Shown piece after piece: positions 1-64,000 of a stretch of DNA of 64,000 bases. Origin of the DNA: Priestia megaterium NBRC 15308 = ATCC 14581 (GTDB lineage Bacteria; Bacillota; Bacilli; Bacillales; Bacillaceae_H); NCBI RefSeq assembly GCF_000832985.1, contig NZ_CP009920.1, forward strand, positions 4,024,501-4,088,500, given 5' to 3'. Position numbers and translations under genes: made by a program. Within the stretch, counting starts at the first letter, position 1. Each line of letters begins with the position of its first letter. The notes under the pieces are model-generated. The model had not been told where the DNA came from, did no database searches, and was given only the letters and a program-made list of their open reading frames with translations.

Positions 1-2
1 TT

Positions 3-35
3 GCAGCAGATTGGAAAAAAGCAGTTAAAGCTTAA
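3..35 (+). CDS. C-terminal end of a gene that begins before the window (tentative)
   Basis: Reading frame 3 gives a short tail, AADWKKAVKA followed by TAA at 33-35, and then a hairpin terminator at 58-90. An open frame ending just before a terminator that also serves the convergent gene suggests the last eleven codons of a plus-strand gene. Nothing more can be said about its identity. Confidence 0.35.
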   Translation, partial: AADWKKAVKA

Positions 36-57
36 CAAAAAATCATATCAATAAAAA

Positions 58-98
58 CAGCTTGGAATAAGCTATGCTTACTCCAAGCTGTTTTTATT
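58..98. terminator. Bidirectional intrinsic terminator
   Basis: Arms at 58-72 and 76-90 pair over 15 positions with a single A-C mismatch and a 3-nt loop (TAT). T-rich tracts follow on both strands, so it can end both the plus-strand gene entering the window and the minus-strand gene at 99-992. Confidence 0.85.
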
Positions 99-992
99 TT
101 AACTAGCTAGTTTCTTTTTACGTAAACGCTCTAAGCGTCGCTGCACGCTATTTCTCGAACGCCCGAGCAACTCTCCAATTTCTCGCTGATTGCGCTTTTC
201 CTGATAGAACATACCCCACAACCTGGCATCTTCTTCTGCTGTCCACTTTTTATGCTCATATTTAGGGCGCTTTACATAGTCTAGCTTTCTTTGTTCCTCC
301 ACCCACGCTGGTTCTGGAATAAGCGTATTTTTAGGTATTTTAAAAAAGTTAAGGCACGATTTATTTTGTTCAGCCCACTTCCAAAAAGATTGAATGTCAA
401 TTCCCATGAATGTTCTTGTCTTGGCGATGATCATTTTATACGGTAGATTCTCTTTATGAATCCACTTGTAAATTGTATGAACATCTGCTTCAAGGCAGGC
501 TGCTAATTCACACGCTGTAATATGTCCTACGTGTGATTTAGCTCCATACACCTCTAAACGACTTAACCTCGATTCTAGTGCTTGCACACTTCGCTGCAAT
601 TTCGCTGATATGCGCGAAAGGGATTTTACTCCGTAATACCTTAGCAAATATTCGTCTTCTTGTACTGTCCATCTTCGCATCGCAGTTTTTCGTGTTAGTC
701 CCAAAACTTTTATGCGCGTAGCAATAGAAGAAGGACTTCTGCCTAAGGAGTGTGCCATTTCACGGTTATTCATGAGATCAATGTTCTCCTGTAAAAAAGC
801 ATCTTGTTCAAGCGTCCATTTTTTACGTAAAGCTGTATCTGAATCACGAAGATTTAATCGAGTAAGCCGTTTGTTAACTGATTCTTTGCTTCTATGTAAA
901 TGCTCACCCATTTTTTGAAGCGTCATCACGCCGTAATGTTCAATGAGAAATCTATCTTCTTCTTGTGTCCATTGCTTTTGATTTTTACTCAC
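99..992 (-). CDS. Multi-repeat Myb/SANT-like DNA-binding protein
   Basis: Predicted DNA-binding protein of about 297 residues, built from four Myb/SANT-like helical repeats. In the numbering of the longer TTG-start form (start at 1013) they lie near residues 13-55, 63-107, 112-155 and 255-299. Each begins W-T-x-E-x-D and ends in a G-R-S/R-S-x-x-S-V-x-x-R recognition-like helix. Between repeats three and four sits a different segment (about 163-215: ITACELAACLEADVHTIYKW) resembling an excisionase/MerR-type helix-turn-helix. A TTG start at 1013 is open, but the GGAG lies inside that extension and is well spaced for the GTG at 992, which I prefer. Function unknown; a phage- or plasmid-derived regulator is possible. 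Confidence 0.75.
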   Translation of the reverse strand: MSKNQKQWTQEEDRFLIEHYGVMTLQKMGEHLHRSKESVNKRLTRLNLRDSDTALRKKWTLEQDAFLQENIDLMNNREMAHSLGRSPSSIATRIKVLGLTRKTAMRRWTVQEDEYLLRYYGVKSLSRISAKLQRSVQALESRLSRLEVYGAKSHVGHITACELAACLEADVHTIYKWIHKENLPYKMIIAKTRTFMGIDIQSFWKWAEQNKSCLNFFKIPKNTLIPEPAWVEEQRKLDYVKRPKYEHKKWTAEEDARLWGMFYQEKRNQREIGELLGRSRNSVQRRLERLRKKKLAS

Positions 993-1306
993 TGTTGTCT
1001 CACTCCAATTCAAACGGAAAGCTCAAGATGAAAAAGTCGCTAGCAATCTATTTTACCAATGAGCAGTACCCATCCAGACTGATACTCACTGCGTTCTAGC
1101 CTATGTATATTTTATCATATTTCTAAACAAAAACCAAACATGTGTTCTTCTTTTGTTTTAGTAAATCTTAAAGTAAGTAGAGGATTAGCTTCTTCCTTTA
1201 ATAGCAGTCAATTGTGGTAAAATTGACTATAATCGAAAGAATTTTCACATAACTGACAGCTCTTATTATTACGTTAAAAGTCATATTTGTCGAAAGGGGA
1301 ATTTAC

Positions 1307-1831
1307 ATGAATTTTAATTTAAAAGAAGCGATTGAAATACTTGAGCATACGCCACAAACGCTTGAAAAACTTTTGTCTGGTCTATCTGCAGGGTGGCTGC
1401 AATGCAATGAAGGAGAAGGAACGTGGAATACCTCCGAAGTCATAGAACATTTAATAGAAGCAGAAAAAAACAATTGGATACCAAGGCTAGAATTCATCCT
1501 TCAAGAAGGAAAAGAGGGAGCTTTTCCTCCGTTTGACCGCTATGCCCATTTAAACAAGGAATCTGCTAATTCTATTGAAGAGAAGCTTCTTGAATTCAAA
1601 AAGGTAAGAATACAGAATTTACATCAACTAAAGCTGCTAGTTAAGCATGAAAAGCACCTTGAAGTGAGAGGAGAACACCCTGAGTTTGGGGAAGTAAAAG
1701 TCAGAGAGCTGCTCTCGACTTGGGTTGCTCATGATTTAACCCATATTGCGCAAATTGTTCGAGTAATGGCAGAACGATATAGAGAAGATGTAGGACCTTG
1801 GGAAGAATACTTAGGAATACTAAAGAAATAG
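1307..1831 (+). CDS. DinB-like superfamily protein
   Basis: A 174-residue all-helical protein of the DinB/YfiT-like fold (DinB_2 type). The metal-binding histidine triad of the family can be proposed at H48 (EVIEHL), H142 and H146 (AHDLTHIAQ). The C-terminal pattern [11 protein letters not shown] is characteristic. Family members include metal-dependent thiol transferases and many proteins of unknown role, so no substrate is assigned. Start chosen at 1307 because AAAGGGG lies about 8 nt upstream. It stands alone, with no terminator obvious downstream. Confidence 0.8.
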
Positions 1832-2020
1832 CAATGACACACAGTGGCCAGCCTTTATCATTCAAGCTTGAATTAAGAAATGTACACGATTACAATAAAA
1901 TGAGAATAATGAAGATTCAGGAAGGATTGCAGAGGGAACTATAACAACATATCCGATGTTTATAACATGTAGGGTCCGTTAAGCAATTTACGAATAAAAA
2001 GAGGATTGGACTGATTAAAA

Positions 2021-3076
2021 GTGAAAGTGAACTCAGAGAAATTTGGCGAACTAAACAATCAAGCTGTACATGCTTATACCTTATTAAATGATGAAGGGCT
2101 TAAAATCACCTGCCTTGACTATGGATGTGTAATATCAAATATTGAAATGCCGGATTCTAAAGGGAAGATTGAAAGTGTTGTATTGGGATTTGATTCAATA
2201 GAAGAATACCAAAAGTATTCTCCTTATTTCGGAGCTGTGGTCGGACGCGTAGCAGGGCGTATAGGTGGAGCATCGTTTGAGCTTAATAATGAAACCTATC
2301 GTCTAGAGAAAAATGAAGGAAACAATCATTTGCATGGTGGAAAAGAAGGATTCAGTCATAAAATATGGAATGCCAAAACTATTGAGACAACTGATCATGT
2401 AGGTGTTGAATTTACATATGTAAGTAAAGACGGAGAAGAAGGGTATCCCGGCAACCTTGAAGTGAAAGTTACGTATACATTAACGAATAAAAATGAGTTC
2501 CATATTTCTTATGAAGGAACAACAGATCAAGACACTCTTATCAATTTAACAAATCATACGTATTTCAATTTAAGCGGAAATCTAAAAGAAACGGTCTTAG
2601 ATCATGTTTTGAAGATGAAAAGTAACGAATTCTTAGAGTTAAATGATGATCTTTTACCTACTGGAGAAGTGTTAAACGTCACAGATACCCCATTTGACTT
2701 TAGAGAAGGACATAGTCTCAAGGAAGGTGTGGACTCTGCACATCCGCAAAATATATTAGTGGGTAAAGGGTTCGACCATCCATTTCTTTTAGAAGCAGAA
2801 GCTGAAAATCAGATGTCATTATTTGATCCTGCAAGCGGCCGCAAAATAGAAGTCAAAACGGATCAGCCTTCAGTCGTTCTCTATACGGGAAATCATCTAG
2901 ACGAAGAGTTCGAAATTAGAGGGGTTCACTCAGAGAAATACCTCGGTGTTTGCTTAGAAACACAAGGTTTGCCAGACGCTATTCATCATAAGCATTTTCC
3001 TTCTTGTGTATTAAAGCCCGGTGAGAAGTATAAGGCATATACTCACTATACATTTATAACTGATGGCAGCCTGTAA
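2021..3076 (+). CDS. galM: Aldose 1-epimerase (mutarotase)
   Basis: A 351-residue GalM-family protein that interconverts alpha and beta anomers of aldoses in the cytoplasm. Visible family motifs are N-N-H-L-H-G-G at 101-107, the catalytic histidine H179 in LTNHTYFNLSG, and the catalytic glutamate E313 in CLETQGLPDA. Length is normal for the family. The GTG start at 2021 has a GAGG about 16 nt upstream, which is long, so translation may be weak. It sits about 5 kb from the xyl genes. A decayed galM-like relic lies inside that operon (11600-11710), so this copy may supply the mutarotase for sugar uptake. Confidence 0.88.
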   Translation: MKVNSEKFGELNNQAVHAYTLLNDEGLKITCLDYGCVISNIEMPDSKGKIESVVLGFDSIEEYQKYSPYFGAVVGRVAGRIGGASFELNNETYRLEKNEGNNHLHGGKEGFSHKIWNAKTIETTDHVGVEFTYVSKDGEEGYPGNLEVKVTYTLTNKNEFHISYEGTTDQDTLINLTNHTYFNLSGNLKETVLDHVLKMKSNEFLELNDDLLPTGEVLNVTDTPFDFREGHSLKEGVDSAHPQNILVGKGFDHPFLLEAEAENQMSLFDPASGRKIEVKTDQPSVVLYTGNHLDEEFEIRGVHSEKYLGVCLETQGLPDAIHHKHFPSCVLKPGEKYKAYTHYTFITDGSL

Positions 3077-3090
3077 CAAAGCGGGATGAT

Positions 3091-3137
3091 AAAAAGGATT
3101 ACAAACGAGCCTCTGCCGATTGTAATCCTTTTTTATT
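3091..3137 (+). terminator. Intrinsic terminator of galM
   Basis: Arms AAAAAGGATTACAA and TTGTAATCCTTTTTT enclose a 15-nt loop, with the T-run on the plus strand. Confidence 0.85.
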
Positions 3138-3138
3138 G

Positions 3139-3264
3139 TTATTTTTTCTTTTGGCTTTTTGCGCGATTAGCGTCAAGCTCAGCCGCATATTCCTCTTGAG
3201 ACTTTCCTTGCTTTTGACTCTCAGACTGAATCTTTTTAAATTTGTTATCGTTTAAATTTGGCAT
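3139..3264 (-). CDS. Small hydrophilic Lys/Gln-rich protein
   Basis: A 41-codon gene beginning MPNLNDNKFKKIQ, preceded by a near-perfect Shine-Dalgarno site (AAGGAGGTG, 5 nt before ATG at 3264). The product is very polar, rich in K, Q and S, and has no hydrophobic segment. It resembles in composition the short sporulation-associated or SASP-like peptides of Bacillus, but I do not recognise a specific family. The strong ribosome site and clean end just outside the galM terminator argue that it is real. Confidence 0.65.
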   Translation of the reverse strand: MPNLNDNKFKKIQSESQKQGKSQEEYAAELDANRAKSQKKK

Positions 3265-3329
3265 ATTAGCACCTCCTTGCAGACAAGGTTATTTTGTACA
3301 AGCATTAAGGATTTATATGCTAAAAAGTT

Positions 3330-3752
3330 TTAATGAACTTGATTAGAAATTTCGCTTAATGCTGCACCGGCTTCATCAACATATACGTTTACTGTCGCAA
3401 GGTCGCCGATTGCACAGATTCCAACCATATTATTATTCTCCACTACAATAATGCGGCGAATTTGATGGTCAGCCATCATACGTGCACACTCATGAATATC
3501 CGTATCCGGAGAACAAGTAATTACATCTTTAGTCATGCAATCATGGCAATGCACAGTGTTGCAATCTTTTCCATCCGCCACGCAATTTAACACGATATCA
3601 CGGTCTGTGATCATTCCCATTACTCGATTTTCTTGACACACTGGCACAGAGCCACAATTAATATCACGCATTAATTTTGCAGCTGCTGTTATTGGGTCGT
3701 GCGGTGCACAAGCTTTCACATCTTTAGTCATAACTTCACGTACTGTAGTCAT
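3330..3752 (-). CDS. CBS-domain pair protein, YhcV-like
   Basis: A 140-residue protein made almost entirely of two CBS domains (about 7-60 and 72-126), each opening with a V-x-x-V-M-T-K-D-V type motif. The second domain contains HQIRRIIVVE. CBS pairs bind adenine nucleotides such as AMP, ATP or NAD and often act as energy sensors. The length and arrangement match B. subtilis YhcV. Cysteine/histidine content in the linker (NCVADGKDCNTVHCHDC) is high, which may allow metal or redox sensing; that is inference. The ribosome site AAAGGAGG precedes ATG at 3752. Confidence 0.82.
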   Translation of the reverse strand: MTTVREVMTKDVKACAPHDPITAAAKLMRDINCGSVPVCQENRVMGMITDRDIVLNCVADGKDCNTVHCHDCMTKDVITCSPDTDIHECARMMADHQIRRIIVVENNNMVGICAIGDLATVNVYVDEAGAALSEISNQVH

Positions 3753-3968
3753 TTTTAATTCCTCCTTTTAAACATTCACCTCCGTATTTTCTCCATGCAC
3801 ATGCAGAATATGAGAATCAATAATTTCCTGAAAGCAAAAAATCTTGTAATAAAAGGTGAATAAAAGAACTAACGCAGTGTAATAAACACATAAAAAAGAG
3901 CCTATTACACAAACTAAAGAGAATATGATTTAGCTTAGATTTTCGTAACGGCAGGAGTTGGGTACATA

Positions 3969-4433
3969 ATGAAAGGAAAGTTAACGCTTTTGGCAGTACT
4001 TTTATTGCCTTGGCTGTCTATAGTAAAAGTTGATAAATTTGGCTTTAAAAGATACCTACCTGTTTTGACATTTAGTTCATTAGTTATTGCTTTTATCAGT
4101 GAGTTATCTAAAAGCTTTACATGGTGGAAAGTGAAGAAACCTCTTTTCCCTAAACTTTCAAGCGACGTTTCTTTTATATTTGGACCGTTTTTTATAGCTA
4201 ATTTTTGGGTATTCAAACTGACCTATGGGAATTTCAAAAAATATTTGTTAATTAACGTCCTGTTTGACTATCTATTTGCTTATCCTTTGACCAGTCTGGC
4301 AGAAAAACTGAAGGTATACAAAATGGTAAACATGACTCGCTTTCAACTTTTTCTCATCTCGATTACCACTGCTCTTATTAATTATTTGTATCACTATTTT
4401 ATAGAAGATGTACTAAGGCAGAGAAGGCAATAG
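3969..4433 (+). CDS. Unknown membrane protein
   Basis: A 154-residue protein with about four hydrophobic segments (near residues 3-18, 30-48, 66-85 and 124-143) and basic loops. It ends in a charged RQRRQ tail. I cannot name it with confidence; its size and layout recall the small CBO0543-type membrane proteins of spore-forming Firmicutes. A GGAG about 13 nt before ATG 3969 supports the start. No partner gene is adjacent on the same strand. Confidence 0.6.
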   Translation: MKGKLTLLAVLLLPWLSIVKVDKFGFKRYLPVLTFSSLVIAFISELSKSFTWWKVKKPLFPKLSSDVSFIFGPFFIANFWVFKLTYGNFKKYLLINVLFDYLFAYPLTSLAEKLKVYKMVNMTRFQLFLISITTALINYLYHYFIEDVLRQRRQ

Positions 4434-4550
4434 CTGATATTTCGTTAACCAGCTCATCGCCACTTATATTTCGGTACTGTCAGCTTTAAATCGTATTAAA
4501 GCCCTCCTAAACTTGGTACATAAGTAGTTAAACGAGATAATAAAATAAAA

Positions 4551-4589
4551 GAGAAACATGAGAGAAGATAAACCTCTTTCACGTTTCTC
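4551..4589 (-). terminator. Intrinsic terminator of the P450 gene
   Basis: GAGAAACATG at 4551-4560 pairs with CACGTTTCTC at 4580-4589 (one mismatch), with an inner AGAG/CTCT stem. On the minus strand it is followed by a T-rich tract. Confidence 0.7.
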
Positions 4590-4611
4590 TGCTTTGTCAT
4601 GCACCTAAACT

Positions 4612-5844
4612 TTATCTGTACACCGTCATGGGCAAGTATGTTAAAGATTGACCCGTAGCTGAAGCTGTTAAATGCGGTTCTAACTCAAAGTCTTCAAATG
4701 GTTCAATATGAGAAAAGGCCTCTAAAAATGCTTCTAAAATAATTTTCATTTCAAGTCGGGCAAGAGGGGCGCCCAAACAAAAATGAGGTCCGTTTCCGAA
4801 TGTTAAGTGCTTTTTATTAGTTGGACGATGAATGTCTACAGAAAAAGGGTTTTCAAACATAGTTTCATCCATATTACATGCACTCATCCACGCAATAACG
4901 ACATCTCCTTTTTTTAGCTTAACGCCTAATAGCTCGTTATCTTGTTTAACCGTGCGATCTCGTCTGGAGATATGAAACCGATATCGAAGCATTTCTTCTA
5001 CTGCTTTTGGAGCTAATTCTCTATTGTTTCTCAGCTCGCTGTATAACGACTTGTCGTCATATAAAAAAGAATAAAACATATTTGCAATGGCGTGACTTGT
5101 GGTTTCAACGCCTGCACCTAGAAGCAACATGGTAGCGTGTACAATTTCTTCATCTGTGAATGTTTCACCATCAACTTCAGCTTGAATTAAGTCTGAGATA
5201 ATATCATCAGAAAGGTTGGAGCGCTTTTCAATGACAATCGGGTAGAGGTATTGAAAATATTCAGCTCCTGCACGTTGCTTTTCTTGTTCAATCTCTTCTA
5301 ATCTTTCTTGGTCATAAGGCTGAAACAGAATGTCTACCCATTTTTTAAACTGATATCGGTCTTTTACCGGTACGCCGAATAGATCTGCTATAACTAGACT
5401 AGGAAAAGGAGAAGATAAATCGTCCACAATATTAATAGTTGAATTCTTTTGTATCGCTTCTACAAGGTCTGCTGCAATTTGTTTGATTCGCGGTTCCCAG
5501 TTCTTTAAACTGCGAGGAGTAAAGGCTGCAGCAAGCAAAGATCGCGCTTTCCGGTGGTCAGGAGGATCTAAGTTTGTAAGGTTGGTGATTGGAGATGTGC
5601 TTTTTTTCTTACTATTATCTCCAACAAAAATAGTGGTTCTCTGTCCATCGCTTGAAAAAAAATCGTAGTTGCTCAAGACTTGTTTAACATGTTCGTATTG
5701 GAATACATTCCATGTGTTTGTTTCTTCATGAAAATAAACAGGGGAGTTGTTCAACATTTCTTTATACCATTGGATAGGGAAAAACTCTTCTGCACGTGAT
5801 TGAAATTTTGGAATTTCTGTAACGGGAATGACTTCTTTGTTCAT
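4612..5844 (-). CDS. cyp106A1: Cytochrome P450 CYP106A1 (P450 BM-1)
   Basis: A 410-residue soluble class I bacterial P450. From memory it matches P450 BM-1 (CYP106A1) of B. megaterium along its length, and it is clearly related to the steroid/terpenoid hydroxylase CYP106A2. The heme-binding loop FGNGPHFCLG places the thiolate ligand at C356. The I-helix oxygen-activation motif is GAGVETTSH and the K-helix E-x-x-R is in VEEMLRYR. No fused reductase and no ferredoxin gene is nearby, so redox partners must be encoded elsewhere. The divergent TetR-type gene starts 266 bp away and shares a control region with a long inverted repeat and a Barbie-box-like motif. Confidence 0.95.
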   Translation of the reverse strand: MNKEVIPVTEIPKFQSRAEEFFPIQWYKEMLNNSPVYFHEETNTWNVFQYEHVKQVLSNYDFFSSDGQRTTIFVGDNSKKKSTSPITNLTNLDPPDHRKARSLLAAAFTPRSLKNWEPRIKQIAADLVEAIQKNSTINIVDDLSSPFPSLVIADLFGVPVKDRYQFKKWVDILFQPYDQERLEEIEQEKQRAGAEYFQYLYPIVIEKRSNLSDDIISDLIQAEVDGETFTDEEIVHATMLLLGAGVETTSHAIANMFYSFLYDDKSLYSELRNNRELAPKAVEEMLRYRFHISRRDRTVKQDNELLGVKLKKGDVVIAWMSACNMDETMFENPFSVDIHRPTNKKHLTFGNGPHFCLGAPLARLEMKIILEAFLEAFSHIEPFEDFELEPHLTASATGQSLTYLPMTVYR

Positions 5845-5950
5845 GTGATCTTATTCCTCCTTCAGAATAGGTATAGATTTGGAATTTACTAGCTACATAG
5901 CGCTCAGTAGTTGTCACTTGCTAGATAAATAGTTACTTTGTCGAATAACC

Positions 5951-6003
5951 TATACTATTAGTACATTTTTATACAATTAGTATAAAAATGTACTAATAGT
6001 ATA
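5951..6003. promoter_or_regulatory. 23-bp perfect inverted repeat between cyp106A1 and tetR-type gene
   Basis: Arms 5951-5973 and 5981-6003 are exact reverse complements around a 7-nt spacer. Each arm contains the small palindrome TACTATTAGTA (5953-5963) or its complement (5991-6001). It lies in the divergent intergenic region, so it is a likely operator for the TetR-family protein. It may control both genes. Confidence 0.7.
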
Positions 6004-6110
6004 TAATTATTTTTACTTGGTTATCAAGGAAAAAGGATAAAATTCACGTAGGAAAAGGCAGATAAGCTATACTAAATAAAAAGTAAATTGTAAACAGAGG
6101 AGTAACAGCA

Positions 6111-7007
6111 ATGAATCAAAAACAGCTAGATATTTTAGGGCATACGCACCAGCTTTTTATGGAAAAAGGATACGTAGACACTTCGGTACAAGATATATTA
6201 GAAAGAAGCGGGATTTCAAAAGGAACATTTTATAAATATTTCTCATCTAAAAGCGAACTGCTTATCTCATTACTTTCGTCTCTGCAAGAATCACTTATTC
6301 TACAAAGAGAAAAAGTAGTCATTGAATATAGAGGGGATAATCAGAAGGGATTTCAAGAACAGATGATCTTTATGATGAACTTTGCAGAGCAAAACAAAAT
6401 TCCTGAAATGATTGAAAGTACACTCGTTTTAAATGAAGTTAAAACATTTCATTATATAGAGGAATTAAAAGCTGCAACATTCAACTGGATATATGAACGT
6501 TTTCAGCAGATTTTTCCGTCTAAGACTTCTCCTTATTTATTTGATGGAGCTGTGCTGCTAGAAGGAATGCTTAACAATATGTTTAAAATGAACAAAGCGC
6601 TGAACTATCCATTACCTATTGAACAAATTGTCCGTTATTGCATGAAGCGTACAGAGGAAATCATAATCGAAGTAGCAGAACAAAAAGAACAGTTATTTAG
6701 CCCTTCCGTTTACTCTGCGGTATTTAATAAGAAAACAGAAAGTCATTTTTCGACAGATCTGACGCGTGTAACTGCGAAGTTAAAACGGGTGATTGAAAAT
6801 AAACTAACAAATGAAGAAGAACGAAAGAGAAGTCTAGAATTTGTTACGTTTATATCGGATGAATTGCTGCAAAATGATACGGAGCCTCGCACGTTCATTA
6901 TTCAGAGCTCTCTTTTATCGCTAGAGAAAATCAATACTCTCGCACAGACCAAAGAGCTAGAGGAATATAAGGAAGTCGTAACTACTCTGACAAGACATTC
7001 TTCATAA
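6111..7007 (+). CDS. TetR/AcrR-family regulator divergent from cyp106A1
   Basis: A 298-residue regulator. The N-terminal TetR helix-turn-helix covers about residues 6-52, with the family signature VQDILERSGISKGTFYKYF. The long helical remainder (about 60-298) is larger than the usual TetR ligand domain of about 150 residues and seems to include a second helical block after 205. Ribosome site AGAGGAG lies 9 nt before ATG. Divergence from the P450 gene over 266 bp, with a perfect inverted repeat between them, suggests local control. Published work on P450 BM-1 described a divergently oriented regulator (bm1P1) at this distance; equating the two is inference. Confidence 0.85.
   Translation: MNQKQLDILGHTHQLFMEKGYVDTSVQDILERSGISKGTFYKYFSSKSELLISLLSSLQESLILQREKVVIEYRGDNQKGFQEQMIFMMNFAEQNKIPEMIESTLVLNEVKTFHYIEELKAATFNWIYERFQQIFPSKTSPYLFDGAVLLEGMLNNMFKMNKALNYPLPIEQIVRYCMKRTEEIIIEVAEQKEQLFSPSVYSAVFNKKTESHFSTDLTRVTAKLKRVIENKLTNEEERKRSLEFVTFISDELLQNDTEPRTFIIQSSLLSLEKINTLAQTKELEEYKEVVTTLTRHSS
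6147..6161 (-). promoter_or_regulatory. Barbie-box-like element
   Basis: On the minus strand the bases at 6149-6160 read ATAAAAAGCTGG, one change from the Barbie-box core ATCAAAAGCTGG described for barbiturate-inducible P450 genes. It lies about 305-316 bp upstream of the P450 ATG, inside the start of the divergent regulator gene. This agrees with the reported position for P450 BM-1 as I recall it. Confidence 0.6.
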
Positions 7008-7262
7008 TTTAAAAAGCATATGAGCTAAACTAACAGTGAAGGCTCTGCGTCGTCTAAGAAAGAGAAGGTTGCCTATAAAACATATAAACAGCCAGTTGCC
7101 GTTATGATAGGTGACTGGCTGCATTGGATGAAAAAGGTGAGGGTGGAGATAGACATAATACTCTTATTAAAACTGTTTAAATTCCTTCCCTTTAATAGAA
7201 AATAGCTCCTTCATTCTTAAAATCAAACGTGATATAGTTTACTAACCTTTGTATTCACTTAA

Positions 7263-8387
7263 CTAACTTATAGGGGTAACACTTAAGAAAGAATCAATAA
7301 CGATGGAAACAGCTCCTAAAGCAGGGGCATTTTTTCCTAACGAAGAAGGCAATAGTTCACATTTATTGTCTAAATGAGAATGAACTCTAGAAGAAACTTC
7401 GTTTTTAATCGTATTTAAAACAATGGGATGAGATTCAATTATATGATTTCTCAAGATAACAGCTTCTACATCAAATGTATTAAGGATATTGGTTAATCCA
7501 ATTCCGATATAAAAGCCAAAGTTTTGAAGTGCATTTAACATTTCTACATCATTTTTATTTGCGCGTTCCACAATCTCTTTTCGAGAAATATTCTTATCTT
7601 TTTGAGAGAGCGAAGCCAGTAACGCTTTTTCAGAAGCATATAATTCCCAACAGCCTCGATTTCCACAGCTACATTTGGGGCCATTAAAATCTATCGTCAT
7701 ATGACCCATTTCCCCAGAAAAACCCTGAACACCCTTATACAATTCGTTGTTAATAACAAGTCCAGTTCCAATTCCGACATTAATACTGATGTAAACGATG
7801 TTTTCGTAGTTTTTTGTCATACCAAATACTTTTTCACCGTATGCTCCTGCATTAGCTTCATTTTCAACAAAAACCGGAACATTAAACTCATTCTCAATTA
7901 AAAGCTGCAAATCTTTGATATTCCAATTTAAGTTAGGCATAAAAATAATTTGCTGATGACGATCTACAAGGCCTGGAACACAAATTCCTATTCCGACTAG
8001 ACCATAAGGGGACTCAGGCATATGGGTTACAAAATCATGAATAAGTGCAAATAAAATCTCTTTTACTTCACTAGCGGAAGAACTAGAAAAGTCAGAAGTC
8101 TTCTCGAGAATAATATTTCCTTCTAAGTCGGTTAGAATTCCGTTAAGGTAGTCGACTCCTATATCGATACCGATCGAGTAGCCTGCATTCTTATTAAAAA
8201 CAAGCATTACAGGTCTTCTGCCGCCCCTAGATTGTCCTGTCCCAATTTCAAAAATAAAATCTTTTTCAAGCAGTGTATTTACTTGAGAGGAGACAGTAGA
8301 CTTGTTTAGTCCTGTAATCTCAGAGAGAGTTGCCCTGGAGACAGGGGAGTTCTTTAAAATTTCATCTAATATTAATTTTTGATTCAT
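7263..8387 (-). CDS. xylR: Xylose operon repressor, ROK family
   Basis: At least 374 residues: an N-terminal winged helix (SRATLSEITGLNKSTVSSQV) and a ROK sugar-kinase-like domain with GIDIGVDYLNG and the zinc/ROK signature C-S-C-G-N-R-G-C-W-E. It represses the divergent xylA promoter and releases the operator on binding xylose. ATG 8387 lacks a good ribosome site. Upstream the frame stays open (reading IQIADQALVKK just before the ATG), and AAAGGAG precedes two ATT codons at 8423 and 8420. B. subtilis XylR begins M-D-I-A-D at the equivalent place, so a non-canonical ATT start giving about 385 residues is plausible. Confidence 0.93.
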   Translation of the reverse strand: MNQKLILDEILKNSPVSRATLSEITGLNKSTVSSQVNTLLEKDFIFEIGTGQSRGGRRPVMLVFNKNAGYSIGIDIGVDYLNGILTDLEGNIILEKTSDFSSSSASEVKEILFALIHDFVTHMPESPYGLVGIGICVPGLVDRHQQIIFMPNLNWNIKDLQLLIENEFNVPVFVENEANAGAYGEKVFGMTKNYENIVYISINVGIGTGLVINNELYKGVQGFSGEMGHMTIDFNGPKCSCGNRGCWELYASEKALLASLSQKDKNISRKEIVERANKNDVEMLNALQNFGFYIGIGLTNILNTFDVEAVILRNHIIESHPIVLNTIKNEVSSRVHSHLDNKCELLPSSLGKNAPALGAVSIVIDSFLSVTPIS

Positions 8388-8532
8388 TTTTTTTACTAAA
8401 GCTTGATCTGCAATTTGAATAATAACCGCTCCTTTGTTTATCTATCGAACTAAGTTAGTGTTTTATGAAGCTTGAATTAGATATTTAAAAGTATCATACC
8501 TAATATTATAACTAAATTTTCTAAAAAAAACA

Positions 8533-8561
8533 TTGAAATAGACATTTATTTTGTATATGAT
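8533..8561 (+). promoter_or_regulatory. xylA promoter
   Basis: A -35 TTGAAA (8533-8538) and a -10 TATGAT (8556-8561) are separated by 17 bp, directly upstream of the xyl operator. This fits a strong vegetative sigma-A promoter and the well-known B. megaterium xylA promoter. Confidence 0.85.
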
Positions 8562-8563
8562 GA

Positions 8564-8602
8564 AATAAAGTTAGTTTATTGGATAAACAAACTAACTTTA
8601 TT
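8564..8602. promoter_or_regulatory. xyl operator (XylR site)
   Basis: A 14-bp perfect inverted repeat (8564-8577 and 8589-8602; core AGTTAGTTT/AAACTAACT) with an 11-bp spacer starts just after the -10 hexamer of xylA. XylR bound here would block the start of transcription. Confidence 0.88.
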
Positions 8603-8654
8603 AAGGTAGTTGATGGATAAACTTGTTCACTTAAATCAAAGGGGGAAATGACAA

Positions 8655-9992
8655 ATGGTCCAAACTAGTACTAATAAAATTAATTATTTTGAAAGCGTAA
8701 ACAAAGTTTTATACGAAGGTAAAGATTCTAAAAATCCTTTAGCTTTTAAATACTATAACCCTGAAGAAGTAGTAGGCGGTAAAACGATGAAAGATCAGCT
8801 GCGTTTTTCTGTTGCTTACTGGCACACGTTTACAGCAGATGGTACGGATCCTTTTGGTGCAGCTACTATGCAAAGATCCTGGGATAGATATGATGGAATG
8901 GATTTAGCAAAAGCGAGAGTTGAGGCAGCTTTTCAACTTTTTGAAACATTAAATGTTCCATTCTTCGCATTTCATGATCGAGACATTGCTCCTGAGGGCA
9001 GTACGTTGCAAGAAACAAATAAAAACCTTGATGTTATCGTCACTATGATCAAAGAATACATGCAAACAAGTAACGTAAAGTTATTATGGAACACAGCGAA
9101 TATGTTTACAAATCCCCGGTTCGTTCATGGTGCAGCTACTTCTTGTAATGCAGATGTATTTGCTTATGCGGCGGCTCAAGTAAAAAAGGGGCTTGAAACA
9201 GCAAAAGAACTAGGCGCAGAAAATTATGTATTCTGGGGCGGCCGTGAGGGATATGAAACACTGCTTAACACAAATTTGCAGTTAGAGTTAGATAACTTAG
9301 CCAGATTTATGCATATGGCTGTAGATTACGCAACCGAAATTGGATATAGGGGGCAGTTTTTAATTGAGCCTAAACCTAAAGAACCTACAACACATCAGTA
9401 TGATACCGATGCAGCAACAACTATTTCATTTTTAAGACAATACGGATTAGATAAATACTTCAAACTTAATCTAGAAGCTAACCACGCAACGTTAGCTGGG
9501 CATACATTTGAACACGAATTACGAGTAGCTAGAGTACAAGGCTTCTTAGGGTCCGTGGATGCAAACCAAGGTGACCCTCTTTTAGGCTGGGATACAGATG
9601 AATTCCCAACGGATTTATATTCTACAACGCTAGCAATGTATGAAATTCTGCAAAATGGAGGGCTGGGCAGCGGAGGATTAAACTTTGATGCTAAAGTACG
9701 CAGAGGTTCTTTTGAACAAGATGATTTACTCTATGCTCATGTAGCAGGAATGGATGCGTTTGCTCGAGGGTTAAAAGTAGCACATAAATTAGTAGAAGAT
9801 CGTGTTTTCGAAAATGTTATCAACGAGCGCTACAGCAGCTTTAAAGAAGGAATTGGGCTTGAGATTGTGGAAGGAAAAGCTAACTTCCATACACTGGAGC
9901 AGTACGCGTTTAAAAATCCGAATATTGCGAATAAATCAGGAAGACAAGAACGTTTAAAGTCCATTTTAAATCAATATATTTTAGAAGTTTAA
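8655..9992 (+). CDS. xylA: Xylose isomerase
   Basis: A 445-residue class II xylose isomerase converting D-xylose to D-xylulose in the cytoplasm. Catalytic residues are visible at H107 and D110 (FAFHDRD), the metal-site signature WGGREGYE spans 194-201, and [14 protein letters not shown] follows at about 237-250. Start ATG 8655 has AAAGGGGGAAATG upstream. It is the first gene of the xyl operon, controlled by the operator and promoter just upstream and by a cre within the first codons. A hairpin separates it from xylB. Confidence 0.97.
8690..8703 (+). promoter_or_regulatory. cre (CcpA site) within xylA
   Basis: TGAAAGCGTAAACA matches the cre consensus TGWAANCGNTNWCA at all but one position. 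It lies in codons 12-17 of xylA, where carbon catabolite repression of this operon is known to act in B. megaterium. Confidence 0.75.
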
Positions 9993-9997
9993 AAGAC

Positions 9998-10030
9998 AAA
10001 CGAGAGTAGAAACAATTTCTACTCTCGTTT
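9998..10030 (+). terminator. xylA-xylB intercistronic hairpin
   Basis: Perfect 14-bp arms (9998-10011, 10017-10030) around loop ACAAT. No long T-run follows, so it is more likely a partial terminator or mRNA-stabilising hairpin that lowers xylB relative to xylA than a full stop. Confidence 0.6.
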
Positions 10031-10050
10031 ATAAACGCGGAGGTATCAAG

Positions 10051-11553
10051 ATGAAATATGTAATTGGAATTGATCTAGGAACAAGCGCCGTAAAAACGGT
10101 TTTAGTTGATACAAAAGGCAAGATTTGCGCTGTGGTTTCTAAGAATTATCCTCTCCTTCATGAAAAAACAGGGTATAGTGAACAGAATCCAGAAGAATGG
10201 GTTCAGCAGACGGCTAGTGCTTTAAGTGAATTAATTGCTAACGCTAATATAAAACCCGAAGATATAGAAGGAATTAGTTATTCTGGACAAATGCATGGCC
10301 TTGTGATGCTGGATGAAAACTACAACCTATTACGTAACGCCATTTTGTGGAATGATACAAGAACAACAGAACAATGTCATCATCTCTATAAAGTCATTGG
10401 AGAAAAACGTCTTTTAAAGATAACAAAAAACCAGGCTTTAGAAGGATTTACTCTTCCTAAGTTATTGTGGGTAAAAGAGTATGAACCGGCTATATTTGAA
10501 AAAACAGCTGTATTTATGCTGCCTAAAGATTATTTACGCTTTAAAATGACCGGCTTTATTCATAGTGAATATTCAGATGCTGCCGGTACATTATTATTAA
10601 ACATCAGCAAGAAAAAATGGGATGATGAGCTTTGCCAATTAGCAGGAATCAATATTAATCTTTGTCCGCCACTAGTTGAATCTAGTGAATGCATAGGCAA
10701 TATTAGTGAAGCGTTCTCTCAAAAAACGGGATTAACCACTTCAACGAAAGTATTTGCAGGTGGAGCAGATAATGCTTGCGGAGCAATTGGCGCCGGCATT
10801 TTATCATCAGGGGAAACACTATGTAGCATTGGGACATCGGGTGTTGTTCTTTCTTATGAGGAACGAAGCGATAGAGACTTTGATGGAAAAGTCCATTATT
10901 TTAATCATGGAAAAGAAAATGCCTTTTATACGATGGGCGTTACGCTATCTGCGGGGCACAGTTTAGGCTGGTTTAAGGACAATTTCGCAAAAAACGTCAC
11001 GTTTGAAGAATTATTGGCTGACCTAAAAAATGTCCCAATCGGCTCAAACGGCCTTTTATTTACCCCTTACTTAGTCGGGGAACGTACACCGCATGCAGAT
11101 GCTACGATTCGCGGAAGTTTTATAGGAATGGACGCCTCTCATAAAAAGAGAGACTTTACGCGGGCAGTTATTGAAGGGATTACGTTTTCATTAAATGAAT
11201 CAATTGAAATTTTTCGAGAAAACGGAAAGGAAATTACGTCTATTGTATCAATCGGCGGGGGAGCAAAAAACGATCACTGGCTTCAAATTCAAGCAGACGT
11301 TTTTAATGCGAAAATCGTAAAGTTGTCTACTGAACAAGGCCCAGCGTTAGGAGCAGCCATGCTAGCAGCTTATGGCTGTGGCTGGTATAACTCATTGGAA
11401 GAGTGTGCAAACGTATTTATTACGTCTTCGAAAACATATTATCCTAACGCAGAACATGTACAAGTCTATAAACAGCTTTATGAATTATATAAAGAAGTAT
11501 ATCCTCAAACACACGGCTTAAGTAAAAAGCTAGGCGAATTTAAAAGGAAGTAA
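10051..11553 (+). CDS. xylB: Xylulokinase
   Basis: A 500-residue FGGY-family sugar kinase phosphorylating D-xylulose to xylulose 5-phosphate for the pentose phosphate pathway. It opens with the ATP-binding GIDLGTSAVKTVLVD. It contains SGQMHGLVMLD (substrate-proximal MHG) and, in the C-terminal half, SIGGGAKNDHWLQIQADVF plus GPALGAAMLAAYG. Length is typical. GGAGG lies 8 nt before ATG 10051. It follows xylA by 58 bp in the same transcription unit. Confidence 0.96.
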   Translation: MKYVIGIDLGTSAVKTVLVDTKGKICAVVSKNYPLLHEKTGYSEQNPEEWVQQTASALSELIANANIKPEDIEGISYSGQMHGLVMLDENYNLLRNAILWNDTRTTEQCHHLYKVIGEKRLLKITKNQALEGFTLPKLLWVKEYEPAIFEKTAVFMLPKDYLRFKMTGFIHSEYSDAAGTLLLNISKKKWDDELCQLAGININLCPPLVESSECIGNISEAFSQKTGLTTSTKVFAGGADNACGAIGAGILSSGETLCSIGTSGVVLSYEERSDRDFDGKVHYFNHGKENAFYTMGVTLSAGHSLGWFKDNFAKNVTFEELLADLKNVPIGSNGLLFTPYLVGERTPHADATIRGSFIGMDASHKKRDFTRAVIEGITFSLNESIEIFRENGKEITSIVSIGGGAKNDHWLQIQADVFNAKIVKLSTEQGPALGAAMLAAYGCGWYNSLEECANVFITSSKTYYPNAEHVQVYKQLYELYKEVYPQTHGLSKKLGEFKRK

Positions 11554-11599
11554 TAGGTTGAAAAATATGCAACCTTGCTTTAAAAAGGAGCTTCATATA

Positions 11600-11710
11600 A
11601 AAGTAGCTTGTATTAATTGATTATGGTTGTATATCGATATACCTGACACAAAAGGAAGTATAGAAATTGCTGTAGTAAGAGTTGATTCAATAGAAAAATA
11701 CGTACATTAG
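11600..11710 (+). pseudogene. galM (aldose 1-epimerase) relic between xylB and xylT
   Basis: After a frameshift, the stretch reads IPDTKGSIEIAVVRVDSIEKY and then TAG. This aligns with MPDSKGKIESVVLGFDSIEEY of the intact galM at 2021-3076. Just upstream, KVACI and, in another frame, DYGC align with KITCLDYGC of galM. Only about 37 codons remain, out of frame and truncated. A further open stretch at 11723-11791 (EQLVEWTKNISFVFQEFE) looks like the tail of another lost frame. Confidence 0.7.
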
Positions 11711-11850
11711 AGGGGAGGATAAGAGCAGTTAGTTGAATGGACGAAGAATATTTCTTTTGTGTTCCAAGAATTTGAAAACGCATTCAAATAAGTGCGAACT
11801 CAGTTAGAAATAGAACTTCTGCTGTTACCCTTAACTGCTTTTAACAACGC

Positions 11851-13272
11851 ATGAAACAAAATCGAAACTCATTATATATTTTTTCTATTACCTTAGTTGC
11901 CGCTATCGGGGGGTTACTGTTTGGATATGATACAGCTGTAATATCTGGAGCTGAAGAATCATTAAAGGTGTATCTTATTGACAGCTTAGGATTAGGATCT
12001 TTAGCACACGGTGTTACTGTATCAAGTGCTTTGATAGGGTGTATTATTGGAGGACTGATATCTGGTTATTTTGCGACGAAACTAGGACGCAAACAATCAC
12101 TTATACTAGCAGCTATTCTTTTTATAGTCTCAGCGTTAGGCGCTTCTTATCCCGAGTTTTTATTTTTTACAAAAGGGGAACCGACATTCTCTTTGTTACT
12201 AGCTTTTAACTTCTACCGCATTATAGGTGGGATTGGTGTTGGCCTAGCATCAGCCATTTGTCCGATCTATATAGGAGAAATTGCACCGGCAGATATTCGC
12301 GGCAGATTGGTATCGTTCAATCAATTTATGATTATTTTTGGAATGTTAGTCGTTTACTTCGTGAATTGGGGTATTGCAAATGGGGAAACCTTAGAATGGA
12401 TTAATGATGTAGGTTGGAGATACATGTTTGCTTCAGGAGCTATTCCAGCTTTACTTTTTGCAGCACTCTTGTTTTTAGTTCCTGAAACGCCTCGCTACTT
12501 AGCTATACAGAATCAAGATCAAAAAGCTTTAGCCATACTAACTAAAATTAATGGATCTTCAGAAGCGAAAGCAATTTTAGAAGATATTAAACAAACAATT
12601 TCTACCAATGTTTCGTCTGAAAAATTATTGGCATATGGAAAATTAGTTATCGTTGTAGGTATACTGCTTTCTGTATTTCAACAATTTGTAGGAATCAATG
12701 TAGCTTTATATTATGCTCCGCGTATTTTTGAAAGCATGGGAGCAGCTAAAGGTTCTTCTATGCTGCAAACCATTATTATGGGATTAGTAAACGTTATTTT
12801 TACAGTAATTGCAATTTTGACGGTTGATCGTTTGGGAAGAAAACCTTTATTAATAACAGGGTCTATCGGAATGGCCATTGGAATGTTCGGTGTAGCAAGC
12901 ATGGCTTTTTCAAACATCATTGGTATAGGAACGCTTGTATTTATCATTATTTATACAGCTTCCTTTATGATGTCATGGGGACCAATTTGTTGGGTGCTCA
13001 TTTCAGAGATTTTTCCTAATAAAATTAGAGGTCGTGCTGTAGCCATTGCCGTAGCTGCTCAGTGGGCAGCTAACTATTTTATTTCCTCTACGTATCCTGT
13101 GATGATGGAATATAGCGGAGGATTAACATATGGTTTCTACGGTTTAATGAGTGTACTTTCTGCTTTATTCGTTTGGAAATTTGTTCCTGAAACAAAAGGT
13201 AGAACTCTTGAACAAATGGAAAATATGTGGAGAAAAAAACAAGAGGCTTCAAAGAGTAAGAAGGTCATATAA
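11851..13272 (+). CDS. xylT: D-xylose/proton symporter, MFS sugar porter
   Basis: A 473-residue major facilitator with 12 predicted membrane segments. Sugar-porter signatures are visible: GGLLFGYDTAVISG in the first helix region, LGRKQS in loop 2-3, LVPETPRYLA before the central loop, DRLGRKPLL in loop 8-9 and VPETKGRTLEQME at the C terminus. It would import xylose for the XylA/XylB pathway. The start at 11851 has only a weak ribosome site. The 297 bp before it hold a galM relic, so the gene may be translated less well or have its own start signals. A terminator follows. Confidence 0.93.
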   Translation: MKQNRNSLYIFSITLVAAIGGLLFGYDTAVISGAEESLKVYLIDSLGLGSLAHGVTVSSALIGCIIGGLISGYFATKLGRKQSLILAAILFIVSALGASYPEFLFFTKGEPTFSLLLAFNFYRIIGGIGVGLASAICPIYIGEIAPADIRGRLVSFNQFMIIFGMLVVYFVNWGIANGETLEWINDVGWRYMFASGAIPALLFAALLFLVPETPRYLAIQNQDQKALAILTKINGSSEAKAILEDIKQTISTNVSSEKLLAYGKLVIVVGILLSVFQQFVGINVALYYAPRIFESMGAAKGSSMLQTIIMGLVNVIFTVIAILTVDRLGRKPLLITGSIGMAIGMFGVASMAFSNIIGIGTLVFIIIYTASFMMSWGPICWVLISEIFPNKIRGRAVAIAVAAQWAANYFISSTYPVMMEYSGGLTYGFYGLMSVLSALFVWKFVPETKGRTLEQMENMWRKKQEASKSKKVI

Positions 13273-13314
13273 CCATTAAGCTTTTGCTTAGAGGAAAGAT
13301 GAATATAAACTTTC

Positions 13315-13347
13315 AAAAACACCTAAACTATCTTTAGGTGTTTTTAA
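13315..13347 (+). terminator. Terminator of the xyl operon
   Basis: Perfect 13-bp arms 13315-13327 and 13333-13345 with a 5-nt loop; the right arm ends in a T-run. The 300 bp up to the next gene hold no recognisable gene, only a start-less open stretch near 13456-13551. Confidence 0.88.
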
Positions 13348-13646
13348 TATGTAACCTTTATGAAGAAAGTGGATAGCTTTTTTAAAGGATATTGCTATAG
13401 TGATAAGTCTCTTTGAAAATAGAAATATAGTTTTCTTTATGAGGAGTGTTTCATCGTAAATATAAATAACGGTGCAATGAATTTACACATTAATAATGGA
13501 GGAAGCAAGCTTATATCCACTTATATAAATCAGATTATTCAAATTAGTTGAGCGGACTCTGTTTCAAAAAAGAGAAAATTAGTTGATAATTATAAATAAA
13601 GCAAGAATCTACTCTCAAGTTATTATAGAAAGGAGCTTATAATACT

Positions 13647-15056
13647 GTGAAGAATACATTTCAAGAGCACATAGAAGTCGACTGCTCCTCTAAAAAGTTT
13701 AACTGGTGGCATGCAGTTATAAATTCGATAAATGATGGTATTCTAGTTATCGACAAAAAAGGGATTGTTAGATTTATTAACCCAGAGTATACAAAGATTA
13801 CAGGAGTAAAAAGTGATATTATCGGAAAACCGCTAATAGAATATCGCCCAGGTGCTCAGTTAACAAATACCCTAAAAGATCAACAATGCAGAGTAGGCGT
13901 ATATCGAAAGGAAAAAAATCGGGAATATATGGTGGACATGGCTCCAATTATAATAGAAGGTAAACTTGCAGGAGCCGTATCGGTTTGTAAAAGTCTCAAT
14001 GAAGTTGATAAATTATCAAAAGAGTTAAGAAGACAAACGGAAAAGCTAAAGAATTTAGAAAACCGAATGGATTCTATTTATGAAGCAAAGTATACATTTG
14101 AACAAATAATTGGTGGGGACGGAGGGTTAAGGCACGTTGTTCATATAGCTGAAAAAGTAGCAGAATCTCAATTTCCTATTCTTGTGACGGGAGAAAGCGG
14201 CACGGGAAAAGAATTATTTTCACAGGCTATACATAATAAAAGTGAGCGCAAGCATGGTCCTTTTATACCTGTAAATTGTGCCGCTATTCCTTCGTCTCTG
14301 TTAGAAAGTGAACTTTTTGGATATGGAGACGGTGCTTTTACAAATGCTAAAAAAGGCGGGAAGGCTGGACTATTCGAAATAGCAGACAACGGAACTATAT
14401 TTTTAGATGAAATTGGAGATATGTCGTATGATCTTCAGGCTAAGTTGTTAAGAGTCCTACAAGAGAAAAAGATTCGAAGGGTAGGAGAAGCTACTGAACG
14501 TGCAGTGGACGTAAGAATTATTGCTGCTACACATCGCAATCTAAAGCAGCTTGTGAATAAAAAACAGTTTCGAGAAGATTTATTTTATAGACTTAACGTG
14601 ATTCAATTAGAGATACCTCCTTTAAGAAAAAGAAGAGAAGATATACGTGAACTCGTCTATTCTTTTATTAAATACTCGACCACCAACACTTCTTACAAAA
14701 TTGACGAATATACACTAGGTTTTCTTCAATCTTATCATTGGCCTGGCAACGTAAGGGAATTAAAAAATGTAATTGACTATGCAACATGCATGGCGGAAGA
14801 CACAGATATTGTATTTCGTCATCTCCCAGAATTTATGATTAAAAATGAAAAAAACTTTTCAGATATTGTAAGTAAAACAGAGAAATCTAGTCGAACACTG
14901 CAAGAAGCTATACAGGATAAAGAGTGTGCATTTATTCAGGAAATATTAAGAAAATATCCAAATAACATTGAGGGAAAAAAGAAAGCAGCAGAAGTTTTAG
15001 ATATTTCTTTAGCTACTTTATACAATAAAATGAAAAAATATCATATTCATTTCTAA
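13647..15056 (+). CDS. Sigma-54-dependent activator with PAS domain
   Basis: A 469-residue enhancer-binding protein. An N-terminal PAS sensor (about 20-115) is followed by a coiled linker (117-145). The AAA+ domain has Walker A GESGTGKE (182-189) and Walker B IFLDEIGD (251-258), and a Fis-type helix-turn-helix lies at about 447-465. The sigma-54 contact loop reads GAFTNA (229-234), not the canonical GAFTGA. GTG start 13647 has AAAGGAG upstream. The next genes lie behind a GG-N10-GC promoter with two matching upstream palindromes, so this protein very likely activates them. It should sense a small molecule through PAS; the ligand is unknown. Confidence 0.9.
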   Translation: MKNTFQEHIEVDCSSKKFNWWHAVINSINDGILVIDKKGIVRFINPEYTKITGVKSDIIGKPLIEYRPGAQLTNTLKDQQCRVGVYRKEKNREYMVDMAPIIIEGKLAGAVSVCKSLNEVDKLSKELRRQTEKLKNLENRMDSIYEAKYTFEQIIGGDGGLRHVVHIAEKVAESQFPILVTGESGTGKELFSQAIHNKSERKHGPFIPVNCAAIPSSLLESELFGYGDGAFTNAKKGGKAGLFEIADNGTIFLDEIGDMSYDLQAKLLRVLQEKKIRRVGEATERAVDVRIIAATHRNLKQLVNKKQFREDLFYRLNVIQLEIPPLRKRREDIRELVYSFIKYSTTNTSYKIDEYTLGFLQSYHWPGNVRELKNVIDYATCMAEDTDIVFRHLPEFMIKNEKNFSDIVSKTEKSSRTLQEAIQDKECAFIQEILRKYPNNIEGKKKAAEVLDISLATLYNKMKKYHIHF

Positions 15057-15068
15057 GTCTTTAGAAAG

Positions 15069-15088
15069 ATTTCTAGATTCTTAGAAAT
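15069..15088. promoter_or_regulatory. Upstream activator site 1
   Basis: ATTTCTA-N6-TAGAAAT, a perfect 7-bp inverted repeat immediately after the activator gene and about 200 bp upstream of the sigma-54 promoter. The same pattern recurs at 15137-15156. Confidence 0.65.
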
Positions 15089-15136
15089 GCTGAAGACTCT
15101 GTATTAAGAAGTGTATTTCTTTACCAAACAGCAGTT

Positions 15137-15156
15137 ATTTCTAAAACATTAGAATT
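15137..15156. promoter_or_regulatory. Upstream activator site 2
   Basis: ATTTCTA-N6-TAGAATT, the second copy of the palindrome, centred 68 bp from site 1 and about 140 bp before the -24 element. Paired dyads at this distance are the normal layout for enhancer-binding proteins. Confidence 0.65.
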
Positions 15157-15284
15157 TAGATTAACAAAAACAAAGAAAGAAAGCAGCTTTATTGGTGGCG
15201 CTTTCTTTTTTTGTTGTGTCTTAAATTTCTTTTATCACATTTTGAAAGGATTTAGTAACGGTTTGTTGCTATTCTTACATATCT

Positions 15285-15302
15285 TTGGCATGAATCCTGC
15301 AA
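15285..15302 (+). promoter_or_regulatory. Sigma-54 (-24/-12) promoter
   Basis: TTGGCATGAATCCTGCAA contains GG at 15287-15288 and GC at 15299-15300, exactly 10 bp apart, as in the consensus TGGCAC-N5-TTGCW. It precedes the transporter start by about 70 bp. Confidence 0.8.
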
Positions 15303-15372
15303 GAACAAAAAGTACCGAAGTTTTTTACATCTAAGATTTTTGAATCTATAAATTTAAGGCAGGGGGGATTAC

Positions 15373-16668
15373 ATGTTAGCACTATTAGGATTTTTAATTA
15401 TTGGTGTATTTCTATTTTTAATTATGACCAATCGTTTATCTGTATTGATTGCCTTAGTTCTCGTACCAACTGTTTTTGCGTTAATAGGCGGATTTGGGCT
15501 AGAAATGGGAGACATGATGTTAGAAGGCATTATAAAAGTAGCGCCTACAGGTATTATGATTGTTTTTGCAGTTTTGTACTTCGGCTTAATGATTGATACA
15601 GGCTTATTTAAGCCTATGATTTCTAAAATGCTTCGTCTAGTTAAAGGAGATCCGTTAAAAGTAGTCGTAGGGACAGCTATCGTCACAATGCTTGTATCAT
15701 TAGACGGAGACGGTGCATCTACTTTTATGATTACAATTACAGCGCTGCTACCTCTTTATAAGAGATTGAAGATGAATCCTCTTATTTTATCAGGAGTGGT
15801 TGCTTTAGGAGCAGGAGTTATGAACTTAGCTCCTTGGGGAGGACCTACTGCTAGAGCTATGACTACATTTAATGCAGATTCTTCTCAATTATTTAACCCT
15901 GTTATTCCCGCAATGATTGCTGGGATTGTATGGGTGTTAGCATCTGCGTTTTGGCTTGGGAAAAAGGAGAGGCAGAGACTAGGAGTCATTGAACTGGAAG
16001 AACATGTACAAGGGTTTACAGAACATGCAGCTGCTCTAGAAGCAAAAGGACCACGGCTTTTTTGGTTTAATCTTGCTTTAACAATTTTGCTTCTTATCGC
16101 GTTAATTAAAGTATGGCTACCTTTACCGATTTTATTTATTGTCGCTTTTGCAATTGCTCTTTTAGTGAATTATCCCAATCCAGAAGAGCAGCAAAAACGT
16201 TTACTAAGCCATGCAAACAACGTGTTAATTGTTTCTACGATGATTTTTGCTGCAGGCATTTTCACGGGTATTCTGACAGGAACAAAGATGATAGATGGAA
16301 TGGCCTCTGCAATGGTTAGTATTATCCCTGAATCACTAGCTTCTTACTTACCTGTACTAGTAGCGGTTACAAGTATGCCTCTTAGCTTAGTGTTTACACC
16401 GGATGCTTACTATTTCGGAGTATTACCAATTATTAGCCAGACGGCTTCTAACTTTGGCATCGATCCAATTGAAATTGGCAGAGCAGCTATTTTAGGACAG
16501 ATGACGACTGGATTTCCATTAAGTCCTTTAACCGCCTCGACCTTTATCCTTGTAGGGTTAGCGGGAGTAAATTTAGGCGATCATCAGCGTTTTATCTTTA
16601 AGTGGGCATTTGGAACGACCATTGTTATGACGATTGTGGCATTAATAACGGGAGCAATTACTATTTGA
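15373..16668 (+). CDS. CitMHS-family carboxylate transporter
   Basis: A 431-residue integral membrane protein with about 11-12 hydrophobic segments. It belongs to the citrate-metal/proton symporter family (B. subtilis CitM, CitH, YraO). Typical stretches are LVSLDGDGASTFMITITALLPLYKRL (split here as SLDGDGASTFMITI) and NLAPWGGPTARAM. It should import a di- or tricarboxylate, probably as a metal complex, across the cytoplasmic membrane. First gene after the sigma-54 promoter; AGGGGGG precedes ATG 15373. The next gene starts 10 bp after its stop. The real substrate is not fixed by sequence. Confidence 0.88.
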   Translation: MLALLGFLIIGVFLFLIMTNRLSVLIALVLVPTVFALIGGFGLEMGDMMLEGIIKVAPTGIMIVFAVLYFGLMIDTGLFKPMISKMLRLVKGDPLKVVVGTAIVTMLVSLDGDGASTFMITITALLPLYKRLKMNPLILSGVVALGAGVMNLAPWGGPTARAMTTFNADSSQLFNPVIPAMIAGIVWVLASAFWLGKKERQRLGVIELEEHVQGFTEHAAALEAKGPRLFWFNLALTILLLIALIKVWLPLPILFIVAFAIALLVNYPNPEEQQKRLLSHANNVLIVSTMIFAAGIFTGILTGTKMIDGMASAMVSIIPESLASYLPVLVAVTSMPLSLVFTPDAYYFGVLPIISQTASNFGIDPIEIGRAAILGQMTTGFPLSPLTASTFILVGLAGVNLGDHQRFIFKWAFGTTIVMTIVALITGAITI

Positions 16669-16678
16669 GGTGATAAAA

Positions 16679-18013
16679 ATGATAAGAATCGGATCAGGCG
16701 CAGGTTTTTCAGGAGATCGATTAGACCCAGCCGTTATATTGGCTGAAAAAGGAAATTTAGATTATTTAGTATTGGAATGTTTAGCCGAAAGAACAATCGC
16801 ACTTGCCCAAAAAAGAAAAAGTCAAAACCCTTTAATGGGTTATGATTCCTTGTTAGAAAAAAGACTAGAGCTTCTTTTACCTATTATTAAGAAAAAGAAA
16901 GTGCGAATCATTACCAATATGGGAGCAGCAAATCCAATAGGTGCTGCTGAAAAAGTTGTTGAAATAGCTAACCGACTAAACATTAGGATAAAGGTAGCAG
17001 CCGTAACGGGAGATGATGTACTAAAGTTGATAGATAGAAATGGATTGACTCTAGAAACAAATGAACCGCTATCTCATTTTGGTAACGTTATATCTGCAAA
17101 CGCTTACCTTGGTGTAGAAACAATGTTGCCAGCTCTAGAGACAGATGCTCAAGTTATTATTACTGGTAGAGTAGCAGATCCGTCTTTATTTGTTGCTCCA
17201 ATGGTACACCACTTTGGATGGTCTTTAGACGACGTAGATAAAATTGCTCAAGGAACAGTAATTGGACACTTATTGGAATGTGGGGGACAGGTAGCTGGTG
17301 GTTATTTTGCTGATCCCGGAAAAAAAGAAGTCTCAAAGCTTGCCGAATTAGGTTTTCCATTTGCTGATGTTAAAGAAGATGGGACAGCCATTATTACTAA
17401 AGTAGAAGGGACAGGAGGAGTCATTAACTTAGCTACTGTAAAAGAACAGCTTCTTTACGAAGTAACTAACCCTCATCAATATGTAACACCCGATGTTATT
17501 GCAGATTTTACTTCCGTTCATTTACAGGAAATTAAATTGAACCAAATTCAAGTGTCTGGTGGAACAGGTATACCAAGGCCTGAAACGTTAAAAGTCAGCG
17601 TAGGTTACGAAGCAGGTGTTATTGGAGAAGGAGAAATTTCCTACGCCGGATCCAATGCTCTAGAAAGAGCTAAGCTAGCTAGTGAAATTTTATATAAGCG
17701 TTTAAAAGATAAAGTAGTCGACTTAAGAATTGATTATATTGGTATTTCTTCTGTTCATAGAGTCTCTTTTCAAGAATCAGCTCCTTATGAAATTAGGCTG
17801 AGAGTAGCAGGGAAATGTCTTACTTCAAAGGAAGCAGCTAAAATTGGAGAAGAGGTAGAAGCTCTTTATACAAATGGACCCGCAGGCGGAGGCGGAGCAA
17901 GAAAGTATGTTAATGAAGTAGTAGGAATTATTTCTACGTTGATTTCACGTAACAAAATAGAAACACACCTTACATTGAAGGAGAGCTTAACAAATGAAAA
18001 AGAAATTATATGA
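16679..18013 (+). CDS. AtuA-family protein (DUF1446)
   Basis: A 444-residue protein of the acyclic terpene utilisation AtuA family, opening IRIGSGAGFSGDRLDPAV and containing LEKGNLDYLVLECLAERT-like and GRVADPSLFVAPM segments. The glycine-rich ANGPAGGGGARKYVNE-like C terminus is also seen. Biochemical function of AtuA is not established; genes of this type occur in terpene and organic-acid catabolic clusters. GTG 16670 is possible, but ATG 16679 is better spaced from GAGG. Its 3' end overlaps the next gene by 20 bp, the usual split arrangement. Confidence 0.87.
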   Translation: MIRIGSGAGFSGDRLDPAVILAEKGNLDYLVLECLAERTIALAQKRKSQNPLMGYDSLLEKRLELLLPIIKKKKVRIITNMGAANPIGAAEKVVEIANRLNIRIKVAAVTGDDVLKLIDRNGLTLETNEPLSHFGNVISANAYLGVETMLPALETDAQVIITGRVADPSLFVAPMVHHFGWSLDDVDKIAQGTVIGHLLECGGQVAGGYFADPGKKEVSKLAELGFPFADVKEDGTAIITKVEGTGGVINLATVKEQLLYEVTNPHQYVTPDVIADFTSVHLQEIKLNQIQVSGGTGIPRPETLKVSVGYEAGVIGEGEISYAGSNALERAKLASEILYKRLKDKVVDLRIDYIGISSVHRVSFQESAPYEIRLRVAGKCLTSKEAAKIGEEVEALYTNGPAGGGGARKYVNEVVGIISTLISRNKIETHLTLKESLTNEKEII

Positions 18014-18305
18014 ACTTGCTCACAGTCGAGCTGGAGATAAGGGAAACACGCTTATGTTATCACTAATTCCATATAACGAAAAAGATTATTTCTTATTACG
18101 TGAAAAAGTGACTGCTTCGGAAGTAAAAAAACACTTAAAAAATATTGTAGAAGGAGACATTGTTCGCTACGAAGTTCCTAATATATCAGCATTTCAATTT
18201 GTATGTCACCGCGCGTTACTTGGTGGGGTCACTACTTCTTTAGGAATGGATACGCACGGAAAGAGCTTAAGTTATGCCCTGCTGGAAATGGAAGTAGACA
18301 TTTGA
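17994..18305 (+). CDS. AtuA-associated small protein (ferredoxin-fold partner)
   Basis: A 103-residue protein beginning KKLYELAHSRAGDKGNTLMLS. This pattern (AHSRAGDKGN) is typical of the small domain that forms the C-terminal part of longer AtuA proteins or is encoded separately right after them. It starts inside the end of the AtuA gene (20-bp overlap), so translation is probably coupled and the two products likely form one complex. Function unknown beyond that association. Confidence 0.85.
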   Translation: MKKKLYELAHSRAGDKGNTLMLSLIPYNEKDYFLLREKVTASEVKKHLKNIVEGDIVRYEVPNISAFQFVCHRALLGGVTTSLGMDTHGKSLSYALLEMEVDI

Positions 18306-18333
18306 ATAATAGTATAAAGGAGGTACTTTATCA

Positions 18334-19440
18334 GTGAACAATACGTCAATACAAAAAGTTCTAAGCTTTATTACTGTAGGAGTTCTTATTCTAGCTTTCC
18401 TTCCTTTCAATATTCTTGCAGCAAAAGAAGAAAATAATTATAGAAACGTAAAAAAACCAACCTCTTCAGTTTTATCAGGTACCTATTATTTGGAGCAGAA
18501 GGTTGAATTAAAGACAAACACGCCAGGTGCGGAAACTTACTATACACTTGACGGGAGCACTCCGACTACTAAAAGCACTCAGTATACAAACCCGATTATT
18601 ATTAATAACGATACGGTGCTTAAAGCAATTTCCATAAGAGGAAACGCGAAAAATAAAAATCAAAAGAATCATAGTAATCTAGCTATATTTACTTATTCAT
18701 TTGAAAGTAGAGAATCTATAGCTACTCAATTTTTATCATTCACTTATAAAACAATGCCCTACCGACTTTATGTGCCTAAAGACTATGATTCTACAAAATC
18801 ATATCCCTTGGTGCTATTCTTACATGGAGGTGGTGAACGAGGAAATGATAATACAAAACAGCTTCTTGGCAACGACGGGGCTATCGTTTGGGCTTCACCA
18901 GAAAATCAACGAAAGCATCCCGCTTTTATTTTAGCTCCTCAAGCTCGTAATGTACCAAGCGGAGGCTTCACCGTTACAAGAGACGATAACAACAAAGTCG
19001 ACTTAGCAAAAGTGTTCCAAACATCAGAAGATTTAAAAACGGCTTATGAAATTTTACAAAGTGTAAGAAAATCCTACAATATAGATCGTAATCGCCTTTA
19101 TTCTACAGGATTATCTCAGGGAGGATTTGGCACATTTAACTTAAATATAGAACACCCTGATTTGTTTGCTGCTATGGTGCCGATAGCGGGAGGAGCCAAT
19201 CCAGCTAAAGCGCACTTTCTTATCAACAAACCAATATGGGCATTTCATGCTGAAGACGATTCTATCATTCCTGTGGCCTATTCAAGGAATATAATAAGTG
19301 CTATAAAAAAATCTGGAGGGCATCCGCTATATACGGAATATCCTAAAGAGTTAGAGTATGATCATGCTTCGTGGGTTTCTGCGTATCAAAATCAGAAAAT
19401 GATTGATTGGATGTTTCAGCAGGTGAAGCAAACAAATTAG
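18334..19440 (+). CDS. Secreted alpha/beta-hydrolase esterase with N-terminal chitobiase-type domain
   Basis: A 368-residue exported protein. A signal peptide (about 1-30, cleavage near ILAA) is followed by a beta-hexosaminidase C-terminal-type domain at about 42-105 (ETYYTLDGSTPTTKSTQYT). The rest is a PHB-depolymerase/prolyl-oligopeptidase-like esterase domain. Proposed catalytic triad: S261 in G-L-S-Q-G, D308 or D309 in AEDDS, H344 in DHASW; oxyanion segment FLHGGGERGN at about 162-171. GTG start with AAAGGAGG upstream, 28 bp after the AtuA partner and with no terminator between. It is therefore probably the last gene of the sigma-54 operon. Confidence 0.85.
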   Translation: MNNTSIQKVLSFITVGVLILAFLPFNILAAKEENNYRNVKKPTSSVLSGTYYLEQKVELKTNTPGAETYYTLDGSTPTTKSTQYTNPIIINNDTVLKAISIRGNAKNKNQKNHSNLAIFTYSFESRESIATQFLSFTYKTMPYRLYVPKDYDSTKSYPLVLFLHGGGERGNDNTKQLLGNDGAIVWASPENQRKHPAFILAPQARNVPSGGFTVTRDDNNKVDLAKVFQTSEDLKTAYEILQSVRKSYNIDRNRLYSTGLSQGGFGTFNLNIEHPDLFAAMVPIAGGANPAKAHFLINKPIWAFHAEDDSIIPVAYSRNIISAIKKSGGHPLYTEYPKELEYDHASWVSAYQNQKMIDWMFQQVKQTN

Positions 19441-19472
19441 TAAAAAATAAAGCTCGATACTTCATTATTCCT

Positions 19473-19514
19473 AAAAAGCTCTTCCAGTTAATAAGAACTG
19501 GAAGAGCTTTTTGC
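19473..19514 (+). terminator. Intrinsic terminator of the sigma-54 operon
   Basis: Perfect 17-bp arms (19473-19489 and 19496-19512) around loop AATAAG, ending in a T-run. Confidence 0.92.
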
Positions 19515-19621
19515 TTTTATAAGAATCTACCCGCTAGGAGCAAGGCATTTCACACCACATTTAACCAAATATGTGACGAAATGATGGTAAAGCCATTTAA
19601 AATAGATAAAAATCGCTTCAA

Positions 19622-19663
19622 GTGTGATAAATATCACACCTTTTAAACATACAACATGATAAT
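19622..19663 (+). promoter_or_regulatory. Fnr/Crp-type box and promoter of qoxABCD
   Basis: GTGTGATAAATATCACAC (19622-19639) is a perfect palindrome matching the Fnr consensus TGTGA-N6-TCACA. GATAAT at 19658-19663 can serve as the -10. This would put the box centre about 40 bp before the start point, the class II activator position. Confidence 0.7.
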
Positions 19664-19809
19664 TTTTTAGAAGTAAGCAATATGTCATGACAAACTTCAA
19701 TATGTTAGGAGGTTTTTAGCCTTTTGATCTGTTGAGATGCATCTTTAATATGAACGTTTATATACCATTATTATGTACAGAGATTTAGAGGAAGGGAGCC
19801 TGAGCTTAG

Positions 19810-20766
19810 GTGAGAAAGCAAAAATCAATGCATATTAGCAAGTTAATCATTCTCTCCGTATTCATTACAATTTTTTTAGCAGGATGTGATAGTCGTTATT
19901 TGATTTTAAATCCGCAGGGGGCGGTGGCTCAAAAAGAATACCAGTTAATTATTTTTTCCATAATTTTATGCACAATTGTCGTTATTCCTGTTTTAGGTCT
20001 GCTTGTGTATATCGTTTTACGCTACCGTGATAAGCCTGGAAACAAGGCTCTGTATCGGCCAGACTGGGACGATAGCAAGCGTCTTGAATTTATTTGGTGG
20101 GGCATCCCCATTATTATTATCGGCATTTTAGGTTTTGCTACGGCCAAGACGACGTATGACTTAGTAGATCCGCCGAAAAAAGATGTAAAGCCGCTAACAA
20201 TTGAAGTAACATCTCTTGATTGGAAATGGTTATTTCAATATCCGGATCAAGATATTGCGACAGTCAACTATGTAGAAATTCCAAAAGGTGTGCCTGTTCA
20301 ATTCGTGCTAACGTCAGATGCACCTATGAATTCTTTTTGGGTACCTCAGCTGGGAGGACAATTATATACCATGCCGGGAATGGCAATGGGGCTGTGGCTG
20401 CAAGCTGATCACAAGGGAGAATACTTTGGTTCGGGTGCTAATTTTACGGGTGAAGGGTTCGCTCATATGAACTTTAAAGTTAAATCTACATCGACAAAAG
20501 AATTTAATCAATGGGTAAAGCAAGTGAAAGAAACATCACCAGCTTTAACAAAAGCTGATTATAGCAACCTTGCCCAACAAGGTCTTTCTCTAGAAAAATC
20601 GTATTCTACCATTCCTAAAGGCTTATTCCAAGAAATTGTCATTAAAAACGGCGGTCAATATTATAGTCAGCATCATCATATGAAAAATGAAGACATGAAG
20701 ATTATGAATGTGGCTTCTGAAAAACAAGTACATGCACAGCACGAGCACCAGGAAGGAGGAAACTAA
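19810..20766 (+). CDS. qoxA: Quinol oxidase subunit II
   Basis: A 318-residue subunit II of an aa3-type menaquinol oxidase. It is a lipoprotein precursor: LAGC lipobox with C26, then two membrane helices (about 45-70 and 92-115). A cupredoxin-fold outer domain follows, with NSFWVPQLGGQLYTMPGM and GEYFGSGANFTGEGFAHMNF. The CuA cysteine cluster of cytochrome c oxidases is absent, as expected for a quinol oxidase. The C-terminal tail is His/Glu-rich (HHHMKNEDMK, QHEHQEGG). GTG 19810 follows GAAGGGAG. First gene of qoxABCD. Confidence 0.93.
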   Translation: MRKQKSMHISKLIILSVFITIFLAGCDSRYLILNPQGAVAQKEYQLIIFSIILCTIVVIPVLGLLVYIVLRYRDKPGNKALYRPDWDDSKRLEFIWWGIPIIIIGILGFATAKTTYDLVDPPKKDVKPLTIEVTSLDWKWLFQYPDQDIATVNYVEIPKGVPVQFVLTSDAPMNSFWVPQLGGQLYTMPGMAMGLWLQADHKGEYFGSGANFTGEGFAHMNFKVKSTSTKEFNQWVKQVKETSPALTKADYSNLAQQGLSLEKSYSTIPKGLFQEIVIKNGGQYYSQHHHMKNEDMKIMNVASEKQVHAQHEHQEGGN

Positions 20767-20767
20767 G

Positions 20768-22735
20768 TTGTTAGACAAATTAAAAGATTTTTTATCTCAT
20801 TTTTTTGTGACAGGGGAGCCGATGATTTACGGAGCCGATGTCGCCATTTTGTTAACACTAGCCGGTATTATTTTTGTTCTTACTTATCTTAAAAAGTGGA
20901 AGTGGCTATGGCGTGAGTGGCTCACAACGGTGGATCATAAGAAAATTGGAATCATGTATATGCTTTCTTCATTGTTAATGCTGTTTCGAGGCGGAGTAGA
21001 TGCATTATTAATGCGTATGCAGCTAGCGTTTCCCCAGTGGCATTTTCTAGATTCTAATCATTACAACGAAATTTTCACTACGCACGGAACCATTATGATT
21101 CTATTTATGGCAATGCCGCTTATGTTTGCGTTCTTTAATATTGTTGTGCCGCTTCAAATTGGAGCAAGAGATGTCGCCTATCCTTTTTTAAACGCGGTAA
21201 GCTTTTGGCTATTTTTCTTTGGCGCCATGCTTTTCAATTTGTCGTTTGTAATCGGAGGCTCGCCAGATGCAGGGTGGCTAAGTTATCCGCCGCTTTCTGG
21301 CATGCAGTTCAGTCCTGGACCAGGTCAAGATTTTTATATTTGGGGCATTCAAATATCAGGTATTGGCAGCTTGGCTTCTGGAATTAATTTCATTATGACC
21401 ATTTTAAAAATGCGTGCGCCCGGTATGAAACTTATGCATATGCCGCTATTCACGTGGTCCGTTCTAGCAAGCTGTATTATTATCATTTTCGCGTTTCCTG
21501 TATTAACTGTAACGCTTGCTTTATTGTTTATTGACCGGTTCTTTGACGGACACTTATTTACCATGACCGGCGGAGGAAATCCAATGATGTACATTAACTT
21601 AATTTGGATGTGGGGACATCCTGAAGTGTATATCGTTGTACTTCCTGCATTCGGCATTTTTTCTGAAATCGTTGCAACGTTTTCTCAAAAGAAGATATTT
21701 GGCTATAAGTCTATGGTTTTTTCAATGATGATTATTAGCGTTCTATCGTATTTCACATGGGTACATCATTTCTTTACGATGGGTGCAGGTGCTAATGTGA
21801 ATGTGTTTTTTGCTATTACGACGATGGCTATCGGAATTCCAACGGGCGTTAAAGTGTTCAACTGGTTATTTACGATGTTCCGCGGCCGTATTCAAATGAC
21901 GCAGCCAATGCTATGGACAATTGCTTTTATCCCGTGCTTTGTTGTGGGAGGAGCAACGGGTGTTATGCTTTCAGCAGCTCCCGCGGACTATCAGTATCAT
22001 AATAGCTACTTTTTAGTTGCACACTTTCACCAAGTGTTAATCGGAGGCGTTGTATTCGGCTTTTTTGCAGGTTTGTACTATTGGTGGCCAAAAATGTTTG
22101 GCTTTAAACTAGATGACCGTCTTGGTAAATGGGCGTTTTGGACGTGGAATATTGGTTTTTACGTATGCTTCATGCCTCAATACGCATTAGGGTTTATGGG
22201 AATGACGCGCCGTATTTATACGTACGACTTTGACATGGGATGGGGACCGCTGAACGTTATCTCTACAGTCGGAGCTTTCTTTATGGGCATAGGGTTTATC
22301 TTTCAAGCATGGCAGATTCTTCATGGCATTAAGTACGGAGAACGAGATGTAACAGGGGATCCTTGGAATGGACGTACATTAGAATGGTCCATCCCTTCAC
22401 CGCCGCCGCACTACAATTTTGCAGTGATTCCAACAGTAACGGGGCAAGATGCGTGGTGGACAATAAAAAAAGAAAGAAAAAAGAAAAAAGCGAAGGAAAC
22501 AGCTACTTTCTCTCCGATTCATATGCCTAAGAATTCAGGTATTCCATTTATCATGTCGGTTTTCTGGTTCATTGCTGGTTTTGGCTTAACGTTCCACTGG
22601 GTGTGGATGGCGATATTCGGTTTGACAGGAGTCGGAGCTTGTTTACTAGCTCGTTCTTTTCAATACAACTCGGACTATTATATTCCGGTGGATGAAATTC
22701 GACATACAGAAGATTCAGTAGGGAGGGTTGGCTGA
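20768..22735 (+). CDS. qoxB: Quinol oxidase subunit I
   Basis: A 655-residue catalytic subunit I with heme and CuB ligands in the usual motifs: TTHGTIMI (low-spin heme His), WGHPEVYIVVLPAFG (CuB His and Tyr), WVHHFFTMG (CuB His pair) and VAHFHQVLIGG (heme a3 and heme a His). It reduces O2 to water with proton pumping. The TTG start at 20768 directly follows GGAGGAAAC and matches where B. subtilis QoxB begins; a longer upstream start would overlap qoxA heavily. The KERKKKKAKE insert near residue 560 is unusually basic. Confidence 0.94.
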   Translation: MLDKLKDFLSHFFVTGEPMIYGADVAILLTLAGIIFVLTYLKKWKWLWREWLTTVDHKKIGIMYMLSSLLMLFRGGVDALLMRMQLAFPQWHFLDSNHYNEIFTTHGTIMILFMAMPLMFAFFNIVVPLQIGARDVAYPFLNAVSFWLFFFGAMLFNLSFVIGGSPDAGWLSYPPLSGMQFSPGPGQDFYIWGIQISGIGSLASGINFIMTILKMRAPGMKLMHMPLFTWSVLASCIIIIFAFPVLTVTLALLFIDRFFDGHLFTMTGGGNPMMYINLIWMWGHPEVYIVVLPAFGIFSEIVATFSQKKIFGYKSMVFSMMIISVLSYFTWVHHFFTMGAGANVNVFFAITTMAIGIPTGVKVFNWLFTMFRGRIQMTQPMLWTIAFIPCFVVGGATGVMLSAAPADYQYHNSYFLVAHFHQVLIGGVVFGFFAGLYYWWPKMFGFKLDDRLGKWAFWTWNIGFYVCFMPQYALGFMGMTRRIYTYDFDMGWGPLNVISTVGAFFMGIGFIFQAWQILHGIKYGERDVTGDPWNGRTLEWSIPSPPPHYNFAVIPTVTGQDAWWTIKKERKKKKAKETATFSPIHMPKNSGIPFIMSVFWFIAGFGLTFHWVWMAIFGLTGVGACLLARSFQYNSDYYIPVDEIRHTEDSVGRVG

Positions 22736-22736
22736 C

Positions 22737-23336
22737 ATGGCATATGCGACAGCGCACCACGAAGAACATCATGATGAACATGATGAAGGAATCAAAGTTA
22801 TGGGTTTTTGGCTTTTCCTCGTAACGGACTGCATCTTATTTGGAGCATTATTTGCTACGTATGCCGTTCTTGTTAATCATACTGCGGGAGGCCTTACAGG
22901 AAAGGAATTTTTTGAAGTTCCAGGATTTGTTTCTGAAACGTTTATCTTATTAACGAGCAGCTTTACGAGCGGATTAGCTGTGCTGAGCATGCACAAGGGA
23001 AAAATAAAGCCTTTAATTGGCTGGCTAATCGTAACTCTGCTTTTAGGTATGTGCTTTGTTGGCCTTGAAATTCATGAATTTCAAACAATGGTTCATGAAG
23101 GAGCAACCATTTCCATCAGCGCATTTTTTACAGCTTTCTATACGCTGGTTAGTACGCACGGGCTGCACGTTTCTGTCGGCATCATTTGGATGATTTCAAT
23201 TACGATCCAATTAAAACGATACGGAATTACCTCTGTAACAAAGCGAAAAGTGACGATTATCAGCTTATACTGGCATTTTCTTGATGCCGTCTGGATCTTC
23301 CTTTACACGGTTGTGTATTTAATGGGGGTGATGTAG
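22737..23336 (+). CDS. qoxC: Quinol oxidase subunit III
   Basis: A 199-residue subunit III with five membrane helices. The N-terminal tail is histidine/glutamate-rich (HHEEHHDEHDEG), followed by KVMGFWLFLVTDCILFGALF, typical of cytochrome/quinol oxidase subunit III. GLEIHEF and STHGLHVSVG motifs are present. ATG 22737 is 10 nt after GGGAGG; it abuts the qoxB stop. It stabilises the oxidase core rather than carrying redox centres. Confidence 0.93.
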   Translation: MAYATAHHEEHHDEHDEGIKVMGFWLFLVTDCILFGALFATYAVLVNHTAGGLTGKEFFEVPGFVSETFILLTSSFTSGLAVLSMHKGKIKPLIGWLIVTLLLGMCFVGLEIHEFQTMVHEGATISISAFFTAFYTLVSTHGLHVSVGIIWMISITIQLKRYGITSVTKRKVTIISLYWHFLDAVWIFLYTVVYLMGVM

Positions 23337-23633
23337 ATGGAGAACCACGGGTCGTTAAAAGCTTATACAATAGGATTTATTTTCTCGATTATTTTAACCG
23401 TTATTCCTCTGCTGCTGGTATTAAACCACGTACTGGCTAAAAATATATTACTAGCTAGCATTCTAGGAATGGCCGTGCTTCAATTTTTTGTTCAATTGTT
23501 TTTCTTTATGCATATTAAAGACGGAGAAAAGCCCCGTTATAATGTGATGGCTTTAATACTCGGAATCGTTTTTGTTATTACAATTGTAGCAGGATCTATT
23601 TGGATCATGACTTTTAACTCTCAAGTTCAATAA
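23337..23633 (+). CDS. qoxD: Quinol oxidase subunit IV
   Basis: A 98-residue small subunit with three membrane helices (about 10-30, 38-60, 72-93), containing FVQLFFFMHIKDGEKPRYN, which is typical of subunit IV (CyoD/QoxD). It starts immediately after the qoxC stop, so the four genes form one tight operon that a terminator closes. It is shorter than B. subtilis QoxD. Confidence 0.92.
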   Translation: MENHGSLKAYTIGFIFSIILTVIPLLLVLNHVLAKNILLASILGMAVLQFFVQLFFFMHIKDGEKPRYNVMALILGIVFVITIVAGSIWIMTFNSQVQ

Positions 23634-23638
23634 AAATG

Positions 23639-23672
23639 GAGCCGTGTACGATGTGCACGGCTCTATTTTTTA
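23639..23672 (+). terminator. Terminator of qoxABCD
   Basis: GGAGCCGTGTAC pairs with GTGCACGGCTC (one G-T) and is followed by a T-run. Confidence 0.88.
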
Positions 23673-23687
23673 TTAATCCCTCTACAT

Positions 23688-23730
23688 TGTGATAAAAATC
23701 ACATATTTTCGCTTGCGCAAGAAGTACAAT
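23688..23730 (+). promoter_or_regulatory. Fnr/Crp-type box and promoter of usp gene
   Basis: TGTGATAAAAATCACA (23688-23703) is a full Fnr-consensus palindrome. TACAAT at 23725-23730 fits a -10, placing the box centre near -41.5. It is nearly identical to the box before qoxA. Confidence 0.72.
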
Positions 23731-23780
23731 AAAAGTGTAGCAAAGAAAGTTCTTTATAAACGAAAGACAAAGGAGAGATT

Positions 23781-24278
23781 ATGATGAATATGGCTTATCG
23801 TAACATCCTCGTAGCAGTAGACGGTTCTGTAGAAGCGGAGTGGGCATTCAAAAAAGCAGTTAACAGTGCGAAAAAAAATAACGCTCATTTGATAATTTGT
23901 CACGTTATCGATATACAGGCGCTAAGTCCATCACCTTATGCATTCTATACGGATACACGCTTTCAAGACGCAGAGAAATTTGCTGAAGAACTTTTAACCA
24001 ACTATAGTAACCTAGCCATTAAGGCTGGAGTAACGAAAGTCGAAACATTAATTGAACATGGTTCTCCTAAAACAAAAATATCTAAAAAAATTGCTCCCGA
24101 TAAGCACGTTGATTTAATTGTATGCGGTGCAACGGGGTTAAACGCAGTAGAGCGCATTTTAATTGGAAGCGTATCTCAGCATATTTTACGCTATGCCAAA
24201 TGTGATGTGTTAATCGTTCGCACTCCTAAAGAAGCCGAAGAAGAATCAAAGCCTTTACAAGTGGAACTAACAGAGTAG
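23781..24278 (+). CDS. Universal stress protein, UspA family
   Basis: A 165-residue Usp. It begins YRNILVAVDGSVEAEWAFKKA and carries the nucleotide-binding motif G-x2-G-x9-G-S in GATGLNAVERILIGSVSQ, so it probably binds ATP. The extended acidic tail (about 146-165) is unusual. AAAGGAG precedes the start. Its own Fnr-type promoter links it to oxygen limitation rather than to general stress. Confidence 0.88.
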   Translation: MMNMAYRNILVAVDGSVEAEWAFKKAVNSAKKNNAHLIICHVIDIQALSPSPYAFYTDTRFQDAEKFAEELLTNYSNLAIKAGVTKVETLIEHGSPKTKISKKIAPDKHVDLIVCGATGLNAVERILIGSVSQHILRYAKCDVLIVRTPKEAEEESKPLQVELTE

Positions 24279-24341
24279 CGGGCACAGACGAGAAAGAAAG
24301 ATCATTGTTCACAGCAAAATACAAAGCTCTCACCATTTATT

Positions 24342-24500
24342 TAAAGAGGGGGGATAAATGTATTTTAGTTGAAAGAAGATCCGAACGAGGAATCGAGATT
24401 CTTAATAGAGAATTCGACTCGTTCGGATTTTTTTATTGTGATGGTAAACGTAGGTTTCACGTATGCAGCTGTTTTTAGCTGTTGATTGAAGGGAAAAGGT
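24342..24500 (+). repeat. Dispersed repeat, copy 1 (partial)
   Basis: Begins AAAGAGGGGGGATAAATGTA, includes TATTTTAGTTGAAAG and a hairpin (about 24379-24433, arms GATCCGAACGAG and CTCGTTCGGATTT, then a T-run). It ends near GTTGATTGAAGGG. It shares these blocks, in the same order, with the copies at 40121, 47553, 49700 and 55781, but lacks the 3' half. The hairpin would terminate the usp transcript. Confidence 0.8.
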
Positions 24501-24536
24501 AATGAAAGAAAAGTGAGGATAATAGACATCAAGCAT

Positions 24537-24561
24537 GTTTACTAAAGAAGAGGACGGGAAG
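24537..24561 (+). promoter_or_regulatory. Possible sigma-B promoter
   Basis: GTTTAC at 24537-24542 and GGGAAG at 24556-24561, 13 bp apart, resemble the sigma-B pattern GTTTAA-N14-GGGTAT. The downstream SDR gene is of a general-stress type in Bacillus. The -10 match is partial. Confidence 0.4.
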
Positions 24562-24624
24562 AACAAGTATATAGAAAACTTTCCCTTAGTTGGTTAAGGA
24601 TTCATTAATAAAGGAGTGACGAAT

Positions 24625-25509
24625 ATGTCAAAACTAAATAATCCATTAACTCAATATTTCCATGAAGACTATCCAAAGCAGTATCAAGAACCGCCTGGTG
24701 TACAAAAAGAAATGAACGTCATCCCGGACTGCGGGGAGAACAGTTACATAGGTGCAGGTAAATTAAAAGGCAGAAAAGCTCTTGTGACAGGCGGAGATTC
24801 AGGTATTGGCCGAGCAGCAGCTATCGCTTACGCAAGAGAAGGAGCGGACGTTGCGCTTAATTACTTGCCACAAGAGCAAGCGGATGCAGAAGAAGTAAAA
24901 AAGCTTATTGAAGCAGAAGGAAGAAAAGCAGTACTCATACCTGGTGATGTAGGCGAAGAATCTTTTTGCAAGGAGCTAGTAGAAAAAGCTTATAAAGAAT
25001 TAGATGGATTAGACGTTTTAGCACTCGTAGCAGGTAAACAGCAGGCAGTAGAAGATCTTGCTGATTTAGAAACGGACCAGCTGCGCAAAACCTTTGAAGT
25101 AAATGTATTCTCTTTATATTGGACCGTAAAAGCAGCGCTGCCTTATTTACCAGCAGGTGCTTCGATTATTACCACAAGTTCTGTACAAGGCTATAGCCCA
25201 AGTCCTAATCTATTAGATTATGCAGCTACAAAGTTTGCCATTAACGGATTCACTCGCGGACTAGCCAAGCAACTAGCTCCAAAAGGTATTCGCGTCAACT
25301 CAGTTGCTCCAGGACCTATCTGGACGCCGCTGCAAATTTCTGGAGGGCAGCCAAGCGATGCTATTCCAGGCTTTGGACAAGATACACCTCTACAGCGTGC
25401 TGGTCAGCCGGTAGAGTTAGCAAATGTATACGTATTTTTAGCTTCAACGGATGCAAGCTATGTAACAGCTCAAGTTTACGGAATTACAGGCGGAATAGAA
25501 CTAGCTTAA
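24625..25509 (+). CDS. SDR-family oxidoreductase, general-stress type (YdaD/YhdF-like)
   Basis: A 294-residue short-chain dehydrogenase of the long-N-terminus group ([14 protein letters not shown]). The Rossmann NAD(P) motif is [10 protein letters not shown] (about 53-62). The catalytic Ser lies in TTSSVQGYS and Tyr/Lys in YAATKFA, and [14 protein letters not shown] follows. Length and N-terminal extension match B. subtilis YdaD/YhdF, which belong to the sigma-B regulon. GTG 24616 overlaps the ribosome site, so ATG 24625 is preferred. Substrate unknown. Confidence 0.88.
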
Positions 25510-25555
25510 CTCAAAAAAACACGTGCAGTTATGAACTGCACGTGTTTTTTTTGAG
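25510..25555. terminator. Bidirectional terminator between SDR gene and ctaA
   Basis: A long perfect inverted repeat (core AACACGTGCAGTT / AACTGCACGTGTT, loop ATG) flanked by A- and T-runs, so it works for the two convergent genes. Confidence 0.92.
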
Positions 25556-25566
25556 TTATTTCTGTT

Positions 25567-26469
25567 TTAATGTCTTCTTCCTTTTAAAGTCTGTACACAA
25601 ATGTAGCTAAGGGTAGCGAATAACGCTGTAATAAATGCCGAGTGAGACAGTGTAGCAAAGACATTTAAACGAGACATGACAACAAATATACCGCTGAATA
25701 TTTGAGCAATGGTTAAAGCAACCGCAATGATGGACGCGTAGTAAATATCACGGCGAGTTTCTTTATACTGCTTGATGGCAGATACCATAATCCAAATGAT
25801 AAGAACAAACAGCACAAGAGCAGCAAATCGGTGGGCAAAATGAATGCCCGTTGTTCCTGAAAGCTTTGGAATAAGAGTATTGCCGTAACAAGCAGGAAAG
25901 CTTGTACACGCTAAGCTTGCACCTTTGTGACGCACATATGCACCTAAATAAATATCGCAGTAGGTAAATATAAGCGTAAACCATGCGAGCCATCTAAATT
26001 TGCCTGTAACCGCTCCTTTAATAAAATGATCCGAACGATCCTTTTGAATAACAAATATTGAAAGTAAAAATACACCGGTAAACGCAATAAGCGAAAGACC
26101 GAAATGCAGTGCTAGCGCCTCAGCTGACTGAGGCCAGATAACTGCAGAAGCCCCGAGCAATGACTCGATAATGATAAATGCAATACTCATAATCGCTAAA
26201 ATTTTCACTTCACGGTTTCTGCGATAACGAATCCAAGCCCAAATAGAAAATGCTAAAACAAGAAGACCTGCAAATGCGGTAATCAAACGATGCGTATATT
26301 CAATCATTGTTGCTACTGCGTATTCAGGTATTAACTGCCCGTTACACAATGGCCACTCGTTTCCGCACCCTAATCCAGATCCTGTGGTTGTGACCAGACT
26401 GCCGGCAATCATTAAAATAAACATAACAATCGTTGTAAATATAGCTGTTATTTTAAATAAATTTCTCAT
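25567..26469 (-). CDS. ctaA: Heme A synthase
   Basis: A 300-residue membrane protein with eight helices that oxidises heme O to heme A. Conserved residues are in place: cysteine pair C35/C42 (GLGCGNEWPLC), E57 and H60 (IEYTHR), H122 (LALHFG), second pair C188/C194, H213 (HFAHR) and H276 (TLSHS). In Bacillus ctaA usually sits next to ctaB and the caa3 genes. Here it is alone, 2 kb from qoxABCD, which needs heme A, and may be a dedicated second copy. Confidence 0.93.
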   Translation of the reverse strand: MRNLFKITAIFTTIVMFILMIAGSLVTTTGSGLGCGNEWPLCNGQLIPEYAVATMIEYTHRLITAFAGLLVLAFSIWAWIRYRRNREVKILAIMSIAFIIIESLLGASAVIWPQSAEALALHFGLSLIAFTGVFLLSIFVIQKDRSDHFIKGAVTGKFRWLAWFTLIFTYCDIYLGAYVRHKGASLACTSFPACYGNTLIPKLSGTTGIHFAHRFAALVLFVLIIWIMVSAIKQYKETRRDIYYASIIAVALTIAQIFSGIFVVMSRLNVFATLSHSAFITALFATLSYICVQTLKGRRH

Positions 26470-26859
26470 ACGTTGACTCCCTTTGTTGAGTTACTAATTA
26501 TGACTATAGATTTGATGAATACGATAGTCAAGTAGTAGAGCGTAATTAACAAATAACTGTCACAAACTCGCACATGTTTCCCTTAAATTTGATGTCAGAA
26601 AAGCTTTCTTTACTAAACTTTTTAATGGTTTTTTCCTTTTAAACAATGTAAATATGCTTTCATACATAAGATATAAAAAATTATATTAGTGATTTTATAC
26701 AATTTGCAAAAAAAACTTTAGAGAGAATGGAGATACAATCATATTCCAAAAGTGATAATATAAATATAAATCAACCGATGTTATAAAACCTATCATTTTA
26801 TGTTAGATATATAATGAGCTTTTTAGCACAGAGAAACTTTATTGAAAGGAGAGATAACG

Positions 26860-28296
26860 ATGAGCTTAGAAGCTTTAAATAAAAGAGTAGAAACCGATCT
26901 TTCTTACCTTTCCTTCAGGAAACTAACAGAAGTACAGCCAATTATCCCTAAGAGCGGACACGTATACGATGTAATCATTATTGGAGGAGGTCAAAGCGGT
27001 TTAGGAACGGCCTTTGGGTTACTGCGAGAACGCGTGTCAAACATTCTTGTTATTGATGAAAACCGTTCGGGTTTAGAAGGTCCGTGGGAAACGTATGCAC
27101 GAATGATTACGCTGAGAACACCAAAAAACTTAACGTCTATTGATTTAGGTATACCTTCGCTTACGTTTCAAGCGTGGTGGGAAGCACAATTTGGCTCAGA
27201 GGGCTGGGAAGCTCTTGACAAAATTCCAAGAGGAGATTGGATGAATTATTTGCGCTGGTACCGGAGCATTCTTAACCTTCCTGTGGCAAATGAAATAAAA
27301 TTAACGTTAATTGAGCCGACGGAAACAGGTATTCATCGCTTGCATATTGAAGGGAATGGAGCTTCATGTCCTACACTGATGGCACGTAAAGTTATACTAG
27401 CTACAGGAATTCAAGGAGGAGGAGAGTGGCATGTCCCGCCTATGATTTCTGAAAAATTGCCGCCTCATCTTTATTCTCACACTTCCCAAACCATTGATTT
27501 TACTACGTTGAAGAACAAAGAAGTAGCTGTTTTAGGAGGAGGAGCTTCCGCCTTTGACAATGCCAACTATGCGCTTTCTGAAGGGGTTGCTGAAGCTCAT
27601 GTATTTGTTCGCCGAAAAGAACTTCCGCGTATTAACCCAATCAGACAAATGGAAGCTTCAGGAATGATTGAACGTTTCCATGCTTTGTCAGATGCTGAAA
27701 AATATGAAGTGATGGCTCATTTTTTCGAATACAACCAGCCGCCTACGAATGATACATTTGGACGCGCTTCCTCATGGCCAGGTTTTCATTTACACGTACA
27801 TGCACCGTGGCTGGATGTCGAAGAAAAACAGGACAAAGCAGTTGTAACAACTCCTCAGGGAATCTTTACATTTGACTATTTAATTATTAGCACAGGGCTT
27901 CTAACTGATCCGGCTCTTCGTCCAGAATTACGCCTTGTTGAAAAACACATCGCCCGCTGGAGCGATCATTACAAAGCACCGCATGAAATTGCCAACCCAG
28001 TATTGGACGCCCATCCTTACCTTAGTAACGGCTTTGCTTTTTTAAGTCGTAATAGGGAAGGTCAAAAAATGGTATATGGCCTTTTTGCTTTTAATTATTC
28101 CGCTTTAATTAGCTGTGGAATTTCTGCATCCGCTCTTTCAGGGCTAAAATATGCGATACCAAAGCTCGTCTCAGAAGTCGCCAATCAGCTTTTTATTGAT
28201 AATCGCCATGAGAATTTAACTAATTTCTTTGACTATGATGAGCCGGAATTTATCGGCAGCTGGTCAAAGGACAATAATCAAGTGAAAACAATATAG
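26860..28296 (+). CDS. FAD/NAD(P)-binding oxidoreductase (flavin monooxygenase-like)
   Basis: A 478-residue flavoprotein with an FAD Rossmann motif IIGGGQSGLGTAFG (about 46-59) and a second NAD(P) motif VLGGGASAFDNANYA (about 224-238). WETYARMITLRTPKN resembles the active-site region of flavin monooxygenases and lysine/ornithine N-hydroxylase relatives. Ribosome site AAAGGAGAG precedes ATG 26860. The 370 bp upstream are A+T-rich with no gene; no operator was recognised. The substrate cannot be read from sequence. The next gene follows within 40 bp, so they are probably co-transcribed. Confidence 0.8.
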   Translation: MSLEALNKRVETDLSYLSFRKLTEVQPIIPKSGHVYDVIIIGGGQSGLGTAFGLLRERVSNILVIDENRSGLEGPWETYARMITLRTPKNLTSIDLGIPSLTFQAWWEAQFGSEGWEALDKIPRGDWMNYLRWYRSILNLPVANEIKLTLIEPTETGIHRLHIEGNGASCPTLMARKVILATGIQGGGEWHVPPMISEKLPPHLYSHTSQTIDFTTLKNKEVAVLGGGASAFDNANYALSEGVAEAHVFVRRKELPRINPIRQMEASGMIERFHALSDAEKYEVMAHFFEYNQPPTNDTFGRASSWPGFHLHVHAPWLDVEEKQDKAVVTTPQGIFTFDYLIISTGLLTDPALRPELRLVEKHIARWSDHYKAPHEIANPVLDAHPYLSNGFAFLSRNREGQKMVYGLFAFNYSALISCGISASALSGLKYAIPKLVSEVANQLFIDNRHENLTNFFDYDEPEFIGSWSKDNNQVKTI

Positions 28297-28332
28297 CAAA
28301 ACACATTTTTAACAATGAAAAAGGTGAAGCAT

Positions 28333-28659
28333 ATGGAGCCGATCTCTAAAAAGAAGATAGCTACTTTGTATACTCAAATTAGCCAAGAGATTTTTAATGT
28401 AGGTGTGAATACTCAAAAAATAGATATTATTGATAATAAAATTCTTATTCTAGCTCAATCAAAAAGAATGCCGGCACTAGAAGCCCTTAGTGAAGAATAT
28501 AGAGAATTAGTGATGTCTCTTGATGCCGCTTTGTCGACTAAATATAAAAAAATGCTAAAGCAAAAAGTGGAGCTTTTATTTGATATCGAGGTCACTTCTT
28601 TATTTAGAGATTATGATCCTGTTACAGAGAATTCTTGTACAGTTATTTGCTTTAAATAG
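28333..28659 (+). CDS. DUF2294 / MpsC-domain protein
   Basis: A 108-residue protein of the DUF2294 family, now named MpsC after a component of a Na+-translocating membrane-potential system in staphylococci. Recognisable parts are the N-terminal helix YTQISQEIFNVGV, DNKILILAQSKRMPALEAL and the LSTKYKKMLKQKVELLFDIEV core. The MpsA/MpsB partners are not in this window, so its role here is open. ATG 28333 is 6 nt after AAGGTGA and is preferred to ATG 28315. Confidence 0.78.
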   Translation: MEPISKKKIATLYTQISQEIFNVGVNTQKIDIIDNKILILAQSKRMPALEALSEEYRELVMSLDAALSTKYKKMLKQKVELLFDIEVTSLFRDYDPVTENSCTVICFK

Positions 28660-28749
28660 CTTCTCTATATAAATGGCAAAACGTTCGATGAAATCGTTTG
28701 TTTCGCAAAACACGTAAAAGACGGATGCTTATCTTCTGTTTACAGAAGC

Positions 28750-28802
28750 AAAGAGCCGTGAAGATAGAAGGGTTTCCTTCTGTTTTCACGGCTCTTTTTA
28801 TA
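28750..28802 (+). terminator. Intrinsic terminator after the MpsC-like gene
   Basis: AAAGAGCCGTGAA and TTCACGGCTCTTT arms around a 22-nt loop, then TTTTA. Confidence 0.85.
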
Positions 28803-28830
28803 GATATTTTCATAAAAAAGGAGTGGAAAA

Positions 28831-28878
28831 ATGGCTACATATACACTTGTTAATAAAGGGGCTGTAAAAACTAGTTAA
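28831..28878 (+). CDS. Possible 15-codon leader peptide before the purine permease
   Basis: ATG 28831 has an excellent ribosome site (AAAAGGAGTGG) and encodes MATYTLVNKGAVKTS, then TAA. It lies between a terminator and the permease gene, 36 bp before the permease start. It could be a regulatory leader peptide or a remnant; there is no independent evidence of function. Confidence 0.35.
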   Translation: MATYTLVNKGAVKTS

Positions 28879-28914
28879 AAAAATCCAATCGATCATTAAA
28901 GGAGTGAAAAGCAA

Positions 28915-30291
28915 GTGGCGATAAATGAAAAAGGTGAAACTCAGCATATGGAACTAATAAAAAAATCAGCACCTAACCCTTCATGGTTGGATAAGCTGTT
29001 TCATTTAACCGAACGCAAAACAGATGTAAAAACAGAAATTCTTGCTGGAATTACTACTTTTGTGACGATGAGCTATATTATCTTTGTTAATCCGACGATT
29101 TTAGCAGACGCAGGCATTCCAAAAGAAGCGGCAATTGCAGCGACGATTTTTGCCACTGTCTTTGCTACTCTTTTGTTTGCATTATGGGCGAACATGCCTA
29201 TTGCAGTAGCACCAGGAATGGGGCTTAACGCTTTTTTTACGTATACAGTGGTATTGGGTGAAGGGCTAACGTGGCAAACAGGTTTAGGAGCCGTATTTAT
29301 TTCAGGGGTTGTATTTTTTATTTTAACGATAACAGGCTTACGCAAGAAGATTATTGAAGGGATACCCGCTATTTTAAAAAGTGCTATTTCTGTTGGAATC
29401 GGTCTATTTATTGCTTTTATCGGTTTTAAGCAAGCAGGCATTATTGTAAGCAACAAAGAAAATTTAGTAGCTCTTGGTCAGCTTACAAAACCGGGCCCAT
29501 TCCTTGCTTTATTAGGTTTTATGGCGGTAACTGTATTAACTGCTCGAAAAATTAAAGGAGCTGCCCTGATTAGCATTTTGCTAGTATCAATTGCGGGGAT
29601 GGTGCTGGGCATAGTAGAAGCACCTAAAAGCATCAGCAGCGTTGTGTCATTTTCAATGCCGAGCATGTCAGAAACTTTTTTACAAATGGATATTAAATCT
29701 GCTCTCCATTACGGTCTTTTCTCTATTATTTTTTCATTTACGCTTGTGGAGCTATTCGATAATTTAGGATCGATGATTGGATTATCTAAAAAAGCTGGAT
29801 TAATGGATGAAAAAGGAGAAATTAAGGGGTTAGATAAAGCGCTTGTGGCAGATTCTCTTGCGACTGTAGCCAGTGCTGCTATGGGGTCTACTGCAATGAA
29901 CGCATATGTAGAAAACGCTGCGGGAATTGCAGAAGGAGGCAAAACGGGCCTTAAAGCACTGGTCGTTGCCATATTGTTTTTAGTGAGTCTTTTATTTACG
30001 CCATTAATTAGTATTATTCCTTCTTTTGCTACAGCGCCTATTTTAATTATGGTTGGAGCTCTCATGTTGACAGAAATAAAAAACATTCCTCTAGACGAGA
30101 TAACAGATGCTGTGCCTGCTTTTTGTACTATTAGTTTGATGCCGTTAACGTTTAGTATCGGCGAAGGCTTAGCGCTAGGGTTTTTATCTTATACATTCGT
30201 TAAATTGTTAGCCGGCAGGGCGAAGGAAATTCACTGGATTATGTATATGATTAGCGCCGCTTTTATTATCAACTTCGTTTGGGCTGCTTGA
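28915..30291 (+). CDS. NCS2/AzgA-family purine permease
   Basis: A 458-residue transporter with about 12 membrane segments. It is close to the PbuG/PbuO (hypoxanthine/guanine) group: TEILAGITTFVTMSYIIFVN, PIAVAPGMGLNAFFTYTVV, LVELFDNLGSMIGLSKKAG and GSTAMNAYVENAAG-like segments are present. GTG 28915 has AAAGGAGTG upstream; an internal ATG at 28951 is an alternative. No purine riboswitch consensus was found upstream, unlike many pbuG genes. A terminator follows. Confidence 0.9.
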   Translation: MAINEKGETQHMELIKKSAPNPSWLDKLFHLTERKTDVKTEILAGITTFVTMSYIIFVNPTILADAGIPKEAAIAATIFATVFATLLFALWANMPIAVAPGMGLNAFFTYTVVLGEGLTWQTGLGAVFISGVVFFILTITGLRKKIIEGIPAILKSAISVGIGLFIAFIGFKQAGIIVSNKENLVALGQLTKPGPFLALLGFMAVTVLTARKIKGAALISILLVSIAGMVLGIVEAPKSISSVVSFSMPSMSETFLQMDIKSALHYGLFSIIFSFTLVELFDNLGSMIGLSKKAGLMDEKGEIKGLDKALVADSLATVASAAMGSTAMNAYVENAAGIAEGGKTGLKALVVAILFLVSLLFTPLISIIPSFATAPILIMVGALMLTEIKNIPLDEITDAVPAFCTISLMPLTFSIGEGLALGFLSYTFVKLLAGRAKEIHWIMYMISAAFIINFVWAA

Positions 30292-30308
30292 GCGCATATA
30301 TCTAGAGC

Positions 30309-30340
30309 AAAAAAGACTTCTCAGCTGAGAAGTCTTTTTA
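30309..30340. terminator. Bidirectional terminator (perfect palindrome)
   Basis: AAAAAGACTTCTCAG followed directly by its reverse complement at 30310-30339. A- and T-runs flank it, so it can serve the convergent genes on both sides. Confidence 0.9.
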
Positions 30341-30370
30341 CTGTTCATGTAAATTTTAATTGCTCTTTTC

Positions 30371-31705
30371 TTACAAGAATAAAAGGTAGCGAAGAAAGAT
30401 ATATAACGTTGAAATCAAAAGAGATACAAGCATAATTGGAGCTCCAATTTTCAAAAAATCCATAAACGAAAATTTATGTCCTTTTTTTACAGCCATGCCA
30501 GCTACAATGACGTTGGCAGATGCTCCAATTAACGTACCGTTTCCTCCCAAACATGCTCCTAGAGCCAATGACCACCATAGTACATTGATTTGAGCAGAAT
30601 CAGGGCTCATTCCCATTCCATGAGCCATATCTTGAATAAGTGGAATCATTGTAGCAACAAAAGGAATGTTATCAATAACAGCTGAAGCAATTCCGCTAAT
30701 CCACAAAATCAGATAAGCTGACAGTGCGATATTGCCGTCTGTAACGTTTAACGCGCCAGCAGCCAGCTTTTTAATAATGCCTACATCAATTAAGCCTCCG
30801 ACAAGAACAAACAAACCTGCAAAGAAAATAATCGTTGTCCATTCAACAGAATCAAATGCGCTTTCTACTTCATCATGAGTTCTTAATCCAATTACCAGTA
30901 GTACAGCAGCACCCGTAATGGCTACCATAGCCGCATCAATGTGCAAAACAGAATGCAGGGTAAAACCTAGAATCGTTAATACTAATACAGTTAACGATTT
31001 TTTCATTAAAACAGAATCTTGAATATAATCTTTTTCATTTAAACTCATTAGCTCTTGCTTTTTACTATCTTCTACTTTTAACTTTTTACGATAGATAAGA
31101 ACAAGAATCCCCAGTGTAACAACACCGATAATCAGCACTGCAGGAGTTAAATTTAATAAAAAAGCATTAAAATCAAGGTGAGGGTTCGCTGCCCCAATCA
31201 TGATATTAGGCGGGTCGCCTATTAAAGTTGCCGTTCCTCCAATATTTGAAAACAGCACTTCTGATATAAGAAACGGAAAAGGATTAATGTTTAAGATAGT
31301 AGTAATCGAAAATGTAACGGGAACAATTAATAACACGGTTGTCACATTGTCTAAAAAAGCTGATCCGACGCCTGTTAAAATCGATAAAATAACTAGAATT
31401 CGAACCGGATCACCTTTAGCAATTTTAGCAGACTTGATGGCTGCGTATTGAAACACGCCTGTTTTATTTGTGATGCCGACTAAAATCATCATACCCATAA
31501 GAAGGACAATTGTTTCCCACTGAATGTGTTCGGTAATAGCGTTATTAAAATCGACAATGCCTAACAAAATCATTAATATAGCACCTAAAAGAGCTGCTGA
31601 AGCGCGATTGATCTTTTCAGTCATAATCAGAAAATATGTAATGATAAATATAATAATGGCTGCGTATACATGGAAACTTGTAATGTGTTGAATTGCATTG
31701 TGCAT
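30371..31705 (-). CDS. ArsB/NhaD-family ion transporter
   Basis: A polytopic membrane protein of about 444 residues with roughly 11-12 helices, of the ArsB/NhaD (ion transporter) superfamily. Signature stretches are WETIVLLMGMMILVGI, DNVTTVLLIVPVT, GGTATLIGDPPNIMIG and the inverted-repeat counterpart GGNGTLIGASANVIVAG. It probably exchanges Na+/H+ or exports oxyanions or carboxylates; no ars genes lie nearby. ATG 31729 lies inside a predicted stem, so ATG 31705, 7 nt after AGGTTA, is preferred. Confidence 0.82.
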   Translation of the reverse strand: MHNAIQHITSFHVYAAIIIFIITYFLIMTEKINRASAALLGAILMILLGIVDFNNAITEHIQWETIVLLMGMMILVGITNKTGVFQYAAIKSAKIAKGDPVRILVILSILTGVGSAFLDNVTTVLLIVPVTFSITTILNINPFPFLISEVLFSNIGGTATLIGDPPNIMIGAANPHLDFNAFLLNLTPAVLIIGVVTLGILVLIYRKKLKVEDSKKQELMSLNEKDYIQDSVLMKKSLTVLVLTILGFTLHSVLHIDAAMVAITGAAVLLVIGLRTHDEVESAFDSVEWTTIIFFAGLFVLVGGLIDVGIIKKLAAGALNVTDGNIALSAYLILWISGIASAVIDNIPFVATMIPLIQDMAHGMGMSPDSAQINVLWWSLALGACLGGNGTLIGASANVIVAGMAVKKGHKFSFMDFLKIGAPIMLVSLLISTLYIFLRYLLFL

Positions 31706-31711
31706 AACTGT

Positions 31712-31779
31712 AACCTGGCGATATGTCATCTAGACGTCGCGAAGTGTAGATGACGCAAACTTTGGATGTTTTCCAGGTT
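31712..31779 (-). promoter_or_regulatory. Structured leader of the NhaD/ArsB-type gene
   Basis: Seen in sequence: outer stem AACCTGG/CCAGGTT (31773-31779 with 31712-31718) and inner stem GTCATCTA/TAGATGAC (31725-31732 with 31747-31754). The 3' outer strand covers the presumed ribosome site. A translational switch or attenuator is possible. It fits no riboswitch class I recognise. Confidence 0.45.
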
Positions 31780-32020
31780 TTCACCTCATCTTTCATCGTT
31801 TAATTTACATCCAACTTTATGGTGAAACTTCTATAAAATCCGCTTTCCTTTAACCAACCTCCTTTAAAAGCTTTGGTGTTCTTCAAAATGAAGACGATTC
31901 CTTCAGCATTATATCATATTTACATAAAAGCTTTCTTGCTAATTATTCATGTGATTTTCAACCCACACGCTTATTATGCACCTTAAATTCAGTTTACATA
32001 ATTGATTCCTCTAAGATGGG

Positions 32021-32068
32021 ACAAAGTTAGACAAAGTTGGAACAGTGTCCAATTTTGTCTAACTTTGT
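32021..32068. promoter_or_regulatory. AcoR upstream activator region (21-bp inverted repeat)
   Basis: Arms 32021-32041 and 32048-32068 are inverted repeats with one mismatch and spacer ACAGTG. Each arm contains two overlapping ACAAAGTT-type half-sites. It lies about 50 bp upstream of the -24 element of acoA, as expected for an enhancer-binding protein site. Confidence 0.7.
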
Positions 32069-32114
32069 GAGAGCAAATAAAACAATGGATTGCTAAGATA
32101 AAGCGGTTTTCATG

Positions 32115-32131
32115 TTGGCACGGTACTTGCA
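32115..32131 (+). promoter_or_regulatory. Sigma-54 promoter of acoABCL
   Basis: TTGGCACGGTACTTGCA is an exact match to TGGCAC-N5-TTGCA, with GG-N10-GC spacing. It precedes acoA by about 50 bp. Confidence 0.93.
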
Positions 32132-32178
32132 AGAGTAATTAAGTGAAGTTTGATAATCAAATGAGGAGGCTTACCATA

Positions 32179-33171
32179 ATGAAAACTGCTCAAAATAAAA
32201 CAGAAAAGCTTACGAAAGAAAAAGCCAGCTGGATGTATCAGAAAATGGTAGAAATTCGAAAGTTTGAAGATGAAGTACATCAAATTTTTGCAAAAGGTGT
32301 ACTGCCTGGTTTTGTTCATCTGTATGCAGGTGAAGAAGCGATAGCGGTTGGAATGTGCGCTCACCTTAATGACAATGACAGTATTACGAGCACTCATCGT
32401 GGACACGGTCATTGTATTGCTAAAGGCGGCGATTTGGATGGGATGATGGCTGAACTATTTGGGAAGGTAACCGGGTTAGGCAAAGGAAAAGGCGGATCTA
32501 TGCATATCGCGGATTTAGATAAAGGAATTTTAGGAGCAAATGGAATTGTAGGAGGAGGATTTCCGCTTGCATGCGGTTCTGCTTTAACTGCTAAGTATAA
32601 AAAGACAAAAGATGTAAGCGTTTGCTTTTTTGGAGACGGAGCGGGCAATGAAGGGACGTTTCATGAAGGAATTAACTTAGCAGCCATTTGGAAACTGCCT
32701 GTTGTTTTTGTTGCTGAGAATAATGGCTACGGAGAGGCAACTCCATTTTCTTATGCTTCAAGCTGCAGCACGATTGCAGACCGTGCCGCAGCTTACAACA
32801 TTCCAGGCGTACGAGTGGATGGAAAAGACGTGATGGCTGTTTATGAAGCAGCTGCAGAAGCTATTCAACGAGCTCGCAGAGGGGAAGGCCCAACGTTAAT
32901 TGAATGTGTAACGTATCGAAATTACGGGCATTTCGAAGGAGACGCACAAACGTATAAATCAGGCAGTGAAAAGAAAGAACATCTCCAAGAAAAAGATGCT
33001 ATTGCTCTTTTTGAAAACTATTTGCTTTCAGAACAAGTAGTAACAGAAAAAGAGCTCAGAGATATTGAAGGTGATGTAGAAAAAGCAGTAAAACGCGCGG
33101 TTGAGCTAGCAGAAACAAGCGATTATCCTGATGCTTCCGAACTATTAACAGATGTTTATGTATCTTACTAA
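32179..33171 (+). CDS. acoA: Acetoin dehydrogenase E1 alpha subunit
   Basis: A 330-residue thiamine-diphosphate-dependent E1 alpha subunit, part of the complex cleaving acetoin to acetaldehyde and acetyl-CoA. The TPP motif is visible as GDGAGNEGTFHEG followed by NLAAIWKLPVVFVAENN, and GHGHCIAKGG lies upstream. An upstream start at 32143 is open, but GAGGAGG sits 9 nt before ATG 32179. It is the first gene of acoABCL, behind an exact sigma-54 promoter. Confidence 0.95.
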   Translation: MKTAQNKTEKLTKEKASWMYQKMVEIRKFEDEVHQIFAKGVLPGFVHLYAGEEAIAVGMCAHLNDNDSITSTHRGHGHCIAKGGDLDGMMAELFGKVTGLGKGKGGSMHIADLDKGILGANGIVGGGFPLACGSALTAKYKKTKDVSVCFFGDGAGNEGTFHEGINLAAIWKLPVVFVAENNGYGEATPFSYASSCSTIADRAAAYNIPGVRVDGKDVMAVYEAAAEAIQRARRGEGPTLIECVTYRNYGHFEGDAQTYKSGSEKKEHLQEKDAIALFENYLLSEQVVTEKELRDIEGDVEKAVKRAVELAETSDYPDASELLTDVYVSY

Positions 33172-33189
33172 TTAAAGGGGGAAAAGAAG

Positions 33190-34224
33190 ATGACTAGAAA
33201 ATTAAGCATGTCTGAAGCTATCAATGAAGCAATGAAACTAGCGATGCGAAAAGATGAGAATGTGATTCTGCTGGGAGAAGATGTAGCTGGCGGAGCGGAA
33301 ATTGACCACCTGCAAGATGATGAGGCGTGGGGCGGGGTCCTTGGGGTGACAAAGGGGCTTGTGCAAGAATTTGGACGTGAACGAATTCTTGATACGCCTA
33401 TTTCAGAAGCAGCTTATATAGGAGCTGCAATGGGAGCGGCAGCTACGGGGTTAAGACCGGTTGCAGAATTAATGTTTAATGATTTTATTGGATGCTGCTT
33501 AGATCAAGTGCTGAATCAAGGCGCAAAATTTAGATACATGTTCGGAGGAAAAGCAGAAGTGCCTGTTACAATTCGAACGACTCATGGAGCTGGATTTAGA
33601 GCTGCAGCTCAGCATTCTCAGAGCTTGTACGCTTTGTTCACTAGCATTCCTGGCATTAAAGTAGTGGTCCCTTCTAATCCTTACGATGCAAAAGGTTTAT
33701 TATTAGCAGCAATTGAAGACAATGATCCGGTTATCTTTTTTGAAGACAAAACATTGTACAACATGAAAGGTGAGGTTCCTGAAGGCTACTATACGATTCC
33801 ATTAGGAAAAGCGGACGTGAAACGCGAAGGAACGGATTTAACTATTGTAGCGATTGGCAAACAAGTAAATACTGCACTTACAGCAGCAGATCAATTATCT
33901 CACAAAGGAATTGACGTAGAAGTAGTCGATCCGCGAAGTCTATCCCCTTTTGACGAAGAGACGATTCTTTCTTCTGTAGAAAAAACGAATCGATTAATTG
34001 TTATTGACGAAGCCAACCCAAGATGCAGCATAGCAACAGACATTGCTGCGCTAGTTGCTGATAAAGGATTTGACATGCTTGATGCACCTATTAAACGAAT
34101 TACAGCGCCACATACACCTGTGCCATTTTCACCTCCATTAGAAGATATTTATCTGCCAACACCGCAAAAAGTAATTGAAGTTGTATCGGAGTTACTAGGA
34201 GATAAATCGCTTTTAAGCGTGTAA
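33190..34224 (+). CDS. acoB: Acetoin dehydrogenase E1 beta subunit
   Basis: A 344-residue transketolase-like beta subunit. It has an N-terminal pyrimidine-binding domain (LGEDVAGG, TPISEAAYIGAAMGAAATG) and a C-terminal transketolase domain (VVDPRSLSPFDEETI). Together with AcoA it forms the E1 heterotetramer. It is spaced 18 bp from acoA, with AGGGGG before ATG. Length and motifs match the family. Confidence 0.95.
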   Translation: MTRKLSMSEAINEAMKLAMRKDENVILLGEDVAGGAEIDHLQDDEAWGGVLGVTKGLVQEFGRERILDTPISEAAYIGAAMGAAATGLRPVAELMFNDFIGCCLDQVLNQGAKFRYMFGGKAEVPVTIRTTHGAGFRAAAQHSQSLYALFTSIPGIKVVVPSNPYDAKGLLLAAIEDNDPVIFFEDKTLYNMKGEVPEGYYTIPLGKADVKREGTDLTIVAIGKQVNTALTAADQLSHKGIDVEVVDPRSLSPFDEETILSSVEKTNRLIVIDEANPRCSIATDIAALVADKGFDMLDAPIKRITAPHTPVPFSPPLEDIYLPTPQKVIEVVSELLGDKSLLSV

Positions 34225-34249
34225 GTAAAGAGAAAGGGGGAGGAAGCAA

Positions 34250-35476
34250 ATGGCTGCAGAGGTTGTAATGCCGAAACTAGGTATGGCAATGAAAGAAGGA
34301 ACCGTTTCGACATGGAATAAAAAAGTTGGAGACTCCGTTTCAAAAGGAGATATGATTGCAAGCATTAATTCTGAAAAAATAGAAATGGAAATTGAAGCTC
34401 CGCAGGACGGTGTGATTCTTGATATTCTTGTGCAAGAAGATGTAGGGGTGCCTCCTGGAACGATTATCTGTTATGTTGGAAAGCCAAACGAGCAGCTTAC
34501 TGAGCAAAACAGTTCAGCAAATGAGCTCCAGGCTCCCAAAAACGAAGTAGCTGCCACTATTTCTTTAGAAGAGCCGCCAGCAAACGCAGCTTCATCAAAG
34601 AAGAGCAAAGAAACGGTGCTTATTTCACCAATTGCACGGAAAATAGCAGAATCTGAAAACCTTAATGTTGAAACGATTAAAGGCACAGGACCAAAAGGAA
34701 GAATCACCAAAGCAGATGTAGAGAAAGTGCTGGCGGAAAGAGCTTCAGAAGCGAGTCGTCCACCAGCAGAAATAGATAAAGCTATAAAAAAAGAAACGCT
34801 TCCAGTAGCGGGCATGAGAAAAGTCATTGCAAGTCGAATGCATAATAGTTTATTAAACAGTGCCCAATTAACGATTAATATGAAAGCTGACGTGACGGAT
34901 TTGCTGTCTCTGCAACGGGAAATCAAAGATTTGATCCAACAACGCCATAAGGTGAAGATATCTCTAACTGATTTTATTGCTCGCGCTGTTGTTCTTTCAC
35001 TTCAAGAACATAAACAAATGAACAGTGCTTATATAGATAACGAAATTCATCTCTATAACCATGTTCATCTTGGAATGGCCGTAGCCTTAGAGAATGGGTT
35101 AGTAGTCCCTGTTGTGCAACATGCTGAAAAGATGTCGTTAGTTGAATTAGCTGCAGAGATCAAAACACGAGCAGCAGATGCTCGGCAAGGTCAACTGAGC
35201 ACTGATAGGATGCAAGGTTCAACATTCACTATTACTAATCTGGGTGCTTACGGAGTAGAGTATTTTACACCTGTATTAAATCCGCCTGAAACAGGAATCC
35301 TTGGTGTTGGAGCTACTGAAGATGTACCGATGTATAAAGGAGACAATTTACAAAGAAGAAACGTGCTGCCTTTAAGCCTGACGTTTGATCATCGCGTACT
35401 GGACGGGGCACCTGCAGCTAATTTCCTTGGAACTATTAAACAATACTTAGAGCAACCTATTTTACTACTCTTATAG
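34250..35476 (+). CDS. acoC: Acetoin dehydrogenase E2, dihydrolipoyl acetyltransferase
   Basis: A 408-residue E2 core. The lipoyl domain (1-78) carries the lipoylated lysine K43 in SEKIEME, the peripheral-subunit-binding domain lies at about 123-160 (SPIARKIAESENLNVE), and the catalytic domain ends with FDHRVLDGAPAANFLG. It transfers the acetyl group to CoA. It is separated from acoB by 25 bp with a GGGGGAGG ribosome site, and continues the operon. Confidence 0.94.
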   Translation: MAAEVVMPKLGMAMKEGTVSTWNKKVGDSVSKGDMIASINSEKIEMEIEAPQDGVILDILVQEDVGVPPGTIICYVGKPNEQLTEQNSSANELQAPKNEVAATISLEEPPANAASSKKSKETVLISPIARKIAESENLNVETIKGTGPKGRITKADVEKVLAERASEASRPPAEIDKAIKKETLPVAGMRKVIASRMHNSLLNSAQLTINMKADVTDLLSLQREIKDLIQQRHKVKISLTDFIARAVVLSLQEHKQMNSAYIDNEIHLYNHVHLGMAVALENGLVVPVVQHAEKMSLVELAAEIKTRAADARQGQLSTDRMQGSTFTITNLGAYGVEYFTPVLNPPETGILGVGATEDVPMYKGDNLQRRNVLPLSLTFDHRVLDGAPAANFLGTIKQYLEQPILLLL

Positions 35477-35492
35477 AAAGTTGGTGCATTCC

Positions 35493-36872
35493 GTGAAACC
35501 TTTAGTTGTCATTGGCGGCGGTCCTGCAGGATATGTGGCGGCAATCACTGCCGCCCGGCAAGGAAAACAAGTTACGTTAATCGAACAAAAAGATTTAGGT
35601 GGCACCTGTTTAAATGAGGGCTGCATGCCAACAAAGTCATTATTAGCAAGCGCGGAAGCCTACGAGAAAATCAAGCAAGCTGAGCAATTCGGCATCAATC
35701 TTCCTTTAGAACAAGTGAAAATTAACTGGGATGGCGTTCAGCATCATAAAACAACCATTGTTAAAAACTTGGTCAAGGGAATCAGCTATTTGATGAAAAA
35801 GAACAGTATTAAAGTCATAAAAGGAGAAGCTTCTTTTTTGACAAATCATTGTCTAGCCGTGCGAAACGAAAATCACGTAGAAGAGATAGAGGCTGAACAG
35901 TTTATTATTGCTGCGGGTTCAGAACCTGCTAGCCTGCCATTTGCTCCTTTTGATGGAAAGTGGATCATTCACAGTAAACAAGCAATGTCGCTGCCTGCTA
36001 TCCCTTCATCTCTTTTAATAGTAGGAGGGGGTGTAATTGGATGTGAATTTGCAAGCATTTACAGCCAAATGGGAACAAAAGTAACGATTGTGGAAGCGGC
36101 AGATCAGCTGCTTCCTGGTGAAGATGCCGACATCGCATTTACGTTACAGGAAGAATTAGAGAAAAAAGGCGTGGCAATTTATACATCCTCTTCGTTAACA
36201 GAAATGCAGCCAAAAGATAAAACAGCTCTATTTAAACACAAAGAAGAGCTGCATGAACTGCAGGCTGAGTATGCATTAATTTCAATTGGAAGAAAACCTA
36301 GAGTGCTAGGTTTGGGTTTAGAACAGGTTGGCGTACATTTTTCAAAACAAGGAATTGATGTTAATGAGCATATGCAAACGAATATACCTAATATCTATGC
36401 TTGTGGAGATGTAGTTGGCGGAATTCAGCTTGCTCATGTCGCCTTTCATGAAGGCACAGTTGCTGCTTTGCACGCATGCGGAAAAGATAAGAGCGTAAAT
36501 TATCGAGCTGTACCCCGCTGCATTTATACTCACCCTGAGATTGCAAGTGTCGGTATGACAGAAAAGCAGGCTCGAAGCGAATACGGCGATATTCGCGTCG
36601 GAGAATTCTCGTTTACGGCAAATGGTAAAGCAATGATTGCAAATGAGTCCGTTGGAAAAGTGAAAGTAATCGTAGAACCGCAGTTTAATGAAATTATTGG
36701 GCTTTCCATTGTAGGTTCATATGCTACAGAATTAATTGGACAAGGAACCATTATGATGCACGGAGAGCTGACCACAGATATAATGGAAGACTTTATCGCT
36801 GCCCACCCTACATTATCTGAAGCCATTCACGAAGCTCTTTTGCAGTCGGCGGGTCAGGCCGTTCACTCCTGA
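35493..36872 (+). CDS. acoL: Dihydrolipoyl dehydrogenase (E3) of acetoin complex
   Basis: A flavoprotein of about 459 residues that reoxidises lipoamide. The FAD motif VIGGGPAGYVAA is at the N terminus, the redox-active disulfide is in GGTCLNEGCMPTKS, the NAD motif is IVGGGVIGCEFASIYSQMG, and the C-terminal catalytic pair lies in AAHPTLSEAIHEALLQ. The start is uncertain: TTG 35481, GTG 35484 or GTG 35493. The last best aligns with the B. subtilis AcoL start. Last gene before the operon terminator. Confidence 0.94.
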   Translation: MKPLVVIGGGPAGYVAAITAARQGKQVTLIEQKDLGGTCLNEGCMPTKSLLASAEAYEKIKQAEQFGINLPLEQVKINWDGVQHHKTTIVKNLVKGISYLMKKNSIKVIKGEASFLTNHCLAVRNENHVEEIEAEQFIIAAGSEPASLPFAPFDGKWIIHSKQAMSLPAIPSSLLIVGGGVIGCEFASIYSQMGTKVTIVEAADQLLPGEDADIAFTLQEELEKKGVAIYTSSSLTEMQPKDKTALFKHKEELHELQAEYALISIGRKPRVLGLGLEQVGVHFSKQGIDVNEHMQTNIPNIYACGDVVGGIQLAHVAFHEGTVAALHACGKDKSVNYRAVPRCIYTHPEIASVGMTEKQARSEYGDIRVGEFSFTANGKAMIANESVGKVKVIVEPQFNEIIGLSIVGSYATELIGQGTIMMHGELTTDIMEDFIAAHPTLSEAIHEALLQSAGQAVHS

Positions 36873-36939
36873 TTACGCAGGTGCCCAAGTTATTAAACTC
36901 TTTGAGGATGAAAAGTAAAAATGAATGATTCAAAAAGAT

Positions 36940-37003
36940 AACTAGAGGATGAAGGAATCACGGAAGCGGTATAGTAGTTTTCCTGCATCCTCGTCTAGTT
37001 TCT
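36940..37003 (+). terminator. Terminator of acoABCL
   Basis: AACTAGAGGATG pairs with CATCCTCGTCTAGTT through a small bulge; TTTCTTTATT follows. Confidence 0.7.
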
Positions 37004-37050
37004 TTATTAATTTTTACATAACGTGAGTTTAAAAATCTATCATTTGGTAA

Positions 37051-37064
37051 TGATAACGTTTTCT
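37051..37064 (+). promoter_or_regulatory. Putative cre at the acoR promoter
   Basis: TGATAACGTTTTCT matches the cre consensus at all but two fixed positions. It lies just before a TATAAT at 37073-37078, where CcpA would block acoR transcription; acoR is CcpA-controlled in B. subtilis. Confidence 0.45.
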
Positions 37065-37136
37065 TTGTGATTTATAATAATGGTAACAAGCCTTGATTTA
37101 CTATATTCAATTAAGTTTATAGGGGAGAGGTCAGAA

Positions 37137-39014
37137 ATGGAATCCACACTTTCTTTAAACACATGGAAACGTTTTGTAAACGAAGGAGCACTTGAATCTT
37201 CAAGATTAAACGACATTATTGTAAAGTCATGGCATCGTTGTAAAAGCGCAGATGTTAATCCTTACCTAGATAAAGGCAGATCGATTTTAAGAAATGAAGA
37301 CTTTCATTCTCGAAAACAAATGAACTCTTTATTTCTTGAGACGGCTTTGCCACACTTAGAAAGAATCAGACAATCAGCGGCGGACTTAGGAATGGTTGCT
37401 TTATTAATTGACCCAGAAGGCTATATTTTATCTATTACAGGAAATAGACTTACACTGAATGAAGCAAGGAAAATTAATTTTGTGGAAGGTGCCTGTTGGA
37501 CAGAAAAAGAAGTAGGCACAAATGCAATCGGTACGGCTCTGCAAACGGAAGAGCCTATTATGATAACGGGTACAGAACATTATTCGATTGCTTCGCATCA
37601 ATGGAGCTGTTCGGCAGCGCCTGTTCGAAATGACGACGGAAATTTAATTGGGATTATTAATATTTCTTGTCCTGTAAACAGAGCTCACCCTTATACACTT
37701 GGGATGGTTACGTCCATTGCGTATACAATTGAGCGGGAGTTAAGCATTCGAATGCACAAAGACGAAATTGAGTTGGTTCACGCTTCTATGAATTTTGTTG
37801 ATAGCAAACAGCTCTTGTTGCTTTGCAATTACAAAGAAGTGATTGTGGGAGCAAGCAAAACCGTGCGAGAATGTATACCAAAATGGTCAGGTCTGCAGTT
37901 AAATACGATTGTACAACAGGGATTTCGTATAGTGATGGAAGTGCCTGTAACCTCAAAAAGACACGGTCATTCTATTGGAAAGATTATTTATTTATCAGAA
38001 GAAGCGCACCACAACCAAACAACTACACAGATCCCTGCTCAATCATTTTCTTTTAAAGGAGAAGCAGGCATAAGCCGTTCCTTTCAGCAAACACTAGAAG
38101 AAATAAAGCATGCGGCTCCTACGGATACAACTGTCTATATTTTAGGGGAAACAGGTACCGGAAAAGAAGTAATAGCTCAAACAATTCATGAAAACAGCTC
38201 GCGTAAAAACGGGCCTTTTATTGCTCTTAATTGTGGTGCTATTCCGAAAGAACTTATGGAAAGTGAATTATTTGGCTATGTGGATGGAGCATTTACAGGA
38301 GCACGGCGTCAAGGATATCAAGGAAAGTTTGAGCTGGCTAATCACGGTACGATTTTTCTTGATGAAATAGGTGAACTTCCTCATTCTATGCAAGTTTCTT
38401 TGTTAAGAGTATTGCAAGAGCGCAAGGTAACGCCTGTTGGAAGTAATCAGGAAATTCCGGTAGACATCCGGATTATTACCGCTACTCATCGAGATCTTCG
38501 TCAACTTGTCAGTGAAGGGAAGTTTCGAGAAGATTTATATTACCGGCTCCACGTGTATCCCGTGCATGTTCCGCCTTTGCGAGAAAGGAAAGAAGATATT
38601 CCACATCTGATGCGCTACTTTTGTCAAAAGAATGCTTGGAATATGAATTTCCCCAAGGAATTAGTAGATAAATTAATAGATTATCAGTGGCCCGGCAATA
38701 TTCGAGAATTATTTAATGTACTTGAACGCTTGAAGATCTCGCTTAAAACAGAAGCAGAAAAAGAGAAGATATTGAATTATTTGAGTTCTTTAAATCTTGG
38801 TGGCCAAAAGAACATCTCTAACTCTGATACTTCACAAGAAATAGAAGACAATGATTTTACGTCCCTCCCCGTACTCACATTTCGTGAAAAAGTTCAAAAA
38901 GACTTAATGATGGATGCTTTACGTAAAACACAGGGAAATGTGTCACTTGCCGCTAAGCTGTTAGATATACCAAGAAGTACATTTTATAACAGATTAAAAA
39001 AATTCAATTTGTAA
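37137..39014 (+). CDS. acoR: Sigma-54-dependent activator of the acetoin operon
   Basis: A 625-residue enhancer-binding protein. An N-terminal GAF-type sensor (about 55-200, CWTEKEVGTNAIGTALQT) is followed by an AAA+ domain with Walker A GETGTGKE (about 336-343), canonical GAFTGA (about 384-389) and GTIFLDEIGELP. A Fis-type helix-turn-helix forms the C terminus (AAKLLDIPRSTFYNRLKK). A GTG at 37080 is open, but GGGGAGAGG precedes ATG 37137. It follows acoL after a terminator and has its own TATAAT promoter. It should act on the inverted repeat and sigma-54 promoter before acoA. Confidence 0.94.
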   Translation: MESTLSLNTWKRFVNEGALESSRLNDIIVKSWHRCKSADVNPYLDKGRSILRNEDFHSRKQMNSLFLETALPHLERIRQSAADLGMVALLIDPEGYILSITGNRLTLNEARKINFVEGACWTEKEVGTNAIGTALQTEEPIMITGTEHYSIASHQWSCSAAPVRNDDGNLIGIINISCPVNRAHPYTLGMVTSIAYTIERELSIRMHKDEIELVHASMNFVDSKQLLLLCNYKEVIVGASKTVRECIPKWSGLQLNTIVQQGFRIVMEVPVTSKRHGHSIGKIIYLSEEAHHNQTTTQIPAQSFSFKGEAGISRSFQQTLEEIKHAAPTDTTVYILGETGTGKEVIAQTIHENSSRKNGPFIALNCGAIPKELMESELFGYVDGAFTGARRQGYQGKFELANHGTIFLDEIGELPHSMQVSLLRVLQERKVTPVGSNQEIPVDIRIITATHRDLRQLVSEGKFREDLYYRLHVYPVHVPPLRERKEDIPHLMRYFCQKNAWNMNFPKELVDKLIDYQWPGNIRELFNVLERLKISLKTEAEKEKILNYLSSLNLGGQKNISNSDTSQEIEDNDFTSLPVLTFREKVQKDLMMDALRKTQGNVSLAAKLLDIPRSTFYNRLKKFNL

Positions 39015-39068
39015 GCTGAGAGTTCGTAGCTGTTTTAAATTTTTAAATAAGGATAGGAGCTGAGTAGA

Positions 39069-40118
39069 ATGAAAGCATTAAGATGGCATGGCGTTAAAGA
39101 TGTAAGGTTAGAACATATTGCAGAACCTACTGTCTCTCAAGGAAAAGTGAAAATTAAAGTAGAATGGTGTGGAATTTGCGGAAGTGATTTGCATGAGTAC
39201 ACGGCAGGACCCATTTTTATTCCTACAGAAGAACTCCATCCATTAAGCAAAGATAAAGCGCCGGTGGTACTGGGGCATGAATTTTCTGGACAAGTTGTAG
39301 AAATTGGAGAAGGTATTACGAATGTAAAAGTCGGAGACAGAGTAGTGGTAGAACCTATCTATGCATGCGGAGAGTGTGAAAACTGTAAACAAGGAAAGTA
39401 TAATCTTTGTAATAAAATGGGGTTTTATGGTCTTGCCGGAGGTGGCGGAGGTTTTTCTGAGTATGCCTCCATACCGGTAGAAATGATTCATAAAATACCG
39501 GAAGCGGTGTCTTACGAGCAAGGAGCTCTCGTAGAGCCTTCAGCTGTGGCTCTTCATGCTGTGCGTCAAAGCAAACTAAAGGTAGGAGATAAAGCCGCCG
39601 TATTTGGGACGGGGCCAATCGGTTTGCTAGTTATTGAAGCGTTAAAAGCCTCGGGTGCATCTGAAATTTATGCGATCGAACTATCGGAACAGCGCAGACA
39701 GAAAGCTGAAGAACTTGGGGCGATTGCCATTAACCCGCAAGAATACGACCCCGTAGCAGAAGTACATAAGCGCACAGGCGGAGGTGTAGACGTTTCCTAT
39801 GAAGTGACAAGTGTTCCCTTAGTTTTAACTCAAGCTATTAATTCTACCAAAAGTGGCGGGGAGACAATGATTGTTAGCATATTTGAAAAAGAAGCGTCCA
39901 TTCATCCCCAAACAATCGTTTTACAAGAGCGTACAGTAACAGGTATTATTGGCTACCGCGATGTATTTCCAGCGGTTATTAGTTTAATGGCAAAAGGCTA
40001 TTTTTCTGCTGATAAACTGGTGACAAAACGTATCAAGCTAGAGAATGTAATTGAAGAAGGTTTTGAGACATTGTTAAAAGAAAAAGAACAGGTGAAAATT
40101 TTGGTGAAAGCTGAATAA
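39069..40118 (+). CDS. bdhA: (R,R)-butanediol dehydrogenase / acetoin reductase
   Basis: A 349-residue zinc-dependent medium-chain dehydrogenase. The catalytic zinc site is visible as CGICGSDLHE and GHEFSGQVVEIGEG, the structural zinc cysteines as CGECENCKQGKYNLC, and the NAD motif as GTGPIGLL. It interconverts acetoin and 2,3-butanediol, feeding acetoin to AcoABCL. It follows acoR by 54 bp with AGGAGCTGAG before ATG and may share its transcript. Confidence 0.9.
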   Translation: MKALRWHGVKDVRLEHIAEPTVSQGKVKIKVEWCGICGSDLHEYTAGPIFIPTEELHPLSKDKAPVVLGHEFSGQVVEIGEGITNVKVGDRVVVEPIYACGECENCKQGKYNLCNKMGFYGLAGGGGGFSEYASIPVEMIHKIPEAVSYEQGALVEPSAVALHAVRQSKLKVGDKAAVFGTGPIGLLVIEALKASGASEIYAIELSEQRRQKAEELGAIAINPQEYDPVAEVHKRTGGGVDVSYEVTSVPLVLTQAINSTKSGGETMIVSIFEKEASIHPQTIVLQERTVTGIIGYRDVFPAVISLMAKGYFSADKLVTKRIKLENVIEEGFETLLKEKEQVKILVKAE

Positions 40119-40120
40119 AA

Positions 40121-40450
40121 AAAGAGGCTGGGACAAAAATATTTTAGACGAAGTAAAAAACGAACCATTGATCAAAATTTTTGATTATTGGTTCGTTTTT
40201 TTGTTAACATGAACATATGTTCGGTTTGTTTAGGTCTTTCTAGCAGTTGATTGGAGGGCAAGACAAGGACTCCTGCGGGAAAAGCGGAACAAATGAGACC
40301 CTACAGGAGCGTATGCGACGAGGTGGCTCAGCGCCCGCGTAAAGCGAAGTCTTGCACGGAAATCAACTGCCGTGTCATAAGCGGTTCAGCTCATCTATCA
40401 TCTATCCTATTTGTTCGTCTTTAGATTGGATTCATTTCGTTATGTCTTAA
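40121..40450 (+). repeat. Dispersed repeat, copy 2 (longest)
   Basis: Starts AAAGAGGCTGGGACAAAAAT, has a hairpin terminator (arms from about 40155 and ending near 40203) and then GTTGATTGGAGGGCAAG. An additional internal segment rich in G+C (about 40270-40350) follows, then TTGCACGGAAATCAACTGCC, and the copy ends TTTCGTTATGTCTTA. No long protein is encoded. Placed directly after bdhA, it supplies its terminator. Confidence 0.85.
40155..40203 (+). terminator. Terminator of bdhA inside repeat copy 2
   Basis: AAAAAACGAACCATTGATC pairs with the region up to GGTTCGTTTTTTT (one mismatch), ending in seven T. Confidence 0.85.
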
Positions 40451-40500
40451 CCTCTTTAAATTGAATAAGGTAAGTATGGTTATTTTATTATCAGATTATT

Positions 40501-40533
40501 CTGTACTATATACAGTATATTGTATACAATATA
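40501..40533. promoter_or_regulatory. Two adjacent palindromes upstream of the PLP-enzyme gene
   Basis: CTGTACTATATACAG (40501-40515) is directly followed by TATATTGTATACAATATA (40516-40533), both palindromic. The second resembles GntR-type operators. They lie 45 bp before the gene start, where a repressor could block RNA polymerase. The regulator is unknown. Confidence 0.6.
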
Positions 40534-40578
40534 TAATCTAATCATTATCTAATTAATAAAATCAGAGGTGATGAGTGA

Positions 40579-41793
40579 ATGACAGACAAACAGTTTAAAA
40601 ATGTACAAGACGGAACAAAAGCGGTATGGGCAGGAGAAAAAGAATCCCTTGCTTACAATGCCACTCAAGTTCCCGTCGTCTTCAGCGTAGCTTACAATTA
40701 TGATGATGTAGACGAATGGCAAGAAGTTGCTTTAGGAAACAAACCAGGCTATACGTATAATCGCATGAGTAATCCTACAGTTAAAGCTTTTGAAGAAAAA
40801 GTAAGGATACTTGAAGAAGCAGAAGAAGCGGTCGCATTTTCCTCCGGCATGGCGGCTATTAGCAGCACATTATACACGTTTTTAAAACCTGGAGACCGCG
40901 TCGTATCGGTAAAAGATACATATGGAGGAACAAATAAAATCTTCACTGAGTTCCTTCCTAACATCGGAGTTGATGTAACCTTATGCAATACGGGAAATCA
41001 TGAAGAAATTGAAGCGGAAGTAAATAAAGGGTGTAAAGTGCTATATTTAGAGTCACCTACAAATCCTACGATGAAAATTATTGATATTGAAAGAATAGCA
41101 AAAGCAGGAAAATCTGCAGGGGCAGTCGTCATTATTGATAATACGTTTGCAACACCCATTAATCAAAATCCTCTTCAATTAGGGGTAGATCTTGTCATTC
41201 ACAGCGCAACAAAATTTTTAAGCGGACATGCGGATGCCTTAGGAGGGACAGTATGCGGCTCTAAAGAATTAATGAAGCATGTGTATCACTACCGTGAGAT
41301 CAATGGCGCGACCATGGATCCCATGTCAGCGTATCTTATTTTAAGAGGAATGAAAACGTTAAAATTACGTATACGTCAACAAGAGCAAAGCGCTTTGGAA
41401 ATTGCTAAATTTCTTCAAAAGAAAGAAGCGGTTGAAGCCGTCTATTATCCTGGATTGGAAACACACCCTCATCATCATATTGCCAAAAAACAAATGAAAG
41501 GCTTTGGCGGAATATTAAGCTTTGTTTTAAAAGGAGAAATGGAAGCTATTAAAATTTTGCTGCCAGAGTTAACGTATGCAAATAAAGCCGGCAATTTAGG
41601 AGCGGTTGAAACAATTTATGGACCAGCAAGAACGACTAGCCACGTAGAATGTACGCTTGAAGAACGTAAAGCTCTTGGAATATCCGAAGGACTGGTTCGC
41701 ATATCTGTAGGAATTGAAGATACGGAAGATTTAATTGCAGACTTAGAACAAGCATTTGCTCACTTGGAATCCGCATCATCTATTAGTAAGTAA
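40579..41793 (+). CDS. Cys/Met-metabolism PLP enzyme (cystathionine gamma-synthase / gamma-lyase type)
   Basis: A 404-residue fold-type I PLP enzyme. Family motifs: YTYNRMSNPT, FSSGMAAISST, YLESPTNPT, DNTFATP and the Schiff-base lysine K212 in HSATKFLSGH. Members act as cystathionine gamma-synthase, gamma-lyase or methionine gamma-lyase, and sequence alone does not decide among them. AGAGGTGATG precedes ATG. There is no S-box or T-box upstream. It is the only sulfur amino-acid gene here, and the palindrome pair points to a dedicated regulator. Confidence 0.87.
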   Translation: MTDKQFKNVQDGTKAVWAGEKESLAYNATQVPVVFSVAYNYDDVDEWQEVALGNKPGYTYNRMSNPTVKAFEEKVRILEEAEEAVAFSSGMAAISSTLYTFLKPGDRVVSVKDTYGGTNKIFTEFLPNIGVDVTLCNTGNHEEIEAEVNKGCKVLYLESPTNPTMKIIDIERIAKAGKSAGAVVIIDNTFATPINQNPLQLGVDLVIHSATKFLSGHADALGGTVCGSKELMKHVYHYREINGATMDPMSAYLILRGMKTLKLRIRQQEQSALEIAKFLQKKEAVEAVYYPGLETHPHHHIAKKQMKGFGGILSFVLKGEMEAIKILLPELTYANKAGNLGAVETIYGPARTTSHVECTLEERKALGISEGLVRISVGIEDTEDLIADLEQAFAHLESASSISK

Positions 41794-42025
41794 AAAGACA
41801 CGTATTACTTTTTTTAATGAAAATAAAGTAAGTACCTCTTTTTAGTTGGTAGACACTTCTTCAGAATTGTAGAAATTTTGTGGAATAAAGCTGATAAATT
41901 AAACTGTACGTGTATTTTTTCGTCTGATTTTGTAGGTATACTGATAAATTAGATGAAATAAAAATGTTTTTACGCGTTTTAAAAATAAACTAACTTACAA
42001 CAGCCTACAAATAAGGAATGATAGT

Positions 42026-42604
42026 ATGTCGAAACAAGAACAAGAAAGTGAATACACAATAAAAGATGCATCATTGTTTGGATTCAAATTAATGCAGGTA
42101 AGTAAAGCCATCTGGAGAGCTGCGGAAGATGACTGGGAGCAATGGGTGAAACCTTATGGACTAAACGTAAATGAGCATCATATTTTATGTTTAGCTAGTA
42201 ACACGGGAGAAATCTCTATGTCAGAGTTAGCTAATTTAGGAGCTATGCATATCTCTACAGCGTTTAATTTTTCGAAAAAATTAGAAAATCAAGGGTATCT
42301 GCACTTGTCCAAAAGAGAAAATGATAAAAGAAACACCTACATCAAATTGACTGAAAGGGGCGAACAATTATTGCTTGATACGCTCAAAGGGTATGAACCA
42401 CATAACAGTAAGATATGTAAAGGTGCACTTCCTTTAAAAACGTTATACGGCAAATTCCCCGCTTTTCCAGAGCTAGTAACCGTTGTTCGCCATGCTTGCG
42501 GCGGCGAGCTTGTGACCGTTGCTGATCAACCTTTTGTGAATATAAAAGAAGCGGAAATAGAAGAAAATGAAGATAAGAAAGAAGTCCAGCTAACTAGTAA
42601 TTGA
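42026..42604 (+). CDS. MarR-family regulator of the Hpr/ScoC type
   Basis: A 192-residue regulator with clear resemblance to B. subtilis ScoC (Hpr). Shared stretches include LNVNEHHILCLA, MHISTAFNFSKKLENQGYL and REDKRNTYIKLTE-like text, with the ScoC-specific C-terminal part PLKTLYGKFPAFPE and an acidic tail. ScoC represses protease and sporulation genes. The divergent sequence (CGGELVTVADQ near 155-165) suggests a paralogue rather than the main ScoC. Spacing of 232 bp from the PLP gene suggests its own promoter. Confidence 0.82.
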   Translation: MSKQEQESEYTIKDASLFGFKLMQVSKAIWRAAEDDWEQWVKPYGLNVNEHHILCLASNTGEISMSELANLGAMHISTAFNFSKKLENQGYLHLSKRENDKRNTYIKLTERGEQLLLDTLKGYEPHNSKICKGALPLKTLYGKFPAFPELVTVVRHACGGELVTVADQPFVNIKEAEIEENEDKKEVQLTSN

Positions 42605-42661
42605 ACGCGGTGAATAATATGCAGACAATAGGGCTTCATGAAAATAAGTGAATAACAGGCG

Positions 42662-42712
42662 GAGCTGTTTTATACGTGAGAAATACGACGTATAAAACAG
42701 CTCTTTTTTATT
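42662..42712 (+). terminator. Terminator of the Hpr-like gene
   Basis: Perfect 16-bp arms GAGCTGTTTTATACGT and ACGTATAAAACAGCTC, then a run of seven T. Confidence 0.93.
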
Positions 42713-42718
42713 TTCCGT

Positions 42719-42817
42719 GCTTTATTTGTAAAAGATGCAGCGGATATTATGATGGAAAACGGCTGGATGGAAACACCACCGGAAGCGGTAGATAGAAAGC
42801 ATTTAAACTCCAACTAA
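42719..42817 (+). pseudogene. C-terminal relic of a DUF3231-type protein
   Basis: An open stretch without a start reads ALFVKDAADIMMENGWMETP and then PEAVDRKHLNSN, followed by TAA. The pattern D-x-A-x-I-M-x-x-x-G-W-x-E-x-P-P-x-x-x-D-R is the usual C terminus of DUF3231 (spore-associated, duplicated helical) proteins in Bacillus. It begins abruptly at the end of the preceding terminator, so the body of the gene was lost. Confidence 0.65.
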
Positions 42818-43009
42818 TTAAATAATTTGCCTTTATATTTGATAGTCATTAAACTAACCCAACTTATGATTACAATTTGTATAGGAGCTTAATGTCTCCG
42901 TGTATAAAAAATATTATTTATTTGCTGCTCATTATTTTATAGAAATTACTAGACATTTATAAGACATTAAAAAGAAATTAAAGAAATTATAAACATTGCT
43001 AAAACTTAT

Positions 43010-43102
43010 ATGGGTAAAAGCCTTCTGCTGACTGAGGTTAAAGGGAATAAAGCAATCAAAAAAACTGCAGTTTACTACAAGAATTTTCACGAAAAAATAT
43101 AG
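43010..43102 (+). pseudogene. Unrecognised coding-like fragment
   Basis: A frame open from about 42978 reads KEIKEIINIAKTYMGKSLLL and continues TEVKGNKAIKKTAVYYK before TAG at 43100. ATG 43010 has no ribosome site. Composition looks protein-coding, but I cannot name the parent gene. It belongs to a run of relics next to the replication genes. Confidence 0.3.
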
Positions 43103-43200
43103 GATTTTTTTATAACAGCCATATTTTCTACGCAATCGATCGGAAAATAACGTTTATTTATTGTATTTTTTGTTCATTTAGTTGATTTTTTTCATGGGAA

Positions 43201-43215
43201 TGAAAATCATTATCA
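43201..43215 (+). promoter_or_regulatory. Fur box
   Basis: TGAAAATCATTATCA matches the Bacillus 7-1-7 Fur consensus TGATAATNATTATCA at all but one fixed position. A ribosome site (AGGAGGG at 43281-43287) lies downstream, but only a tiny frame follows. Confidence 0.7.
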
Positions 43216-43300
43216 TTTAAAGGGATTTATTATAGTTAATAGACAAATATATTTTAGTAAGTTAAAGAGAAAGAAAGAATAGGAGGGAAATAAAGTAGAG

Positions 43301-43357
43301 GTGAGTAAAAAAAGGCATAACAAAAAAGAGTATTATAGAGCGTTAATTTTTGCCTGA
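43301..43357 (+). CDS. 18-codon basic peptide or truncated gene behind the Fur box
   Basis: GTG 43301 begins MSKKRHNKKEYYRALIFA and stops at 43355-43357, overlapping the 3' end of the minus-strand replication gene. A ribosome site (AGAGG, and AGGAGGG further up) precedes it. It may be a small Fur-regulated basic peptide, or the first codons of an iron-uptake gene cut off by the replicon junction. Evidence does not decide. Confidence 0.35.
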   Translation: MSKKRHNKKEYYRALIFA

Positions 43358-44472
43358 TAATACCCGTTGGCAATTTTGCGGATATACGTAAAGAAGTTTG
43401 ACTCCATTTCATGCACAAGAGGGCGAAATGCATCCATACTTTCTTCTATGTAAGTTTGTTGTAAGTAACGCTGAACGGACGTTAATGATTTTTCGATTAT
43501 ATCTAAACCGAACTCATGCACAATGGAATGAATATCTTCTTTTTTAATGGAATAATGGCCAAAAGATTTAAAGAAATTCTTAAACTGAGTAAATGCATGC
43601 TCTCCACGGATTTTTTCGATTTCTTTTTGTTTTTTACTATCATGAGCACCAGTTAAATTGAAGCTTAAAATAAAACCATCCTTGATTTTTTCAATAATTG
43701 ATTTTCTTGGCTGCTTTTCTTCTAATAATGTTTTGACACAATCATCTTTTTCTAGCACATCGATACGGAAAATTTTATTCAATTTACTAGCCATTTCTTT
43801 AATAGCAGCTTTATAGCCAATGTATTTTGGAAGAATGTGTTTTACCTCGGTGTAAGATAAAAGGGCTTCTGAATCTTTCTTTACGTTTACATCAGATTCG
43901 TATACATACAAAGCACGTAAAGCCAGGCGCAGCATGTTAATATTTTTAATAGCCAGCAATTGATAAATCACTTCCATCGAAACAGAAGTATAACCGCCTT
44001 TTGAAGTATATGTATTGTTATCTTCATCAAGCATTTCAGGATTATATGATATGTTTTGAACATCAGCAGCTTCTTTTATATGTAAATCTAAAAAATCCTC
44101 TAAATAGTTGTTTAAAGAAACTTGAATATAGTCTCCCCATAAACGATCCCAGCGAATGATGTCGTAGTCTTCTAAAAGCTTATTATTATTTTGAACGGTC
44201 CGAACGGAACATTGGATTGTATTAGCCAGTTCTTGCTCAGAAATAATTGAAATATGACCTTGGCTGTTACATTTGGCTACGTAAGCTAAAATTTGCTTCA
44301 TCAGAGAACCCGTCCACTTTATGTCTACAAAGTTTTTCGCTAGACCAAATGAATGTTTTTCATAGTAATAGCTGTTGTCTCGTTTCGTGTTTCTATTTAA
44401 GCCGCTCATGACAATCAGCAGTTTATTTGCTACAAGGGTGTGCCGTTTTAGTGACAGCTTTTGTATACTCAT
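43333..44472 (-). CDS. Plasmid replication-associated protein (helix-turn-helix)
   Basis: A 379-residue protein. Residues about 70-120 form a predicted winged helix-turn-helix (SEQELANTIQCSVRTVQNNN), and the rest is helical and charged. I do not recognise a named family, but the size, the HTH and the position beside an iteron array with a second such gene all suggest a replication initiator or plasmid regulator. A very strong ribosome site (GGAAAGGAGG, 7 nt before ATG) supports the start. Its end abuts the Fur-box relic. Confidence 0.6.
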   Translation of the reverse strand: MSIQKLSLKRHTLVANKLLIVMSGLNRNTKRDNSYYYEKHSFGLAKNFVDIKWTGSLMKQILAYVAKCNSQGHISIISEQELANTIQCSVRTVQNNNKLLEDYDIIRWDRLWGDYIQVSLNNYLEDFLDLHIKEAADVQNISYNPEMLDEDNNTYTSKGGYTSVSMEVIYQLLAIKNINMLRLALRALYVYESDVNVKKDSEALLSYTEVKHILPKYIGYKAAIKEMASKLNKIFRIDVLEKDDCVKTLLEEKQPRKSIIEKIKDGFILSFNLTGAHDSKKQKEIEKIRGEHAFTQFKNFFKSFGHYSIKKEDIHSIVHEFGLDIIEKSLTSVQRYLQQTYIEESMDAFRPLVHEMESNFFTYIRKIANGYYQAKINAL

Positions 44473-44540
44473 GTAGTGACCTCCTTTCCAAAACTATATA
44501 CGTCGTCTTTTACAGTATAGACACAGTCATATAGGCTGTA

Positions 44541-45309
44541 AAATGACATATTTGCACGGGGAAATGGTGCATTTTTTTAAAAGACTAGTGATACCAAGGG
44601 ACGAGACATCCATTTAAAAGGTGACATATTTGCACGGAGATGTGGAGCAAAAATAGTGTTATATTTCATAAACGTTGATAAAACAGCATTCTTAAGACAA
44701 ATGTCGTATTATGACGGATGAAATACACGTAATGTGACAAATTCAAAAAAAATTTTGATGTAAAAATGACATATTTGCACGGAGAATAGGAGCAAAAATG
44801 ATAAAAATAAAGATTCGGGCGACAAAGTGACACATTTACACGGAAAATAGGGACATAAAACAAAAAAATGCCCTTTTTTAGACACAGAAAGTTCACATTT
44901 TTACAAAGAATAAATGAACATTTGCAGAAAAAATCGCGCTTTTTTAAAAAAGTGGCATATTTGCACGGGAATCTGGAGCAAAAAACACTTTTGCACGGAG
45001 ATTTGGAGCCAAAAATGCAGAAAACGGAGGGGGAAAGTCGCTGTCTCAAGAAAAATTATGTAAAAGTGGCATATTTGCACGGAAGATTGGAGCCAAACTT
45101 ATAGTAAATGCAGTATAGAAAGAAAAACGGCACATTCGCACGGGGATCTGGAGCAAAAAACAATTATAAATACTTTTTTAGACACAAAAAGTTCATAAAA
45201 TGATAAGAAAGATGAAGTTTAATAACTATATCAGCAGGGGAAATAGTATGTTTATATGGAGAATTGGAGCAAAAAAACACTTTTGCACGGAAATGTGGAG
45301 CAAAAAATG
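44541..45309. repeat. Iteron-like repeat array
   Basis: About nine good copies, plus degenerate ones near 44889 and 45236. Consensus GTGACATATTTGCACGGAGA followed by a TNTGGAGCAAAAA half. Core TTGCACGG starts at about 44552, 44630, 44775, 44961, 44991, 45075 and 45283, with variant copies at 44836 and 45136. All copies have the same orientation and irregular spacing of 30-147 bp, lying between the two minus-strand replication-type genes. Repeated, directly oriented ~32-bp units next to Rep genes are typical of plasmid origins. No protein-coding gene is likely in this interval. Confidence 0.8.
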
Positions 45310-45331
45310 CAGTAACTAATGGTAGGGAGAT

Positions 45332-45375
45332 AAAAAGAATGCTCTTATAAAGATCATAAGAGCATTCTTTTTTTT
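45332..45375. terminator. Terminator between the second rep gene and the iterons
   Basis: Perfect 17-bp arms 45332-45348 and 45356-45372, loop AAAGATC. A- and T-runs flank it, so it can stop transcription from either side. Confidence 0.92.
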
Positions 45376-46810
45376 AGCCTATAGAACTTGTTACGTTTTG
45401 ATAAATAGAAAGGGGAGCATATTCGTAATCACCAGCTAGTAAGTCTTTTACTTCACTTTCTCCCACAGGAATAAAGGTAATCTGAAACACTTGGCCCACT
45501 CTTTTATAGGATTGGACAGCTAGTTTTTGTTCGACTAGCTCATCTAAGGCTGTTTCAATTTCGACAAGGTTTTCTTTTTTTCGTCTTTTTCGAAAGCGGA
45601 CTCTTGTCGAAAAATATAAATAATCTCTTGTGACATTGTATGAAGATTTTGTTTCATAGCAAATGAGACGCTCTTTTTGCATAACGAATAGCAAATGATA
45701 AGCGGCGTCTAAACTTAATTTTTCTACTTTATTTTTATAAATACGCACCGTTTGGCGTTGAATATAGTCTCTATATATCACTTCATTGACGTGAATTTCA
45801 GCAATTCGCGTTCCGTTGGGCATGGTAGTAATATCCACAAAGTCAAAAATACCGTAGGCAATTTTCTTATTATGCTGTACTTTTGTCATGCTATAGTGCT
45901 TCATTTTTGTAATTCTTTCTTCTATCATCTGATAGTTGCGCTTACTGTCTGTTTTATAAAGTGCTTTCACAAGGTCACCAATTTTTACGTTAATAATTTT
46001 TTGTGTAGCGAACAATTCGTCGCGTTGGCTCATGATCTCTAAAAACACTTTATAATCAAACCGATCTAAATCACTAATTTTATTTCCATTTTCTTCAGCG
46101 TATTCTTTTTCTATTAACAATTCGTAATCTGTCCCGTCTTCAGAGTTATAAGTACTTAAGAAATATTCTTTTCCTTCTTTCTCTAATAGGGGTTGCTCGA
46201 CGAGAAGCTTTGCTCTTGAGTTAGAGAAAAAAGGATTCTCTACAGTTGAAAAAGGGCTCTCAATAATACTATGATTTCCGTTTTGGAAGCTTGGGTCCAG
46301 TATAGTAAGCCCAATAATAATAGATATATCCGTATGGATTGCTTTTTCTCGCTGGGTCTTGGTTTTTTGATGAATATAAGGATAATCCGTTAAGAAGAAG
46401 CTATCTTCTTGACTCCATTCACGTAGGATACCAATTCGTTTATCAATGACTTCTTCCGGAGATGATACGTTTTCAAACTGTTTGCAAAAGAGTTCTTTTC
46501 CATTCGTTTTATAATAAGCTGTTAGCGCTTTGTATTCGCCAATCAGCTCTTTATTTTTCTTAGGCTTTTTTTGCTCATAGTCGCGTATAGCAGCATCTAA
46601 CCATCTGCGTTTCGTACGATTGAGAAAGTCCTTTTTTAAAATCCTCAACGCTTCGTTTACATCTTTATTTTCAAAGTGCTGCTGATAAAGAGGGAGGATG
46701 GTGCTTTCTAAATCACCTTTTATACTTTCATTATAAACAGATAAGAGGCGTAATTTAGATACTCTATCAATGACTTCGCGTATGAGTAAAGATGAATAAT
46801 CCATACACAT
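45374..46810 (-). CDS. Replication initiator-like protein
   Basis: A 478-residue protein. The C-terminal half (about 255-470) looks like paired winged-helix domains of plasmid initiators: KVFLEIMSQRDELFATQKI, DLVKALYKTDSKRNYQMIEE, and KLSLDAAYHLLFVMQKERL. The N-terminal 230 residues are helical and unrecognised. ATG 46810 is 4 nt after AAGGAGG; a second ATG at 46804 has better spacing. It is upstream of an iteron array and a second HTH protein on the same strand, so a Rep role is likely. No par or mob genes are seen. Confidence 0.65.
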   Translation of the reverse strand: MCMDYSSLLIREVIDRVSKLRLLSVYNESIKGDLESTILPLYQQHFENKDVNEALRILKKDFLNRTKRRWLDAAIRDYEQKKPKKNKELIGEYKALTAYYKTNGKELFCKQFENVSSPEEVIDKRIGILREWSQEDSFFLTDYPYIHQKTKTQREKAIHTDISIIIGLTILDPSFQNGNHSIIESPFSTVENPFFSNSRAKLLVEQPLLEKEGKEYFLSTYNSEDGTDYELLIEKEYAEENGNKISDLDRFDYKVFLEIMSQRDELFATQKIINVKIGDLVKALYKTDSKRNYQMIEERITKMKHYSMTKVQHNKKIAYGIFDFVDITTMPNGTRIAEIHVNEVIYRDYIQRQTVRIYKNKVEKLSLDAAYHLLFVMQKERLICYETKSSYNVTRDYLYFSTRVRFRKRRKKENLVEIETALDELVEQKLAVQSYKRVGQVFQITFIPVGESEVKDLLAGDYEYAPLSIYQNVTSSIG

Positions 46811-47180
46811 CTAACCTCCTTAACCTTAAGTTAGTCATTTTAATCCTTAGCTGGATAGTGGCTTTAAATCTATTGTAATGCACGAAAGTTCGATGCTACA
46901 AACAAAAAAAGGCTACTATCTATAGTCTATTTTTCATTATACACGTGCAAAGCAGAGGAAGGGGGAGATTTTCTCATTTTCTTTTTTAGTAATCTACATT
47001 TGGTCATGAAGCATATATATTTGCCGTGTAGCTTATGTATGGAGGATAAACGTGTCTGCAAGACCGCTAATTCTGCTACCGAGTTTAATGGACTGATAGA
47101 AAGTATCTCAAAATAAAAGGATATTAGCGATTAAAAGAGAATACGTTGTAAAACTACTAAACCTATACCGGAGGTCATAA
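46811..47180. other. Gene-free interval
   Basis: 370 bp between the divergent rep-type gene and the VOC gene. It contains only the rep promoter region and a short T-rich stretch; no gene, repeat or RNA was recognised. Confidence 0.5.
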
Positions 47181-47531
47181 ATGAACCCTATATTAAATGA
47201 AGTAGGCACGGTTTTTATTCCTGTAAAGGACATAAAAAAAGCACGAGATTGGTATTGTGACATACTAGGTTTGATAGCAGATGGAGACATTTTATATGAT
47301 CATTTATATGTGATACCTATGAATGGAACAGGAATTGTATTAGATAGCAAAACTTATTCAAAAAATACGCTTTTTAAAACGCCAGCTTTTCATTTGAATA
47401 CAAACGATATCAAAGAAGCTTATGAATATATGAAGCAGAAAAAAGTAGAGCTAACGACAGGAATTCAACACAATCATTGGTTTACATTTAAAGATCCGGA
47501 TGGAAATCACCTGATGGTGTGTCAGTGCTGA
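47181..47531 (+). CDS. VOC (glyoxalase/dioxygenase-fold) protein
   Basis: A 116-residue single VOC module: VFIPVKDIKKARDWYCDILG at the N terminus and WFTFKDPDGNHLMVCQC at the C terminus, with a conserved Glu/His type metal-site pattern only partly present. Such small proteins include resistance enzymes, isomerases and unknowns. CGGAGG sits 7 nt before ATG 47181. It stands alone beyond the replicon. Confidence 0.82.
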   Translation: MNPILNEVGTVFIPVKDIKKARDWYCDILGLIADGDILYDHLYVIPMNGTGIVLDSKTYSKNTLFKTPAFHLNTNDIKEAYEYMKQKKVELTTGIQHNHWFTFKDPDGNHLMVCQC

Positions 47532-47552
47532 ACCCATGGGAAGATAAAAGAC

Positions 47553-47800
47553 ATTAGGACATAACGAAATTACCCCAATCTAAAGACGAACAAATGAGAT
47601 AAAGGAGCTGAACCGCTTGTGACACCGCTGTTGAGTTTCGTGTAAGACTTCCGCTTTTCACGCAGAAGTCTTCACCTTGCCCTCCAATCAACAGCTAGAA
47701 GCAGCTGCACGAACCCTATGTTCAATATGACAACAAAAAATCCGAACCATTAATCAGATTAATAGTTCGGATTTAACTTCAACTAAGATGCTTTTTTACC
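47553..47800 (-). repeat. Dispersed repeat, copy 3 (reverse orientation)
   Basis: Read on the minus strand it contains CATCTTAGTTGAAG, a hairpin with AAATCCGAACTATTAATC, the GTTGATTGGAGGGCAAGG block, the GTGTCACAAGCGGTTCAGC block, and the end ATTTCGTTATGTCCTAA. The block order is as in copies 2 and 5. Confidence 0.82.
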
Positions 47801-47826
47801 AGCTTCTATTGGATAGCCTCGACATT

Positions 47827-48918
47827 TTACAATTTGACAGATTTGTTTCTGAATTGAATCATTCTTACAATATTTATCACAATTGTTTTTGTTACAGCAT
47901 AAGCTGGAATCGCTAAGATCATTCCGAGTATTCCTGCAATATTACCCGCAACAAGCAATAAAATAATAATCGTTAAAGGATGAGTGTTTAATTTCTTTCC
48001 AATTACCAGCGGAGAAATAATGTTCCCATCTAGCTGTTGAACGATTACGACGACGATAATTACTAATATCGCTTTTGTAGGAGAGTATAATAAACCTACG
48101 ATTAAAGCAGGTGCTACGCCAATGAAAGGGCCGACGTACGGGATAATATTAGTAAGGGCTCCTATTAGTGCGAGTATCAATGCATAGGGTAACCCTATGA
48201 TGAGGTAACCAATGAATGTACTAATACCCACAAACAAACAAACGAGCATTTGGCCTTGAATATAAGTAGCTAGCGTATTTGTTGTTTCTTTCATTGTACG
48301 TAACGTTTCTTTTCGGTAAGAAGCAGGAACCATACGCAGCGTGTTTTTACGAAGTTTATGGCTGTCTTTAAGCATATAAAAAAGAATGAAAGGAACGGTT
48401 ACAACCGTAAGTGTAATATTCGTTACGACGCTTAAAACAGATGAAATACTGTTTGTGAGATTCGTAGGTAAAGTAGACGCGTAGTTTAAAAGTGACTCTT
48501 CAATATGATCGAGCGACACATATTTTTGTTCAACGAGCCAGTTAAACCATCTTGAGTTAGATAAATCATTTATGTACTCTCTCGTTTCTACAATGTAAGA
48601 CGGAATATTTTTAGCCAAATCAGTTAATTGCTTAGATAAAGTAGGTCCCACACCGCCCACAATAGAAGCAATTACGCCGATAAAAACAACGTATAATAGT
48701 AAAATGGCCAGTGTTTTTGGCACTTTTTTTCTTGTGAGAAATGACACAATTGGTTCGAATAAAAAGAAAAGAAAACCAGCTACGAGAATAGGGAAAAACA
48801 AAGTGGAGATAAACACACCGATTGGTAGAAAAACAAACGAAATATGTTTACAAATGTAAATCAGTAAAGCAATCATTAATAGTTCTAATGTCCAAAAATG
48901 CAGTTTCGATTTAAACAA
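47827..48918 (-). CDS. AI-2E/UPF0118-family membrane permease
   Basis: A 363-residue protein with about seven to eight membrane segments in the AI-2E transporter (YtvI/YdbI/YueF-like) pattern: an N-terminal helical pair, a large central amphipathic region and a C-terminal block containing IPYVGPFIGVAPALIVG and QQLDGNIISPLVIGK. Members export autoinducers or Na+; the substrate is not predictable. The ribosome site GAAAGAGGG precedes ATG 48918. A terminator lies between it and tatA upstream. Confidence 0.88.
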   Translation of the reverse strand: MFKSKLHFWTLELLMIALLIYICKHISFVFLPIGVFISTLFFPILVAGFLFFLFEPIVSFLTRKKVPKTLAILLLYVVFIGVIASIVGGVGPTLSKQLTDLAKNIPSYIVETREYINDLSNSRWFNWLVEQKYVSLDHIEESLLNYASTLPTNLTNSISSVLSVVTNITLTVVTVPFILFYMLKDSHKLRKNTLRMVPASYRKETLRTMKETTNTLATYIQGQMLVCLFVGISTFIGYLIIGLPYALILALIGALTNIIPYVGPFIGVAPALIVGLLYSPTKAILVIIVVVIVQQLDGNIISPLVIGKKLNTHPLTIIILLLVAGNIAGILGMILAIPAYAVTKTIVINIVRMIQFRNKSVKL

Positions 48919-48960
48919 AAAGTTACCCTCTTTCTTTACTATTTTTTACTATCATACATT

Positions 48961-49002
48961 AAAAAAGAAACCCACTGCACGTGAAAAGTGGGCTTTTTAG
49001 TC
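48961..49002. terminator. Terminator between tatA and the AI-2E-type gene
   Basis: CCCACTGCACGTG... pairs CCCACT with AGTGGG through a short inner stem. T-runs on both strands suggest it ends tatA on the minus strand. Confidence 0.7.
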
Positions 49003-49027
49003 TGTATAACTTTTATTTACATAAAAA

Positions 49028-49222
49028 TTAGGATTTTTCCTCTTTATCTTCAGTGGTATCCTCTGGAGTTTTTTTGTCGTCATCCTGTATAATTCCTTCC
49101 GCTGCATTTTTAAATTCTCGCAGGGAATGTCCAAATGCTCGTCCTATGTCCGGCAATTTACTCGGTCCAAATACAATTAAGGCAGTAATCCCGATTACGA
49201 CCATGCTTGTTGCTCCTGGCAT
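49028..49222 (-). CDS. tatA: Sec-independent translocase subunit TatA
   Basis: A 64-residue TatA/E protein. One N-terminal helix (about 5-20, MVVIGITALIVFGPSKLPDI) is followed by the hinge F-G-P, the amphipathic helix IGRAFGHSLREFKNAAEG and an acidic Lys/Asp/Glu-rich tail. It forms the pore of the twin-arginine pathway; no tatC is next to it. GGAG precedes ATG 49222. No Tat substrate was recognised in the window. Confidence 0.9.
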   Translation of the reverse strand: MPGATSMVVIGITALIVFGPSKLPDIGRAFGHSLREFKNAAEGIIQDDDKKTPEDTTEDKEEKS

Positions 49223-49476
49223 GATATCCTCTCCTTTAAAAGCAATGAATATATGAAAATTAAAAAGAGATAGTAAATAAAGTGCATGTTTATACTATTC
49301 ACTTTTCTCTTTAAAATTCCTTTATTTTAAATGATACGAAAATAAGGTGCAGCGGCTATGTATGATTTAAATGCTAACAGTGATATTTCGCATACGAAAT
49401 TAATTATAGCATTAAAGACAGCCGTTCGCCTTATTACCCCTGCATAAGTTCTATGTAAAAAAGTCTTCATAAGAAT

Positions 49477-49662
49477 TTGCAAAGCAACGGAGGCAAATAC
49501 GGCTTATGGATTCGAGCCTATGAACGTTCTCCCGTCACAAACCTAACGATTCGTCATTCTAATTTCCAGCATGTTGCAACATCATTATTGATGGAAAATG
49601 TAAAGGATCCTGCGTTTGAAGAGCTTTGTATAAATGGAAGCTGCATGAACACAAACCGGTAA
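49477..49662 (+). pseudogene. C-terminal relic of a GH28 / pectin-lyase-fold protein
   Basis: A 61-codon open stretch (GKYGLWIRAYERSPVTNLTI...) ending NVKDPAFEELCINGSCMNT resembles the last beta-helix turns of polygalacturonase-type GH28 proteins (I-R-x-S-x-F-x-x-V-A-x... N-V). It has a TTG start only, no ribosome site and a stop just upstream, so it is a fragment of a lost gene. It precedes a repeat and the beta-galactosidase genes. Confidence 0.6.
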
Positions 49663-49699
49663 AAGGTGTGTTTATAATCAGCTGCAAGTAAAAGGCGGA

Positions 49700-49800
49700 A
49701 CAAGAGTATCTTAGCCCCAGAAGTAGCCGCATAATTAATCGAGATTATTGATTAATTGTGCGGTCTTTTTTTATTGTGATGGTGAAGGTAGATTTAATGT
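49700..49800 (+). repeat. Dispersed repeat, copy 4 (partial)
   Basis: Includes AAGAGTATCTTAG and a hairpin (GCCGCATAATTAATC with GATTAATTGTGCGGTC, then seven T). TTATTGTGATGGTGAAGG then matches the block after the hairpin in copies 1 and 5. The rest of the repeat is missing. Confidence 0.65.
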
Positions 49801-49994
49801 GTTAATAATGGTAAAAACCTGCTCTGTAATTTTTACTATTTTATAGATAAGTCAAATGACTCTGACTAATTGATAGATAACATGTATGAAAGAAATTACT
49901 TTTGCTGATTATTTTATAAGCAATTTATTACCTAAATGTGGATATGGTAAGTGTGAGGGAAGATATATAAAAGAATTATAAAAACATTTGTCTT

Positions 49995-50008
49995 TGTAAG
50001 CGTTTTAT
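49995..50008 (+). promoter_or_regulatory. cre-like site 1 of the beta-galactosidase operon
   Basis: TGTAAGCGTTTTAT matches 12 of the 14 cre consensus positions. It is about 275 bp before the gene. Confidence 0.5.
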
Positions 50009-50095
50009 TCTTTATTTTAATAAAGAGCAAAAAAAGGATGTTTTTCTCTAAATTTTTACCATTGAATATTTTGAATAAAGTTCATAAAATAAACT

Positions 50096-50109
50096 TGTAA
50101 GCGTTTTAA
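50096..50109 (+). promoter_or_regulatory. cre-like site 2 of the beta-galactosidase operon
   Basis: TGTAAGCGTTTTAA matches the cre consensus except for one position. Together with site 1 it suggests CcpA control of the GH42 gene. Confidence 0.6.
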
Positions 50110-50270
50110 AAAATTAGAAAGTATGTATCTTGAAAGTTGAATAGAGATTTATTTATGAAGAAAATAAATGTGATTTTTTTGCTTTTGATCCCTGTTTCCG
50201 AGTAGACCTTAACAGTTAGCAGCAAATTATTCATTTAATGAAATAAAGAAATAGATAGGAGTAGAGAAAA

Positions 50271-52226
50271 ATGTACATCGGTGTCGATTATTACCCTGAA
50301 CATTGGCCAGAAAATATGATAGAAGAAGATATCCAAGGCATTAAAGAGCTAGGATCAAACATGGTAAGAATAGGAGAGTTTGCTTGGCACCTAATGGAGC
50401 CTAAAGAAGGTGAATATGACTTCTCCTTTTTTGATAGCGTTATCAATAAGCTTAAAAAACAGAATATTGATGTTATGTTTGGTACGCCTACTGCCACTTT
50501 TCCGGCTTGGCTTGCGAAGCAGCATCCTTCTATTTTATCAAAAGATGAAAACGGGGCGGTCAGAGCCTTTGGAGGAAGACGTCAATATTGTTTTAATTCG
50601 CCCCTTTACCGAAAGTATAGCGCTCAGATTACAGAACAACTCGTAAAGCACTACTGCTCAGAAGAAGCAATTGTAGCATGGCAAGTTGACAATGAATTTG
50701 GCCATGAAGGCAGTGACATGTGTTACTGCGAACAATGTCATAAAGAGTTTCAGCAGTTTTTGGAAAGACAATATAAAGATATCAATGAGCTAAATGAAAA
50801 GTATGGCACTATTTTCTGGGGACAAACATATAACGAGTTTACTGAAGTGCCTATGCCCGTAAAAACAATTACGACACACAGCCCTTCGCTAAAGCTTGAC
50901 TGGGCGCGCTTTCGTTCTTTTTCGTTAAACAGATACGCTCACGAACAAACAGCGATTGTGAAGAAATATAAAGGTGATCACCAGCTGTTGACAACGAACG
51001 TATCAGGGGGCTTTTTTGATAAATGGTTTGACCATGAAGAAAATCTAGAAGTAATGGACTTTGTATCTTATGACAATTATCCGGTATGGGGCGGTCAAAC
51101 AGAGCCCATTACCCCGGCTCATATTGCATTAGGGCATGATTTTAATAGAGGTTTGCTACATAAAAACTTCTGGATTGTAGAGGAATTAATGGGCGCTCAA
51201 GGTCATGATATCATCGGTTATCTTCCGCGACCTAACCAGGCAAAAATGTGGTCTTATCAGGCGTTTGCTCATGGATGTACGAATATGCTGTATTTCCGTT
51301 GGCGCGGAATGACAAGAGGAGCCGAGCAATACTGCTATGGAGTTGTAGGTCACGATAATCATTATGGAAGACGCTACAAAGAAGTTCAGTCGTTATTTAG
51401 TGAAATCGTTCATTATGAACATGTACTTGAGTCTGGTATTAAATCCGATGTTGCCGTTTTGTATGACTATGAAAATATATGGTCATGGCGCTTTCAGCAG
51501 CAAAGTGAAGGATTTGACTTTACGCAGGAGCTGCTTCGAGGATATACACCGTTTTATAAGTTGAATACACCTATTGATGTTATTCCTGCTTCGAGAGATT
51601 TTTCAAGCTATAAAGTATTGGTTGTTCCGGCTTTGCAAATCATTGATGAAGAACTAGGTAAAAGATTTACTGAATTTACTGAAAACGGAGGCGTCATCGT
51701 TTTTACGTTTAGAACCGGCATTAAAGACAAACAAAATAATATTCACTTTAAACAGACGCTGCCCGGATATGTAAAAGAAATAACAGGGATTGAAATTCAT
51801 GAAGTGGAAGCACTATCTTCTACTCAGAAAGCAGCTATTAAAGGGGTAGGACCGTATGAAGGAGAACAAGCAAGTGTGTCCGTGTGGAGAGACATTATCA
51901 CACCTGTAACAGCTGAAGTGCTGTATGAGTATGACGATCCATTTTATAATCAAGCGGCTGTAACAAAAAATCAGTTTGGTCGCGGGACGGTTTATTATGT
52001 AGGCTGTGGAATTGAAGAGCAGACTTTTGAAAAAATTGCGCTTGATATTGTAAAACAGCAGCATATTGAGCATACGGAAAGTGAAGAGGGAATTGAAGTA
52101 TATCCTCGCAAGCTTGGAGAGAAGAGTTATTCCTTTCTTATGAACCATACGCCCGAAGTAAAAGTGTTTAAAGATATTGTTCTGCAGCCTTACGAAAGTC
52201 GAGTTGTGGAAAATATACAGCCGTAA
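50271..52226 (+). CDS. GH42 beta-galactosidase
   Basis: A 651-residue cytoplasmic GH42 enzyme. The catalytic acid/base is E142 in AWQVDNEFGHE; the nucleophile is most likely E304 in WIVEELMGAQG. A zinc-binding cysteine cluster can be seen (C107, C151, C153, C156), and YDNYPVWG marks the active-site barrel. It cleaves beta-1,4-galactosides such as galactan oligomers or lactose. ATG 50271 is preceded by a weak AGGAGTAGAG site. It is paired with the symporter downstream. Confidence 0.93.
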   Translation: MYIGVDYYPEHWPENMIEEDIQGIKELGSNMVRIGEFAWHLMEPKEGEYDFSFFDSVINKLKKQNIDVMFGTPTATFPAWLAKQHPSILSKDENGAVRAFGGRRQYCFNSPLYRKYSAQITEQLVKHYCSEEAIVAWQVDNEFGHEGSDMCYCEQCHKEFQQFLERQYKDINELNEKYGTIFWGQTYNEFTEVPMPVKTITTHSPSLKLDWARFRSFSLNRYAHEQTAIVKKYKGDHQLLTTNVSGGFFDKWFDHEENLEVMDFVSYDNYPVWGGQTEPITPAHIALGHDFNRGLLHKNFWIVEELMGAQGHDIIGYLPRPNQAKMWSYQAFAHGCTNMLYFRWRGMTRGAEQYCYGVVGHDNHYGRRYKEVQSLFSEIVHYEHVLESGIKSDVAVLYDYENIWSWRFQQQSEGFDFTQELLRGYTPFYKLNTPIDVIPASRDFSSYKVLVVPALQIIDEELGKRFTEFTENGGVIVFTFRTGIKDKQNNIHFKQTLPGYVKEITGIEIHEVEALSSTQKAAIKGVGPYEGEQASVSVWRDIITPVTAEVLYEYDDPFYNQAAVTKNQFGRGTVYYVGCGIEEQTFEKIALDIVKQQHIEHTESEEGIEVYPRKLGEKSYSFLMNHTPEVKVFKDIVLQPYESRVVENIQP

Positions 52227-52231
52227 TAGAA

Positions 52232-52264
52232 GACTAGAATCTCAAAAAGCAATAAGATTCTAGT
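52232..52264 (+). terminator. Intercistronic hairpin in the galactosidase operon
   Basis: GACTAGAATCT and AGATTCTAGTC, loop 11 nt, without a T-run. It probably tunes expression rather than terminating. Confidence 0.45.
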
Positions 52265-52275
52265 CACCAATGAGA

Positions 52276-52289
52276 TGAAAGCGTTTTAT
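52276..52289 (+). promoter_or_regulatory. cre-like site 3 before the symporter gene
   Basis: TGAAAGCGTTTTAT matches the cre consensus at 12 of 14 positions, 22 bp before the symporter start, downstream of the beta-galactosidase gene. Confidence 0.5.
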
Positions 52290-52310
52290 AGGAGAAGGGA
52301 GTTAAGTTAT

Positions 52311-53675
52311 ATGAGCATGGGGGTACAGTCAAAAGTTTCTCTAAAAACCGTATTATCATACGGAATGGGGAGTTTTGGAAACAATATTATTTATGCATTA
52401 ACAAGTACATATTTAATGATTTTTTATACGGATAGCGTAGGACTAAATGCTGCAGCCGTAGGAACTTTATTTCTTATTGCGAGAATATGGGATGGAATTG
52501 CAGACATTATTATCGGAATGGTTGTTGATAATACAGAAACGAGATTTGGTAAGTTTAGGCCGTATCTTTTAATAGGCGGATTTTTTGCAGCAGTTGCTAC
52601 AGTCGCGTGTTTTATTAGTCCTGATCTTTCTCATACAGGAAAATTAATTTACGCTTATATCACCTATATCGCATGGGGAACAAGCTTTGCTATTATGGAT
52701 ATTCCCTATTGGTCGCTTTCAGCAACCATTACACAAGATGTAAAAGAACGAAATAAAGTAGTGGCGTTTCCTAGAACCATTGCAGCAGTAGGGTCTTTAT
52801 TTGCTAGTTTATTAACTCTTCCACTAGCTCATTATTTTGGAAACTGGTTTATGCTTAGTCTTATTTATGCGTGTATCTTAATGATTACAATGATTATTAC
52901 ATTTTCAGGAGTAAAAGAAAACTATACCGTAAAAAGACAGGAAAAGCAGACGCCAAAAGCAGTTTGGAACTTATTTATTCAAAATAAACCGTTGCGTTAT
53001 CTAATTTTCTCGATGCTTTTAGTTGAAACGATTTTAACAATTCGAACTACGTTTTCTATTTACTATTTTAAATACAATTTAAATGCAGAGAATATCGCGT
53101 CTCTTTATTTAACCTTATTTTTTACAGCACAAATTGTAGGAGCGATCGCGTCTCCTTTCATTTCAAACAAATTTGGAAAGAAACGCGCAGCAATAGGGGG
53201 AATTGCCCTAAATGCTGTAGCCACTCTTACAATGTTTGTAACCGGTTTTCACGTTATGCCTGTAATGATTTTAAGCTTTTTAGCTTCTTTCGGCGGTGGA
53301 GTTAGCAACATTGCTCAAACATCTATGCTCGCTGACTGTGTAGAATACGGAGAGTGGAAAACGGGGAACCGAGCGGAAGGAATGGTGTTTTCTACGAATA
53401 TTTTCAAAACAAAGGTTGCTTCAGCAGTGGGTGGAGCAGTAGGCGGGTACATCCTTTCAGCAGTAGGATACGTGCCAAATCAAATTCAGTCACACAGCAC
53501 GCTCATTTGGATCGCTTTAATCTTTACAATCATTCCGGGGATTCTTTGCTTGTTATCACTTGTCCCACTGGCAAAATATGAGTTGACGGAAAAGAGATAT
53601 TTAGAAATTTTACAAGATATGAAAAAGCGCTCAGGCCGCATAAAAGAAAAAACGGCTATGAAGGTGCCTAGCTAA
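52311..53675 (+). CDS. GPH-family sugar/cation symporter (MelB-like)
   Basis: A 454-residue MFS protein of the glycoside-pentoside-hexuronide type. The first helix reads SYGMGSFGNNIIYAL, and RIWDGIADIIIGMVVDNTETRFGKFRPYL is split between helices 2 and 3. About 12 membrane helices are predicted. It lies 84 bp downstream of the GH42 gene with an intervening cre-like site, so it probably imports the beta-galactoside cleaved by that enzyme. ATG 52311 follows GAAGGGAG; the upstream in-frame ATG overlaps the cre. Confidence 0.9.
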   Translation: MSMGVQSKVSLKTVLSYGMGSFGNNIIYALTSTYLMIFYTDSVGLNAAAVGTLFLIARIWDGIADIIIGMVVDNTETRFGKFRPYLLIGGFFAAVATVACFISPDLSHTGKLIYAYITYIAWGTSFAIMDIPYWSLSATITQDVKERNKVVAFPRTIAAVGSLFASLLTLPLAHYFGNWFMLSLIYACILMITMIITFSGVKENYTVKRQEKQTPKAVWNLFIQNKPLRYLIFSMLLVETILTIRTTFSIYYFKYNLNAENIASLYLTLFFTAQIVGAIASPFISNKFGKKRAAIGGIALNAVATLTMFVTGFHVMPVMILSFLASFGGGVSNIAQTSMLADCVEYGEWKTGNRAEGMVFSTNIFKTKVASAVGGAVGGYILSAVGYVPNQIQSHSTLIWIALIFTIIPGILCLLSLVPLAKYELTEKRYLEILQDMKKRSGRIKEKTAMKVPS

Positions 53676-53792
53676 TTCAAATCAGCACAAGCATTGTACA
53701 CAAAAACAACAAGAAAAAAAGACTGCATTTTCTCAGCTCCTCTTGCTATGATGTCAGGTAGACAGATATCAATGTAAAGAGGAGTTTTGTTT

Positions 53793-54038
53793 ATGTTTAT
53801 TAATTTTTCAAAAGAAGATAAAGATAAAATGCTGAATGAAATTCAAACGTTTTTTTATAACGAACGAGATGAAGAAATCAGTGAATTTGCTGCGGAAAAT
53901 GTATTAGAGTTTATTAAAGAAAATATCGGCCCTCACTTTTATAACCAAGCAATTAAAGATGCAGAAGATATTATGAACCAAGTGATGCTTTCTGCAGAAG
54001 AAAACTTGCATGCATTAAAAAAACCAATCGAAAAGTAG
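53793..54038 (+). CDS. DUF2164 protein
   Basis: An 81-residue helical protein with the DUF2164 pattern: INFSKEDKDKMLNEIQTFFYNERDEEI then AAENVLEFIKENIGPHFYNQAIKDAED (split here for length). Function unknown. ATG 53793 lies 8 nt after GAGGAG and is preferred to the TTG at 53787. A good terminator follows. A short, A-rich gene-free gap of 117 bp precedes it. Confidence 0.85.
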   Translation: MFINFSKEDKDKMLNEIQTFFYNERDEEISEFAAENVLEFIKENIGPHFYNQAIKDAEDIMNQVMLSAEENLHALKKPIEK

Positions 54039-54063
54039 TTCAAAAAAGAAAATATGAAGTAGG

Positions 54064-54106
54064 ACAAAAGCGTTTTATGTAAAAAAACATAAAGCGCTTT
54101 TGTTTG
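54064..54106 (+). terminator. Terminator of the DUF2164 gene
   Basis: ACAAAAGCGTTTTATGT and ACATAAAGCGCTTTTGT pair (one G-T); TTTGTTT follows. Confidence 0.85.
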
Positions 54107-54280
54107 TCTATGAAACAAATTATTTGTTCGCCTAAGTGATGTATGATACATTCGTTTTAAGATAATATTAACGTTAACGTAAAGGTTATATTAAAGTGCT
54201 TTGATTTAACTCGACGAGGGCATAACTTCAGCAAGCAGGGACATAATGAGGTAATTATATGAGGAAAGAAGGGGTTATAC

Positions 54281-55777
54281 GTGAGCAACATTACTAAAGA
54301 TCAGCTAACAAAATCTATTGTGAAAGCAAATGAAAATCGTTTAACGGATAATAGTGATTTTGATATCTATCAAGAGCTTGAAAATGTGCTTCAAGGAGTA
54401 GGTTTATCAGCAAAAGACAGTGGAGGAAACATTACGTTTTACGGAGAAGATCCGGTTGTTCCTAGTACGCTGCGCCTTGCCTCAGCAGCAGCTATTGCAC
54501 TAGTTGCTAAATCAGTAGCTGTCTCAAAAATTTGGAGAATACGAGGCGGAAAAGGTCAAGATATTCATATGGATTTACGAAAAGCTATACGAAGATTATC
54601 ACCTTTTTACGATAAAAAATGGGAAAAGCTTAATGGGTACGCACCAAGTAAAGCAAATGATCCATATAACCCATTAGGCTTTCGCTTTTATCAAACAAAA
54701 GATGACAAATGGGTGATGCCGCTGAATCCATATCCACGCTCCAAGCATGAAACGCTAAAGCTGTTAAATGGTATAGAAGACCCTGATGCAGTGGCAAAAG
54801 AAATTCGCGGATGGAATGCAGAAGAATTAGAAAAAGCTGCAGCGGAGCGAGGAGTTATCATGCCTGTTGTGCGGACAATTGAAGAGTTTATGAATGAGTC
54901 CGTGTATGAAGAAATAGCGCAGCTTCCTTTAATTGAAATTGAAAAGATTGGAGAAAGTGAGCCGATTCCTTTTTCAAAGAATCCTAAAACGCCGCTAGAT
55001 GGTGTTCGAGCATTAGGCCTTGGTCATGTTATTGCAGGAGCAGGATTTGGTAGAGCGCTCGCTTTACACGGTGCGGACGTGTTAAATATTTGGAAGCCAA
55101 CGGACTGGGAGCATGATACGATTTACGCTACGTCTAATGTCGGTATGCGCTCTTCAACGCTGGATATCGGTGAAAAAGATGGAAAAGAAAAAATGGTTGA
55201 AATGCTACAAGGAGCCGATATCTTTTTTGCGAACCGTCGATACGGATTTCTAGAGAGATACGGTTTAACAGCTGAAGAGTGTGCCGAACTAAAACCAGGA
55301 ATCATCCACTGTACCGTTAACCTGCACGGAACGCAAGGAGAGTGGGCGAAAAGAAATGGATTTGACCAAACAGCGGGAAGTGTAACGGGAGTCATGGCAT
55401 TAGAAGGGTCGCCAGAAAATCCTACGCTGCCTCCTATTGTAGTGGTAAACGATTATGCGGTTTCTTGGCTGCTTGAAGTCGGTGCTTTAATGGCACTAGA
55501 AAGAAGAGCAAAAGAAGGAGGCAGCTACCGCGTGCGTGTATCATTAGATCGTGTATCTTTATGGATTTTATCAATGGGCATCTATGACAAAACATACGCT
55601 CATCAAACAGCTGGTTCGTCAGAGAAGCATGAGTACATTGCACCGGATCTCTTTACAGCCCAAACACCTTTAGGATTGTACCAAGGGCTTACAGAACAAA
55701 TCGAAATGTCGGAAACTCCAGGGGAGTATAAGACGGTTCTCGTTCCTCGAGGTTCTTCATGCCCAGAGTGGTTGTGA
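54281..55777 (+). CDS. CaiB/BaiF CoA-transferase family III protein
   Basis: A 498-residue protein of CoA-transferase family III. Recognisable parts are the conserved FANRRYGFLERYGL/HCTVNLHGTQGEWAKRNGFDQ region, the catalytic Asp-type segment and the GYTKTVLVPRGSSCPEWL-like end (here GEYKTVLVPRGSSCPEWL). These enzymes move CoA between carboxylic acids. The N-terminal 90 residues (LENVLQGVGLSAKDSGG) look extra and may be a duplicated partial domain. No partner CoA-ligase or hydratase gene is near. A dispersed repeat begins 4 bp after its stop. Confidence 0.82.
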   Translation: MSNITKDQLTKSIVKANENRLTDNSDFDIYQELENVLQGVGLSAKDSGGNITFYGEDPVVPSTLRLASAAAIALVAKSVAVSKIWRIRGGKGQDIHMDLRKAIRRLSPFYDKKWEKLNGYAPSKANDPYNPLGFRFYQTKDDKWVMPLNPYPRSKHETLKLLNGIEDPDAVAKEIRGWNAEELEKAAAERGVIMPVVRTIEEFMNESVYEEIAQLPLIEIEKIGESEPIPFSKNPKTPLDGVRALGLGHVIAGAGFGRALALHGADVLNIWKPTDWEHDTIYATSNVGMRSSTLDIGEKDGKEKMVEMLQGADIFFANRRYGFLERYGLTAEECAELKPGIIHCTVNLHGTQGEWAKRNGFDQTAGSVTGVMALEGSPENPTLPPIVVVNDYAVSWLLEVGALMALERRAKEGGSYRVRVSLDRVSLWILSMGIYDKTYAHQTAGSSEKHEYIAPDLFTAQTPLGLYQGLTEQIEMSETPGEYKTVLVPRGSSCPEWL

Positions 55778-55780
55778 TAT

Positions 55781-56040
55781 CAAGAGGCTGAGACAAAAGT
55801 ATTTTAGTGGAAAGAAAATCCGAACAATGAATCGAGATTCTTGATAAAGGATCCAACTCGTTCGGATTTTTTTGTTATTGTGACGAACGTAGGTTTCGTT
55901 TATGTGGGTCGGTGCTTCTAGCGGTTGATTGGATGGCAAGGCGAAGCCTTGCACGGAAATCAACAGCGGTGTCACAAGCGGTTCAGCTCATGTATCCAAT
56001 TTGTTTGTCTTTAGATTGAATTGATTTCGTTATGTCTTAA
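55781..56040 (+). repeat. Dispersed repeat, copy 5
   Basis: Opens CAAGAGGCTGAGACAAAAGT, carries a hairpin (arms AAATCCGAAC / GTTCGGATTT with a T-run near 55855-55875), then GTTGATTGGATGGCAAGGCG, TTGCACGGAAATCAACAGC and TGTCACAAGCGGTTCAGC. It ends TTTCGTTATGTCTTAA. It has all the blocks of copy 2 except the extra G+C-rich insert. Confidence 0.85.
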
Positions 56041-56145
56041 TCTCGGTTTTTGGGGGTCAAATTTAAAATGAAAAATAAGAAAAAATATTTGAATAATTAT
56101 ATGATTTCTTATATAATAGCGAAAAGGATGAGGAGTTGACTTGTA

Positions 56146-56343
56146 ATGGAAAACTATACGTCCCGCAAAATGACACGAGAAGAAGTAAAAGTATCAGACG
56201 CGACAGCAGCTCAACTAGTGCTAAACAAATCTCTTCGTGACTTTAAAAAAGCACAGCTTTTACTGCAAATTGATCAGTCGTTAGAAAAAAGAGATAAAGA
56301 AACTTTTTTACGTTTAACTGAAGAGTTAAAAGAAGTTTGTTAA
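56146..56343 (+). CDS. IDEAL-domain small protein
   Basis: A 65-residue protein whose C-terminal half (LLLQIDQSLEKRDKETFLRLTEEL) is an IDEAL domain, a short helical segment found in Bacillus competence and stress regulators. N-terminal residues are polar and have no known domain. GAGG lies about 10 nt before ATG 56146. Likely interaction role; function unknown. A terminator follows. Confidence 0.8.
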   Translation: MENYTSRKMTREEVKVSDATAAQLVLNKSLRDFKKAQLLLQIDQSLEKRDKETFLRLTEELKEVC

Positions 56344-56366
56344 ATAACCTACTAACATAAACAATC

Positions 56367-56398
56367 AGCCTTTGCTTCTAGTGAGCAAAGGCTTTTTA
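56367..56398 (+). terminator. Terminator of the IDEAL-domain gene
   Basis: AGCCTTTGCT and AGCAAAGGCT, then TTTTTAT. Confidence 0.85.
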
Positions 56399-56456
56399 TA
56401 TGGAAAAAAACGGATAAATGTTTTGTTTTTTCTGAAAGCGGTAAAAGTATAGTATG

Positions 56457-56512
56457 GATGATAAAGCAAAAATCAAGAAGTCTCTTACTTTATTATTTTT
56501 TGCTTTATCATC
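56457..56512. promoter_or_regulatory. 16-bp inverted repeat upstream of the second usp gene
   Basis: GATGATAAAGCAAAAA (56457-56472) and its exact complement (56497-56512) with a 24-nt spacer, 58 bp before the usp start. It could be an operator pair or a leader hairpin; no consensus was recognised. Confidence 0.45.
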
Positions 56513-56569
56513 TACAGCATCTAGATAGTAATACATCACGAAAGAACAAAAAGAGAGAGGGTTCTTTAT

Positions 56570-56989
56570 ATGTATAACAAAATTTTAGTCGCCTTTGATG
56601 GCTCCGCACCTTCCATTCGTGCTCTTCAACATGCAAGTAAACTAGCTAAAAGCGTAAATGCTAATAAGCTGACAATTGTACATATTAAGGAAAGAATTCA
56701 CTTGCAGCAGCCTGTTTTTAGCGTTGACTTAGACGCACTGATAGAAGAAGAAAACCGCGATATTTTATCTGAAGCTCACAATCATTTAACTCAATCAGGT
56801 ATTCCATATGAGGCATACGGTTTAGAAGGCACAGCTTCAAAGAAAATTATCGAATACGCAAGCGACAATCAACAAGACGTCATTGTAATAGGAAGCCGGG
56901 GAAAGGGCTTTGTTAAAGAGACCTTTTTAGGAAGTGTAAGTCACGAAGTTGCTCAATCCGCAGAATGTCCTGTTATCATTATTAAATAA
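56570..56989 (+). CDS. Universal stress protein, UspA family
   Basis: A 139-residue Usp beginning YNKILVAFDGSAPSIRALQHA. The ATP-binding motif G-x2-G-x9-G-S is seen in GSRGKGFVKETFLGSVSHEV. It is shorter than the first Usp (23781-24278) and lacks its acidic tail. AGAGAGGG precedes the start. A palindrome upstream and a terminator downstream mark it as a single-gene unit. Confidence 0.9.
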   Translation: MYNKILVAFDGSAPSIRALQHASKLAKSVNANKLTIVHIKERIHLQQPVFSVDLDALIEEENRDILSEAHNHLTQSGIPYEAYGLEGTASKKIIEYASDNQQDVIVIGSRGKGFVKETFLGSVSHEVAQSAECPVIIIK

Positions 56990-57024
56990 AAAGCATGTTC
57001 TCCTTGGAGAACATGCTTTTTATT
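56988..57024 (+). terminator. Terminator of the second usp gene
   Basis: Perfect 16-bp arms AAAAAGCATGTTCTCC and GGAGAACATGCTTTTT with a 2-nt loop. Confidence 0.92.
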
Positions 57025-57160
57025 TTGAGTTAATCTGTGTCGCCTTTAAATCGTCTGGTGCTTTAGCTGGCTGGGAATTTTTAATATGGTAAAAGCGCAG
57101 GAGGTCTCCACGTAATACACTACTTTTATTAGAAAGCTTTAAGAAAATGAAAAAATACAT
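57020..57160 (-). pseudogene. Coding-like C-terminal fragment on the minus strand
   Basis: An open frame from ATG 57160 reads MYFFIFLKLSNKSSVLRGDL and continues LRFYHIKNSQPAKAPDDLK before TAA at 57020-57022. No ribosome site precedes it. In frame upstream there is one stop (about 57190) and then more coding-like text (LYSYTIF). It looks like the tail of a decayed gene of unknown type. Confidence 0.35.
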
Positions 57161-57379
57161 GTCTAAATAACTAATCAGACGAGATAAGACCTAGAAGATG
57201 GTATAGCTGTAAAGCCTTACACTTCCATAAGTTATCTCTAAATTCGATAAATTAGCATATATACCGCTTCATTTACTTCTGTTATCCTTTTGTTTGCAGA
57301 AAAACTTATAGTGTCAGATGCACGGTTTATAAAAGTTTTCGCTCTTTTGAGTATATGACTTTTTACAAAAACAACGCGA

Positions 57380-57421
57380 TCTCTACACTTTTTTCTACTA
57401 GCAAAATAAAAAGTGTAGAGA
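57380..57421. promoter_or_regulatory. 14-bp inverted repeat upstream of the deacetylase-glycosyltransferase gene
   Basis: TCTCTACACTTTTT (57380-57393) and AAAAAGTGTAGAGA (57408-57421) are exact complements, about 90 bp before the gene. It is a candidate operator. The rest of the 57161-57508 interval shows no gene. Confidence 0.45.
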
Positions 57422-57508
57422 AAGTGATAAACATACATAGAGGATATAAAAACAGAGGTAGAAACGTTTTTTCCTTTACATCATAGCTAAAAAGGATAGA
57501 AAGCAGGT

Positions 57509-60500
57509 ATGGATGTGCAAACAACACGATTCAACAAAAAGAACAGGCGAGACGAGAAGACGGCTGGTTCGCACACGGACAAAAGTAAGAAAAAATTCAT
57601 TTTTGAGACTAGTTCTCTAAAACGATGGCATATTATTATAAGTCTATTTATACTCCTAATCATTTTTACTCTTTTTTCAGCTTTCGTTTCAGGCTTAAGC
57701 CTTCACTTTAATCCGGTCTTGCCAACATGGGGGACTGAAGAAAAGAATGAATTTTCGACTATTTATCCATCCGATAACGATAGCGGCCGGCTCTCTTCTT
57801 TTTCAGAAGATGAGTCTCATAAAAAGTTTTTAGAAAACCGGATTGTGAACAAAGAAGATTTTTATGCGTTCTATGTTAATTGGGATAAAAATAGTGAACG
57901 TTCATTAAAAAATAATATTGACCAAATTGACGTTCTTGTACCTCAATGGTTTTCATTAAATTCGAACTTGGAATTAAAAAGCAGTGTTCAAAAAGATATC
58001 GGAGATTTTGCTAAAAAGCATCCTACAAAGGTTTTACCGTTGCTGACAAATGAGTCGAATGGAAAATGGGATGAACAAACGGTTCACCGCTTGCTGCAAT
58101 CTCCTCAGGAACAATCCAAACTTATACATAATTTACATCGTCAAATTAAAGAAAATGGATATGATGGGATAAATATAGATTTTGAAAATATCAAAAGCAG
58201 CGACAGAGAGTTACTAACAGACTTTATGAAGAAACTTTATACAGCCTTCCATGAAGATGGGTTAATGGTAACTATGGATGTGCCTCCAGCTAATAAAGCA
58301 TTCGATTATAGCCGTTTAGAACAGTATAATGACCGTATGATTTTAATGATGTACGACGAGCACTTTCAAAGCCCGGGTCCTATTGCTTCATTTTCTTGGT
58401 ATCAAAACAATTTATCAAAATCGTTAAAAGATAAGATGATTGTTAGTCTTGGAAACTATGGATATGACTGGGATGAAAAGAGCAAGCAAGGAGGAAAGGT
58501 CGTATCATTTGAAGACGTCATGCGAATGGCTCAAAAAGCCCACTTGAATGTAGAGTGGGATGATAAAAGCAAAACGCCGTATGTAAATTATAAAGACGGA
58601 ACGGGTACGCATGAGCTATGGTTTTTGGACAGCGTGACATTTTATAATCAGTGGAAAGCTGCTTCAACAAGCGGTGCCAAAGGAGTCGCTTTATGGAGAC
58701 TGGGAACGGAAGACCCGTCTGTATGGGATGTAGTAAAAGGACATAAAGTAAGTGAGATTCAGACTGTTAAAAATGGAGAAATTGCTTACAATTATGGAGA
58801 AGGAAGCATACTTCATGCAAAAACAGAGGCTTCTCCAGGAGAAAGACGTTTTGCTTTTGATTCAAAAGGATTTATTTCAGGGGAAGAGTACACAGCAATG
58901 CCGCAAGCTCCTGAGATTGAACGGCTAAGCAAAATATTTAACAAAGAAATTGTTTTAACATTTGATGATGGGCCAGATCCTGAATACACAGAGAAAATTT
59001 TAAAGATTTTAAAAGCCCATGATGTAAAAGCTACTTTCTTTATGATTGGTGAAAATGCAGTATTTCATCAAGATATTGTTAAAGAAGTATATAAAGATGG
59101 TCATGAAATTGGAAATCATACATTTTCCCATCCAAATACAATCAATATTTCTAATAATCAGCTAAAGTATGAAGTAAATGCAACAGAACGAATCATTCAA
59201 GGTATCACTGGTCATTCATCTATTTTATATCGGCCTCCGTATGGAGATAATCAAAACATTTATAATGGTTACGATGAAACGGTATATGATCCAGCTTCAT
59301 TTCAAAAAATGGCGGATACGACGAAGATGGGATATATAACTGTTAACTACGATATTGATTCGAGTGACTGGAAAGCTAAAAATAGTAAAGAAATTGTAAA
59401 CCGTGTGATGAAGCAAGCAGAGAACGGTGATATTATCTTACTTCATGATGGAGGAGGAAACCGAGAAGCAACAGTAGAAGCACTGCCTCAAATCATTGAA
59501 AAGCTGCAGGCACGAGGGTATACATTTGTAACAGCAGGGGATTTGACGAACAAAAGCAGGGAAAGTACAATGCCCGCCGTTTTAAAAGCAGAGAATCCGA
59601 TTATTCAAAACATCAAATTGATTCTAGCGAATATTGCTGCGCTGCATACTGTTTTTTTCGTTCTGTTTTATGGAACATTAATTGTATTTACACTGCGTTT
59701 GCTTATTGTCTTTTATCTCGCGCTTAAACATAAAAGAAAAGCTGATAAACTGCATTTTGATGCTTCATATCAGCCTTTAGTCAGCGTAGTCATCGCTGCA
59801 TACAACGAAGAGAATGTGATAAGCAGGACGATCAAGTCGGTGTTGAAGAGTTCATATCAAAATCTTGAGATTATTATGGTTGATGATGGGTCAACAGATG
59901 GCACATCAAAGGCTGTTACTGAAGATTTCAGAGACAATGACAAGTTTCATCTTCTTCGAAAGAAAAATGGAGGAAAAGCTGCGGCGATCAATTTGGGTAT
60001 CCAAAAAGCAGAAGGAGAAATCATTGTATCAATTGATGCCGATACCATTATTTCACCTGACGCTATATCACTTATGGTGAGACACTTTAACGATAAAAAA
60101 GTAGGAGCGGTATCGGGGAACATTAAAGTAGGTAATGTCCGTAATTTATTAACAACATGGCAGCATATTGAATATGTGTCAGGTTTTAATTTAGAGAAAC
60201 GTGCTTTTTCTATGCTTAATTGCGTGACGGTGGTTCCAGGCGCAATAGGAGCATGGCGAAAAAAACTTGTTCAAGAATTAGGATATTTTACGGCCGATAC
60301 ATTAGCTGAAGATACAGACATGTCTCTGCGTATATTGCGCAGCGATTATAAAATTTCAATTGAAGAGAAAGCAAGTGCATATACAGAAGCACCGGAAAAA
60401 CGTAAAGATTTTCTCAAACAGCGCCATCGCTGGAACTTTGGAACTTTACAGTGCTTGTGGAAGCACAAAAGAGCTTTTGGAGGGCGCAAGCATAAAGCAT

Positions 60501-60868
60501 TAGGTTTTATGGCTCTTCCTAATATGCTGCTGTTTCAATTCATTTTTCCTTTATTTGCACCATTTTTAGACCTTTTATTTGTTTTGAGGCTATGTACTGG
60601 AGATGTTAAACATTCGGTTCTTCTATATGGGTGCTACTTTATTGTTGATTTTCTTGTTTGTTTAGTGGCCTTTAGATTAGAGCGAATAAGCAGTAAACCA
60701 TTGGTTGCTCTAGTGATACAAAGAATTGTGTATCGCTACTTATTACTATGGGTAGCTTGGAAGGCAGTTTTAGCTGCATTAAAAGGAACAAGAGTAGGGT
60801 GGAACAAATTAAAACGCTCCGGAAATTTGCAGGTAACAAGAGACAGTTCAACTGAGAGAACTGGGTGA
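57509..60868 (+). CDS. Trifunctional membrane enzyme: GH18-like, polysaccharide deacetylase and GT2 glycosyltransferase
   Basis: A 1119-residue protein. TM helix at about 42-64; extracellular GH18/YaaH-like domain (about 110-415) with D-G-I-N-I-D-F-E at 219-226, so the catalytic Glu (E226) is present. NodB deacetylase (about 478-680) has D486/D487 in TFDDGPD and metal histidines H537/H541 (HTFSH). A TM helix (about 712-738) leads to a GT2 domain (about 755-990) with DDG 792-794, DAD 843-845, E934-D935 and QRHRW 971-975; several C-terminal TM helices follow. It would make, deacetylate and trim a beta-linked polysaccharide, probably an amino-sugar polymer (inference). Confidence 0.9.
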   Translation: MDVQTTRFNKKNRRDEKTAGSHTDKSKKKFIFETSSLKRWHIIISLFILLIIFTLFSAFVSGLSLHFNPVLPTWGTEEKNEFSTIYPSDNDSGRLSSFSEDESHKKFLENRIVNKEDFYAFYVNWDKNSERSLKNNIDQIDVLVPQWFSLNSNLELKSSVQKDIGDFAKKHPTKVLPLLTNESNGKWDEQTVHRLLQSPQEQSKLIHNLHRQIKENGYDGINIDFENIKSSDRELLTDFMKKLYTAFHEDGLMVTMDVPPANKAFDYSRLEQYNDRMILMMYDEHFQSPGPIASFSWYQNNLSKSLKDKMIVSLGNYGYDWDEKSKQGGKVVSFEDVMRMAQKAHLNVEWDDKSKTPYVNYKDGTGTHELWFLDSVTFYNQWKAASTSGAKGVALWRLGTEDPSVWDVVKGHKVSEIQTVKNGEIAYNYGEGSILHAKTEASPGERRFAFDSKGFISGEEYTAMPQAPEIERLSKIFNKEIVLTFDDGPDPEYTEKILKILKAHDVKATFFMIGENAVFHQDIVKEVYKDGHEIGNHTFSHPNTINISNNQLKYEVNATERIIQGITGHSSILYRPPYGDNQNIYNGYDETVYDPASFQKMADTTKMGYITVNYDIDSSDWKAKNSKEIVNRVMKQAENGDIILLHDGGGNREATVEALPQIIEKLQARGYTFVTAGDLTNKSRESTMPAVLKAENPIIQNIKLILANIAALHTVFFVLFYGTLIVFTLRLLIVFYLALKHKRKADKLHFDASYQPLVSVVIAAYNEENVISRTIKSVLKSSYQNLEIIMVDDGSTDGTSKAVTEDFRDNDKFHLLRKKNGGKAAAINLGIQKAEGEIIVSIDADTIISPDAISLMVRHFNDKKVGAVSGNIKVGNVRNLLTTWQHIEYVSGFNLEKRAFSMLNCVTVVPGAIGAWRKKLVQELGYFTADTLAEDTDMSLRILRSDYKISIEEKASAYTEAPEKRKDFLKQRHRWNFGTLQCLWKHKRAFGGRKHKALGFMALPNMLLFQFIFPLFAPFLDLLFVLRLCTGDVKHSVLLYGCYFIVDFLVCLVAFRLERISSKPLVALVIQRIVYRYLLLWVAWKAVLAALKGTRVGWNKLKRSGNLQVTRDSSTERTG

Positions 60869-60885
60869 AATTGCACTATTTAACG

Positions 60886-60920
60886 AGGTTAATTAGCTTT
60901 TGCTAATTAACCTTTTTTAT
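60886..60920 (+). terminator. Terminator of the deacetylase-glycosyltransferase gene
   Basis: AGGTTAATTAGC and GCTAATTAACCT, then TTTTTTA. Confidence 0.9.
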
Positions 60921-60981
60921 TAGAAAAACAGTAAAGAGTTCACTTAATAATGATAGTTAAAAGAACCTTTATTTTTACGCC

Positions 60982-60999
60982 TATCAATAGGGGGTATTC
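60982..60999 (+). promoter_or_regulatory. CsoR-like G-tract element upstream of the sensor kinase
   Basis: TATCAATAGGGGGTATTC resembles the G-rich CsoR operator found before csoR-copZ at 63354-63370 (TAGGGTAGGGGGGTATA). It lies 230 bp before the kinase gene, which makes the link tentative. The rest of 60921-61229 holds no gene. Confidence 0.4.
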
Positions 61000-61229
61000 A
61001 CATCCCTTCGTTGTTCATTGAAATGCTGTTCTGCGTACGTGCGTGTACCTATGGTAAAATGTCAGAGAATAACACTTATTTGACTAATTCAGTACAGTTG
61101 TATCAACAGAAGAACCTTTCTTATTAGGGAATTTTTCATAGTATAAAGACAATTATTTTGTGGGGCATTTTTATTCTGCACAGTTTCTTCAACTATTACT
61201 TCTATAATAAAAGCAAAGGATGTGAATAA

Positions 61230-62606
61230 ATGAATCGAATTTCTATTAAGCTTGGACTCTTGTTTTTAATGTTCATTTTACTAATTGAAGCGGCTCTCTT
61301 TTTTTACTTATATAGCGGTCTTGCCAACACACGAATTTCGGAGGAATTAGAAAGTTTGCGTTTAAGAGGAAACAGTCACCGGGAAGTATTAGAGAAGCAT
61401 CATGATTCGGCTACGCTTAACCATGTTGCACTGATGGAATCTGAAGCAGAAACTGATGTTGTCATAACAGATAAGACAGGAAAAATTATCAGTTCGTCTC
61501 GGCCTTTAATTCAAGGTGCAAGAAAAGCGGTAGAGAAATGGAAAGGAAAGTCTCTTACATACAAAGGTGAAATTATGCAAGGCGACTGGAAAAGAAAACC
61601 TTATATCGCCACAGCATCACCTATTAAAAAAGGCCGTCAGCAGTTCGGAACGGTTTATATGTTCAAAAACACAAATGATATTCACGAAATGATTGCGAGA
61701 CTACAGCATCATTTTTACGTAGCCGGAGCTGTTTCCATTTTATTTTCAATTGTGACTATTTTTGCCCTGTCTAAATTTATAACTGCTCCTTTAATCAAGA
61801 TGAAAAAAGCAACAGAGAAGCTGAGTCAAGGGGATTTGTCTGTAAAGCTTGGCGCTCATTCAAGAGATGAACTTGGACAATTAGGAATGTCCATTCAGTC
61901 GCTAGCAAATGAGCTGCAGCGGTTACGAAAAGAGAGAAATGAATTTTTAAGCAGCATTTCACATGAACTTCAAACTCCTTTGATGTATTTAAAGGGATAC
62001 GCAGACGTTGCTAGAAGGCCTTCTAATACACCGCAAGAACATGATAAATATCTTGCTATTGTGGAAGAAGAAGCGGAAAGAATTTCACAGTTAGTCAAAG
62101 ATTTGTTTCAGCTGGCGCAGCTGGATCAGCATACGTTTTTTATTCAAAAACAAAAAGTAGAACTGGCTACGTATTTGCACACCATATGCGCGCATTTTCA
62201 TTTAGCTTTAAAAGAAAAAGAGATGGATCTGGACATAAGCTGCTCTCAAGGTCTTTACATTTTACTAGATCCTGAAAGATTTCAGCAAGTGATTATCAAT
62301 TTACTTGATAACGCAATGAAATATTCAAAAGAAGGGACTAAAATTGATTTGATTGTAAAAAAATCAGCTGAATCATTGACAATAACTCTTAAAGATCAAG
62401 GAATAGGCATTCCAGAACAAGATCTGCCTTACGTATTTGACAAGCTATATCGAGTGGAAAAATCTCGCTCGAGAAAAAGCGGAGGATACGGATTAGGCTT
62501 ATCAATTGTAAAGGAGATTGTAGAAGCTCATGGAGGAGAGATAACAATCATAAGCGAGAGGGGAAAAGGAACGACCGTAGAGATTGTATTAAGAGAGGAT
62601 GGATAG
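61230..62606 (+). CDS. Sensor histidine kinase (OmpR-type partner)
   Basis: A 458-residue kinase: N-terminal TM helix (about 8-28), extracytoplasmic sensor (about 30-160), second TM (about 163-183), HAMP (about 184-235), HisKA with phospho-acceptor H245 in SSISHELQTPLMYLKGY, and HATPase with NLLDNAMKYS, DQGIGIPEQD and GYGLGLSIVKEI. The ligand is unknown. Overlap/spacing with the next gene is 1 bp, so the pair is one operon. Its neighbourhood contains csoR-copZ, so copper or envelope stress is possible. Confidence 0.9.
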   Translation: MNRISIKLGLLFLMFILLIEAALFFYLYSGLANTRISEELESLRLRGNSHREVLEKHHDSATLNHVALMESEAETDVVITDKTGKIISSSRPLIQGARKAVEKWKGKSLTYKGEIMQGDWKRKPYIATASPIKKGRQQFGTVYMFKNTNDIHEMIARLQHHFYVAGAVSILFSIVTIFALSKFITAPLIKMKKATEKLSQGDLSVKLGAHSRDELGQLGMSIQSLANELQRLRKERNEFLSSISHELQTPLMYLKGYADVARRPSNTPQEHDKYLAIVEEEAERISQLVKDLFQLAQLDQHTFFIQKQKVELATYLHTICAHFHLALKEKEMDLDISCSQGLYILLDPERFQQVIINLLDNAMKYSKEGTKIDLIVKKSAESLTITLKDQGIGIPEQDLPYVFDKLYRVEKSRSRKSGGYGLGLSIVKEIVEAHGGEITIISERGKGTTVEIVLREDG

Positions 62607-62607
62607 G

Positions 62608-63288
62608 ATGGCCACTATTTTATTAGTAGATGATGAAGCAAGGATGCTGGATTTACTAGAACTTTATCTGCTGCCAAACGGATTTACATGTATAAAATTT
62701 GAAAGGGGCACAGAAGCGCTGCGCTATCTTTATGAAGGTAACAAAGCAGATTTGATGTTATTAGATATTATGATGCCAAGCGAAGATGGGTGGGAGATTT
62801 GTCAAAAAGTAAGAAAAATGTCTGATCTACCGGTCATTATGCTCACAGCCCGCAGCCAAACGTTAGATGTAGTAAAAGGATTAAATATAGGGGCAGACGA
62901 CTATATTACTAAACCGTTTAGCGAAGAAGAATTGGTTGCACGCATCAGCGCGGTTCTTAGACGTTCCTTAAAAGAAAAGAATGAAATCACCTATAAAGGC
63001 TTAGTATGGAGCAAGGAAGACCACGTATTACAATATAAAAATCAGTACATTCAAGTGACCCCTAAAGAGTTTGAATTAGTGGGATTACTTCTTCAGCATT
63101 TAAATCGTGTGTTCAGCCGGGACGACTTGCTTGTGTTAGTGTGGGGATATGAGGCTGAGATTGGAGATCGTACTATTGACTCTCACGTGCGAAATGTTCG
63201 GGATAAGCTTAGAAAAGCGGGTTTTCCTGTAGACGAATACCTGCAAACCGTATGGGGAATAGGCTATAAGTGGGTTGATGTTAGTTGA
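62608..63288 (+). CDS. OmpR-family response regulator
   Basis: A 226-residue response regulator. The receiver domain has phosphorylation site D53 in LLDIMMP, an acidic pair at D8-D9, and K in YITKPFSEEEL. The C-terminal winged helix contains LTPKEFELVGLLLQH-like and SRDDLLVLVWGYEAEIGDRT text. It is partner to the preceding kinase. ATG 62599 overlaps the kinase stop, but ATG 62608 is better spaced from GAGAGG. Confidence 0.9.
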   Translation: MATILLVDDEARMLDLLELYLLPNGFTCIKFERGTEALRYLYEGNKADLMLLDIMMPSEDGWEICQKVRKMSDLPVIMLTARSQTLDVVKGLNIGADDYITKPFSEEELVARISAVLRRSLKEKNEITYKGLVWSKEDHVLQYKNQYIQVTPKEFELVGLLLQHLNRVFSRDDLLVLVWGYEAEIGDRTIDSHVRNVRDKLRKAGFPVDEYLQTVWGIGYKWVDVS

Positions 63289-63347
63289 AAATGATATGAG
63301 CATAGCTATCGAAATTGGTGAAAAGATAAAGTAAGCGACCTTTTCCC

Positions 63348-63377
63348 TTTACATAGGGTAGGGGGGTATAGTATGAT
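63348..63377 (+). promoter_or_regulatory. csoR-copZ promoter with CsoR operator
   Basis: TTTACA (63348-63353) and TATGAT (63372-63377) are 18 bp apart; the spacer is TAGGGTAGGGGGGTATA, a CsoR-type G-tract box. Repressor bound there would be released by Cu(I). Confidence 0.75.
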
Positions 63378-63401
63378 GAAGTCATGAAGGGAGGATGTTA
63401 G

Positions 63402-63734
63402 ATGGTCGAAGCGAATCACATGAACAGTGAAGAAAAATGTTGTACGATAAATAGTGAAAGAAAAAGTCACCATTCTCCAGAAGTGAAAAAAAATCTAACA
63501 AGCCGATTAAATCGAATTGAAGGACAAATTCGAGGAATTAAAGGATTAATCGAAAAAGATACGTATTGTGACGACGTGATTACTCAAATCGCAGCTGCGC
63601 AGTCTGCTTTAAATAGTGTAAGTAAAATTTTGCTTGAAGGTCACTTGAAGCATTGCATTGTAGAACGTGTGCAAGATGGTGATGAAGAAGTAGTGGATGA
63701 ATTATTAACAACCATTAAACGATTAATGAAATAA
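63402..63734 (+). CDS. csoR: Copper-sensing repressor CsoR
   Basis: A 110-residue member of the CsoR/RcnR family. The Cu(I) ligands of the family are in place: C56 in DTYCDD, H81 and C85 in EGHLKHC. RLNRIEGQIRGIKGLI is the DNA-contacting helix. The N-terminal 24 residues (EKCC, SHH) are extra for the family and may bind metal. GGGAGGATG precedes ATG. It controls itself and copZ; copA is probably just beyond the window. Confidence 0.95.
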   Translation: MVEANHMNSEEKCCTINSERKSHHSPEVKKNLTSRLNRIEGQIRGIKGLIEKDTYCDDVITQIAAAQSALNSVSKILLEGHLKHCIVERVQDGDEEVVDELLTTIKRLMK

Positions 63735-63748
63735 AGGAGATGCTAAAA

Positions 63749-63955
63749 ATGGAAAACGTAACATTATCGGTACAAGGAATGTCTTGCGGTCATTGCGTCA
63801 AAGCTGTTGAAGGCGGCGTAGGCGAACTTAATGGCGTTAAAAGCGTAGAAGTAAGCTTAGAAGATGCAAAAGTAACAGTTGCATTTGATCCAAGTCAAGT
63901 AACGGTCGAAGATATTAAAGAAGCTATCGATGACCAAGGTTATGACGTAGCATAA
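63749..63955 (+). CDS. copZ: Copper chaperone CopZ
   Basis: A 68-residue heavy-metal-associated domain with the Cu(I) motif M-S-C-G-H-C (C13, C16) and the usual ferredoxin-like fold length. It carries copper to the CopA ATPase. ATG 63740 overlaps the AAAGGAG site, so ATG 63749 is preferred. It is spaced 14 bp from csoR. Confidence 0.93.
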   Translation: MENVTLSVQGMSCGHCVKAVEGGVGELNGVKSVEVSLEDAKVTVAFDPSQVTVEDIKEAIDDQGYDVA

Positions 63956-63963
63956 ACAGCATC

Positions 63964-63985
63964 GCGTGCGAATACCTTCGCACGC
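63964..63985 (+). terminator. Hairpin after copZ
   Basis: GCGTGCGAA and TTCGCACGC with loop TACC. No T-run follows within the window, so it is more likely an attenuator or spacer before copA than a full terminator. Confidence 0.5.
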
Positions 63986-64000
63986 TTGATTTAGGAAAAA

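Follow-up and report, generated by a model that had tools for sequence, protein, structure and literature searches.

A sigma-54-type operon of Priestia uniting a CitMHS importer, a secreted esterase and a two-part AtuA-family protein, a putative C–C lyase

Described AtuA-type proteins and layout of the operon

Proteins of the AtuA family are collected in Pfam PF07287, which we take to be the family formerly named DUF1446. The ThnQ/ThnS ‘AtuA-like lyase’ is described, in the available part of an article that cites unpublished results on this point, as cleaving at a tertiary hydroxylated carbon to give a 3-oxoacyl-CoA (PMC12016498). The accessible text of a review assigns the tertiary-hydroxyl step of the Atu pathway to LiuE and not to AtuA (PMC4097962), and an excerpt of a further paper reports PF07287 genes on the downstream side of the methylaspartate ammonia-lyase gene, the route passing through citramalate (PMC4682846). 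Our literature search returned nothing on an AtuA–CitMHS operon, on DUF4387, on a citramalate lyase subunit or on a 3-hydroxy-3-methylglutarate lyase.

In the window (the whole 64 kb stretch of DNA analysed here, from a soil bacterium), an AtuA gene lies within the following unit.

13647–15056, + strand: sigma-54 enhancer-binding protein (EBP) with PAS, Sigma54_activat, AAA_lid_14 and HTH_8 (Fis-type HTH) domains, Pfam matches over cut-off
15050–15067, + strand: dyad 1, exact match to TTTCTAA-N4-TTAGAAA, spanning the EBP stop codon
15070–15087, + strand: dyad 2, one mismatch to this core; exact ATTTCTA-N6-TAGAAAT as 15069–15088
15138–15155, + strand: dyad 3, one mismatch to the core; longer form 15137–15156
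15169–15215, + strand: probable intrinsic terminator of the EBP transcript (hairpin of −22.6 kcal/mol, z −6.3, T-run)
15286–15301, + strand: −24/−12 sigma-54-type promoter TGGCATGAATCCTGCA, from a pattern match and recurrence in relatives
15373–16668, + strand: CitMHS-family carboxylate symporter (TIGR00784, 595 bits against a cut-off of 259.7, which does not imply the substrate)
16679–18013, + strand: AtuA-family protein, proposed lyase catalytic subunit (PF07287, 504 bits against a gathering threshold of 22.8, residues 1–435 of 437)
17994–18305, + strand: AtuA ferredoxin-like partner, a separate small subunit (PF23544, 114 bits)
18334–19440, + strand: secreted esterase with CHB_HEX_C_1 and Esterase domains, the N-terminal one being CHB_HEX_C_1/Fn3-associated
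19472–19513, + strand: strong intrinsic terminator of the operon, 3′ of the esterase (−25.9 kcal/mol, z −6.6)

The elements that an earlier note on this DNA had named all exist at or beside the places it gave. They include the PAS-containing EBP, dyads 2 and 3, the GG-N10-GC promoter, the overlap of exactly 20 bp between the AtuA and partner genes (17994–18013) and the lack of a terminator ahead of the esterase, where the 28 bp gap holds no hairpin better than those of shuffled sequences (z 0.04). The note had missed dyad 1, the one site that matches the core exactly, and did not mention the hairpin at 15169–15215, between the dyads and the promoter. None of 200 shuffles gave a hairpin as strong, and it probably ends the EBP transcript. 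This hairpin is absent from the list of the terminator scanner; its T-run was read in the sequence.

The regulatory region and its recurrence

Allowing one mismatch, the 64 kb window contains four sites that match the dyad core, namely the three dyads and 42270–42287, compared with 0.13 expected; this number was reached in none of 100 shuffles of the window. We searched for the same features in 27 Bacillota loci, hand-chosen for an EBP nearby; the set includes close relatives (L028/L033, L055/L077 and L036/L041/L123) and omits L022, L118, L139, L140 and L143, which are repeats or near-copies, as well as L128, the operon of which starts elsewhere. In this hand-chosen set, 19 of the 27 loci carry a dyad with at most one mismatch (0.06 predicted by shuffles), 18 carry at least two dyads with at most two mismatches each (0.01 by shuffles) and five carry none. 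The −24/−12 pattern is not significant in the window taken alone, since 38 of 100 shuffles reach its count of eight one-mismatch sites. Its significance comes instead from recurrence in relatives: a site with at least 9/11 matches is present in 20 of the 27 loci, compared with 0.45 expected from shuffles, and a good site is missing from the other seven.

The EBP combines the expected domain set with upstream dyads and a −24/−12 promoter, and the genome encodes two sigma-54 proteins over the family cut-off. The GAFTGA loop of such activators contacts sigma-54. Here the loop reads GAFTNA, and among 32 entries for EBP orthologues (some of them repeated) GAFTGA is found in one and GTFTGA in one. 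An orthologue with at least 45% identity accompanies 16 of the 19 named Bacillota loci, and the PAS domain is conserved to a degree similar to the AAA+ domain (mean majority fractions of 0.74 and 0.70, respectively, over 25 rows). We are confident that this is a sigma-54-controlled regulatory unit. Over the whole genome, 13 sites match the dyad core with at most one mismatch, three of them at the present locus, while a control pattern gave nine. A candidate for a wider regulon, a site between the thiolase and 3-oxoacid CoA-transferase (SCOT) genes of this genome (L154, 5537–5554), was taken as chance because it lies only about 34 bp ahead of the gene with no −24/−12 site in between.

The conserved core and its neighbours

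The partner gene accompanies AtuA in 79 of the 80 named loci searched by tblastn, the remaining locus being cut by a contig end, and a CitMHS gene is found near AtuA in 72 of the 80, across phyla. No CitMHS was found in seven: four betaproteobacterial loci, one deltaproteobacterial locus, L063 (with 273 bp covered) and L013, in which DctP, DctQ and DctM genes stand where CitMHS would be. The subfamily is widespread: in the order around L027 (Emticicia; here called Cytophagales), 60 of 390 sampled genomes match at an E-value of 1e-140 or better, and CitMHS and partner are both present in 59/59 further loci. A Bacilli set of 15, in which L118 and L119 repeat L010 and L013, has the partner in 15/15 and CitMHS adjacent in 11, with the EBP in between in L120. 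The three-gene core thus co-occurs in relatives, as the earlier note had asked of its four genes, but the exact esterase does not follow it: within the Bacillota it is confined to three of the 19 named loci (L009, L012 and L014) and to the close relatives of Priestia L003 and L004. It is this scarcity among the named loci that makes the esterase an exchangeable accessory.

The esterase has a signal peptide and a GLSQGG serine motif, both read by eye, and its closest solved sequence is the 3doh esterase (E-value 6e-62). It scores well below the NCBIfam cut-offs for PHB depolymerases (68.7 bits versus 150 and 50.1 bits versus 107.85). Outside the Bacillota, 39 of the 49 named loci open to this test have an esterase, from one or another of several families, no more than two genes upstream of the CitMHS gene (background 1/168 genes), and an esterase adjoins the core in 36 of 50 Cytophagales loci (background 1/74 genes); these counts omit loci where no upstream CitMHS was called or fewer than three genes were covered before it, and may be low as the frame picker dropped frames overlapping the long AtuA frame. 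Overlapping esterase families also lead a Pfam tally of 117 operon-mates (116 of 168 mates, after removal of near-duplicates, kept by distance, supplemented manually with one SCOT protein; L124 and L138 omitted). In Priestia endophytica the first gene of the operon, behind similar dyads and promoter, encodes an unrelated secreted hydrolase. The predicted CitMHS–AtuA–partner core recurs with various putative esterases in two distant phyla.

Other neighbours bear on the product. In L128 (G353), genes for SCOT-A, SCOT-B, thiolase, CitMHS, AtuA and the partner follow each other closely, never more than 44 bp apart, and are themselves followed by the EBP. The distance from the partner to the start of SCOT downstream is 7 bp in L060 and 53–54 bp in L040 and L062 (one genus), and in L042 SCOT stands behind one MFS gene after the partner. 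Within 171 fetched stretches of relatives, SCOT genes occur only in such strings (5/5 loci), an apparent association that covers 4/80 named loci, 1/15 high-scoring Bacilli loci and 0/59 Cytophagales loci; no HMG-CoA-lyase-like gene was found in the same 171 stretches. A thiolase about 6 kb before CitMHS in L017 was left uncounted. In Solibacillus, SCOT is followed by an SDR with below-cut-off matches to 3-hydroxybutyrate dehydrogenase models, and in the betaproteobacterial locus L050 the partner is followed by a thiamine-pyrophosphate enzyme named acetolactate synthase.

The AtuA pair as a candidate lyase

A profile search of solved structures with AtuA gave one convincing match, citramalate lyase subunit A (CmlA; PDB entries 9erq and 9evf; E-value 7e-7). 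By single sequence the two are distant (E-value 0.24), and the reaction of the window AtuA may therefore have diverged. A paralogue, L234, bridges them: it matches CmlA at an E-value of 1.8e-101, is 21% identical to the window AtuA and shares with it the invariant residues Arg164, Asp167, Glu200–Cys201, Tyr260–Glu261 and Pro265. An alignment of 19 rows contains 15 invariant positions, including these and Gly163, and the R, D, EC, YE and P positions are also present in the CmlA alignment, which gives the window AtuA the shared core of AtuA-family C–C lyases. It does not have the marks of CmlA proper. Its partner belongs to PF23544, with Arg12, Gly14-Asp15-Lys16-Gly17, Asp86 and Gly89-Lys90 among the invariant residues, and together with the gene overlap this points to a two-part enzyme with a small subunit. 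L234 adjoins a DUF4387 gene instead, from which we infer that DUF4387 may be the partner of CmlA itself; hhalign detected no similarity between PF23544 and DUF4387 (probability 0.4%), a weak test with a single DUF4387 sequence.

The earlier reading stands in part. That esterase, importer and intracellular AtuA pair form a single sigma-54-type unit is borne out by the recurrence of dyads and −24/−12 site in relatives, by a core that crosses phyla and by the esterases adjoining it outside the Bacillota. Its premise that no reaction has been assigned to AtuA is overtaken by the CmlA homologue with shared invariant residues and by the cleavage reported for ThnQS in the available part of PMC12016498. 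Its terpenoid direction was rejected for the window AtuA, as the lower-scoring paralogues of AtuA in Bacilli belong to a distinct subfamily (35–41% identity) with CitMHS in 0/11 fetched stretches; L133, the only lower-scoring locus checked, has two acyl-CoA dehydrogenase-like genes after the partner.

We propose that the EBP senses an acid or its product through its PAS domain and, bound at the dyads, acts with sigma-54 to open the promoter. Outside the cell, the esterase would release a hydroxy-carboxylate from its ester, CitMHS would import it, and AtuA with its partner would split, without CoA activation, the C–C bond between the tertiary carbinol carbon and CH2–COO−, giving acetate and an oxo-acid. 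That esterase, importer and lyase work together in this manner, whatever the substrate, seems to us somewhat probable. The pair itself is probably a C–C lyase acting on a tertiary hydroxy acid, a proposal made because CmlA is its only convincing solved homologue and because of the ThnQS report (PMC12016498, as far as available). The likeliest substrate would be 3-hydroxy-3-methylglutarate, which differs from citrate in having methyl in place of one carboxyl, yielding acetate and acetoacetate; the latter would then pass through 3-oxoacid CoA-transferase and thiolase, for which genes lie elsewhere in the genome. We name this acid tentatively from sequence comparisons, favouring acetoacetate because SCOT genes stand in the string at five loci, once with thiolase; the argument is weaker in the Cytophagales since SCOT adjacency is seen in none of their 59 loci. 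In its widest form, a CoA-independent 3-hydroxy-3-methylglutarate lyase on a route common to Bacillota and Bacteroidota, with esterases stripping the acid from plant conjugates and HMG-CoA never formed, the proposal is somewhat doubtful.

The same evidence has to be weighed for other acids. A CoA-independent lyase like CmlA, splitting citramalate (for example from plant hydroxycinnamoyl esters) into pyruvate and acetate, would agree with the identity of that sole solved homologue and with a citrate-type importer, and the enzyme right after the partner in L050 and the methylaspartate ammonia-lyase context of DUF1446 genes (in the excerpt of PMC4682846) fit citramalate and pyruvate better than our preferred substrate. 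We nevertheless consider it unlikely, as the CmlA-like bridge is so distant and has a neighbour of another family, with the reservation attached above to that comparison, and as pyruvate needs neither the SCOT nor the thiolase seen in the string. These two enzymes would also be left unexplained by a two-part CoA-independent citrate lyase serving to scavenge citrate from citrate esters, with oxaloacetate and acetate as products. Citrate has the same tertiary hydroxyl and CH2–COO− group, and the importer falls in the citrate:proton symporter subfamily. However, the genome has a further four CitMHS genes of full length, and three of these score higher on the citrate model (671, 668 and 647 bits). 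An aerobe normally needs no lyase for citrate; the four paralogues also group apart from the AtuA-linked CitMHS, but with support of only 83/90 in an unrooted tree of 44 rows. A citrate lyase is thus quite improbable.

Alternatively, the unit might handle short acids derived from polyester oligomers, 3-hydroxybutyrate among them, with a depolymerase-like esterase, acetoacetate formed by oxidation and an AtuA that does not cleave C–C bonds. The esterase does match PHB-depolymerase models weakly (E-value 5.6e-19, below cut-off), the hydrolase of P. endophytica matches a 3HB-oligomer hydrolase below threshold, and the Solibacillus SDR would suit such an oxidation. With no model match passing its cut-off, no role for a citrate-type importer or a CmlA-type lyase, and related AtuA proteins described as C–C lyases in the texts available, we regard this as very improbable. 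Finally, the esterase could be a bystander in Priestia, a neighbour read through for want of a terminator and without a metabolic link, as its rarity among Bacillota loci would suggest; the enrichment of different esterase families at the core elsewhere and the unrelated hydrolase opening the P. endophytica operon make this improbable.

The lyase reading offers a concrete and cheaply tested reaction for a large subfamily now named only by the misleading ‘acyclic terpene utilisation’. If true, it would define a free-acid branch of AtuA lyases, tie secreted esterase families to an extracellular food source and supply both inducer and binding site for an uncharacterised Bacillota EBP.

Comparison with known systems

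The Aco-like 2-oxoacid dehydrogenase operon of the same window (32116–39014) resembles this one in its sigma-54-type promoter and dedicated EBP, but has another substrate and other enzymes, an EBP with canonical GAFTGA and no such dyads at one mismatch. The closest solved esterase (3doh/3doi), presumably a Thermotoga esterase with an Ig-like domain, aligns only over the catalytic part (residues 124–364). CmlA, known by its deposited name, belongs to the same AtuA family and has in common the GR..D, EC, YE and P positions, which stay invariant through the bridging L234, with about 20% identity by that bridge; next to the CmlA-like L234 lies a DUF4387 gene where the window has PF23544. ThnQ/ThnS of anaerobic naphthalene degradation are likewise AtuA-like, consist of two gene products and are reported to cleave at a tertiary hydroxylated carbon to a 3-oxo product, but on a CoA-ester substrate and within a β-oxidation operon; the portion of the gene list covered contains neither CitMHS nor an esterase (PMC12016498). 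AtuA of the acyclic terpene utilisation pathway is the family founder; the Thauera AtuA is listed, in the portion available, at 615 residues, whereas the window has two proteins. In that pathway the step is assigned to LiuE in the accessible text (PMC4097962) and the context is that of acyl-CoA, in contrast to the free-acid uptake proposed here.

The operon, its borders and its control region

The unit runs from a gene for a sigma-54 enhancer-binding protein (EBP) to a terminator, with the following features:

13647-19513, forward strand: enhancer-binding protein, three dyads, hairpin terminator, -24/-12 promoter, CitMHS, AtuA, AtuA partner (103 residues), secreted esterase, terminator
15050-15067: best dyad, exact to the core TTTCTAA-N4-TTAGAAA and spanning the EBP stop codon
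15169-15215: hairpin

All of the elements described in an earlier note are present, and the best dyad and the hairpin are additional to them. Genes for xylose isomerase, xylulokinase and a sugar transporter lie upstream, and a cytochrome oxidase subunit II gene, which we take to be qox, follows the terminator; the unit is thus bounded on both sides.

For 27 Bacillota loci, which include close relatives, we scored the region that separates the EBP gene from the operon, with dinucleotide shuffles giving the expected counts. At least one dyad that differs from the core at no more than one position is found in 19 of the 27 loci (0.06 expected), at least two dyads with at most two mismatches each in 18/27 (0.01 expected) and a -24/-12 site matching at least nine of 11 positions in 20/27 (0.45 expected). 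Three dyads occur in 13/27 loci, and in every case the second starts 20-31 bp after the first and the third a further 59-80 bp on. No standard dyad was found in five of the 27 scored loci (L028, L033, L036, L041 and L123), two of which (L028 and L033) have a variant dyad. L077 is included in the Bacillota counts. Its contig is labelled Pseudomonas sp. ISL-84, probably in error, and the locus has the Bacillota arrangement, EBP and dyads included. Judged from sequence, the operon is real, conserved and bounded, and its sigma-54 control region, with several dyads, is conserved too.

An orthologue of the EBP (at least 45% identity) is encoded at 16 of the 19 named Bacillota loci and at none of the 61 named loci outside Bacillota. 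Across 25 rows, the PAS and AAA+ domains of the EBP are conserved to a similar degree (0.74 and 0.70), which fits one common ligand. The GAFTGA motif of such proteins is thought essential. The loop of the window's EBP (13647-15056) reads GAFTNA, and GAFTNA, GSFTHA and similar forms replace GAFTGA in nearly all of the orthologues (L008-L143), a natural variation at this motif.

The window's own genome has two sigma-54 genes above the family cut-off (C6:3017899-3018378 and C6:1881124-1881600; reading frames in L165 and L166), an instance of two such genes in one Bacillota genome. The window also holds a second sigma-54 unit (32116-39014), in which an exact TGGCACGGTACTTGCA site at 32116-32131 lies before an aco-like 2-oxoacid dehydrogenase operon and the gene for an EBP of 644 residues (37080-39014), whose loop is the canonical GAFTGA.

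Other regulators are seen elsewhere. A gene for a NUDIX and NrtR winged-helix regulator lies near many Bacteroidota loci (18 loci; for example L045, L051 and L200-L202), often immediately 5' of the esterase-CitMHS-AtuA genes, and perhaps replaces the EBP there. The Solibacillus loci (L040 and L062) are without EBP and have a LysR-type regulator gene immediately 5' of CitMHS.

A conserved core with changing esterases

The named loci are the best 80 of 530 from a protein-level scan of genome contigs. By tblastn, CitMHS lies within the fetched stretch in 72 of these 80, and in L021 its tail is additionally seen at the contig end; it was not found in the fetched stretches of L013, L050, L059, L063 (273 bp), L068, L076 (1.5 kb) and L079. 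A TRAP system (DctP, DctQ and DctM) takes its place in L013. The partner is present in 79/80, the one locus without it being L065, where the contig stops directly after AtuA.

A survey of Bacilli gave an AtuA match at E 1e-60 in 37 of 398 genomes. Among the 15 stretches fetched for the high-scoring group (two of them repeats of named loci), CitMHS is adjacent in 11, the partner present in 15 and the EBP in 11; in L120 the EBP gene stands between AtuA and CitMHS. The 11 stretches of the lower-scoring group all contain the partner and none contains CitMHS. In one Bacilli genome, G067 (loci L129 and L133), AtuA occurs in three copies, two in tandem. In Cytophagales, AtuA matches at 1e-140 in 60 of 390 genomes, and both CitMHS and partner are present in all 59 fetched stretches; this set shares some genomes with the named Bacteroidota loci.

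The esterase count covers the non-Bacillota loci in which CitMHS was called 5' of AtuA and the fetched stretch includes three or more genes before CitMHS; a positive is a same-strand match to any of five esterase queries in the two genes 5' of CitMHS. As background we took genes that lie more than five positions 5' of CitMHS or more than four positions 3' of AtuA. An esterase was found in 39/49 named loci (background 1/168 genes) and in 36/50 Cytophagales loci (background 1/74 genes), with families that vary between carboxylesterase type B, Esterase (PF00756) and Abhydrolase_10. The Bacillota loci that share the window's esterase are L009, L012, L014 and those of close Priestia relatives. Priestia endophytica has a different hydrolase (Abhydrolase_10, with a weak Tannase hit) between EBP and CitMHS, preceded by three dyads and TGGCATGCATCTTGCA, with a secretion signal as read by eye. 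The earlier proposal, that the esterase releases a carboxylate outside the cell, CitMHS imports it and the AtuA pair processes it, appears largely right; its best support is that, in two phyla, several different ester hydrolases accompany a single core of importer and enzyme. Sulfatase genes were also seen immediately 5' of CitMHS, beside esterases (L044, L048, L073, L204, L208-L210, L214 and L216), with a Pfam assignment for L044.

The AtuA pair and its possible substrate

The statement that AtuA has no assigned reaction is outdated. An AtuA profile of 60 rows retrieves one convincing solved structure (PDB entries 9erq/9evf; E 7e-7), deposited as citramalate lyase subunit A (CmlA). A bridging betaproteobacterial paralogue, L234, matches this structure at E 1.8e-101, and a 19-row alignment of L234, the window's AtuA and others has 15 invariant positions, including G163-R164, D167, E200-C201, Y260-E261 and P265, which are also visible in the CmlA alignment. 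One published account (PMC4682846) reports that methylaspartate ammonia-lyase is followed by a DUF1446 gene; the route concerned leads to citramalate. We propose that the operon's pair is an AtuA-type C-C lyase with a specific reaction. The common chemistry, as we infer it, would break the bond that joins a tertiary carbinol carbon to the carbon next to a free carboxylate, with a ketone and either acetate or a different carboxylate as products. The betaproteobacterial genome G414 has four further AtuA paralogues of the CmlA type, L233-L236, in L234 with a DUF4387 neighbour plus a TctC gene and in L235 with an MmgE/PrpD gene.

Which acid is cleaved may be read from the neighbours. Where a CoA ligase would otherwise be expected, the loci have an importer of free acids, either CitMHS or, in L013, the TRAP system. 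A gene for 3-oxoacid CoA-transferase (SCOT; TIGR02428/TIGR02429) forms part of this gene string in L040, L062, L042 and L060, and also in L128, where it was recognised by BLAST to L040 and an acetyl-CoA acetyltransferase gene stands between it and CitMHS, all gaps being at most 44 bp. These are 4/80 named, 1/15 Bacilli and 0/59 Cytophagales loci, two of them from Solibacillus, and the 171 fetched stretches showed no further SCOT gene. In the window's own genome, SCOT, thiolase and an HMGL-like gene are grouped at another site (L154). Acetoacetate as product would point to 3-hydroxy-3-methylglutarate as substrate. Against this acid speak L050, with a thiamine-pyrophosphate enzyme after the partner, and CmlA itself, which, judged by its name, yields pyruvate. 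3-Hydroxy-3-methylglutarate is an acyl group of plant glycosides, and is citrate with one carboxyl exchanged for a methyl.
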